DNA of 33,051 nucleotides from a virus: the IMG/VR virus record IMGVR_UViG_3300025112_000090, positions 1-33,051 of that record. The stretch is one strand, 5' to 3'. The notes below the pieces were generated by a model. That model did not search any database. It was not told the DNA's origin and saw nothing but the letters and a program-made list of their open reading frames with translations. Numbering within the stretch: position 1 is the stretch's first letter; the number at the start of each line of letters is the position of its first letter. This document shows, in pieces, positions 1 to 33,051 of this stretch. The position numbers and the translations under genes are program-made.

Positions 1-213
1 TATTTTTCCTGTAGCCAAATCATTAAATTTTTTTGCAATAATTCTGTGGTGCGCACCTTCAATGAACTCGGGCCACGTACATTTGACAAAGGACATAAAG
101 TCTTCTCTTGCTTTATTTTGTATTTTTTTCTCCGCATGCATTACTTGCAGCGTTTTAAATTCTCTTCTTATATCAGCAGGTAATTTACTTATGTCTATCT
201 GGTTTAAATTCAT
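1..213 (-). CDS. terL: Terminase large subunit, N-terminal part (cut by window edge)
   Basis: The minus-strand frame opens with ATG at 213 and stays open for 71 codons to the window edge. It contains FMSFVKCTWPEFIEGAHHR, the segment that precedes the Walker A ATPase motif in large terminases of marine and T7/P22-like phages. The ATPase and nuclease domains lie outside the window, so the call rests on the N-terminal signature and on the phage context. The family is the motor that cuts and pumps DNA into the prohead. No strong Shine-Dalgarno sequence precedes the ATG; the leader is A/T only. The small subunit candidate is more than 5 kb away on the opposite strand. Confidence 0.72.
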   Translation of the reverse strand, partial: MNLNQIDISKLPADIRREFKTLQVMHAEKKIQNKAREDFMSFVKCTWPEFIEGAHHRIIAKKFNDLATGKI

Positions 214-318
214 AAAAATTTTTTATAATTTTTTTTGCATCAATATAGATGTTCATAATGAATTTAACAGCTTTAACTCTCTAAATCAAGCAATTCAACC
301 CAAAGTTGTGGGACCCCT

Positions 319-347
319 ATTATATAAAGGGTGTACGGGGTATCTTA
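319..347 (-). promoter_or_regulatory. Weak promoter-like site before terL
   Basis: On the minus strand a perfect TATAAT (324 to 319) lies about 105 bp upstream of the terminase start. The matching -35 position reads TAAGAT, a poor match to TTGACA. The rest of the 214-437 gap is A/T-rich and holds the hairpin at 402-425; no convincing gene was found in it. Confidence 0.3.
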
Positions 348-401
348 AATTAATCTAGTTTGGGATTGGGTTTGGTACCTCTATTGAATGTGAGTGGGTG
401 A

Positions 402-425
402 GTGTGTGTCCAACAGGACACACAC
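402..425. other. Perfect 10-bp hairpin downstream of the 86-aa gene
   Basis: GTGTGTGTCC (402-411) and GGACACACAC (416-425) are perfect inverted repeats around a 4-nt loop, just past the stop of the minus-strand gene ending at 438. No T-run follows on either strand, so it is not a canonical intrinsic terminator. An RNA-processing site, mRNA-stabilising stem or protein-binding site are alternatives. Confidence 0.6.
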
Positions 426-437
426 AGTTTGTGTTCT

Positions 438-698
438 TTAATCTAATAAGACCATGTAAGCCTCAGCATTGTGCTGTCTAAAGTAGTCTAAGTCTGCACG
501 TACTTTGTCCCACAACTTAGAGTCGCCTGCTGATTTACCAGGCTCCTTGTCTTCTAATGTTGCACCTAATTCATTAATGAATATCCTGTCATGAATGACA
601 GACTCTTCCTTGGTTAACATAATAGACTCGCCACTAAATCTATTCTTACGTTCTTCTGTTTTCTCTGTTGAGTTTTTTCTGTTACTTATTGTTGTCAT
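438..698 (-). CDS. Small hypothetical phage protein, 86 aa
   Basis: Function not recognised. The protein is highly charged, with a lysine/arginine/serine-rich first 25 residues followed by an acidic mixed segment (LTKEESVIHDRIFINELGA). No membrane segment or cysteine cluster is present. The ATG at 698 has a good AGAAAGGA ribosome site 4-5 nt upstream, which supports this start over the internal Met at residue 27. It is the last gene of the left minus-strand group and has its own promoter at 723-751, inside the end of the preceding gene. I recall similar small proteins in marine phages, but have not verified this. Confidence 0.75.
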   Translation of the reverse strand: MTTISNRKNSTEKTEERKNRFSGESIMLTKEESVIHDRIFINELGATLEDKEPGKSAGDSKLWDKVRADLDYFRQHNAEAYMVLLD

Positions 699-722
699 AT
701 GTCCTTTCTTGTTAATAGGATA

Positions 723-751
723 ATCCTACTCTAGTTCGGTCCTATTGTCAA
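723..751 (-). promoter_or_regulatory. Sigma70-like promoter for the 86-aa gene
   Basis: On the minus strand TTGACA (751 to 746), a 17-bp spacer and TAGGAT (728 to 723) precede the ATG at 698 by about 25 bp. The -10 box is part of a palindrome, TAGGATTATCCTA, which could serve as an operator. The -35 box lies within the last codons of the upstream gene. Confidence 0.65.
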
Positions 752-1058
752 CCCTTTCAATTTGATAATATCCACCCCAACTATTTTCGGTCTTTACTTT
801 CTCATAACCACCACTCTCTCGTCTGTGTCTTATAAACTCAATCGGTCGACCATGTTCAATGTTTTCCATATGCTCATTTAACCAATCATGCTCACAACTT
901 TGACTACAAAAATATCTACTTCGTTTGCACCAAGGTGCGTCGTGGTCCATTGTTAAGTTTGCATAACGACCTCGGACCACACCTCTAGATTTTAAAAACC
1001 TATCATTTGTAGTTTTAGTATGGCACGTTGGCCCTTGACAAAAATGTTTGTTAGGCAT
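726..1058 (-). CDS. Putative zinc-binding protein, 110 aa
   Basis: Cysteines 7, 12, 44, 51 and 55 plus His58 form two clusters (FCQGPTC and WCKRSRYFCSQSCEHDW), the spacing of a small metal-binding fold. The C-terminal half is basic and aromatic. This suggests a nucleic-acid- or protein-binding factor, but no named family was recognised. AGGAG lies 8 nt before the ATG, supporting the start. The start overlaps the end of the preceding gene by 8 nt, so the two are probably translationally coupled. Confidence 0.72.
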   Translation of the reverse strand: MPNKHFCQGPTCHTKTTNDRFLKSRGVVRGRYANLTMDHDAPWCKRSRYFCSQSCEHDWLNEHMENIEHGRPIEFIRHRRESGGYEKVKTENSWGGYYQIERVDNRTELE

Positions 1059-1281
1059 TTTTATTCTCCTTTATTCTTTCTTCTGTAATAATTCCAATAT
1101 TACCTTGGTCATCATTATCTCCCTCGGTCATTTGAAACCTTGCCAAGATTTTGGCATGGCTTTCTAGTGCGTTCTCTAAAGTTTTAATTCTGTCCTCTAG
1201 ATATTTAAACTTGTTGCGTTGCAACATTGCGTCTTTGTTTCTGTCTATTGTTTCAAAGTGTAGTTCATTCATTTCAGCCAT
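1051..1281 (-). CDS. Small coiled-coil protein, 76 aa
   Basis: A leucine/charged heptad stretch around residues 25-50 (KYLEDRIKTLENALESHAKI) predicts a coiled coil, probably a dimer or trimer. No enzymatic motif is visible. The frame also contains an upstream ATG at 1305. I prefer the ATG at 1281 because GGAGAG lies about 9 nt before it and because it overlaps the stop of the preceding micro-gene (ATGGCTGA), a typical coupled junction. Part of a tight five-gene minus-strand string from 1617 to 438. Confidence 0.66.
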   Translation of the reverse strand: MAEMNELHFETIDRNKDAMLQRNKFKYLEDRIKTLENALESHAKILARFQMTEGDNDDQGNIGIITEERIKENKNA

Positions 1282-1426
1282 TATTTTTATCTCTCCATTT
1301 CTCATCTTGTCTTATTTTTTCATTTTGTTCATCAATCAAATCTTGTGTGCCATTGGCTAACCAACAGCCAATACACATTATCATTGCTGTTCCAAACATT
1401 AATATAAATCCTAATATCATATCCAT
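1274..1426 (-). CDS. Single-pass membrane micro-protein, 50 aa
   Basis: A 50-codon frame starts at ATG 1426 and ends at TGA 1274. Residues 3-24 (MILGFILMFGTAMIMCIGCW) are a strongly hydrophobic helix. The rest is a charged tail (QDLIDEQNEKIRQDEKWRD) that would face the cytoplasm if the N-terminus is out. Its start overlaps the stop of the preceding gene as TAATG, and its stop overlaps the next start as ATGGCTGA, so it fits exactly in the operon. Function unknown; a membrane-anchored regulator or host-envelope modifier is possible. Confidence 0.6.
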   Translation of the reverse strand: MDMILGFILMFGTAMIMCIGCWLANGTQDLIDEQNEKIRQDEKWRDKNNG

Positions 1427-1617
1427 TATAACCTCACTTTCCAACTGCCTTTGGCAGTTCTATATCCGTCAGCGTCCATATCAAAGTATGTCATTAATTT
1501 GTCGCCAACTTTAGAAGTCCAATATCTACACTTCTCGTCCCATTTGCCTTGTCTTGTTATGTGTTTTTTATCCTTATTAGAATAATAAGTGATTTTAAAT
1601 TGTGTGTTGTTTTCCAT
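1426..1617 (-). CDS. Small hypothetical protein, 63 aa
   Basis: Short basic protein beginning MENNTQFKITYYSNKDKK and ending in an aromatic/charged beta-like segment (YRTAKGSWKVRL). No family recognised. An in-frame upstream ATG at 1674 exists, but the promoter at 1646-1674 covers it. A purine-rich ribosome site (AGAAAGAAG) precedes ATG 1617, so the shorter form is chosen. First gene of the promoter-driven string. Confidence 0.62.
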   Translation of the reverse strand: MENNTQFKITYYSNKDKKHITRQGKWDEKCRYWTSKVGDKLMTYFDMDADGYRTAKGSWKVRL

Positions 1618-1639
1618 GTTATTTCTTCTTTCTGTTATG

Positions 1640-1674
1640 TGTGGGAGTATATAGGAACACTCCCACATTGTCAA
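1640..1674 (-). promoter_or_regulatory. Consensus promoter with overlapping inverted-repeat operator
   Basis: On the minus strand TTGACA (1674 to 1669), a 17-bp spacer and TATACT (1651 to 1646) form a near-perfect sigma70 promoter. A perfect 9-bp inverted repeat, TGTGGGAGT (1640-1648) and ACTCCCACA (1659-1667), spans the spacer and -10 box, the expected place for a repressor site. No T-run follows, so a terminator for the upstream gene is less likely. Confidence 0.7.
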
Positions 1675-1677
1675 ACC

Positions 1678-2631
1678 TTAATTTAGACTTTCTTCGTATT
1701 GTTTTCTTGCCAATATTTTTGCCTCTCTTGATTGATTTTTATTCTTCATGCCTTTAATCATACTTGCAAGATTGCTTGGATTGTAGATTGTAAGACCAGT
1801 TGAGTTAGTTCTGATTAGTTCTGCCTCATCAACTTGTATTCCAAGTTCAGTAGCAAGTTCTATTCCCTCACTCAAATAACGATATGCTTTCAATCCAATT
1901 TTTAACTGATCGCATTGTTTAACAATCGTATCAATCCATGTTTGGTGTTTCGCAACTAGATTGCCTTTAGCAATTCGCCACTCCTCAAATTTAGAGTATT
2001 CGTCTTTAGTACAAGCAATAGCACGTGAACGACAATAAGATGTTCCAATAACATCAAGATAAAATGGTGCATTGAAATCTTTTGACATACCAATTTCATC
2101 ACTACCACCACTATATCCAAGTGCTTTCATACACTCATCAACATGTTTTGTTTTGTGTGGGTTATCTTTGTTTTCATTTTGTTGTGCATAGATATCTGGA
2201 TTTAAGTCTTTTTCTTTTAGTTCTTCTCGGTAATATGCAACAGCAAATTTCTTGCCCTCACTATCCCCATACTCACTACCATTTAGATTGCCAAACAAAC
2301 CAAAATCAAAGTGTGATTTAGTTTCTTTTATATCTCCGTCTTCGTCAGTATCTTCGTTGTGTGCAAAGTAAAAGCATTTATCTTTTGCTACAACATCACA
2401 AGGTTGACCATATTTCTTTTTAAATGTTCTAAGTGTTGCAACATCTTCTATTGGATATGATCTCTCAACTACTTCTTTTGCTAACGCACTCGCACTTTGA
2501 TATTGCTCGTCAACATATTCTCTTGATTGAAGATATAATTCTCTCTCTTGAGTATCTTCATTTTCAAACGTGTGTTTGATCTTATTAAAGAGTTTGTTTC
2601 GCAACTCGGTGTTCATTCTTATTTTTTGCAT
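1678..2631 (-). CDS. Hypothetical phage protein, 317 aa
   Basis: Function not recognised. It is a soluble, highly charged protein. The N-terminal 60 residues are helical (RNKLFNKIKHTFENEDTQER). An acidic middle (AHNEDTDEDGDIKET) leads into a mixed domain with conserved-looking aromatics (FGLFGNLNGSEYGD; APFYLDVIGTSYCRSRA). The C-terminal 40 residues are basic (KGMKNKNQSREAKILARK). Starts at 2658 and 2631 are both possible. AGAAAGGA lies 4-5 nt before 2631, so the shorter form is preferred. It is transcribed away from the folded RNA region and shares its upstream palindrome. Confidence 0.72.
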   Translation of the reverse strand: MQKIRMNTELRNKLFNKIKHTFENEDTQERELYLQSREYVDEQYQSASALAKEVVERSYPIEDVATLRTFKKKYGQPCDVVAKDKCFYFAHNEDTDEDGDIKETKSHFDFGLFGNLNGSEYGDSEGKKFAVAYYREELKEKDLNPDIYAQQNENKDNPHKTKHVDECMKALGYSGGSDEIGMSKDFNAPFYLDVIGTSYCRSRAIACTKDEYSKFEEWRIAKGNLVAKHQTWIDTIVKQCDQLKIGLKAYRYLSEGIELATELGIQVDEAELIRTNSTGLTIYNPSNLASMIKGMKNKNQSREAKILARKQYEESLN

Positions 2632-2672
2632 TTTGTCCTTTCTGTTTTTTATTTGCATTTAATTTGTTTTAC

Positions 2673-2704
2673 TACTTGACAATAGGATAGTCAAGTATTA
2701 TATT
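2673..2704 (+). promoter_or_regulatory. Plus-strand promoter inside an 8-bp palindrome
   Basis: TTGACA (2676-2681), a 17-bp spacer and TATATT (2699-2704) predict transcription from about 2711 into the non-coding island. The -35 box is embedded in the palindrome TACTTGAC-9 bp-GTCAAGTA (2673-2697). The minus strand also carries TTGACT here, but its -10 position (TAAAAC) is weak. Confidence 0.62.
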
Positions 2705-2710
2705 TGATTT

Positions 2711-3060
2711 ACTCTAAACAAGTAGAGATCATTAGCAAGGTTTTACTAGACCTACTTCCTTGCTACTGATCCCTGATCCATAGGGTTATGCTCACGGAGG
2801 CAATAGCCTTGACGGTTGACAAAGTTGCAACTTACCTATGGATCTGGGATCAGTCATTGTTGACTGTGAGAATAAACACTAGAACACGGCGTGCGCTTAC
2901 TGGATTAGGCCCCCAGCGATTGTGGTAATCAAATGTGCTCCACACCCCGCGTAGCATAGTGACTGATCATTATTTGCTGGACCCAGAGGGTGTACTAATT
3001 CCGGACAGCCTGGGTCCTGCTAATAATTGCCAGTTTAGAATGATTCTAAAAATCATTCTA
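2711..3060 (+). ncRNA. Putative structured non-coding RNA
   Basis: About 450 bases (2705-3155) lack a gene but are rich in long pairings. AGCAAGG (2734-2740) pairs with CCTTGCT (2758-2764). Directly abutting it, the 20-mer 2765-2784 pairs with 2835-2854 at 19 of 20 positions. The 17-mer 2970-2986 pairs with 3010-3026 at 15 of 17. AGAATGATT (3037-3045) pairs perfectly with AATCATTCT (3051-3059). Smaller hairpins include CAGTCA-TTGT-TGACTG (2851-2866), an alternative to part of the long stem. A promoter points into it from 2676. I could not match it to a known family; a long leader of the downstream operon is an alternative to a free-standing RNA. Confidence 0.5.
3034..3050. promoter_or_regulatory. 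Operator-like palindrome TTTAGAAT-G-ATTCTAAA
   Basis: A perfect 8-bp inverted repeat with a single central base, followed by a further half-site (ATCATTCTAAA, to 3061). A 15-bp near copy with one substitution occurs at 6573-6587. It lies upstream of the heptad repeats and promoter of the plus-strand operon, so a repressor or activator site is plausible. It also overlaps the last hairpin of the folded segment. Confidence 0.45.
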
Positions 3061-3080
3061 AAGAAGAAAGAGTAAAGCGC

Positions 3081-3108
3081 CAAGCTTCAAGCACCAAGCT
3101 TCAAGCTT
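3081..3108 (+). repeat. CAAGCNN heptad array, 4 units
   Basis: Four tandem 7-bp units: CAAGCTT, CAAGCAC, CAAGCTT, CAAGCTT. The first five bases are invariant and the last two vary. The final TT forms the first two bases of the TTGACA -35 box that begins at 3107. Confidence 0.85.
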
Positions 3109-3135
3109 GACAGCTGGTGTAGGATATGATAGGAT
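3107..3135 (+). promoter_or_regulatory. Sigma70-like promoter of the plus-strand operon
   Basis: TTGACA (3107-3112), a 17-bp spacer and TAGGAT (3130-3135) lie about 20 bp before the first ATG at 3156. The heptad array ends inside the -35 box, so the repeats occupy the position of an UP element or activator site. Confidence 0.72.
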
Positions 3136-3155
3136 GAATTTAGAAAGGAATAATT

Positions 3156-3359
3156 ATGAAACTAAAGATTAATTTTGAATGGAGAAAAAAGAACGAACCG
3201 GACTTAAATCCGGAGTTCTTGGTGAAGACAGCCCTGAAGGCTGCTGGCTACCACGTTGGACACATCGAGGTCCAGGGTGTATGGGACGAAGACAAACCAG
3301 CGACAGCTCAGGGACCATGGGATGAAACGCGGCTGCCACATGAAATGGTGGCCAAATGA
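3156..3359 (+). CDS. Small hypothetical protein of the GC-rich operon, 67 aa
   Basis: Opens with a basic segment (MKLKINFEWRKKNEPDL), followed by LVKTALKAAGYHVGHIEVQG and a tryptophan/acidic tail (VWDEDKPATAQGPWDETR). No family recognised with confidence; I recall similar first genes in marine-phage islands that carry the same repeats. AGAAAGGA precedes the ATG by 6-7 nt, and a good promoter precedes it. Its stop overlaps the next start by 4 nt (ATGA). Confidence 0.7.
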   Translation: MKLKINFEWRKKNEPDLNPEFLVKTALKAAGYHVGHIEVQGVWDEDKPATAQGPWDETRLPHEMVAK

Positions 3360-3538
3360 GTAGACGTCCCGGATTACCAATGGCCAAAGTTTATCTTGGC
3401 CATGCTCGCTGGCTCGAGGCTCAGGGTCCAAGCTACAAGCAACAAGCTTCAAGCTGCAAGCGCCAAGCTTTAGAGTTGACAAGACAGAATTACAATGTTA
3501 TTGTATCCTATAAACTAAAGGAGAAAGATAAATGCTAG
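3356..3538 (+). CDS. Hypothetical protein with a repeat-encoded C-terminus, 60 aa
   Basis: Starts MSRRPGLPMAKVYLGHARW, overlapping the previous gene by 4 nt. From about residue 25 to 38 the coding sequence is the CAAGCNN heptad array, giving glutamine/serine/lysine-rich residues (YKQQASSCKRQAL). The tail then runs through the next gene's promoter and ends 7 nt inside that gene. The repeat array has therefore become, or extended, the coding sequence. The N-terminal part may be the functional section; function unknown. Confidence 0.55.
   Translation: MSRRPGLPMAKVYLGHARWLEAQGPSYKQQASSCKRQALELTRQNYNVIVSYKLKEKDKC
3429..3470 (+). repeat. CAAGCNN heptad array, 6 units
   Basis: Six perfect-phase units (variable dinucleotides TA, AA, TT, TG, GC, TT) end 5 bp before the TTGACA at 3476. 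It is translated as part of the 60-aa upstream gene and again sits directly against a promoter. Confidence 0.88.
3476..3504 (+). promoter_or_regulatory. Promoter for the GP88-like gene
   Basis: TTGACA (3476-3481), a 17-bp spacer and TATTGT (3499-3504) precede ATG 3532 by about 27 bp. TATCCT (3504-3509) would need a 22-bp spacer and is less likely. The promoter lies inside the end of the 60-aa gene. Confidence 0.55.
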
Positions 3539-4131
3539 TTAAAGACGCTTTAAAAATTACAGACTCGTTCACTAAGACCAGCAAGATGCCCGGGCTCAGT
3601 TACTCACTTCCAGCGTGGGAGTGTAAGACCGGATGGAAGTTGTCCAAGGTCCCTGGCACGCCGTGCTTTTTCTGTTATGCTAAAAAAGGAAATTATACAC
3701 GGTACCCGGCCATCAAGGCGGCGCAATACAGACGCCTGGATGCAATTAACCATCCGCAATGGGTCGAGGCTATGGCTGCAAGAATTAAAAAGATTAAATG
3801 GTTTAGATGGCATGACGCCGGCGACGTCCAATCAAAAGAACATATGCAAAAAATTATAGAAGTATGTAAGCTCACACCGGACACGAAGCACTGGCTGCCA
3901 ACACAAGAGCGCCAGTTCCTGCCAGCTCCTGAAGAGGTTCCGGCAAATCTTGTTATAAGATTATCAAGATCCAAGATCGATGGCCCCAGCTCCAGCGCCT
4001 GGAGTCATGAGTCAGGTGTTACGACTGGTGAAGCACGGACCTGTCCAGCTCCGGATCAAAAAGGAAAATGCAACGACTGCAGAAAATGCTGGGATAAAGA
4101 AGTTCAAACTGTTATATATGGAAAACATTAA
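3532..4131 (+). CDS. GP88-like cysteine-rich phage protein, 199 aa
   Basis: Resembles the phage 'gene product 88' family as I remember it: a LSYSLPAWEC start, a cysteine pair in GTPCFFCYAKKG (C45, C48; C31 just before), the motif WFRWHDAGD (90-98) and a C-terminal cluster CPAPDQKGKCNDCRKCW (C171, C180, C183, C186). Seven clustered cysteines suggest a metal or iron-sulphur site. The biochemical role is not established to my knowledge. AAAGGAG 11-12 nt before ATG 3532 supports the start. Codon use is GC-richer than in the surrounding genes. Its end overlaps the next start by 14 nt. Confidence 0.68.
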   Translation: MLVKDALKITDSFTKTSKMPGLSYSLPAWECKTGWKLSKVPGTPCFFCYAKKGNYTRYPAIKAAQYRRLDAINHPQWVEAMAARIKKIKWFRWHDAGDVQSKEHMQKIIEVCKLTPDTKHWLPTQERQFLPAPEEVPANLVIRLSRSKIDGPSSSAWSHESGVTTGEARTCPAPDQKGKCNDCRKCWDKEVQTVIYGKH

Positions 4132-4282
4132 AACTAGATATACATTTGTTTATAGATCCAGGGACGGGCATTATATGCGCCCTGAATCATTTTTAAATAT
4201 TAATAAAGGCCGGACGCTGTCAAGCAGCCAGCTCAGGCTCTTAGGCATAACCAAGGTAAAATTAAAAGATGCACGAATTTAA
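4118..4282 (+). CDS. Small basic protein, 54 aa
   Basis: ATG at 4118 opens a 54-codon frame overlapping the end of the GP88-like gene. The product is arginine/lysine-rich with two compact segments (TRYTFVYRSRDGHYMRPESF and SSSQLRLLGITKVKL), which look like a small folded domain rather than random sequence. The frame continues upstream to an ATG at 3980, but that part is inside the GP88 gene in another frame and is not expected to be used. Function unknown. Confidence 0.55.
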   Translation: MENIKTRYTFVYRSRDGHYMRPESFLNINKGRTLSSSQLRLLGITKVKLKDARI

Positions 4283-4448
4283 ACACCCAAAATATTATAA
4301 AGAATTACGATCGATACGTAATAAACTGGATCAGGTCATTAGCAAAAGTTCTCACGACGGTGAGTCAGAGCGTGCACCTGGTCCGGGCCTTAAGCCACAA
4401 GCTTCAAGCGCCAAGCCTCAAGCTCCAAGCTCCGATAAAAATTTATAA
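4269..4448 (+). CDS. Small protein with a repeat-encoded tail, 59 aa
   Basis: ATG 4269 overlaps the end of the preceding gene by 14 nt, as elsewhere in this operon. Residues 1-35 look like a real helical protein (HPKYYKELRSIRNKLDQVI). Residues 36-41 come from a GGTCCGG-type run, and residues 42-55 are encoded by CAAGCNN heptads (KPQASSAKPQAPSS). The stop (TAA) lies in the short spacer between the two halves of the array. The last 31 bp overlap the antisense nuclease gene. Confidence 0.5.
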   Translation: MHEFKHPKYYKELRSIRNKLDQVISKSSHDGESERAPGPGLKPQASSAKPQAPSSDKNL

Positions 4449-4504
4449 CAAGCGTCAAGCCCCAAGCTGCAAGCTTCAAGCTCCAAGCCGCAAGCTTCAA
4501 GCTC
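4391..4504. repeat. CAAGCNN heptad array, 14 units in two blocks
   Basis: One degenerate plus five good units (4391-4432), a 16-bp A/T-rich spacer (4433-4448), then eight units in register (4449-4504). CAAGC is intact in 13 of 14 units while the dinucleotide varies (TT, GC, CT, TC, GT, CC, TG, CG). The array encodes protein on both strands: the tail of the 59-aa plus gene and residues 98-115 or so of the minus-strand nuclease. Confidence 0.9.
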
Positions 4505-4795
4505 CATGATTCGTGAGCCTTGGTACATTTGAAAACGATTCACGGATCTCGGACCGAGGGCCTCGGCTAGTATGAATGTGTTGTGTGGATGCTTAATATG
4601 AAACGCAATTTGATGCGGACTGAAACGCAATTTAGAACTCTTTGTGACTTTTAATTCAATAGTGAAAAAGTGGCCATTAGTATTGCAAACTAATAGATCA
4701 GGAGTGCCAAGTAAGCTAATATTTTCAAGCCTTGTAAACGAAAACTGAGGCCAAGCTTTACGTAATTTTTGGTATAGTTTAGCCTCTGGTCCCAC
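4418..4795 (-). CDS. PD-(D/E)XK nuclease-like protein, 125 aa
   Basis: LLGTPDLLVC (D33) followed by FFTIELKV (E47, K49) is the catalytic signature of small PD-(D/E)XK nucleases of the VRR-NUC or resolvase type. These cut branched DNA during replication or packaging. The start is GTG at 4795, immediately after the TAA of the preceding gene. The conserved core ends near residue 75. Residues about 78-87 come from a GGTCC-type heptad run, and residues about 98-115 from the CAAGC array (ELEACGLELEACSLGLDAC). The C-terminus therefore looks like repeat-derived extension and may be dispensable. Confidence 0.66.
   Translation of the reverse strand: MGPEAKLYQKLRKAWPQFSFTRLENISLLGTPDLLVCNTNGHFFTIELKVTKSSKLRFSPHQIAFHIKHPHNTFILAEALGPRSVNRFQMYQGSRIMELEACGLELEACSLGLDACYKFLSELGA
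4537..4563 (-). repeat. GDTCCNN heptad run in the nuclease gene
   Basis: Read on the minus strand: GGCCCTC, GGTCCGA, GATCCGT, GAATCGT. Same 7-bp phase and core as runs found in other genes of this window. Encodes part of EALGPRSVNR. Confidence 0.6.
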
Positions 4796-4963
4796 TTACT
4801 TTTTTGAAGTAACAGTGTCTTTATTATCCGTAGGTTTAACTACACTATTTTTACTTGATGTTAGCGATGCTAACATACCTATAATTGAAGCAACTTCTCC
4901 GTATGGTCTTGTCCATAAATATTGCAACAATTGTTTTCTTTTTTCTTCGGTTAGTTCAAACAT
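4796..4963 (-). CDS. Small hypothetical protein, 55 aa
   Basis: A 55-codon frame from ATG 4963 to TAA 4796 with a strong ribosome site (GGAAGGAG, 5 nt spacing). N-terminal helix FELTEEKRKQLLQYLWTRP, a short semi-hydrophobic middle (ASIIGMLASLTSS) and a charged tail. The stop directly abuts the GTG start of the nuclease gene, implying coupled translation. Function unknown. Confidence 0.68.
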   Translation of the reverse strand: MFELTEEKRKQLLQYLWTRPYGEVASIIGMLASLTSSKNSVVKPTDNKDTVTSKK

Positions 4964-4974
4964 TTTTCTCCTTC

Positions 4975-5205
4975 CTATGTATCTTTCATTAATTTACTAT
5001 CCAGATGTAATTTTTTTTCAGTCATAGTTTTCATAACTAATCTTATACCTGTCTGACCTATTAATGGATTTTCTTGTACTTCCATTCTTCTTATCTCTTC
5101 TAGGAAACCATCTCGTTCAACATAAATTCTAGCAGTGCTAATAGCATTACCTTTTAACTTATCTGTGAACGTACCTAAAAATTGTTGAAGATCTTTAACG
5201 AGCAT
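4975..5205 (-). CDS. Hypothetical protein, 76 aa
   Basis: No family recognised. Mixed charged protein (LVKDLQQFLGTFTDKLKGNA; ARIYVERDGFLEEIRRMEV) with likely helix-strand composition and no membrane segment. Starts at ATG 5205, overlapping the preceding gene by 11 nt. Second gene of the unit that begins at the divergent promoter at 5492-5533. Confidence 0.66.
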   Translation of the reverse strand: MLVKDLQQFLGTFTDKLKGNAISTARIYVERDGFLEEIRRMEVQENPLIGQTGIRLVMKTMTEKKLHLDSKLMKDT

Positions 5206-5494
5206 TGTTTCTCATGTTTAAAATATCATCTATTTCTTTTGCTAAACGTTTATTATCTAACTTTAATTCTTGTACTTCTCTAATCTTTACACCCAATAAA
5301 TCTTTATCTGTTTGATGCATCATAATATAATCTCTCATATTCATTCTCAATTTATCTATAATTTTATCTTTATCATCTAGTCTACGCTCTAAATCTAATG
5401 GACCTCTATCATCATTTGTGATAGTAGACTCATTTTCATGACTTATGTCTTCACCATGTTCTTTGTGATTTACATACGTACGTTTATCTTTCAT
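5195..5494 (-). CDS. Coiled-coil early protein, 99 aa
   Basis: N-terminal 30 residues are polar and histidine/glutamate-rich; the C-terminal 70 form a long charged helix (ERRLDDKDKIIDKLRMNMR; VQELKLDNKRLAKEIDDI) with coiled-coil character. No enzymatic motif. ATG 5494 lies 6 nt after the predicted -10 box TATATT, so the A of ATG should be transcript position +1 and the mRNA leaderless. No room exists for a Shine-Dalgarno site. Transcribed divergently from the small terminase gene. Confidence 0.68.
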   Translation of the reverse strand: MKDKRTYVNHKEHGEDISHENESTITNDDRGPLDLERRLDDKDKIIDKLRMNMRDYIMMHQTDKDLLGVKIREVQELKLDNKRLAKEIDDILNMRNNAR

Positions 5495-5533
5495 ATTGAC
5501 AATATAGTCATGTTACCTTAAATTGTCAATATG
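5492..5533. promoter_or_regulatory. Mirror-image divergent promoter with both start codons at its ends
   Basis: Left arm 5492-5506 (CATATTGACAATATA) and right arm 5519-5533 (TAAATTGTCAATATG) are inverted repeats matching at 14 of 15 positions around a 12-bp centre. Plus direction: TTGACA 5496-5501, 17 bp, TAAATT 5519-5524, GTCAAT, ATG 5531. Minus direction: TTGACA 5529-5524, 17 bp, TATATT 5506-5501, GTCAAT, ATG 5494. Each arm holds one gene's -10 box and start codon plus the other gene's -35 box. Confidence 0.8.
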
Positions 5534-6070
5534 GGAGTTCCAAAAAGATTAACAGAAATGCAAAAAAGATTTGCTGAATATTTAGTATTCAATGAAGGCA
5601 GAACTACGGCAAAAGAAGCTGCTCTTGAAGCAGGATATAGTTCTAAAAGAGCAAGACAAGAAGGATCAGAATTACAGAATCCTAGACTATCACCATTAGT
5701 AGTACAATACATTGGAGCATTAAGAGAAGAAAAATTAAAGAAATATGAAGTTACCTACGACAAACATGTAGCAGAACTTGGTAAAATTAGAGAGGCAGCT
5801 TTAAAGAAGAATGCTTTTTCCGCTGCGACCAACGCTGAAAAAAATCGTGGCATGGCTGCAGGATTATATATAGACAGAAAGATAATAAAAACAGGTAAAC
5901 TAGAGGACCTATCAGAAGAAGAATTAGAATTAAAAATGAAAAAAATACTAGATGACTACGCGCCGATTTTAAATGCAAAGGTTGTTGAGGCATTACCAGA
6001 AGAAGTTAATGAATCTTTGTCACCTTCTTCACACAAGAAGTCGGAAACACAGACCTCTCAGAAAAAGTAA
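5531..6070 (+). CDS. Terminase small subunit-like protein, 179 aa
   Basis: Begins GVPKRLTEMQKRFAEYLVFN and contains AALEAGYSSKRARQEGSEL, then SPLVVQYIGALREEKLKKY. This matches the N-terminal helix-turn-helix pattern of the terminase small subunit family (TerS): LT.kQ..FaeeY, a-eAGYS, a..qg..LL, v.e.i. TerS recognises phage DNA to start packaging. The C-terminal half is charged and helical (SEEELELKMKKILDDYAPI), suited to oligomerisation. ATG 5531 lies 6 nt after its predicted -10 box, so the mRNA may be leaderless. Its 3' end overlaps a convergent gene by 65 bp. A phage transcriptional regulator with the same HTH is the main alternative. Confidence 0.66.
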   Translation: MGVPKRLTEMQKRFAEYLVFNEGRTTAKEAALEAGYSSKRARQEGSELQNPRLSPLVVQYIGALREEKLKKYEVTYDKHVAELGKIREAALKKNAFSAATNAEKNRGMAAGLYIDRKIIKTGKLEDLSEEELELKMKKILDDYAPILNAKVVEALPEEVNESLSPSSHKKSETQTSQKK

Positions 6071-6323
6071 TAGACCCATCATCATCAACGTCATAGCCAG
6101 CAAAAATTCTTACAGTTTCATCATCTTTGCTAAACAACCAACCCTCACTTACAGGTGTTGCTAGTTTCATATTTTTAAACTCACGTTCGGAACCCCAGCC
6201 GCCCTCTGTGATGATATCAATCCAATCGATACGCACTCTCTTGTAAGGAAACTTTAATTGCTGCTTTACAGTTTTAGGTTTTTCGTAGCTGTCAATTCTT
6301 CTAGATTTTTTTCTGGATTTCAT
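6006..6323 (-). CDS. Hypothetical protein convergent with the terminase gene, 105 aa
   Basis: Very basic N-terminus (MKSRKKSRRIDSYEKPKT), then a mixed domain with IDWIDIITEGGWGSEREF and an acidic DDDGS loop (YDVDDDGSITFSERS). The aromatic, beta-like composition suggests a small folded protein, but no family was recognised. The last 65 bp overlap the end of the terminase-like gene on the other strand. No clear ribosome site or promoter was identified. Confidence 0.6.
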   Translation of the reverse strand: MKSRKKSRRIDSYEKPKTVKQQLKFPYKRVRIDWIDIITEGGWGSEREFKNMKLATPVSEGWLFSKDDETVRIFAGYDVDDDGSITFSERSVFPTSCVKKVTKIH

Positions 6324-6335
6324 ATTTGTATATGT

Positions 6336-6419
6336 ATGTCAAAAGTTTTAAAAAATAAAGTAAAAACAAAACGCTCGCGTGCTGGCAAACCTAGAATTTC
6401 ACCTAAAGTGACAAAATAA
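6336..6419 (+). CDS. Possible basic micro-peptide, 27 aa
   Basis: ATG 6336 opens a 27-codon frame (MSKVLKNKVKTKRSRAGK...) with 10 lysine/arginine residues and more GC in its middle than the flanks. It has no obvious ribosome site. It could be a DNA- or RNA-binding peptide or chance; it lies in the repeat-rich gap 6324-6603. Confidence 0.25.
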   Translation: MSKVLKNKVKTKRSRAGKPRISPKVTK

Positions 6420-6515
6420 TCTGTCACCTTAGACATAAAGTGTCTACCCTAGTGTCTACCCTAAAGTCATATATACCAACACTTCTAGACCAAAGTGACA
6501 CAAAAGACACTTTTT
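6403..6515. repeat. Intergenic cluster of GTGAC/GTGTC repeats and a terminator-like hairpin
   Basis: The gap 6324-6603 holds no confident gene. CTAAAGTGAC (6403-6412) and GTCACCTTAG (6423-6432) form an inverted repeat with one mismatch. AGTGTCTACCCT occurs twice in exact tandem (6439-6462). AAAGTG (6492-6497) and CACTTT (6508-6513), followed by a T-run to 6515, form a weak terminator-like hairpin on the plus strand, suited to ending the terminase-like transcript. Iteron, operator and terminator readings are all possible. Confidence 0.5.
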
Positions 6516-6572
6516 CTATAGTAGTTTTTATTTTTATTTTTAAAACTTTTACCATACATATACATCAGAGCA

Positions 6573-6587
6573 TTTAGAGTGATTCTA
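6573..6587. promoter_or_regulatory. Near copy of the 3034-3050 palindrome
   Basis: TTTAGAGTGATTCTA differs from the first 15 bases of the 3034 palindrome at one position. It lies in non-coding sequence downstream of the exonuclease gene. Confidence 0.35.
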
Positions 6588-6603
6588 GCCTATAAAAAAC
6601 ACA

Positions 6604-6663
6604 TTATTGCCACATTTCAAACACTTTTCTGCCGTGTTCCCTGGTCCATGTGCCGTGTTGCAT
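6604..6663 (-). CDS. Possible 19-aa micro-gene after the exonuclease
   Basis: ATG 6663 lies 3 nt past the exonuclease stop and opens a 19-codon frame (MQHGTWTREHGRKVFEMWQ). Almost all of its first half is a GDTCCNN heptad run. Reinitiation after the upstream gene is possible, but the peptide may be a by-product of the repeat. Confidence 0.25.
   Translation of the reverse strand: MQHGTWTREHGRKVFEMWQ
6636..6663 (+). repeat. GDTCCNN heptad run after the exonuclease gene
   Basis: Units on the plus strand: GTTCCCT, GGTCCAT, GTGCCGT, GTTGCAT, in 7-bp phase. It matches runs inside the polymerase, helicase and secreted-protein genes. Confidence 0.6.
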
Positions 6664-6666
6664 GCT

Positions 6667-7410
6667 TTATGATTTATCTTTTTCAAATTCTTTCAATAAA
6701 GTAGATGGATCTACCTTCGCTCTCTCTTTCTCATCATGAATAAGTTCATTGTACATATCTAATCTTTTAAGGAATTTATGTTTATATTTTCTTAATGAAA
6801 GTCCCTCTGTTTTGAACTCTTGATAATATAGATCAGGCGTGCATACCATGATAACTCCCTGCTCAATTTTACTTCCGTAGACGTAGTCGTGAGCCATGGC
6901 ATACGCTGCAATTTGCAAATAATAGTCTTCGATCCATTCTTCCTTCTTTGGTCGATTAGATTGTTTAAAGTCAACCACAGTCTCTTTTGAATTGTGTAAA
7001 CAGATAAGGTCCGTAGACCCTGCGTAAAGCCCTGGATAATGGAGCATAACTTCCGACCCATAATACTCTTCAACCGGTGTAAGACCCACCTCGATAACTT
7101 TGTCGGCCATGGGACGCGCCTCGCATCCGATTGTTGTAAGATCATCGTAGCCAACGCCTTGAATATGAGATTCCAGGAATTTGTGCATAGCTGTCCCCCT
7201 ACTAGCACTATGGTTTTTGATTCTGTCTGCCTCTTGTTCACCTACTTTAGCCTTCCATTGTTTTATAAAATTTTGGTTTTTTGTAGCGCCTAATACAGTA
7301 GTAACGGAAGGAAGTCTATAATTACTTATCTCATAAACTCGTTTTCCAGATTCTTCGTCCGTGATCTGTTTTCCAGTTATATAGTTGTATTTGTTACTTT
7401 TTTTTATCAT
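6667..7410 (-). CDS. RecB-like PD-(D/E)XK exonuclease, 247 aa
   Basis: Carries the RecB/Cas4-like nuclease motifs in order: RGTAMHKFLE with His76, GSTDLICL with Asp134, VVDFKQ with Asp147 and Lys149, and DYYLQIAAYAMA with the Gln166/Tyr170 pair. Family members degrade DNA ends, and in phages they supply host-DNA breakdown or recombination. The length is typical of stand-alone phage exonucleases. All key residues appear intact. ATG 7410 overlaps the preceding 48-aa gene by 17 nt. Last substantial gene of the 8947-6667 minus unit. Confidence 0.82.
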   Translation of the reverse strand: MIKKSNKYNYITGKQITDEESGKRVYEISNYRLPSVTTVLGATKNQNFIKQWKAKVGEQEADRIKNHSASRGTAMHKFLESHIQGVGYDDLTTIGCEARPMADKVIEVGLTPVEEYYGSEVMLHYPGLYAGSTDLICLHNSKETVVDFKQSNRPKKEEWIEDYYLQIAAYAMAHDYVYGSKIEQGVIMVCTPDLYYQEFKTEGLSLRKYKHKFLKRLDMYNELIHDEKERAKVDPSTLLKEFEKDKS

Positions 7411-7540
7411 CCCGTTCCTTTTTATTTCTTAAAGATTGTCTGTAACTCTCATCCAACTCATCCTGTTCTTTTTTTAATCTACCTTCTTTTTTTAATTTTT
7501 CAATTAGCTTGTGATATTCCTTTATGTCTTTATCACTCAT
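7394..7540 (-). CDS. Charged helical micro-protein, 48 aa
   Basis: A 48-codon frame from ATG 7540 to TAA 7394. The product is almost entirely one charged helix (EYHKLIEKLKKEGRLKKEQ; SLRNKKERDDKKK). It bridges its neighbours, overlapping the upstream gene by 8 nt and the exonuclease start by 17 nt, as expected for a translated operon member. Function unknown; a nucleic-acid- or partner-binding helix is possible. Confidence 0.58.
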   Translation of the reverse strand: MSDKDIKEYHKLIEKLKKEGRLKKEQDELDESYRQSLRNKKERDDKKK

Positions 7541-7715
7541 CGTCATTTTGTTTACCAAATATCACTTTCCAATTATCCCTGTATTCATCCGTTGAAGGAC
7601 GGGATACTCCATCAAATGCAAACCCACTCGTTTTAGTTTTCTTAGGTTTAATGTTTTTACCTTTTTCATCTCCTCTACCTAATTGAGGTTCAATGTATCT
7701 TCTACCTTTTTTCAT
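7533..7715 (-). CDS. Basic hypothetical protein, 60 aa
   Basis: Lysine/arginine-rich N-terminal two thirds (MKKGRRYIEPQLGRGDEKGK) and an aromatic acidic end (DEYRDNWKVIFGKQNDDE). The ribosome site GGAGG lies inside the last codons of the SET gene, 9-10 nt before ATG 7715, implying coupled translation. No family recognised. Confidence 0.65.
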   Translation of the reverse strand: MKKGRRYIEPQLGRGDEKGKNIKPKKTKTSGFAFDGVSRPSTDEYRDNWKVIFGKQNDDE

Positions 7716-7716
7716 T

Positions 7717-8100
7717 CTAAGGTCCTCCTAAATATGCCATACCATTAACAGTAGGTTTGTTTTTTGGAACGTACATAGTGTATTTTAAAGTTAATTCTTC
7801 TCCAGCTTTTATATTTTTTATAACGGTAATAGTCCATTTATCAAATCCTGGTTTCATTCTAATTTGAATACGATGACAATTGGGTTCTTCGCTATGATTA
7901 ATAAAACCACCTAAAGGAGTTCTAATTAATAAATTTTCATTTTCTTCGTGGTGAATAGAACTTATTCCAGAGGTGTCTATTCGATAATGCGACTCTCCTA
8001 AATTACACCCCACACTTAAATCTCTTGTGGTAAAAACTCCCTGGCCCTCGATGCCTGAGTCTTTAATTATAAGTCCGTCTGGTAAAGGTTTATAATCCAT
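7717..8100 (-). CDS. SET-domain protein, putative protein lysine methyltransferase, 127 aa
   Basis: Matches the SET fold at three places: GIEGQGVFTTRDLSVG (16-31), GGFINHSEEPNCHRI (64-78) with the NHS..PNC signature, and VIKNIKAGEELTLKYT (93-108), the GEEL..Y cofactor/active-site end. At 127 residues it is a minimal SET domain without pre- or post-SET cysteine regions. Family members transfer methyl groups from S-adenosylmethionine to protein lysines; the target here is unknown. Candidates are host or virion proteins. It overlaps the upstream LAGLIDADG gene by 11 nt. Confidence 0.78.
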   Translation of the reverse strand: MDYKPLPDGLIIKDSGIEGQGVFTTRDLSVGCNLGESHYRIDTSGISSIHHEENENLLIRTPLGGFINHSEEPNCHRIQIRMKPGFDKWTITVIKNIKAGEELTLKYTMYVPKNKPTVNGMAYLGGP

Positions 8101-8530
8101 TTTTCTTAACCTCTCTGTATTCGTCCAATGATATTACATTATCTTTCAAAGCAATAGTTGTATAATGCTCGATCACTTGTTGAATTTTTGGTAACTTTGT
8201 ATGCGCAAACGGCCATATCAAACAACACCCATAATATGCATCTCTAAATGTACATCGCCATCTGTATTGTTTTAAATAAGGTGTACCATCCACTCTTAAA
8301 CCCTTAACCTTTTTAGGTGTCAGTGTACCAACTCCTAAGACTTCATGAAGCCACATCAAAACAGATCTGTCTGTCATTGTGATCTCCATACTGAGTCTTA
8401 GACTATTAGATAATCTATATCCTGGTTTACCTTTATGTTTTTTCTTTTTCTCTATCCCTCGTCTAATATGAATTGAACCTTCACCATCAAACAATCCTGC
8501 TATATAAGCTTTGTCTACATCAGGTACCAT
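8090..8530 (-). CDS. Free-standing LAGLIDADG homing endonuclease-like protein, 146 aa
   Basis: YIAGLFDGEGSI (9-20) is a LAGLIDADG motif with the catalytic acidic residue present (E17 position). A later block (KLPKIQQVIEHY) fits the family's second half. A single motif and 146 residues predict a homodimer. Such enzymes cut a long asymmetric site and spread their own gene. It is not inside an intron or intein in this window, so it is free-standing. GGTGG precedes ATG 8530 by 6 nt. Domestication as a DNA-binding protein cannot be excluded. Confidence 0.78.
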   Translation of the reverse strand: MVPDVDKAYIAGLFDGEGSIHIRRGIEKKKKHKGKPGYRLSNSLRLSMEITMTDRSVLMWLHEVLGVGTLTPKKVKGLRVDGTPYLKQYRWRCTFRDAYYGCCLIWPFAHTKLPKIQQVIEHYTTIALKDNVISLDEYREVKKNGL

Positions 8531-8580
8531 TTTGTACCACCATTCTTAATACAGTTGAGTAAGGATTAAGATTAAGATCT

Positions 8581-8796
8581 TTAGTGCAACTTGACATCAT
8601 CATCTGTAACAAGATTAGTACCATTATCAGTGAAAATAGTTTCGGGCTCATGTACATAAAACTCTCCTTCCGAATCACAATCCCAACATTGATGGACGTG
8701 TGGTTCTTCCTTTTCTTTTATTATTTTAACATAGCCATTGCCATTACATGTTGGACAGATAGCTTTGTGTACTCTATACTTTTTTAATTTTTCCAT
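8581..8796 (-). CDS. DnaJ-type zinc-finger protein, 71 aa
   Basis: CPTCNGNG (14-21) and CWDCDSEG (37-44) are the paired CxxCxGxG-type motifs of the DnaJ central zinc domain; the second is imperfect. The J domain is absent, so it is not a chaperone. Similar small proteins in phages are presumed to bind partners or nucleic acid. ATG 8796 lies within the end of the upstream regulator gene (23 nt overlap). An acidic tail follows the zinc site. Confidence 0.7.
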   Translation of the reverse strand: MEKLKKYRVHKAICPTCNGNGYVKIIKEKEEPHVHQCWDCDSEGEFYVHEPETIFTDNGTNLVTDDDVKLH

Positions 8797-8947
8797 TTAA
8801 CTTCTTCGCTTTCTCATTTGCAATTGATTCAATGGTCTTACTAATTGATAATTTTGCATCGGGCAATAATACCTTCGACAAAGAGATCAATATCTTATAT
8901 GTATCATGTGTTAGAGATACATTTCTATATTTAGTTATATCGGTCAT
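8774..8947 (-). CDS. Ribbon-helix-helix (Arc/CopG-like) regulator, 57 aa
   Basis: A 57-codon frame from ATG 8947 to TAG 8774. The pattern is classic: a short strand (KYRNVSLTHDTYKI), helix 1 (LISLSKVLLPDA), a turn, then SISKTIESIANEKAKKL as helix 2. Arc/CopG proteins are dimers that insert the strand into the DNA major groove and commonly repress nearby promoters. AAAGG precedes the start by 8-9 nt, and a promoter lies at 8978-9005. As first gene of this minus unit it could autoregulate, or act on the TTGAC palindromes seen elsewhere in the window. Confidence 0.65.
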   Translation of the reverse strand: MTDITKYRNVSLTHDTYKILISLSKVLLPDAKLSISKTIESIANEKAKKLNGKIKKV

Positions 8948-8977
8948 GTTTTTTACCTTTCATTTATTAATGATGAT

Positions 8978-9005
8978 AATATAGGAGATTAATTTTAAAA
9001 GTCAA
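8978..9005 (-). promoter_or_regulatory. Promoter of the ribbon-helix-helix gene
   Basis: Minus strand: TTGACT (9005 to 9000), a 16-bp spacer and TATATT (8983 to 8978), about 30 bp before ATG 8947. The -35 box touches the start codon of the divergent plus gene (ATG 9005), another case of interleaved divergent genes. Confidence 0.55.
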
Positions 9006-9223
9006 TGACAAAATTTATATTAATTATGTTTATTTGCAGTAATATTCCTGGAAATCAATGTAAACCTATACCCACTCCTATACAAAATTTTGATACTTAT
9101 CGTGAATGTGCTCTTTATGGTTATGAATACTCTTTTAATACGTTAAAAAATTTCAGAGTGGATGCGGTTAATGAATATAAAATGTATACTGTGTTTAATT
9201 GTAAAGAAAATCAGAGTATTTGA
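9005..9223 (+). CDS. Small cysteine-containing protein with hydrophobic N-terminus, 72 aa
   Basis: MTKFILIMFICSNIPGNQCK is a short hydrophobic leader. The rest holds Cys11, 19, 36 and 66, with aromatic residues (FDTYRECALYGYEYS), as in small exported disulphide proteins. I recall close relatives in marine phages, but no function. Plus strand, divergent from the regulator gene. AGGAGA lies 14-15 nt before ATG 9005, a long spacing. A terminator hairpin follows at 9268. Confidence 0.66.
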   Translation: MTKFILIMFICSNIPGNQCKPIPTPIQNFDTYRECALYGYEYSFNTLKNFRVDAVNEYKMYTVFNCKENQSI

Positions 9224-9267
9224 CAATGTGTCTAAATTGTGTTAGGGCTTTAGTTCTCACCACAATA

Positions 9268-9297
9268 ACCTATCCATCACTCTCTCTTTGGATAGGT
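9268..9297 (+). terminator. Intrinsic-terminator-like hairpin
   Basis: ACCTATCCA (9268-9276) and TGGATAGGT (9289-9297) form a perfect 9-bp stem with a 12-nt loop, followed by GTTTATT. It lies 45 bp after the plus-strand 72-aa gene. The T tract is weak, so efficiency is uncertain. Confidence 0.55.
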
Positions 9298-9435
9298 GTT
9301 TATTCATATCAAACCGGCTGCTTTCCGTCGACGTACTAACAGCCAGCCAAACTCCAGGTCCCTACCCTTGCAGGTCATCGGTAACGTACAGGGAAATGCC
9401 ATTGGCAAGATTTGGACGCCCTTGAGCTTTCAATT
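9298..9435. other. GC-richer non-coding segment, possible structured RNA
   Basis: No convincing gene lies between the terminator and the next stop at 9436, yet the segment is clearly GC-richer than its neighbours. It holds short pairings: GGCTG/CAGCC around 9314-9345, CCCT/AGGG closing about 9365-9395, and TGCCA-T-TGGCA near 9396-9407. A TTGACA precedes it at 9229, but its -10 position (TAGGGC) is poor. An RNA or regulatory element is possible; no known family was recognised. Confidence 0.3.
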
Positions 9436-9642
9436 CTATCTACACATACAGCCGATCCAGTTTCCACTGCCATCGTTCATTATATGTAAGTTCAGAGTAT
9501 CTACATACCCTGTTAACTTTAATCTTAATATATCGCACAAATCAAAACAATCAACTTCAGCAGTTATAACAATGCCTTCCATTATTTTTTTTGTTACCGG
9601 TATTAACTGATATAAACCATCGTTAAAAATAATTAATTCCAT
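9436..9642 (-). CDS. Hypothetical protein, 68 aa
   Basis: Strand-rich small protein (MELIIFNDGLYQLIPVTKKI; GYVDTLNLHIMNDGSGNW) with cysteines in CFDLC and a terminal CMC. No family recognised. ATG 9642 is preceded by AAAAGAGA. A TTG at 9645 would add one residue and is unlikely. Last gene of a six-gene minus string that begins at 10638. Confidence 0.58.
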   Translation of the reverse strand: MELIIFNDGLYQLIPVTKKIMEGIVITAEVDCFDLCDILRLKLTGYVDTLNLHIMNDGSGNWIGCMCR

Positions 9643-9662
9643 CAATTCTCTTTTAAGTGATG

Positions 9663-9833
9663 TTAAACATCATATTTTTTTGTACCGTGAGATATTATTT
9701 TATTAATACTAGGTGCCTTTAATTCTAATTTAGCGTAAGGTTTCCAGGCTTTACATATTAGATTAAGTTCTAGTATTAGATCTGACCATTGTTTTGAACT
9801 AATATCTTTACTGGTTATGGTTAGTTTTTTCAC
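9663..9833 (-). CDS. Small hypothetical protein with GTG start, 56 aa
   Basis: GTG at 9833 overlaps the preceding stop (GTGA) and opens a 56-codon frame: MKKLTITSKDISSKQWSDL, then LNLICKAWKPYAKLELKAPS and a basic end. Alternating helix-strand pattern. The coupled junction and even composition support a real gene. Function unknown. Confidence 0.58.
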   Translation of the reverse strand: MKKLTITSKDISSKQWSDLILELNLICKAWKPYAKLELKAPSINKIISHGTKKYDV

Positions 9834-9997
9834 TCTTCCATCCTTCTTATTGTTACGACGTAGTTTTCTCCTTTATACATAACATCGATATCTCTTTCTG
9901 GATTCTTATCCATCCACATACCTCTACCAATTTCACGTATACTTCTATGCTTATCAATAAAGTTTTCGAATATTTTACTAAGTTTTAATATATTCAT
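9830..9997 (-). CDS. Small hypothetical protein, 55 aa
   Basis: ATG 9997 to TGA 9830; begins MNILKLSKIFENFIDKHRSI and ends with strand-like YKGENYVVTIRRMEE. AGAGAG precedes the start by about 8 nt, within the previous gene. It overlaps both neighbours (20 nt upstream, 4 nt downstream). No family recognised. Confidence 0.58.
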   Translation of the reverse strand: MNILKLSKIFENFIDKHRSIREIGRGMWMDKNPERDIDVMYKGENYVVTIRRMEE

Positions 9998-10220
9998 AAT
10001 CGTTTACTCTCTTTCTTTTATTTTTTACTTTTGTCACTTTCATTGTTGCAGAACTAAATGTATCTGAGTTTACATAATTTAATGGCATCAAAGTTATTTT
10101 ATTTTTAAATACTGGTTTTGTAAATTCCACTATTTTTTTCCACTTGTTTGCCGTTTGTTTATTATGAAATGGACCCCAAGAAGTCATACATTTATTTAGT
10201 GTAGCTGTTATTATATACAT
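9978..10220 (-). CDS. Hypothetical protein, 80 aa
   Basis: Basic protein: N-terminal strand (YIITATLNKCMTSWGPFHN), a tryptophan/lysine helix (KQTANKWKKIVEF), then ITLMPLNYVNSDTF and a lysine/arginine-rich end. The start overlaps the upstream stop as TAATG. No family recognised. Confidence 0.63.
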   Translation of the reverse strand: MYIITATLNKCMTSWGPFHNKQTANKWKKIVEFTKPVFKNKITLMPLNYVNSDTFSSATMKVTKVKNKRKRVNDYEYIKT

Positions 10221-10450
10221 TATATCCCCATCTCCTCTCTTTCTTTAATAGTAGGTCCTCGATAATTCTTCATCATTTCAAGATCAATTTTATCGAATCT
10301 TTTTACTTGATTATAAACCCTTGAATGTGAGCCAGGATTTAAAGTTGATGCTATTAAAAACATTGCGATCTCTTTTCTTTCATATTCATCAAGATCCCAT
10401 AAGTCTGCTAATAACTCTTTTTGTTTTTTATTAAACGTTGGTATTCTCAT
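10220..10450 (-). CDS. Hypothetical protein, 76 aa
   Basis: Helical, charged protein: KKQKELLADLWDLDEYERKE, then a hydrophobic turn (IAMFLIASTLNPGSHSR) and VKRFDKIDLEMMKNYRGPT. The pattern could be a small DNA-binding or partner-binding fold, but no family is claimed. GAAAGGA lies about 5 nt before ATG 10450, and a good promoter precedes it. Confidence 0.66.
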   Translation of the reverse strand: MRIPTFNKKQKELLADLWDLDEYERKEIAMFLIASTLNPGSHSRVYNQVKRFDKIDLEMMKNYRGPTIKEREEMGI

Positions 10451-10478
10451 TTTTTCCTTTCGTTGCTTTCATGTCTTA

Positions 10479-10507
10479 TATATAGGATATCAGAGGATGT
10501 TTGTCAA
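10479..10507 (-). promoter_or_regulatory. Sigma70-like promoter for the 76-aa gene
   Basis: Minus strand: TTGACA (10507 to 10502), 17 bp, TATATA (10484 to 10479), about 28 bp before ATG 10450. The -35 box overlaps the stop codon of the upstream micro-gene. Confidence 0.68.
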
Positions 10508-10638
10508 CCCTGTCCTTTGTATCTTGTCTGTTTTTTTTGGCGTTTTTCTGATTTATTTTGACTTTTTTTATGTTTTCGAGGTCCTCTTTTCTTAGGTTTA
10601 TCACGAGGAGTGAAGAATTTAAAGCTTTGTTTGGCCAC
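10504..10638 (-). CDS. Highly basic micro-protein with GTG start, 44 aa
   Basis: GTG 10638, 3 nt after the upstream stop, opens MAKQSFKFFTPRDKPKKRG and continues through KHKKSQNKSEKRQKKQTRY; over 40 percent of residues are lysine or arginine. Such peptides usually bind nucleic acid. I recall similar peptides in marine phages, without a function. The next gene's promoter overlaps its stop. Confidence 0.58.
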   Translation of the reverse strand: MAKQSFKFFTPRDKPKKRGPRKHKKSQNKSEKRQKKQTRYKGQG

Positions 10639-10641
10639 TAA

Positions 10642-10842
10642 TTACAGTCTTTGCAATTTATCCGATGAAGTCATAACTGGAAGATAGCTAATTTTACCAT
10701 TAATATGTTGTTTTAAATCACTACCACAGGTTGTACATCTAAAATGGTCGGATGCAAGACTTACCAATACTGCATTTTGTTCACAAGTTGGACATTGGCC
10801 TGTAACTACTTCAGTTTTAAACTTAACATATTTGTGAGGCAT
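10642..10842 (-). CDS. Zinc-ribbon protein, 66 aa
   Basis: CPTC (17-20) and CTTCGSDL (36-43) are the two knuckles of a zinc ribbon, separated by a strand-rich segment (NAVLVSLASDHFR). Small zinc ribbons act in transcription or as nucleic-acid binders, and the phage-specific role is unknown. ATG 10842 overlaps the upstream stop by one base (TAATG-type). Confidence 0.7.
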   Translation of the reverse strand: MPHKYVKFKTEVVTGQCPTCEQNAVLVSLASDHFRCTTCGSDLKQHINGKISYLPVMTSSDKLQRL

Positions 10843-11180
10843 TAGTTTGATAATGGATTTTTTGTGCTAACCTTTATCTCTTCTATTTGTACTTTTAATA
10901 ATTCTATTTCTTTTTTATTTATTTGACTAATAGTATGACCATGCTCAGTATCATGTGTATGTTCTACTACGTCATGACTGTGAGATGTATCTGCATTTTC
11001 TAAAGTTGAAACTTTTTCTTCAAGTACAGCTATTTGTGAAGAATAATCTGCCGACTCTCTAGACTCTAATACATCTATTTTAGTCATAACCTCACCATAC
11101 TTAATGAAACCGCCGCCAATTGCTGCAATGACTCCGAGCAATGCTGCGACTCCTGCTAATTGACCTTTAATTTTATCCAT
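10842..11180 (-). CDS. Membrane-anchored coiled coil with three HxH motifs, 112 aa
   Basis: Residues 7-26 are a glycine/alanine-rich hydrophobic helix (QLAGVAALLGVIAAIGGGF). Then come a coiled-coil segment (YSSQIAVLEEKVSTLENAD), a histidine patch with HSH (67-69), HTH (74-76) and HGH (80-82), and a second coil (EIELLKVQIEEIKV). HxH motifs in trimeric phage tail fibres bind iron; that is an analogy only. Holin- or spanin-like roles are alternatives, but the metal patch argues for something else. The start overlaps the upstream stop by one base. Confidence 0.7.
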   Translation of the reverse strand: MDKIKGQLAGVAALLGVIAAIGGGFIKYGEVMTKIDVLESRESADYSSQIAVLEEKVSTLENADTSHSHDVVEHTHDTEHGHTISQINKKEIELLKVQIEEIKVSTKNPLSN

Positions 11181-11515
11181 TAGGAATTTTTATCGTAAGC
11201 TCTACCACCACCTCTTAGTGCTAGTTTAAGTCTTCCCGGTCCTTTACTAGTTAAAGTTTTTAAACCTTTTGTTGCAGCGTCCATTTCTTCAGCTGTTTTA
11301 AAATCTCCTATTATTCCTTTAAATTTAGATTTCATTGTATCTACAACTCTTTCTTTTTCCATAGGAGATCTTTTTCTTCTAGAAAAAGTTTTTGTTTCAG
11401 AATTTACATTTTTCAATACTTTTTTTAATTTTTCACGAAGAGTAGGTTGATTTGCTTTTCGTTTAGCAAACTTTTTTTTACTTTCTTCAGTTTGTGCATA
11501 AAAAGGTTTAGTCAT
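11180..11515 (-). CDS. Basic hypothetical protein, 111 aa
   Basis: Lysine/arginine-rich first half (ESKKKFAKRKANQPTLREKL; TFSRRKRSPMEKERV), a helical middle (AEEMDAATKGLKTLTSK) and a glycine-rich end (RLKLALRGGGRAYDKNS). Possibly nucleic-acid binding or a minor virion component. ATG 11515 is preferred over an in-frame GTG at 11524 because GGTGG sits just before it. Confidence 0.65.
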   Translation of the reverse strand: MTKPFYAQTEESKKKFAKRKANQPTLREKLKKVLKNVNSETKTFSRRKRSPMEKERVVDTMKSKFKGIIGDFKTAEEMDAATKGLKTLTSKGPGRLKLALRGGGRAYDKNS

Positions 11516-11576
11516 TTCCACCACCTTTTTTACCCAGATCTGATAGTGTTTTTGGTGCTTTTCTTGCTTTAGCCAT
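11508..11576 (-). CDS. Possible 22-aa micro-gene
   Basis: ATG 11576 overlaps the stop of the 555-aa gene, has AGAGGT about 8-9 nt upstream, and ends overlapping the next start. Product MAKARKAPKTLSDLGKKGGG plus two residues. The overlaps and ribosome site suggest translation, but it may simply be a coupling leader. Confidence 0.42.
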   Translation of the reverse strand: MAKARKAPKTLSDLGKKGGGND

Positions 11577-13236
11577 TTTTTAATACCTCTAGTTCTATTA
11601 AAAGCTGTTGTTTTCTGGAGTTAATCTCCATAAGTTTTTTTGCTTTAATCTCGATCTTATCATTTTGAATATAACTTGCAAGAGTCTTTTCTGCATAAAT
11701 TAATCTATTATCTATGAGATTTAATTGGTCTAAATATATGTCTTTTGGTGCATAAAATGCAACATTATACGAGTCTAATGATAACTGATCACTTACCATT
11801 GCATCCATTTTTATTAAATTTTTAAGTTGTAGATTCTTTAATGGGTTTTTAATCTTTTCATCAACTTTAGCCATAACTTTTTCTAATTTAGGTTTGACCG
11901 TTTCTTTCGATTGTACTTTTTTTTGTTTGGTATTATTTTGTTTTGAAACAACGGATGTTGTAGCAGTTTCGCTAGCAGATTCTTTTTCTTCGGGTTCTTC
12001 TTTCTCATTTTTTGCTTCTACCATAGATGTTTTCTCTTGAACAGTTTCTTTTTTTTCTTCAGGTGGTGCAGTTTCCATTTTGCTTGGTCCGGGTTCCGTG
12101 TTCCCTGGCTCTTCTTCCTTTGCTGGTGCTTCTTCAATCATAGCTTTAGGTTCTTCAGGAGGCTCTTCCATAGTAGATGTAGATACTTCCTCTATCATCT
12201 CATTAAAAGGCATTTCTTCTTTTACCATTTGAACCATTTCTTCTTTCAATGTTTCAATAGGCATCTCTTCCATGACAGGAGCAAACATTTCTTCTACCAT
12301 TGGTGATTCCATCAGGATGGCTCCAGTTGAAGTAGAAGCTACTTCAATCGTTATACCTGTTGATTCTATATTAAGTTCGACTCTAGAACCTTCTTCTAAT
12401 TTACCTGATGCAAAAAACTCTTCTTCTATTATAGACTCTAGTCCAGATATAATGTCATAGATTTCATTCTCTGTAAGCTCTGTTGTATTTAAAGCTTCAT
12501 TAATAACTGCTATCTCTTGTGTAGATAAAGCTTCATGATCATCTGTTGGAAAATCTAATAATAACTCAGCTCCTAATAAATTAGGTCCTCGAAGTGCGGA
12601 CGTACTTAAAGATCCATCAAATCCTTGCCAGTACCATTCATAAGATGCCCCACCAGTACCATTCCAAGTTAGACTATCTTCAAACTTTGCACTGTTTCCA
12701 TAATAACCTGCATCATTGAGTCTTGTAGTTGTCATGTCAGCTAATGTATTCCCATCAGCGTCTTTAATTTTTAAATGGAGAACATAACTGTCATTAGCAC
12801 CAGTTGATTGACCACAACTAAAAGAACTGGACCCATCCTCACAGTTTTGAACTGAGAAATAAGAATTTAATATTATTCCCCCATCTAATTTGTTTTGTGT
12901 TGCAGTATAGGTTGTGCCAGACTCAACACCTGTTACTCCAACTAAAGTATCATCAGCTGATACTTTCATATCACGACTTGACTCTAATTCTCCACTAAAT
13001 GCTCTACCACAATGGCCGTTGATTGTTGTGCCACAGGTTATGGTAAACCCATTATGAGTTGAGTTATTTGATAGATTGCCTGTGCCTGAGTTTACACCAT
13101 CTAAATTATGGCTATCTAGACTTGATGATGTTGTTCCTGCGTTTGGTAATATGTTGGTAGATGTAGCAGTATCATTTTCTGCTTTAGCTGAAAGTATTAT
13201 TAATGTTAGTATTAAGAATGCGTATAACCACCTCAT
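11569..13236 (-). CDS. Secreted modular protein with acidic proline-rich stalk, 555 aa
   Basis: Residues 1-19 are a textbook signal peptide (RWLYAFLILTLIILSAKA, cleavage before END). Residues 20-235 are a serine/threonine/glycine-rich beta-type domain with cysteine pairs (TCGTTINGHCG; CEDGSSSFSC), resembling adhesin or carbohydrate-binding domains. Residues 240-310 are helical. Residues about 315-455 are a Glu/Pro/Met low-complexity stalk (EEPPEEPKAMIEEAPAKEEE), and the end is a lysine-rich helix. An export signal on a phage protein of this size suggests action at the host envelope or on the cell surface; a virion fibre is the alternative. Codons in the stalk include a GDTCCNN run. Confidence 0.7.
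   Translation of the reverse strand: MRWLYAFLILTLIILSAKAENDTATSTNILPNAGTTSSSLDSHNLDGVNSGTGNLSNNSTHNGFTITCGTTINGHCGRAFSGELESSRDMKVSADDTLVGVTGVESGTTYTATQNKLDGGIILNSYFSVQNCEDGSSSFSCGQSTGANDSYVLHLKIKDADGNTLADMTTTRLNDAGYYGNSAKFEDSLTWNGTGGASYEWYWQGFDGSLSTSALRGPNLLGAELLLDFPTDDHEALSTQEIAVINEALNTTELTENEIYDIISGLESIIEEEFFASGKLEEGSRVELNIESTGITIEVASTSTGAILMESPMVEEMFAPVMEEMPIETLKEEMVQMVKEEMPFNEMIEEVSTSTMEEPPEEPKAMIEEAPAKEEEPGNTEPGPSKMETAPPEEKKETVQEKTSMVEAKNEKEEPEEKESASETATTSVVSKQNNTKQKKVQSKETVKPKLEKVMAKVDEKIKNPLKNLQLKNLIKMDAMVSDQLSLDSYNVAFYAPKDIYLDQLNLIDNRLIYAEKTLASYIQNDKIEIKAKKLMEINSRKQQLLIELEVLKNG
12086..12113 (+). repeat. GDTCCNN heptad run in the secreted-protein gene
   Basis: Plus-strand units GGTCCGG, GTTCCGT, GTTCCCT, GGCTCTT in exact 7-bp phase. 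Read on the minus strand they encode part of EEEPGNTEPGPS in the low-complexity stalk. Confidence 0.75.
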
Positions 13237-13442
13237 TTTAATATGAGTTTAAGAATTGATTTCTCACCTAGATAAATTTCGGTCTCTGCCATAGACTTTA
13301 TGCACTGGTATTGTATGTGTTTTTTAGAATCACGCATTGCAATTCTTTTACCTTTTAAACAATCTGACATAGAGTCTTGTATTCTATGTTCTTTTATTTC
13401 TCCGTTAACTATCATTAAAAGTGCTATTACCATTTCTGTCAT
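13233..13442 (-). CDS. Small protein with hydrophobic N-terminus and two cysteines, 69 aa
   Basis: MTEMVIALLMIVNGEIKEHR starts with a short hydrophobic helix, a possible signal or anchor. Cys28 and Cys47 could form a disulphide if exported. The rest is charged with a strand-like end (SILKLILK). Overlaps both neighbours (4 nt with the 555-aa gene; one base upstream). I recall this protein type in marine phages, function unknown. Confidence 0.68.
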   Translation of the reverse strand: MTEMVIALLMIVNGEIKEHRIQDSMSDCLKGKRIAMRDSKKHIQYQCIKSMAETEIYLGEKSILKLILK

Positions 13443-13822
13443 TAATGTGCTCCGTTACCGTTTGCTCTTACTTTGTCTTTTAAATCTTCTATATCATTTA
13501 ATGCTTTTTCTAATTGATCTCTTAAAAATTCTATATTAACTTTGTTAGTCATATTCATCTCTTGAGTCTCTTCCATTTTCTCAACAGACTTATAAAGATC
13601 TTCTAATAAAAAATGTTGCTCCTGGTCCACGGGCACCTGTTCACTTTTTTTTAATAAATCATTTTCAAACAGCTCACGTGAAGTCTCTAACGATACCAAC
13701 CTCGAAGTCAGCTCTGTATATCCGAGCACGCCCATTGCGACGAGCACGATCAGGCTAGCTACCGTCTTCATTGGCATCTGCACAGCAGCTGATTCAGATA
13801 TGTTAAGTGGTTTATTACTCAT
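13442..13822 (-). CDS. Membrane-anchored coiled-coil protein, 126 aa
   Basis: A polar start (MSNKPLNISESAAVQMPM) is followed by one transmembrane helix at residues 20-36 (VASLIVLVAMGVLGYTEL) and a long coiled coil (TSRLVSLETSRELFEN; VNIEFLRDQLEKALNDIEDL). Topology and size resemble inner-membrane spanin or holin accessory proteins, but it lies far from the lysin gene. A GDTCCNN-type run (13624-13644) encodes VPVDQEQ. Overlaps the upstream micro-gene by 4 nt. Confidence 0.68.
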   Translation of the reverse strand: MSNKPLNISESAAVQMPMKTVASLIVLVAMGVLGYTELTSRLVSLETSRELFENDLLKKSEQVPVDQEQHFLLEDLYKSVEKMEETQEMNMTNKVNIEFLRDQLEKALNDIEDLKDKVRANGNGAH

Positions 13823-13941
13823 TTCTTTTTTCTCATGTAATGTTTAGATGGTTCATAATCCCATCTTTTACCGTGATGACCTCTTAAGTCTGCATACCAC
13901 ATTCTTAATTTTACTATCCATTTACGTACAGGTCTAGGCAT
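13819..13941 (-). CDS. Basic micro-protein, 40 aa
   Basis: ATG 13941 to TGA 13819; MPRPVRKWIVKLRMWYADLR then GHHGKRWDYEPSKHYMRKKK. Half of its residues are basic or aromatic, suggesting RNA/DNA or membrane-surface binding. It overlaps the next start by 4 nt and follows the upstream stop by 2 nt, so it is probably translated. Confidence 0.6.
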   Translation of the reverse strand: MPRPVRKWIVKLRMWYADLRGHHGKRWDYEPSKHYMRKKK

Positions 13942-13943
13942 TT

Positions 13944-14633
13944 TTATCTAACATTTGGTTTCTTTAATGGTATTATTTCTATTTTAATTTCTTTATCCAT
14001 TTTTTCTAATTCTTTTGTCATTTTAGCTTCTTCTTTTAATCTAAGTTTTTCTGCTCTCTTATCAGCTTTTTCTCTGTCTTTAATACGTTTAATATATGTT
14101 TTATAATCTGGTCTTTCATGACCATATTTAGACCACAATGCCATAGCTTCAGCTCCAATTTTGCCGTCAATTGGACAGACAGTGCCCGCAGAAATCATGC
14201 TCTCAAACACGCGCTCATCTTGGCAGAGGATGGCCACGGCTGCTACACGCATACCAAAATCATTTAATATTCTTGCTAGTTTTAATCGTTCACAATTTTT
14301 ATCAATAAAATGTTTTCCGCCACTGATACCAAAGCCAAATGTTTGAACACCAAGTGATCCACCGACTGCACATACATCTTGTGTCATAGAATTGTATGAT
14401 GGTGCTGATGCTGTTGGTGGTGCTGATTTTATATTAGAGTTAGATGTAGAATTTGTTGTTGTGCTAGAAGATGATCCGGATTCATATGTGGTTGCTCCAC
14501 CTGTATACCCACCCTCAATACTTGTGTTTCCGCCGCTAACGTTCGTTTGTGTTTCTGCTGAACGTGCTGGTCCACCAAATAAAGCTAACAGTGTTAACAT
14601 TATAATTAAGATTGCTGTAAATCTATAGTCCAT
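13944..14633 (-). CDS. Secreted protein with Ser/Thr-rich linker and basic helical tail, 229 aa
   Basis: From ATG 14633 (GGAGAG 8 nt upstream) the protein begins with a signal peptide (FTAILIIMLTLLALFGGPARSA, residues about 5-26), then a Ser/Thr/Gly-rich linker (YESGSSSSTTTNSTSNSN). A compact domain follows with four cysteines (MTQDVCAVGGSLGV; NCERLKLARILNDFGMRVA; ILCQDERVF; AGTVCPIDGKIGAEA). The tail is a charged helix (ADKRAEKLRLKEEAKMTKEL). I recall this as a common marine-phage family of unknown function. It would act outside the inner membrane if exported. Confidence 0.72.
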   Translation of the reverse strand: MDYRFTAILIIMLTLLALFGGPARSAETQTNVSGGNTSIEGGYTGGATTYESGSSSSTTTNSTSNSNIKSAPPTASAPSYNSMTQDVCAVGGSLGVQTFGFGISGGKHFIDKNCERLKLARILNDFGMRVAAVAILCQDERVFESMISAGTVCPIDGKIGAEAMALWSKYGHERPDYKTYIKRIKDREKADKRAEKLRLKEEAKMTKELEKMDKEIKIEIIPLKKPNVR

Positions 14634-14647
14634 CTTGGCACTCTCCA

Positions 14648-14794
14648 TTATTGACACGACAAACACTCTTCGTCTTTGTTTTTAGGATCATCACATTGAC
14701 AATCCTCACAAGTACAAATGCCATAGATATCTGCATGCAGTTCTTCTTGACAATGACATTTGTGATGACATTTTTTACATTTGTTTTTTTCCAT
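14648..14794 (-). CDS. Metallothionein-like cysteine-rich protein, 48 aa
   Basis: Ten cysteines in 48 residues: CKKCHHKCHC (6-15), CTCEDCQC (27-34) and CLSC (44-47), with three histidines near the first cluster. CxC and CxxC spacing is typical of metallothioneins and other metal-cluster proteins. ATG 14794 is preferred over the in-frame upstream start at 14863, which would precede the upstream gene's stop. Metal identity and role are unknown. Confidence 0.62.
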   Translation of the reverse strand: MEKNKCKKCHHKCHCQEELHADIYGICTCEDCQCDDPKNKDEECLSCQ

Positions 14795-14795
14795 A

Positions 14796-15005
14796 TTACT
14801 TCGCTGCTTCTCTACAAGTAGGACAAGATTTTTTAAATCTTGTTTTATGTGTATTACAAACAATTTTTTCTATTACTGGTGTTTCCACTTTATCTTCTAA
14901 TTTTAATGTTTCTTGTTCTTCATTAAAACCTTCCATTAAAAGTTCAGATGTAGTTTTTTCTTTTTTAAAAATTTTGTTCCACAAAGATTTTATCCATTTA
15001 ATCAT
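14796..15005 (-). CDS. Small protein with amphipathic N-terminus and CxxC end, 69 aa
   Basis: MIKWIKSLWNKIFKKEKTT is a basic amphipathic, tryptophan-rich helix suited to membrane-surface binding. The middle is acidic, and the end has CNTH and CPTC, a possible zinc knuckle. GAGGAAAAG precedes ATG 15005; the in-frame ATG at 15026 lies deeper in the upstream gene. No family recognised. Confidence 0.62.
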   Translation of the reverse strand: MIKWIKSLWNKIFKKEKTTSELLMEGFNEEQETLKLEDKVETPVIEKIVCNTHKTRFKKSCPTCREAAK

Positions 15006-15648
15006 TTTTCTTTTCCTCAATTTCATAGAAGTACTTATCAGTATCTTCCGTTTTCCATTTACCTGAGTCTTCTACTTCCCAGTCTGAAGTTTGAACCTTC
15101 CAATCTGGAACTTCGTCTCTCACTGTAAATGACGTTATGTCCCACAGGATACGATTGTTAGGTTGTGCTGCATAATTTCCATTCTCTAGAGCGAGAATGT
15201 GTGCGCATTTATGTTCATGCGGTATTTCAGAATGATCTGTATCTACTATATTACTCTCTGGGTGCGCCCAGTCAACAGTAAATAAATATTTTCCTCTGTG
15301 CCATTTTTTATCCTTACCCCAGTATTTTCCGTTACTTCCGTTGATTAAGTCCCAACTAGTAACAGCAGGATAATAGCTAAAACAATTCCAAAGCTCCAGC
15401 TCATCAAGTCGCATCCTAGGAACTTCATCAATTTTAAATCCTCTTTGAATGAAAGCAGAGATTGGTAACCGATAGAATATAGCACCGTTTTCCATAATTG
15501 CATGAAAGAGTATAGCACTCCCTGCAATTGATGTAAGGCCAAAGATAATGCAGTCTTCAACTTCTCCATGATGTTTCTTAAGATCGTAAAGATATTCTCT
15601 TCTGATCTGAGAATACAGCACAGGAATGTTTGCATTTAGATAGGCCAT
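14998..15648 (-). CDS. Conserved-looking phage protein, 216 aa, function unknown
   Basis: Begins MAYLNANIPVLYSQIRREYL and has a well-packed mixed domain (DCIIFGLTSIAGSAILFHAI; FYRLPISAFIQRGF; LELWNCFSYYPAVTSWDL). Then come DWAHPESN, an EIPHEHKCAHILALENGNYA core and an acidic tryptophan-rich tail. I recall very similar proteins in marine phages and cyanophages without assigned function. No signal peptide. Overlaps the following gene by 8 nt. Confidence 0.7.
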   Translation of the reverse strand: MAYLNANIPVLYSQIRREYLYDLKKHHGEVEDCIIFGLTSIAGSAILFHAIMENGAIFYRLPISAFIQRGFKIDEVPRMRLDELELWNCFSYYPAVTSWDLINGSNGKYWGKDKKWHRGKYLFTVDWAHPESNIVDTDHSEIPHEHKCAHILALENGNYAAQPNNRILWDITSFTVRDEVPDWKVQTSDWEVEDSGKWKTEDTDKYFYEIEEKKND

Positions 15649-15655
15649 GCATAAA

Positions 15656-15757
15656 TTATTTTATTAAAGCGATTATTGCGATAACGACTATTGCTATAAT
15701 AACAGCTTTTTGTTTATTAGCTTTAGCCCATGTTATTATTGTTTTTATATGGTCCAT
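15656..15757 (-). CDS. Single-pass membrane micro-protein, 33 aa
   Basis: ATG 15757 has a strong AAGGAG site (8 nt spacing). The product is MDHIKTIITWAKANKQK followed by a pure hydrophobic helix of about 16 residues (AVIIAIVVIAIIALI). Size and design resemble phage toxins, holin regulators or membrane sensors. Sits alone between the 216-aa gene and the polymerase gene. Confidence 0.62.
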   Translation of the reverse strand: MDHIKTIITWAKANKQKAVIIAIVVIAIIALIK

Positions 15758-15771
15758 AATTTTCTCCTTGT

Positions 15772-17625
15772 TTATTTTATTGTACCCCAATTTGGTCCAG
15801 ATTCATAGTCTACTTTATTAGGAACTTCAAGAGAAACAGCACTTTCCATAATATCTTTTATTTTTTGTGCATGTTCTGGTGATTCAACAGATATATCAAG
15901 TTCATCGTGTACTTGTATGTGTGGTATAATTCCCTCTTTATATAACTCTATCATTGCCTTCTTTGTCATGTCAGCTGCTGATCCTTGTATTAATTTGTTT
16001 AATGCTTTGTAAGTATATGCACGTTTGATCCCTGGTCCGTGTTCCATAAGTGCTGCTTCATGAGACAATGCTTTATGAATTCCGAATTGATTAGGTTCCC
16101 ACAAATGAAACCTACACAAACGTCCAAGTAGTGTTCTAACTTGACCTCGATCTTGTGCTCGACTACTAACATTATCCATCAGTTGTTTTACGAATGGAAC
16201 TTTATTATGATAATGTCTAAATAGTTCATTAGCTTTATCTTTACTAACACCTAACTCTGCTTGTAATTTATTTTTACCCATACCATAGAACAGACCAAGA
16301 TTTATTGTCTTGGCCTGTGATCTAGGTATATCCGCCATCTCAGCAACGATCGTATGAAAATCCGCATCACCTTCGTGATATGCGTCCAATACATCGCCCA
16401 CTCCATAAAGATTCTGTAAAGCTGCATAATGCACTACCAGCCTAGGCTCTTGCTGTGAATAGTCAAAACAACCCCATGTATGCCCTTCCTCAGGCACAAA
16501 TAGAGCCCTGATCCGTGGTCCGAGATCCTTGTTTCTTGCTGGAATCTGTTGAAGGTTAGGATTAGAATATGAAAATCTTCCTGTCACAGTTCCGCCATTA
16601 TCTGATCTAAGTTGATTTATATCTGCATGAATTCTTCCTTTATGAGAATGCTTGAGTATGGTATCAATGAACGTGGTATGGGCTTTATTTATTTCACGGG
16701 CCTGAGCTATTTGTTTCACCACTGGATGTGGGTGATTTTGTAAAAAATTTTTAGTAAAGGAAGGTGCCGATGTTTTCTCAGTTCTATCGTAGTTTAGTTT
16801 CAATTTATCAAAAACTTGTGCAATGCTTCTTGCAGCCCATATTTGAGTGTCTACTCCTGTTTCTTTTTTTATTTCTAGGAGTAACATATCTTCTTGTGAT
16901 GCTAGCTCTTGCTTTAATTTATGAGCTGCTTCAACGTCTACGCATACTCCCTTAAATTTCATATCAATTAAACAAGGAAACAATTCCGTTTCCATATTCA
17001 TGATTGAATTTATATCTTGATGATCTATTTCTTTTTTAAGTTCTTGCCAAAGTGCTAATGTTATCTCTGCATCTTTTTCTGCGTATGCACCAACATAAAT
17101 CGCAGGTAGTTTATACATTTCTGCCTTGGGGTCAACCCCCCAACTTTTTGCTGCTTCATATAATTCTGTTTCATTTTTTCCTTTTCCAGTGTATCGTTTA
17201 GCACAATTGTTTAAGTCATAGCGCATTTGATTTTCATCAACTAGGGCCGATGCAATCATCGTGTCTACAATTTTTCCGCTGATACTTAAACCTAACGCGC
17301 GTATCCAACACACGTCATACATGGCGTTGTGAAATATCTTTGTAGAAGGTAAATTTAATATGTCTTGAAACCATTTAAGGACCATTTTACGATCCATATT
17401 ACCACCCCCTTCATGTGCAATCGGATAATAAGCACACCAACCTTTAACAGCTACAGCTATTCCAGTAACGTCTCCTTTACCTGTGACTGAACCTGAACCC
17501 ATTTTTATTAAATCTGGATCTTTAGTTTCTAAGTCAATTGCAATTTCATCATAACCAGATAACTCTGGAAAATTTTCTGGCGGTAGCCATTCTGTTTGTG
17601 GTTTAAATAGTGGTATCTGCATCAT
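15772..17625 (-). CDS. polA: Family A DNA polymerase with 3'-5' exonuclease, about 617 aa
   Basis: Replicative-type phage polymerase. Exonuclease motifs are intact: IAIDLETKD (about 29-37), FHNAMYDV (98-105), YAEKDAEITLALW (181-193). Polymerase motifs: TGRFSYSNPNLQQIP (348-362), motif A DYSQQEPR (388-395), motif B RSQAKTINLGLFYG (435-448), motif C QVHDE (571-575). Motif B has leucine (443) at the position of E. coli Phe762. No 5'-3' exonuclease domain, as usual for phages. ATG 17625 or 17622 follows AAAGGGATT; the frame's TTG at 17637 is unlikely. Two GDTCCNN runs encode KDLGPRIRA and EHGPGIK. Confidence 0.93.
   Translation of the reverse strand: MMQIPLFKPQTEWLPPENFPELSGYDEIAIDLETKDPDLIKMGSGSVTGKGDVTGIAVAVKGWCAYYPIAHEGGGNMDRKMVLKWFQDILNLPSTKIFHNAMYDVCWIRALGLSISGKIVDTMIASALVDENQMRYDLNNCAKRYTGKGKNETELYEAAKSWGVDPKAEMYKLPAIYVGAYAEKDAEITLALWQELKKEIDHQDINSIMNMETELFPCLIDMKFKGVCVDVEAAHKLKQELASQEDMLLLEIKKETGVDTQIWAARSIAQVFDKLKLNYDRTEKTSAPSFTKNFLQNHPHPVVKQIAQAREINKAHTTFIDTILKHSHKGRIHADINQLRSDNGGTVTGRFSYSNPNLQQIPARNKDLGPRIRALFVPEEGHTWGCFDYSQQEPRLVVHYAALQNLYGVGDVLDAYHEGDADFHTIVAEMADIPRSQAKTINLGLFYGMGKNKLQAELGVSKDKANELFRHYHNKVPFVKQLMDNVSSRAQDRGQVRTLLGRLCRFHLWEPNQFGIHKALSHEAALMEHGPGIKRAYTYKALNKLIQGSAADMTKKAMIELYKEGIIPHIQVHDELDISVESPEHAQKIKDIMESAVSLEVPNKVDYESGPNWGTIK
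16027..16047 (+). repeat. GDTCCNN heptad run in the polymerase gene (1)
   Basis: Plus-strand units GATCCCT, GGTCCGT, GTTCCAT in 7-bp phase; encodes MEHGPGIK on the minus strand. Confidence 0.72.
16503..16530 (+). repeat. GDTCCNN heptad run in the polymerase gene (2)
   Basis: Plus-strand units GAGCCCT, GATCCGT, GGTCCGA, GATCCTT in 7-bp phase; encodes KDLGPRIRAL, near the conserved NLQQIP block. Confidence 0.75.
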
Positions 17626-17824
17626 AATCCCTTTCAATAATCATTTCTATAAAGTGAATTGCTTTTAATAAGTCTTCTTTCTTTCCCTTGTGAGGATGTC
17701 TACAAATATATTTAATTGCACATCCTTCCGGAAATAACATTTTATTTTCTATTACAAATTTACTGGGCTGAATCTTAAATCCTTGGTAGTGAGATCCTGC
17801 AATTTGTTTGTCGTATGCACTCAT
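17603..17824 (-). CDS. DUF3310-like protein, 73 aa
   Basis: Contains KQIAGSHYQGFKIQPSKFV, then GCAIKYICRHPHKGKKEDLL and KAIHFIEMII, the full pattern of the small phage DUF3310 family, sometimes annotated as a nucleotide-kinase-like protein. Its role is not firmly known; it is regularly encoded in phage replication modules, as here. It overlaps the helicase stop by 4 nt and the polymerase start by about 20 nt. Confidence 0.85.
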   Translation of the reverse strand: MSAYDKQIAGSHYQGFKIQPSKFVIENKMLFPEGCAIKYICRHPHKGKKEDLLKAIHFIEMIIERDYDADTTI

Positions 17825-19311
17825 AGTATATATCCTTTTTCATATTTTTTTGGTTCTATTATATGTAAATTTTCTTTTGTTCGTGTCGCACCTACATAGA
17901 ATAATCTATTCTCGTCATCTGGATTTCTTTCATAGCCCTTCAAAGTATTTTCTGTAAGATCTGTTAACAACACAACGTTTTCAGACTCGCCACCTTTTGC
18001 ACCATGTATGGTTGACAGTTCTATTCTTGGTTTCTCATTTAACTTCTCTCCATTTTTTCTCATTTTTCTTAAATAATCTACTTTAGTTTGCCCTGCATCA
18101 TCAAATGCTTCAAACCAAACTGTTTTAATTTGAAGACCATAGTCACGTACTAATTGATCTATTCCGTAAAAAGATTCTTTGGCCATACCTTTTATTTTTT
18201 TCTTATGCCAATTTTTAGATGTCATTTGTTTAGATATGTTTTCTATCTGTTTAAAATTTACTAATTGTCCTTGTCTTAAATGTTCCCATGCTGTAGCTGC
18301 TTCGTGTAAATCTTTTTCTGTACTTCTTCTGTATTTAGAAGTGTAGTAAAGTCCACGTCTATATAAAGATTCTTCTAATTCTTTTAATAAATGTTTTGTT
18401 CTAGCCAACACCAGCCATTCTCCAGAGGACATATTAATTGTGTCTGCTGTGTAGTGTCTATGTAATGTGCCTTGATTAATTTTAGGTTGCCAGGTCTTAT
18501 CTATCCTGTTTCTAATTCTATTAATTATACCCATTGCAACGCCATGTATTTTAGCAGGTATTCTATAAGACTGTGTTAGTGGTAAATATTGTCCTTGTAA
18601 TGCTATAAAAGAATCTACATCTGCACCAGCCCATTTATATATGGCTTGATCATCATCCCCTGCAATAAAAGAATCAGTTGTTTTATTCCAAATAGTTTTT
18701 GCCATGTCCCATTGCATTAGTGACAAATCTTGTGCTTCATCAATAAACACTACATCAAAATTTGGTGACTTATCTGATTTTGTAAAATCTAAAATCATGT
18801 CATTAAAATCTATTAAGTTATATTCTTTTTTGTATCTTGCTAATTCATTTGCAATAATTTTTAATGTACTTCTTTCAAGATCTTGTGTGTGTTCGTTTAA
18901 ATCAAACTGTTGCTCTGGTGTTATATTTCTAAGTTGTGCTAATTGTATTATTCTTAAATATTCACTATCAGAATTAAATATACTTCCTTGATCCTCTTGG
19001 TGATCTGCATACGTTACAGGAAAACCTAACTTCGCGCCTAAATCTTTGTAATGTCTTTGTTGCATAACTTGATCTTTTTTTATTCCAAGTCTTCTAAAAG
19101 CTAATGAATGTAGTGTTCTAAAATATGGAAGATCATCTTCTGTTAAATTAAATTTTTTAATTGCTCTGTCTCTTGCTTCGTGTGCAGCTTTCTGTGTAAA
19201 TGCAAAGTAACCAATTTTATCAGGATCTGTTTTTTTTAAATAATCATCAACTTTATTTAATAAAGTTGTAGTTTTACCTGTACCCGGTGGTCCTAATACA
19301 ATCGTTCTCAT
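17821..19311 (-). CDS. UvrD/PcrA-like SF1 DNA helicase, 496 aa
   Basis: Superfamily 1A motifs in order: GPPGTGKTTT (7-16), an FTQKAA motif Ia (38-43), DEAQDLS (191-197), AGDDDQAIYKWAGA (motif III), QSYRIP (motif IV), ELSTIHGAKGGESENVV (motif V) and FYVGATRTKENL (motif VI). At 496 residues it is shorter than bacterial UvrD, lacking most of the accessory insertions. Expected to unwind DNA 3'-5' in replication or recombination. Its ATG overlaps the primase stop by one base. A Dda-like role is a functional alternative. Confidence 0.9.
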   Translation of the reverse strand: MRTIVLGPPGTGKTTTLLNKVDDYLKKTDPDKIGYFAFTQKAAHEARDRAIKKFNLTEDDLPYFRTLHSLAFRRLGIKKDQVMQQRHYKDLGAKLGFPVTYADHQEDQGSIFNSDSEYLRIIQLAQLRNITPEQQFDLNEHTQDLERSTLKIIANELARYKKEYNLIDFNDMILDFTKSDKSPNFDVVFIDEAQDLSLMQWDMAKTIWNKTTDSFIAGDDDQAIYKWAGADVDSFIALQGQYLPLTQSYRIPAKIHGVAMGIINRIRNRIDKTWQPKINQGTLHRHYTADTINMSSGEWLVLARTKHLLKELEESLYRRGLYYTSKYRRSTEKDLHEAATAWEHLRQGQLVNFKQIENISKQMTSKNWHKKKIKGMAKESFYGIDQLVRDYGLQIKTVWFEAFDDAGQTKVDYLRKMRKNGEKLNEKPRIELSTIHGAKGGESENVVLLTDLTENTLKGYERNPDDENRLFYVGATRTKENLHIIEPKKYEKGYIL

Positions 19312-20813
19312 TAATATGGATCTTTCGGTTTTAATTCTTTTTGATTATAATTATCTTCTTTTTTATCAAACTGTTTAACCATAAATACAGATGTTCTTTC
19401 TTTACCAATACGCTTGTCATCACAATTACATGTTTCTTTTAACATTTGTGCTGTACGTGAGTATGGTACGTCCCAACGTTTTCTAATTAAAAACTGATTA
19501 TAAAACTTATCAAATATAAAATGATGATAACCCTCTTTAGTTAATACACCCCCACGTTTTAAATCTTTTATATCAGAACCTATGTGTCTATCTAAACAAA
19601 ACTCTTCTAAATGATTTTGTAGTTGATCTTGTGTAGTCACACCTTCTGGTGGTTCTACAGGTTCGTGGTTCTTCATCAATGGGTTTATTATCATGTCCCA
19701 GTCTTTTGGTTTTACTGTTGGTGGTTTAAAATCTAGTTGTTCCATACACGCTTCTTGAAACAAATTTTGTTGTTTTAAAAATTTTACATTTTCTAAATGT
19801 AATCTTTCACCATCTACGTTTAAATAATAATATGGTTTTTCTAATTTAACTTTTTGTAAATCAGATAATAACGGAAACACAATCTCTTCACCTATTCCAT
19901 ATTTTCTAATTTTACATAATTTTTTATCACACAGATTACACATAGGTGTGTCATTACATTTATAACCCCATTCTTTTTTATCGTGTTGTCTTTTAATAAT
20001 ATCTACTTCTGATTCACTTAAAGGACTTGTAGATGCTGCTATGTTAAACATAGTTAATCTACTCTTCCATTCAGCTGGCCATTTCTTTTTAGCATAAACA
20101 CCATAATGAAACATTGCATTGTTTCTTCCACCTTCTGGAATTTTATTTATTGCCATTAATTCTATACATGGTGGCGCATCTGAATATTCTGTTACAGGTC
20201 TTTCTATTTTTATTTTATGTAGTTGTTGTGGTGTTTGTTTATTTCTTTCATATAATCCAAAAAAACCGTCTATACTAGCAGCTTCCCCGTTTTCGAGAAA
20301 GGCATATCTTGTTGTTTTGGTGTAATTAAAATATGGTAAATTTAAAAAATTTCCTGTATCATCTTGTGATTTTAATTTAATTTGTTTTGGAAATACTTCT
20401 GATCCGCCATAACCTAACACGGTTTTAATTTCTGTTAACTTATCTCTCATTAATTCTGCTTCAACAGGTTCTTCTATAAACAAAAATACATGAGCACCAC
20501 CACTTTTAGACCTACAAACAACTAAGGGTAGTTTTGCTTCTTTAATTTTATCTATTAATTTTTTGTGATCAAAACCTGCATATGAGTCTATGTCTATACA
20601 ACCCCATATACATTTATTATCATCTCTAATTGGAATAATTCCAAGACTTTGTTTACCTTCTAAGTGATCTTGCCACAATTGAGGTATAACTGGTTGTCTA
20701 CGTACAAACGATTGGCCCTTAACTTTAACTCCATTTTCTGTAACAGGGGCAATGTTAGTGCAACCATGCGCACGTTCTAATCCTTTAAATATATTTATAA
20801 ATTTCTCTATCAT
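19311..20813 (-). CDS. Archaeo-eukaryotic-type primase with PriCT-like region, 500 aa
   Basis: The AEP catalytic core is visible: WGCIDIDSY with Asp74 and Asp76, CRSKSGGAHVFLF with His108, and SEVFPKQIKLK (138-147). PEGGRNNAMFHYGVYAKK (226-243) matches a PriCT-type helical domain, followed by four cysteines (C286, C292, C295, C300; MCNLCDKKLC), a likely zinc or iron-sulphur site. The core is closest to primases described in TOTE systems and mobile-element replicons. It would make primers for the family A polymerase. No ribosome site sits directly before ATG 20813; see the hairpin at 20824-20860. Confidence 0.82.
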   Translation of the reverse strand: MIEKFINIFKGLERAHGCTNIAPVTENGVKVKGQSFVRRQPVIPQLWQDHLEGKQSLGIIPIRDDNKCIWGCIDIDSYAGFDHKKLIDKIKEAKLPLVVCRSKSGGAHVFLFIEEPVEAELMRDKLTEIKTVLGYGGSEVFPKQIKLKSQDDTGNFLNLPYFNYTKTTRYAFLENGEAASIDGFFGLYERNKQTPQQLHKIKIERPVTEYSDAPPCIELMAINKIPEGGRNNAMFHYGVYAKKKWPAEWKSRLTMFNIAASTSPLSESEVDIIKRQHDKKEWGYKCNDTPMCNLCDKKLCKIRKYGIGEEIVFPLLSDLQKVKLEKPYYYLNVDGERLHLENVKFLKQQNLFQEACMEQLDFKPPTVKPKDWDMIINPLMKNHEPVEPPEGVTTQDQLQNHLEEFCLDRHIGSDIKDLKRGGVLTKEGYHHFIFDKFYNQFLIRKRWDVPYSRTAQMLKETCNCDDKRIGKERTSVFMVKQFDKKEDNYNQKELKPKDPY

Positions 20814-20823
20814 ATTTTTTTAA

Positions 20824-20860
20824 TTGGGCGTTTTCACTCTCGCTTCCACGCCCAACTCCT
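20824..20860 (-). promoter_or_regulatory. Hairpin between Shine-Dalgarno sequence and primase start
   Basis: Minus strand: AGGAG (20860-20856), then a perfect 8-bp stem TTGGGCGT (20855-20848) and ACGCCCAA (20831-20824) around a 16-nt loop, then TTAAAAAAAT and ATG 20813. If the hairpin folds, AGGAG and ATG are about 10 nt apart; unfolded, 42 nt. No T-run follows, so it is not an intrinsic terminator. Confidence 0.62.
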
Positions 20861-20869
20861 AGGATTTTA

Positions 20870-21631
20870 TTAGTAAGGTGCTTTTTCCTTAGATTCGTCA
20901 GATCCGTGTTTAACTTTTACTTCACCCTTGCTATTTTTTTCAGCAAAGCTTTTAGCAATTTCGTAAACACCTTTATCTGTAACCGGACCAACCTTAGATA
21001 CATCCCATCCAAACCATGTTCCTTTGTCATTCGACATTTGAACAGTCTTTAGATTATAAATGTGGCTATATGTTGGTGGTGTGAATAAGCCGTTTTTACC
21101 TTGTAGCTTAAGACCCATCATGATTGAGTTCCATTTACGACTAATCTTTAATTGAGTAGCCTTCATAGATATCAATGCTGTTGATGGACTTTTACCCATA
21201 AGAATCACAAAGTGATTAGCAGTGTTTTCCAGATAATTACCATTAGGTAATCTGTCCTTCCAAGATTTATCACGAGTAGTTGTACTCATAATATCACTTT
21301 CTGCACTATGGATTGCTACAGGAGCATTTCCAGATTGACCTCTGTCTTGCCATTCGACATATTGTCTTTCATAATGGACTGGTATAACATTTATACCTTT
21401 GTCTCCATCATAAAGCTCTTTGGTCACGCTGTTTACAATCATTCCAGGTTCTGCACCATTAATAAACTTGGCATTCTGTTTATTAACTTCCGGAGATAAT
21501 TGTCCTAAAACTTTCAGAAATGGTAATGCAAGATCTTCTTGCGTCATATTCTGAGAGCCCGCATTTGCATCAGCTTCGAATGAATTCGTAGACAATGCTC
21601 CTGCTTCTTCTTTTACTTGTACTTGGTTCAT
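20870..21631 (-). CDS. Putative ssDNA-binding or replication-associated protein, 253 aa
   Basis: Acidic N-terminal 30 residues, then DLALPFLKVLGQLSPEVNKQ, FINGAEPGMIVNSVT, YDGDKGINVIPVHYERQYVE and DRLPNGNYLENTANHFVIL. The mixed strand pattern and position between primase and a nuclease-associated gene resemble proteins annotated as single-stranded DNA-binding in marine podoviruses. I could not confirm an OB fold by eye. The C-terminal end is acidic/lysine-rich (HGSDESKEKAPY). AAGGAAAC precedes ATG 21631. Confidence 0.6.
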   Translation of the reverse strand: MNQVQVKEEAGALSTNSFEADANAGSQNMTQEDLALPFLKVLGQLSPEVNKQNAKFINGAEPGMIVNSVTKELYDGDKGINVIPVHYERQYVEWQDRGQSGNAPVAIHSAESDIMSTTTRDKSWKDRLPNGNYLENTANHFVILMGKSPSTALISMKATQLKISRKWNSIMMGLKLQGKNGLFTPPTYSHIYNLKTVQMSNDKGTWFGWDVSKVGPVTDKGVYEIAKSFAEKNSKGEVKVKHGSDESKEKAPY

Positions 21632-21633
21632 GT

Positions 21634-22182
21634 TTATTGTTTCCTTTTTATTGTTGTTTTATTTCCAACGAATACGTTGAAAAGTTCCGTTGGCATTTCT
21701 TTACCTGCCTCAATACGCTCACGGACTAACGCTTTGAGAGTCATAGGCTCAACCTTCAACTTTTGTGTCGGTTGATAACCTTGACTCTCTGCAAGAACAG
21801 CATAATCAGCTGCCTTGTTATCTTCGTTTCGTCCAAAGGACACGGATATCTCGTTTTTGATTATATCCCCTAGATTATTTTCACGAAGCCAGTTAAACGC
21901 CGCTTCTCTATTTGCTATAGTGATGTTGGCGCTATAATTTGGTTTAACATCTACTGAAGAACCATCCATAAGCTTTAAATGAGATAAACCCATTTCAGCC
22001 ATCATAGTCGGAATTACTTCTCCAGATAAATGTTCAAAATCTTTTTTCTTTTCTTTTAAATCATCTTCTTGTTTTTTTATTTGTGTTTGAAGATTTTCTA
22101 ATCTTTCTACTTGATCTGCTAACGACCTAATGTTGTCTGTTTTTTGCAAAACATTTGCTCTATCTGTTTCAAAATCAATCAT
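21634..22182 (-). CDS. Replication-module protein with coiled-coil start, 182 aa
   Basis: Residues 15-55 form a coiled coil (QVERLENLQTQIKKQEDDL). A compact domain follows (GEVIPTMMAEMGLSHLKLMD; ITIANREAAFNWLRENNLGD; IIKNEISVSFGRNEDNKA), then ALVRERIEAGKEMPTELF and a basic C-terminus. I recall this as conserved in marine phage replication modules, without a firm function. It ends 3 nt before the ssDNA-binding-like gene and overlaps the upstream gene by 8 nt. Confidence 0.66.
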   Translation of the reverse strand: MIDFETDRANVLQKTDNIRSLADQVERLENLQTQIKKQEDDLKEKKKDFEHLSGEVIPTMMAEMGLSHLKLMDGSSVDVKPNYSANITIANREAAFNWLRENNLGDIIKNEISVSFGRNEDNKAADYAVLAESQGYQPTQKLKVEPMTLKALVRERIEAGKEMPTELFNVFVGNKTTIKRKQ

Positions 22183-22531
22183 CTATCTTTCCTCTTTCAT
22201 ATAAGTTAATTTCAATAGGATAATATTGTCTTTCTTGCTTATCCCATTTTAATAATCTGTATTTACCATTTGTCATGTCAGAAACTATAGAACATGCAAC
22301 ACCTATAATAGCAGGATCACCAGTCAATAATAAATAATCTTCTGTCGTAAAATCTTTTAATGCTTTTCTTAATTTAAAAATTAACGGACCAGGAGAAAAT
22401 ATTATTTGTGAAAATTCTGGTAATAAGAATTCAAACTTACCATATTTAGCTGCCCCCATAATATTAATTTTAGGTGCACCTGATTGAGTACCAGCAACTT
22501 CTTGTATTACATAAACTGTATTTTCTTTCAT
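22175..22531 (-). CDS. Hypothetical protein starting the replication unit, 118 aa
   Basis: Strand-rich soluble protein (ENTVYVIQEVAGTQSGAPKI; FEFLLPEFSQIIFSPGPLIF; DYLLLTGDPAIIGVACSIV) ending in an aromatic/basic tail. No family recognised. ATG 22531 lies 7 nt after the predicted -10 box, leaving no room for a ribosome site, so a leaderless mRNA is predicted. A TTG at 22540 would fall inside the promoter and is rejected. First gene of the 22531-15772 replication group. Confidence 0.66.
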   Translation of the reverse strand: MKENTVYVIQEVAGTQSGAPKINIMGAAKYGKFEFLLPEFSQIIFSPGPLIFKLRKALKDFTTEDYLLLTGDPAIIGVACSIVSDMTNGKYRLLKWDKQERQYYPIEINLYERGKIDD

Positions 22532-22569
22532 ACTTGACAATATAGTTATAAATGTTATGTTGTCAACTA
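22531..22569. promoter_or_regulatory. Interleaved divergent promoters, replication unit versus SNF2 gene
   Basis: Minus: TTGACA (22566 to 22561), 16 bp, TATATT (22544 to 22539), then 7 nt to ATG 22531. Plus: TTGACA (22534-22539), 16 bp, TATGTT (22556-22561), then a leader with an AGAAAGAAG site before ATG 22585. Near-symmetric arms (ACTTGACAATATA and TATGTTGTCAACT) repeat the design of 5492-5533. Confidence 0.7.
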
Positions 22570-22584
22570 GAAAGAAGAAAAATT

Positions 22585-24015
22585 ATGAACTATAAATTTA
22601 AAACAAAACCATACGCTCATCAAATGACTGCGTTAGAAAAGTCATGGAACAGAGAAACTTATGCCTATTTTATGGAAATGGGTACAGGTAAAACAAAAGT
22701 ATTGATTGATAACGCTGCTATGCTTTATGATAAAGGCAAAATTAATGGTGCCTTAATTGTAGCTCCTAAAGGTGTTGTTGGCACTTGGTATAGTAATGAA
22801 TTGCCTACACATTTACCAGACCACATAGAAAATGTGTCTGTATTATGGCAAGCTAATATTTTTAAAAAACAACAAGAAAAATTAGAAACGTTATATGAAA
22901 TAGAGACAGCTTTACATATTTTAATTATGAATGTTGAAGCTTTTAGTACAACTAAAGGTGTTGATTTTGCCAAGAAATTTTTATCATGTCATGATACTTT
23001 AATGGCTATTGATGAGTCTACTACTATTAAAACACCTTCTGCAAAAAGAACTAAAAACATTTTAGCATTAGCTAAAGAAGCTAAATATAGAAGAATAATG
23101 ACGGGTTCTCCGGTCACAAAAAATCCATTAGATTTATATTCTCAATGTTATTTTTTAAGTCCGTGGTCCTTAGACTTTTCTTCATATTATGCATTTAGAA
23201 ATAGATACGCAGAAATGAAAACATTACACATGCATGGTAGACAAATACAGGTTGTTAATGGTTTTAAAAATTTGGGTGAATTATCTGATAAAATTAAAGA
23301 TTTTTCTTATCGTGTATTAAAAGAAGATTGCCTAGATTTACCTGATAAAATATTTATTAAACGTCAAATTACTTTGTCACCAGATCAAAAAAAACTTTAT
23401 GATCAAATGAAAAAACAAGCATTAGCTATTCTTAATGGTAAGCAAAGTACAACTGTAAACGCATTAACTCAATTAATGAGATTACATCAAATTACTTGTG
23501 GTCATTTTACTGATGATAATGGTGGAACTCAACCTATTGAAAATAATAGAATAAGTGAACTTATGGATGTGCTTGAAGATGTTGAAGGTAAAGCCATTAT
23601 ATGGGCTCACTATCAATATGATATTAATCAAATTATCAAAGCTGTGGTAGCAAAATATGGTCCGGGGTCCGTGGTTGACTATTTTGGATTAACGCCAAAA
23701 GATGAAAGACAAGACAATATTAAGCGTTTTCAGGATGACCCTAAGTGCCGGTTTTTTGTTGGAACGCCCTCTACGGGCGGCTATGGGATAACTTTAACGG
23801 CTGCAAACACGGTTATATACTATTCTAACGGATATGACCTAGAGAAGCGATTACAGTCCGAGGACCGTGCTCACCGAATCGGGCAGAAAAAACCTGTGAC
23901 TTATGTTGATATTAATGCGCAAGATACAGTCGATGAAAAGATTGTTAAGGCTTTAAGAAAGAAAATTAATATTGCTTCTGAAGTATTGGGTGAAGAACTA
24001 AAGTCATGGATTTAG
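22585..24015 (+). CDS. SNF2-family DEAD/H helicase-like ATPase, 476 aa
   Basis: Motif I MEMGTGKTKVL (30-40), motif Ia LIVAPKGVVGTW, motif II AIDESTTIKT (141-150), motif III RIMTGSPVTKNP, and the C-terminal RecA-like domain with ATGs such as FVGTPSTGGYGITLTAAN and motif VI QSEDRAHRIGQKKPV. This is the SNF2 signature. Phage members are thought to remodel protein-DNA complexes or recombination intermediates. It is the only large gene on the plus strand here. Two GDTCCNN runs encode SPWSL and GPGSVVDY. An in-frame ATG upstream (22552) lies in the promoter; ATG 22585 is preferred. Confidence 0.88.
   Translation: MNYKFKTKPYAHQMTALEKSWNRETYAYFMEMGTGKTKVLIDNAAMLYDKGKINGALIVAPKGVVGTWYSNELPTHLPDHIENVSVLWQANIFKKQQEKLETLYEIETALHILIMNVEAFSTTKGVDFAKKFLSCHDTLMAIDESTTIKTPSAKRTKNILALAKEAKYRRIMTGSPVTKNPLDLYSQCYFLSPWSLDFSSYYAFRNRYAEMKTLHMHGRQIQVVNGFKNLGELSDKIKDFSYRVLKEDCLDLPDKIFIKRQITLSPDQKKLYDQMKKQALAILNGKQSTTVNALTQLMRLHQITCGHFTDDNGGTQPIENNRISELMDVLEDVEGKAIIWAHYQYDINQIIKAVVAKYGPGSVVDYFGLTPKDERQDNIKRFQDDPKCRFFVGTPSTGGYGITLTAANTVIYYSNGYDLEKRLQSEDRAHRIGQKKPVTYVDINAQDTVDEKIVKALRKKINIASEVLGEELKSWI
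23159..23171 (+). repeat. GDTCCNN heptad pair in the SNF2 gene (1)
   Basis: Units GTCCGT (shortened, with AGTCCGT in phase) and GGTCCTT on the plus strand; here the gene is on the plus strand too, so the run keeps its orientation while its coding sense differs from the other sites. Confidence 0.5.
23659..23679 (+). repeat. GDTCCNN heptad run in the SNF2 gene (2)
   Basis: Plus-strand units GGTCCGG, GGTCCGT, GGTTGAC in 7-bp phase; encodes GPGSVVD in the second RecA-like domain. Confidence 0.7.
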
Positions 24016-24045
24016 TAGGACTATACGCGTAGCGCGCGCAAATTT

Positions 24046-24531
24046 TCAATTAGAGACTTTGCCACCAGACCATTTCATGTCTGGTAAGCCTTCGGTGTAT
24101 CGTTTACCATCAAAGGTAAGCACTTGTTTTCTGTTTGATCCTGCTTCGTGATAACTAATATGTATCCAGCCCCCTGTTGGATCGTCTTTGTCGTAAAACT
24201 CCATAATCAATTGATCAAAGTCCACGTTATTTTGTAACCAATAAGCTGTCTTAATGTTGGGCACGCCAAATATTTCTAGGTCGACCGCCTGGCCCTTCGC
24301 ATGCTGCGACGTCTTTTTTGAATTAATTGCTTCACATAACGCTTCACTACGGTAGCCGCTGGTGATGGTCACTGGCTTGTCAAAGTGTGCCCTTAGCGGT
24401 TCAAGAACTTCATAACACAGATCACCTAAACTTTTAATCTCACCGGATCCTGGTGTGTTATCAATTCCTTTCCGCGTCGCTGTCATCGACTTGGTCATCT
24501 CTTTAAGAGTAAAATGTTTTGAAAGCTGCAT
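24046..24531 (-). CDS. Peptidase M15-type lysin, 161 aa
   Basis: SGYRSEALCEAI (58-69), SQHAKGQAVDLEIFG (75-89) with zinc ligands His77 and Asp84, and GGWIHISYHEAG (120-131) with His124 form the M15A metallopeptidase site. Family members cleave peptidoglycan peptides; in phages they act as endolysins. No signal peptide, so release would need a holin, and a holin-like gene lies directly upstream. Length is typical of a single-domain M15A enzyme. Last gene of the late unit; the SNF2 gene converges on it with a 30-bp gap. Confidence 0.85.
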   Translation of the reverse strand: MQLSKHFTLKEMTKSMTATRKGIDNTPGSGEIKSLGDLCYEVLEPLRAHFDKPVTITSGYRSEALCEAINSKKTSQHAKGQAVDLEIFGVPNIKTAYWLQNNVDFDQLIMEFYDKDDPTGGWIHISYHEAGSNRKQVLTFDGKRYTEGLPDMKWSGGKVSN

Positions 24532-24537
24532 ATTTTT

Positions 24538-24729
24538 TTATTGTGAAATTACTAAGGCAAATATAACATATGCCATTCCTGAAATTAATGCACCAACAGA
24601 CACTAATAGAATACTTTCTACTCTATTAATTTGATGCTCTAGTTTAAGAATCTTATCATGAGTTTGTTTCTGCATAATTCTACACAACTTTTCATGTGAT
24701 TCTATTTTTTGTAATGCGTTTTTAGTCAT
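24538..24729 (-). CDS. Holin-like membrane protein, 63 aa
   Basis: An amphipathic, charged N-terminal helix (ALQKIESHEKLCRIMQKQTH; ILKLEHQINRVES) is followed by one transmembrane helix at residues 40-60 (ILLVSVGALISGMAYVIFAL). Size, topology and position one gene before the lysin fit a one-segment holin or lysis accessory. No holin family was identified by name. The start overlaps the upstream stop as TAATG. Confidence 0.62.
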   Translation of the reverse strand: MTKNALQKIESHEKLCRIMQKQTHDKILKLEHQINRVESILLVSVGALISGMAYVIFALVISQ

Positions 24730-27700
24730 TAAGTTCTTCCTGCAATTACTTTTTCTGTTGGTGATAGTAATGCAGTCTCAGTTCTTGTCAAGTTAGTTAT
24801 TGGATCTTTTTGTTGCATATTATTAGCCATTTGTACAGTTGGTTGTGGTGTCAGTGGTAATGGTGGTGTTTGAACATTAGCACCCCCTCCTCCACCAGCA
24901 CCTTGATTAGGTATCATTAAACTTGTTTGATTATTAACTGGTATTGTTGGTGCTTTAATTTTATCATAGAAAAATTCTTCATCTAGTCTTTGAAATTTTA
25001 GGTCTCTTAGAATATCTCTTAATTCATATTTAGGATAAAAAGAATCTCTATTAATTCTTCTTTTTTTATTAAAGCCTTTTTCTCTTTCACTTTTTTCTAT
25101 GTCCTCAATTTTACTTTTAAATCTTGATTCACTAAAATTAAGAGGATCAAAATCACCATTTAAAATTTTTCTAATATCTCCTCGTGATATGTTTCTTTTT
25201 TTCATTTCTTTTTTAATACTATAATAATCTACACCAAATTTTTGAGCTGTTAGAAAAGCATTATAAATTCTTCTTTGTTCTCTCCAAATATTTCTTTGTA
25301 TTCTAATAAGCTCTTCTTCAATTTCACCGTTCTCATTATTAGTATTAGTGTCGTACATATCACTTGCTTCAAAAGCTTTACTTCTAATTTTAGAGTAATC
25401 ATTAATTAAAAAGTCTACAGTTTTATTTACGTCTACTTCATAGGGTTTAATTCCAGTTGCTAAACCCATTAATACATCTTGCATATCATACACTCTTCCT
25501 TTATAAGGTATACCTGTATACGCAGAATACATTTGTCTTAGAGTTGTAACAGCTCCTGGTTCTAGTGTGTTATAAAAATACTCCCAAGATTTATTCCATT
25601 TTGTTTCATCATCATCTAACTCACTCCAGATTTTTTTTCTAGTTTTAGTAAAGCCTCTTTTTATATCAAGAAAGGCTTCCAGACCAATTGGTGTAGAGAT
25701 AAAAGGATCAAAGAATTCTCTCACTGGTCCTGCTTCATCAAAAACTAGTCCTATCATAAAGTTAGTTGCATTTTGGTTGTTCAATCTTTTTTGTTGAATA
25801 GCATTGTTCAATGCTTCCCAAGGTCTTCTTACATAATCATATGGAAGGACAGTAGAAAGATCGACCATTTTAAATTTACCTTTGACAGCTTTAGTTATGG
25901 CTAGTAGTTGTGAATTCTTTTGGTATCCAGGAGCCAAGTTTTGTTGATACTCTTTCATAATGTCTTGAGTTAAACCTGTTAAAGCTCCATATGTTTTCAT
26001 AATTGCTAAACCTTTAGCTCCTTGTGTAGTAAACATTCCAATCAATCCTCTGTATCCCATCTCTCTTAAGATAGGATCTCCTGATAAAATTTCTTTAGTA
26101 GATATATTCATTACATTAAAAGAACCTCTTAAAGTTTCTGCTGGAAAGGCTACAAAGTTTCCAAGTGGAAGGTTTCTTACACCTTTAATAGCTGCTGGTA
26201 CTTTACTATAGGTTGGCATGGTATTTCTTACATAGTATGCTGATGCTTCTTTGATAGCTTCTGCTAAAGTTTTTTTACTACCATCAGTATTTAATAAATC
26301 TAATTCTCGGCCAGCTACTTTAGTAAACCAACTTTGCATTCTTTTTATATCATTTTTTGCATAGTCTTTTAAAAAAGATTTATACCAATTGTAACCATAC
26401 CATTTCCATACATGGTCACCACCAGCATATAATTTACCCATCAATTCCACGATCCGTGCATCACCTGCCGCTTTAACCATACTATCAAACGAGTTAATTG
26501 CTTTTCCTTTTTGAGTAGCAGCAAGCAATTCTCTTAGTTCAGTTACAACTATGTTTTCATCTAGCGCACCATATTTAATTCCTTCATCTATATTAGCTAA
26601 TAATCTTTCTTCAGTGGACCCTGCTAATCTTCCAGAATTATAAATATCATCCACTTGCATTTTAACTGAATTAGTTACTGAAGCTCTACCACCAATCAGT
26701 CCTCTCATTAATGCAAAGTCTGCTGCCGTTACAAAGTTTCTTGATCCAGTAGCAGGTGAGCCAACTGTTTTACCCCACTGTACTCCTGCCTTAAATTGAA
26801 GGAAAGTAGCATAGCCTGGAATTTCTGCTAAGATATCTAGTGGTCCTCGATTACTTGTTAATATTTTAGCTGTTTCTGCATCAGTCCATAGTTCACTTAG
26901 TTTAGTTCTTAAACCTGACATACCCTCAATTCTTCCTACTTGAACAACTTCCATTGTTTCTTTTCCAGCTCGTGCTGCTTCTTTACTTGTAAATACTTGA
27001 CCTTGTTTTAACATTACTCTTGCAAGGGAATCATACATTTGTTTATTAGCAACAGCAGCCATCATGCTTGATGTAGTAAACAAGACATTGTTTTTAAGAC
27101 CATCTAGACCCTTAACTTCTCCTTTACCCAATAATCTATTAATAACTGATGGTAGCTCTTCACCTTCTTTTAAAAAGCTTTCCAAATCGAATCTCTCGCC
27201 AACTTTTCTAAGGATTTCGAATGGGTTTTTATTATCTACTTTTCCCATATTTAAAATTTGTCTAATCATTACATTAGAATAGTCTTTAATAGCTTGTGAT
27301 TTAGTAACACCTTTTCCCGCAGCCAGCACTGCTTCATCTACTAAACTCGGATCTTTTTTAATAACATTTTCTGCAAACTTAGCAGCATTTATAAATCTAA
27401 TATCACTATTTGGCATGGCTCTATTTGGATTATTTAAAAAAGCAAAAGATTTTTTAACATAACTTTTTGTTCCACCATTTAATGCTTTAGCAAAACTACT
27501 GTCGTCAGGTACATATTTATTATAAACTTTATTTAGCTTAACAATTTCTTCTTTTAAAAGCTTAACAGTATTTTGCATTACTTCAGGAAGATTACTTAGT
27601 TTTCTTTTACCATCTAATACTTCTTCAATTTCATCGGCAATTTTATTCATATAAGAAGGAGAAGTTTTATTAGTATTATATATTTTCTCAGATTGCTTAG

Positions 27701-29096
27701 CTAAATCATATGATTTTAGTTCAATACTTTTTAATAAGTCTTGAATTTTTTTTCCTGAAGCTCTAATCTCTCTGCTTGCAGAACCCTTAATAAATAATGC
27801 TTCTGCTGTATTTTTTCCTGCTGATCTAATCCAAGAAATAGCATTGTCTATTTTTTTTAAACCTGATTTTACTGGATCAATATTATCAACAGTAAATCTT
27901 CTCCATTGTTGGTAATCAGGTAATTGTTGAGTCCATTGTTTAACTCTACCCATTCCTGTTAAAACAATTCGTGTTCCAAATTGATTAAAGACTACATCTG
28001 CATTACTTCTAAAGGCTTTAGCTATAGATGGAAGCACTACAGGATCCTTTGCCATGGTCCATGTTGCTGCTTTCATGAAAGGATTAAAAACTCGACCAAG
28101 TAAATCATAAGTTAAACCTACTCCATAACCTAAAGTTCTAACTGCTCCACCAAAGGCTACTCCTATTAATGGAAAACCTAATCCTATCATAAATCCTTCT
28201 TTTCCATATTTAATTTTGTTTGAAAGTCTAGCAGCGGCAAGCTCTCTTCCTGTTTTTCCTTCTTCTTTAGTTCTTTTAAAAAACATAGGATCTAATTTTC
28301 TTTCACCACCTGATATTAAAAAGTCTGTTGCTCCTAAAGACAAAGCTCCTGTTCCCATTCTTTGAGCAAGACTTGCTCCCGATTGAATAAATCTATGTTT
28401 GTTTGCAAGTTTGGCATTGTTCATGAAAAGAGTTCTACCTTTAAACCACTTGACAGCATTTGGTATATTTCTTATTATTTTATCAGTTATCTTCATTGGT
28501 ACCATGAACTGAGTACCTATTTGAGTAATCTCCCCAGCTAAAGTTTCTGGTTCACCTGAATGGTCTAAAAATTTTCTAGTTAAACCATCTAATTTTTCTG
28601 TTAATCGTGGATCAAACTTAGTACCCGTCTTTTCATTTATTTTGTCAGCACCTATATCAACACCAATAGTTAATAACTCTGACAATGCTTTAACAGCTAA
28701 TGGTGGACCTGTAACTGCTCCTGTCGCAACATCAGCAATATAATCAACTTCTTTCTTGGTGTCTCTTGGTATTAAATTTTTAGGATTTAATCTTTCAAAA
28801 AACTCTCTGTTGGGATCCGCTTTACTTTCAAATAATAATTTTTCTTCTTTAGTTATTTCATCTAACTTACCATCTTTAATTTTTTTATTATACTTTGCTT
28901 TTTTTCCCCATGTGCTAGTTCCTAATATAGGATCTATAAGCAATATGGACAGTGGATTAAAAACTTTTTTCTTTGGTTTGTGTTTAGGTTCTTTAACGTT
29001 ATTCCGACTTACTTGAAATCTAATTTGATCTTTAACGTCTTCATCATCCAACTTTGATGGTAGCGAGTCAAGATATTTATATGGTTTTTGGCCCAT
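24729..29096 (-). CDS. Giant virion or DNA-ejection protein, 1455 aa
   Basis: The largest gene in the window. The first 60 residues are basic. Glycine/alanine-rich helices around residues 290-330 (YGKEGFMIGLGFPLIGVAFG) could insert in membranes. Long helical segments fill the rest, and the end is a Gly/Pro/Gln linker (QGAGGGGGANVQTPPLPL) with a terminal NLTRTETALLSPTEKVIAG. Size, helical composition and position in the late unit match internal virion proteins of podoviruses (T7 gp16-like role), which form the DNA-ejection channel. No lytic transglycosylase motif was seen. Function is inferred from context. Confidence 0.62.
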   Translation of the reverse strand: MGQKPYKYLDSLPSKLDDEDVKDQIRFQVSRNNVKEPKHKPKKKVFNPLSILLIDPILGTSTWGKKAKYNKKIKDGKLDEITKEEKLLFESKADPNREFFERLNPKNLIPRDTKKEVDYIADVATGAVTGPPLAVKALSELLTIGVDIGADKINEKTGTKFDPRLTEKLDGLTRKFLDHSGEPETLAGEITQIGTQFMVPMKITDKIIRNIPNAVKWFKGRTLFMNNAKLANKHRFIQSGASLAQRMGTGALSLGATDFLISGGERKLDPMFFKRTKEEGKTGRELAAARLSNKIKYGKEGFMIGLGFPLIGVAFGGAVRTLGYGVGLTYDLLGRVFNPFMKAATWTMAKDPVVLPSIAKAFRSNADVVFNQFGTRIVLTGMGRVKQWTQQLPDYQQWRRFTVDNIDPVKSGLKKIDNAISWIRSAGKNTAEALFIKGSASREIRASGKKIQDLLKSIELKSYDLAKQSEKIYNTNKTSPSYMNKIADEIEEVLDGKRKLSNLPEVMQNTVKLLKEEIVKLNKVYNKYVPDDSSFAKALNGGTKSYVKKSFAFLNNPNRAMPNSDIRFINAAKFAENVIKKDPSLVDEAVLAAGKGVTKSQAIKDYSNVMIRQILNMGKVDNKNPFEILRKVGERFDLESFLKEGEELPSVINRLLGKGEVKGLDGLKNNVLFTTSSMMAAVANKQMYDSLARVMLKQGQVFTSKEAARAGKETMEVVQVGRIEGMSGLRTKLSELWTDAETAKILTSNRGPLDILAEIPGYATFLQFKAGVQWGKTVGSPATGSRNFVTAADFALMRGLIGGRASVTNSVKMQVDDIYNSGRLAGSTEERLLANIDEGIKYGALDENIVVTELRELLAATQKGKAINSFDSMVKAAGDARIVELMGKLYAGGDHVWKWYGYNWYKSFLKDYAKNDIKRMQSWFTKVAGRELDLLNTDGSKKTLAEAIKEASAYYVRNTMPTYSKVPAAIKGVRNLPLGNFVAFPAETLRGSFNVMNISTKEILSGDPILREMGYRGLIGMFTTQGAKGLAIMKTYGALTGLTQDIMKEYQQNLAPGYQKNSQLLAITKAVKGKFKMVDLSTVLPYDYVRRPWEALNNAIQQKRLNNQNATNFMIGLVFDEAGPVREFFDPFISTPIGLEAFLDIKRGFTKTRKKIWSELDDDETKWNKSWEYFYNTLEPGAVTTLRQMYSAYTGIPYKGRVYDMQDVLMGLATGIKPYEVDVNKTVDFLINDYSKIRSKAFEASDMYDTNTNNENGEIEEELIRIQRNIWREQRRIYNAFLTAQKFGVDYYSIKKEMKKRNISRGDIRKILNGDFDPLNFSESRFKSKIEDIEKSEREKGFNKKRRINRDSFYPKYELRDILRDLKFQRLDEEFFYDKIKAPTIPVNNQTSLMIPNQGAGGGGGANVQTPPLPLTPQPTVQMANNMQQKDPITNLTRTETALLSPTEKVIAGRT

Positions 29097-30136
29097 TACG
29101 CCCCCGATTGTTTAGGCAGGAATAGTTGAACGTTATATTTAGTGTTAAATTCGTTTACATCCGCTTGAGTTTGGATTTCTGCAAAGTCAGCGAACGCCTC
29201 GTAACTTTGAGAAAGTAATAAAACTATTTCATTACTAATTTCCTGTGGTAATCTATCTCTTAATTGTTCGTAAGAAATATTAATTTGATTTGTTTCACCC
29301 TGATCCGTGGGCCCTGGTTCTTGTGCTTGCATTGGCTGTTCAGGCATCACGGCACCTGCGTTTTGATATCCTATTCTACCACCATCTGCTTTTTTGTCAG
29401 GTTCAAGAAATTTAGTAGCTAGTCTTAGATACTTGTTAATTAATAATTGAAGTTTTTCCGAATAACCAACATCACCTCTTGACCAATTAGTTCCTGTTGC
29501 CGGATTTATTTGAGATTCAAGTTCACCTCTAGCATTATCGTTAGCAATTTGATACGCTTCAGAATTACTTAAAATTTTGTACTTATCAGAAATGTCTTCA
29601 CCTAATACAATTACATTGTAAGTGTCACTTCTTTTTTGATCTTCTAATTCTTTTATATTTTTTGGATCAGTTTCCGCTTTAATTAAAGGATCCCAATAGT
29701 TATTAATTTGTTCTACAATAAATTCTTTTTCACCCTTAGCGTCTAACTCGCCTAAGTATCTTTCTTGTTCCAGTTCTTGACCAAACTGTTTCTTTTGTTC
29801 TTCAAATTTTTCTTTTTCAAAAGCAAATTTTTCATCGTATAATTGTTTTTGATAGTCTCTTTCTTCTCCAGCTGCTCTGGTAGCTTGGAATTCTTTAAAT
29901 GGTCCTTTAGCTGATGATGCTACTTGTTGAAATATGTTTCCTGATTTGGGTCTTGATACTAAATCAAGTCCCATGTTAATTAAAAAATCATTAAAGTTTC
30001 TACTTCTAGGGGGTGATACTCTTTGATCAGATGGGTTATCTGTTCCTTGATATCCTTGTCTCGGTTGTAGTCCTGAAGTAATTCCTTCAGCAGTACCACC
30101 CATTCTAAACATTGGTCTTCTTAAAGTTCTGTTCAT
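29096..30136 (-). CDS. Virion-associated protein with RMGG and GGRIGY motifs, 346 aa
   Basis: Opens MNRTLRRPMFRMGGTAEGIT, a start I recall in marine-phage structural proteins. Residues 85-135 are a charged coiled coil (FAFEKEKFEEQKKQFGQEL). Near residue 250 KKADGGRIGYQNAGAVMPEQ repeats the GGRIGY motif of the gene at the right edge. The end is acidic and glutamine-rich, with a GDTCCNN run encoding EPGPTDQGET. Position between the Gly/Gln-rich and giant genes suggests a tail or internal virion component. Coupled to the next gene by TAATG. Confidence 0.6.
   Translation of the reverse strand: MNRTLRRPMFRMGGTAEGITSGLQPRQGYQGTDNPSDQRVSPPRSRNFNDFLINMGLDLVSRPKSGNIFQQVASSAKGPFKEFQATRAAGEERDYQKQLYDEKFAFEKEKFEEQKKQFGQELEQERYLGELDAKGEKEFIVEQINNYWDPLIKAETDPKNIKELEDQKRSDTYNVIVLGEDISDKYKILSNSEAYQIANDNARGELESQINPATGTNWSRGDVGYSEKLQLLINKYLRLATKFLEPDKKADGGRIGYQNAGAVMPEQPMQAQEPGPTDQGETNQINISYEQLRDRLPQEISNEIVLLLSQSYEAFADFAEIQTQADVNEFNTKYNVQLFLPKQSGA
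29302..29329 (+). repeat. GDTCCNN heptad run in the 346-aa virion gene
   Basis: Plus-strand units GATCCGT, GGGCCCT, GGTTCTT, GTGCTTG in 7-bp phase; encodes part of QAQEPGPTDQGE on the minus strand. Confidence 0.65.
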
Positions 30137-30137
30137 A

Positions 30138-31478
30138 TTAATTTTGTATTACTGTAGATGGTTTTCCTGCACCTACCACGTTACCATAGATACCACCAAG
30201 AGTTGATCCTATTCCAAGAGCCGTGGCTAATGGACTAGCGTTTGGTTGAACCATGGATTGATATTGTTGTCCCATTGATCCCATTAGATTTCCTAAACCT
30301 GTACCCAAGAATCCCATTCTTTCATAAGGTTCGTATAGACCCATTCTTGTTTTTTCTCTTTGTGCATCTATGTTTGCTTGTGCATAAGCTTGATCAGCTG
30401 CGCCCACTTGACCCGCTCTTGCTATATCTGTTCCTTGTAATCCTTGTAATGCTCCACCTAATCCTTGTTGATATTGTCCAAGACCTAATTGACCCTGTGC
30501 TAATCCTTGTTGTGCACTAGCTAATTGTGCTCTTTGTCCTGCCATTCCTGCTTGTTGTCCAGCTTGTCCAGCTTGAGCTGAACCTAAACCAAGTTGTGCT
30601 TGACCTAATCCTAATTGACCTTGTGCAAGTTGTGCTTGTTGTTGAGCTAATGATCCTGTTGCTTGACCTAATCCTAATTGACCTTGTGATAACATCATTT
30701 GATTAGCTAAATCTTGTTGTCTCATTCCTGCTGCTTGACCATAACCTTGTTGTAACATCTGTGCTTGTAGTGCTGCTCTTTGTGCATCGGATCCTGATTG
30801 ATATTCAGATTGCATAACGCCTTCACGACCACCACCATAACCACCTAATGCCACCGCTTGATCTGATATAGCCTGTTGTCTCATCGCTGCTTGTTTGTCA
30901 AATTCTGCTAATGTTGTATCAATTACTTGTGATTGATAAGGCGACATGTAAGAAGAAATTGATCCTGCACCTGTTCCTGTACCCGTTCCTGTTAATCCTG
31001 CTGCTGTACCTAATCCTGTTCCTGCTGCGCTAATGTATGGAGATACTCCACCAAGTGTTATACCAGCTCCTGTTAATCCTGTTCCTGCTGCACTAATGTA
31101 TGGTGATACTCCTGCAGTTGTTGTGCCTGCTGTACCAAGAGCTGTTCCCGCTCCCGTTAATTCTTGTCCTGCAATTCCTAATCCTGTTTGTGCTAATCCT
31201 AATCCTGTTTGTGCAAATTGTCCTTGTTGAGCAGCTCCTGCAGCTTGTGTTGCTGATCCTGCTCCTGTAACGTAAGGTTGATAAGAACCAATACCTGCAC
31301 CTGTTAATGATGTTGCTTGTTGTTGTAATGCTGTTTGTGGCGCAACCTTCGGAGCCATTCCAGTAATATCTGCAGCGGTAAATGGCTTCTTAGCCAAGTC
31401 TCCCATAGATTTAGTATATTGTTCTGCTAAAGCTTCTATCTGTGGGTTAAATAAATTTCGTTGTTCTGTTACAGCCAT
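30138..31478 (-). CDS. Gly/Gln/Ala-rich repetitive virion-type protein, 446 aa
   Basis: Conventional first 45 residues (NLFNPQIEALAEQYTKSMGD), then two repetitive tracts. Residues about 55-165 are Gly/Thr/Ala-rich with TGLGLAQTGLGIAGQ and the duplicated GVSPYISAAGTGL. Residues about 200-345 are Gln/Gly/Ala/Leu-rich (LAQGQLGLGQAQLGLGSAQ). A short more ordered end follows (YEPYERMGFLGTGLGNLMGS). Repetition suggests a fibrous or flexible virion component. No enzymatic motif. Start and stop are each coupled to neighbours. The function is inferred from position only. Confidence 0.62.
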   Translation of the reverse strand: MAVTEQRNLFNPQIEALAEQYTKSMGDLAKKPFTAADITGMAPKVAPQTALQQQATSLTGAGIGSYQPYVTGAGSATQAAGAAQQGQFAQTGLGLAQTGLGIAGQELTGAGTALGTAGTTTAGVSPYISAAGTGLTGAGITLGGVSPYISAAGTGLGTAAGLTGTGTGTGAGSISSYMSPYQSQVIDTTLAEFDKQAAMRQQAISDQAVALGGYGGGREGVMQSEYQSGSDAQRAALQAQMLQQGYGQAAGMRQQDLANQMMLSQGQLGLGQATGSLAQQQAQLAQGQLGLGQAQLGLGSAQAGQAGQQAGMAGQRAQLASAQQGLAQGQLGLGQYQQGLGGALQGLQGTDIARAGQVGAADQAYAQANIDAQREKTRMGLYEPYERMGFLGTGLGNLMGSMGQQYQSMVQPNASPLATALGIGSTLGGIYGNVVGAGKPSTVIQN

Positions 31479-33051
31479 TACAATACCTCTCCAAGTCTTT
31501 GTTGTGTTTGAAACATTTCTCTAGCACCTTCAAGTCCTTGTGACTGTTGTGATACTTTACCACCTGCTTCTAAATTTTCCATTAAGTTTTCCATAACTTC
31601 TGCACCTTTATCTATATCTCCACCACCTGCATTTCTAACAGCATCTGCTGTAAATACAAACTCATTTTTTGATAATCTTGCAGGTACATCATCTGCTCTT
31701 TCTTCGCCACCTAACGGCACGAAGCCACCTTCAGCTCTATAATCTTTTTCCATACCACCTAAATCCATTAATCCACCTTCGGCTCTACCAACTCTACCAC
31801 CTGTTGCATAATCTGATTCAATCATTTTTTTAAATGATGAAAAGGACATAGGTGTATCTGCATACTCATTTAACCCTAATTTTATTTCTTTAACATATGC
31901 ATCATATTTATCTTCTATAGTTTCATAACCTGCATAACCACCTGGTTCATTTACTAATCCACGCTTTGATTTCATTATACCCTGTTGTGTCATCATTCTC
32001 GGGTCCATCTGTGCCATCATTCTAGGATCCATCTTTGGTCTTGGCATTTGACTTGGTGGTGTTGGTGTTGATTCATCATCTGGAAATGATTGTGAATTAA
32101 AACCTTCTGGTGCAATTGATACTGGAGGTAAACCTGCGCTACCACCGTATGCAAATTCTTCATCATCTTCTTCTCCATACATTGCACTTAGTGCAGCGGC
32201 TCTATGATCTTTACCACCTGCATAACCTATACGTCCACCGTCAGCTGCAGTTGCAAATCTAATAGAATCTGTAGGTATATCTGAAAAATATTTCAACCAT
32301 TTATCTTTTTCTGCATAATCATAACCATCTTTATCTTCTTCTGGATTCGCTGCCGTGTATGCACCAGCAAGTGCTGAGGCACCTGCTATCCATGGGAAAG
32401 GTTTGCTGCTCATTGAACCTAGCATCTTGGACCACATGCTATCTCCTCCCGGATTACTAACTCCGGGAACACCTTTAAACATTCTAGAAAATAAACCGGC
32501 TTTACTTTTTCCAAACGGAATATTACCTAAACCATACATCAAAGCAGCTTTACCAATTGGTGACTTCGCAATTTTACTAATAGCTTTAGTTGCTTTCTTA
32601 ACTAATTTTCCTAAACCGTATGCCTGTCTAAGATCCGTGATCCCTCCACCAGCATACCCAGTTCTTCCGCCTTGAGCCATCAACTCTGGTTTTAAATTTT
32701 CAAATTTGTGAGGATAAAAAGGTTCTGCTCTTCGCTCTCCTTCAAATGTGTCAGGATAAAAAGGTTCTGCTATTGGTTTTAAATCTTCAAATCTGTTAGG
32801 AGTTTTGTAATAATCTGACATATCTCTTCCTAGTACTATAATCTCATATATTTCCTTATCAGTCGCACCCCTTTCTCTTAAATATTTTAGCTTGGCATCC
32901 ATATCATTTAAAACTGGATCATCAACATCGCTTCCTTTTTGAACTTGAGCTAAGTATTTTAATCCTTGATTGGATTTATAATCTTTACCACCAGCATACC
33001 CAATTCTTCCACCGTCAGCTAATGTTAACATATTAGTGCTTTGGTTAAATT
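31478..33051 (-). CDS. Virion-type protein with repeated GGRIGYAGG motifs, 5' end cut
   Basis: The frame is open through the right edge (FNQSTN precedes the first Met at 33031), so the true start may lie outside. The motif ADGGRIGYAGGKD occurs at the beginning and again near residue 265; variants include QGGRTGYAGGG (about 122) and GGRVGRAEGG (about 400). AEPFYP is duplicated (about 86-105) and DPRMM occurs twice. The end GFVPLGGEERADDVPARLSK, then NEFVFTADAVRNAGGG, matches a motif common in phage structural proteins (DDVPA.LS.gEFV). Helical, glycine-rich middle with a possible membrane segment. Likely a tail or internal virion protein. Confidence 0.62.
   Translation of the reverse strand, partial: FNQSTNMLTLADGGRIGYAGGKDYKSNQGLKYLAQVQKGSDVDDPVLNDMDAKLKYLRERGATDKEIYEIIVLGRDMSDYYKTPNRFEDLKPIAEPFYPDTFEGERRAEPFYPHKFENLKPELMAQGGRTGYAGGGITDLRQAYGLGKLVKKATKAISKIAKSPIGKAALMYGLGNIPFGKSKAGLFSRMFKGVPGVSNPGGDSMWSKMLGSMSSKPFPWIAGASALAGAYTAANPEEDKDGYDYAEKDKWLKYFSDIPTDSIRFATAADGGRIGYAGGKDHRAAALSAMYGEEDDEEFAYGGSAGLPPVSIAPEGFNSQSFPDDESTPTPPSQMPRPKMDPRMMAQMDPRMMTQQGIMKSKRGLVNEPGGYAGYETIEDKYDAYVKEIKLGLNEYADTPMSFSSFKKMIESDYATGGRVGRAEGGLMDLGGMEKDYRAEGGFVPLGGEERADDVPARLSKNEFVFTADAVRNAGGGDIDKGAEVMENLMENLEAGGKVSQQSQGLEGAREMFQTQQRLGEVL
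32632..32645 (+). repeat. GDTCCNN heptad pair in the right-edge virion gene
   Basis: GATCCGT and GATCCCT in tandem. A two-unit case that could be chance on its own but matches the phase and orientation of the longer runs. Confidence 0.45.

Follow-up and report, generated by a model that had tools for sequence, protein, structure and literature searches.

Our analysis of a 33-kb virus record, IMGVR_UViG_3300025112_000090, points to two promoters for the host RNA polymerase that, in all likelihood, occupy a single footprint and produce leaderless mRNAs both ways. One transcript would encode the small subunit of the terminase and the other a coiled-coil-like protein. The whole record (33,051 nt) was analyzed and is referred to here as the window. 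The PolA protein of the window phage is 64% identical to that of 023Pt_psg01, 63% to that of HTVC027P, and 53% to that of HTVC023P; the terminase small subunits of the window phage and HTVC027P share 61% identity. The published threshold for inclusion among the HTVC023P-type pelagiphages is a PolA similarity of at least 45%, and by this relatedness the window phage falls within the group, which is its best placement on protein comparison. HTVC027P infects the SAR11 strain HTCC1062, and a SAR11-type host is inferred for the window phage as well. HTVC027P lacks an RNA polymerase gene and depends on the host enzyme (PMC12753301), which fits sites of the sigma70 type. Public RNA-seq of HTVC027P infection is deposited under BioProject PRJNA1253180.

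The element, hereafter site 1, lies between two divergent genes and comprises the following features.

5492-5533, both directions: mirror promoter (site 1), a 34-bp core at 5496-5529 plus two start codons
5496-5501, plus strand: -35 box TTGACA of the plus promoter, between the -10 box of the minus promoter and its ATG
5519-5524, plus strand: -10 box (TAAATT), plus promoter; the TAA within it is a stop codon that precedes the plus gene in frame
5524-5529, minus strand: -35 box (TTGACA), minus promoter
5501-5506, minus strand: -10 box (TATATT), minus promoter
5512-5517, plus strand: asymmetric spacer box GTTACC, between both -10 boxes and near-invariant in 70 unique 34-bp cores
5531-6070, plus strand: terminase small subunit gene, predicted leaderless, with its ATG at the predicted +1
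5195-5494, minus strand: gene for a 99-amino-acid coiled-coil-like protein, predicted leaderless, with the -10 box 6 nt from the ATG

On the plus strand, the element reads CAT-A-TTGACA-ATATAGTCATGTTACCT-TAAATT-GTCAAT-ATG; on the minus strand, the order is TTGACA, 17 bp, TATATT, GTCAAT, ATG. A spacer of 17 bp separates the -35 box from the -10 box in the plus direction (5496-5501 and 5519-5524) as in the minus direction (5529-5524 and 5506-5501), and 6 nt separate each -10 box from its ATG (5531 and 5494), so that the spacings given in a first-pass annotation of this DNA were recovered on both strands. The box coordinates likewise agree with its description of each arm as containing one gene's -10 box and start codon together with the -35 box of the opposite gene. 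The arm at 5492-5506, CATATTGACAATATA, matches the reverse complement of 5519-5533, CATATTGACAATTTA, at 14 of 15 positions, which confirms the 42-bp mirror element with 15-bp arms that had been claimed. The two start codons are separated by 36 bp. The two promoters agree with the consensus at 11/12 and 10/12 positions, are the strongest promoter matches in the neighborhood, and represent overlapping divergent sigma70 promoters in the broad sense (spacing of 16 to 18 bp, both strands, common DNA). In-frame TAA stops inside the element, 4 codons ahead of the plus ATG and 7 codons ahead of the minus ATG, exclude an alternative ATG, GTG, or TTG start in both frames. Profile matches to phrog_51 (E = 4.6e-13) and to PF03592, Terminase_2 (E = 6.6e-8), uphold the naming of the plus gene as a terminase small subunit; the coiled-coil label of the minus gene has only weak Pfam matches of that type, below cut-off.

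Each arm has 15 positions, of which 14 belong to the start codon (CAT), the -35 box (TTGACA), or most of the opposite -10 box (ATATA). The mirror symmetry thus follows from the placement of two promoters and two start codons at this offset, and a separate palindromic operator is unnecessary to account for it. With an ATG required on each side, the promoter geometry occurred once in the window and in none of 100 dinucleotide shuffles (7 times when the ATG requirement was dropped). The bare inverted repeat is mildly unusual and less exceptional than the promoter geometry: it occurred once in the window, was absent from 10 of 12 shuffles, and was found 1 and 5 times in the remaining two.

To assess conservation, we collected 80 loci by a terminase protein search alone (best-segment identity, 77 to 92%). 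The site 1 core was present in 80/80 of these relatives, and because of this recurrence in protein-selected loci we judge it to be non-random; the counted loci include many related phages and hence are not independent. Loss of one arm with retention of both genes, named in the first-pass annotation as the case that would speak against it, was sought in the 80 relatives and not found. The core measures 34 bp in 70/72 unique flanked cores and 33 bp in the other 2. Within the core, the promoter boxes are near-invariant, as is a GTTACCY stretch; the positions right outside it vary. On the plus side, the distance from the -10 box to the ATG was 6 nt in 57 unique sites, 7 nt in 12, and 23 nt in 1, with no ATG within 25 nt in 2; leaderless spacing (6 to 7 nt) was therefore found in 69/70 unique sites with an ATG at most 25 nt from the core. 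On the minus side, this distance was 6 nt in 35 unique sites, 7 in 2, 8 in 30, 9 in 1, and 10 in 4, that is, leaderless spacing (6 to 8 nt) in 67/72. Shine-Dalgarno-like 4-mers were found at 0/64 plus and 0/67 minus sites (131 tested) versus 18/37 of the other window genes. In two loci (L013 and L018), an insertion of about 40 bp containing TAGCCA...TGGCTA lies between the core and the terminase ATG and gives the terminase a leader, and a further exception (L020) has a different ORF first beside the core. The minus protein has variable N-termini, from which gene swapping on that side was suspected; this idea was dropped, as 73/78 of the proteins form one family.

A second set of 81 loci was obtained by the HTVC027P search. 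The 33-bp core, with altered hexamers and nearby ATGs on both sides, was present in 60 of them, and the pattern was missing from 21. The hexamers in this HTVC027P clade are TTGATT/TTGATA and TTGCAA/TTGCAA (for example, in the cores TTGATTTATAGACTAAGTTGTATTAAATATCAA and TTGCAATATAATCTAAGTTGTATTATATTGCAA), and the plus -10 box is weak (TAAATA). The minus ATG lies 3 nt outside the core and the plus ATG nearly always 2 nt outside. The minus gene belongs to a single family; gene swapping is restricted to the plus side, where six unrelated ORF families (terminase, ArfA-like, and four others) all start near the core. These unrelated genes provide the strongest comparative argument that the promoter would set the position of the start codon. 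Compensatory change between the arms of this clade was weak: 3 pairs had changed on both sides, 3/500 shuffles reached the covariation score, and two slid controls (-3 and -2) gave higher ones. Further afield, the records of the more distant HTVC023P, 023Pt_psg01, and DSL-LC04 held no match to the pattern and no mirror promoter upstream of the terminase gene. In cellular genomes, a strict site pattern, which would miss site 1 too, gave 4 scattered hits, only 1 of which had an ATG at leaderless distance, and this on a single side.

The earlier prediction that each transcript begins at its own start codon draws support from the conserved distance between -10 box and ATG, from the lack of Shine-Dalgarno motifs, and from the unrelated genes at the same start, and leaderless transcription in both directions is a well-supported prediction from these comparisons. 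We propose that a host sigma70-type RNA polymerase would read an interlocked bidirectional promoter, in which two near-consensus promoters stand back to back; the -35 boxes are 28 bp apart, and each of them lies between the opposite -10 box and start codon. From -10 boxes placed 6 to 8 nt from the ATG, RNA would start at the start codon or at most about 2 bases before it, and the leaderless mRNA would be translated without a Shine-Dalgarno sequence. With one footprint over both promoters, the polymerase would bind in one direction at a time, and the terminase side and the coiled-coil side would be coupled via polymerase competition, which the geometry makes probable.

GTTACC is part of the spacer in each direction, and its conservation is left unaccounted for by a purely sigma70 reading. 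The HTVC027P clade has AAGTTGTA in its place, and since neither box is necessary for -35/-10 recognition, a regulator or another function may read them. With a fairly low probability, one trans-acting factor would recognize this asymmetric sequence (GTTACC, or, for the HTVC027P clade, AAGTTGTA) and determine in which direction the mirror promoter works.

The first-pass annotation had gone further and described a built-in either/or choice, in which occupancy of the common site would commit transcription to either the coiled-coil gene or the terminase gene. The two promoters overlap fully, and simultaneous binding would be sterically excluded on geometric grounds. Their near-consensus boxes (11/12 and 10/12) represent the condition under which competition was seen in E. 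coli, where bidirectional promoters compete to an extent that matters only if a direction is strong (PMC12825309). Exclusion in time nevertheless differs from a stable choice, and no regulator was identified for such a switch. Moreover, polymerases leave promoters fast, and an infected cell contains many genome copies. In HTVC027P, the plus-side gene gp30 is highly expressed at 3 h and again at 12 to 15 h (PMC12753301), the one observation on timing that we found. Overlap would give competition and not a switch; the either/or choice is not supported, and we doubt that a directional decision adds to the explanation by interlocked leaderless promoters.

Alternatively, longer transcripts from upstream might serve for the translation of both genes, the element not being the main promoter. 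The two relatives with an insertion do tolerate a spacer ahead of the terminase ATG, but the element has the strongest promoter matches nearby, neither gene has a Shine-Dalgarno sequence, the distance to the ATG is conserved, and an upstream promoter would need to sit within the opposite gene; we consider this origin of the transcripts very unlikely. We give an equally low probability to an operator, in which a dimeric regulator would bind ATTGWCAAT arms and the promoter hexamers would be incidental. Each window arm is nearly palindromic on its own (ATATTGACAATAT), repressors typically use symmetric sites, and longer palindromes surround the 34-bp geometry in other phages (L299, L322, and L375). 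However, the arms of the relatives retain the promoter hexamers and lose the arm palindrome (AATGTCAAG, AAAGTCAA), the hexamers of the HTVC027P clade shift to TTGATT/TTGCAA while the ATGs stay put, the window has only 3 copies of ATTGWCAAT, 2 of them at site 1, and the fixed distance from -10 box to ATG is unexplained by an operator. This reading was rejected because the arm palindromes are not conserved. Least probable of all, and by our estimate highly improbable, is a recombination boundary, site-specific or homologous, at which genes are swapped: 10- to 11-bp inverted arms around an asymmetric conserved center resemble the 34-bp sites of tyrosine recombinases, the HTVC027P clade exchanges unrelated ORFs at the plus-side ATG, and the window phage encodes an exonuclease (phrog_298), but a recombination site has no need of sigma70 hexamers at promoter spacing or of ATGs at a fixed distance, integrase is absent from the HTVC027P annotation, and short homology by itself can produce gene swapping.

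The window contains a second mirror promoter, site 2, between a Pam3_gp32-like gene and a gene for an SNF2-type helicase.

22529-22566, both directions: second mirror promoter (site 2), with a 33-bp core at 22534-22566 and TTGACA at each end
22539-22544, minus strand: -10 box TATATT, 16-bp spacer
22556-22561, plus strand: -10-like box TATGTT, 16-bp spacer
22175-22531, minus strand: Pam3_gp32-like gene (PF23992, E = 1.4e-32), predicted leaderless, 7 nt from -10 box to ATG
22585-24015, plus strand: SNF2-type helicase gene (PF00176, E = 4.2e-20), predicted leadered, 23 nt from -10 box to ATG

Its core, TTGACA-N21-TGTCAA, is kept in relatives, in many cases as an exact TTGACAATATA-N12-TATATTGTCAA. 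A scan that left the spacing free (N of 0 to 30) found N12 in 121 cases, N11 in 7, and N25 in 1, counts that are dominated by site 2 in related phages. The transcribed starts of both sides of site 2 have GAAAGAA in common (ATGAAAGAA and CTAGAAAGAAG). In two loci (L310 and L388), an ORF of 478 to 505 amino acids with the start MKDYKI(I/V)I(V/L)GGG replaces the Pam3_gp32-like gene on the leaderless side. A geometry of 33 to 35 bp also occurs, with leaders, in some unrelated phages; geometry alone is therefore not unique, and leaderless use is the distinctive part. In L299, L322, and L375, the 34-bp geometry lies within a longer palindrome, ACCATTTGTGG-TTGACACAATA..., with no ATG at leaderless distance on either side, and the element looks like an operator-promoter.

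Some other features of the window were recorded in passing. A dyad, TTGACAATAGGATAGTCAAG, lies at 2676-2704 upstream of the gene at 1678-2658, together with a plus-strand TTGACA-17-TATATT promoter match. Units resembling CAAGCTTCAAGCTCCAAGC are repeated at about 4400-4520, in a G+C-richer stretch (45% for 3001-4500), and a LAGLIDADG-like domain match is found at 8090-8530 (PF00961, E = 3.8e-6). The TAGGATA motif was not enriched (8 occurrences versus 5.1 expected).

Site 1 resembles the bidirectional promoters of Warman and Grainger in its pseudo-symmetric DNA and, by prediction, in the two orientations of sigma70 RNA polymerase and in steric exclusion (PMC12825309, PMC10268837). In that class, the -10 elements overlap and the divergent start sites lie 7 to 25 bp apart on opposite strands (PMC10268837), typically 18 bp, and leaderless output is not a class feature. 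Site 1 differs: a distance of 37 bp separates its predicted starts (5494 and 5531), its separate -10 boxes (5501-5506 and 5519-5524) form no overlapping near-symmetric element, and each -35 box overlaps the opposite discriminator. The telomere phage PY54 is similar in that its divergent genes cI and cro are both transcribed, as mapped by RACE, into leaderless mRNAs starting at the AUG, as predicted for the gene pair at site 1; it differs in having separate promoters, a longer intergenic region, a Cro operator, and a temperate immunity switch, and no mirrored interlocked core is described (PMC4488713). Another likeness is with lambda PRM/cI, where a phage mRNA starts at the AUG beside a divergent promoter. 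PRM is under CI/Cro operator control and the divergent PR transcript has a leader, and in both respects lambda differs from site 1. The leaderlessness of lambda cI is mentioned in PMC4488713. The plasmid pLS20 has overlapping divergent promoters that belong to a genetic switch and differs in that they control conjugation with DNA looping (PMC4207663). Overlapping divergent promoters and leaderless divergent phage genes are thus already established; in the literature searched, we found no description of a promoter with two leaderless sides on one interlocked, mirrored core.

If the start sites are confirmed, site 1 would be a near-minimal control region for two genes, with two complete promoters in 36 bp and without leaders. 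It is conserved in a large and widespread group of ocean phages whose relatives infect SAR11 bacteria. Should a factor indeed read the asymmetric box, the element would constitute a minimal promoter whose direction can be selected in the course of infection, serving two leaderless genes. Site 1 would also be a compact natural system in which to test how leaderless mRNAs are translated in SAR11 hosts and how polymerases compete where promoters interlock.
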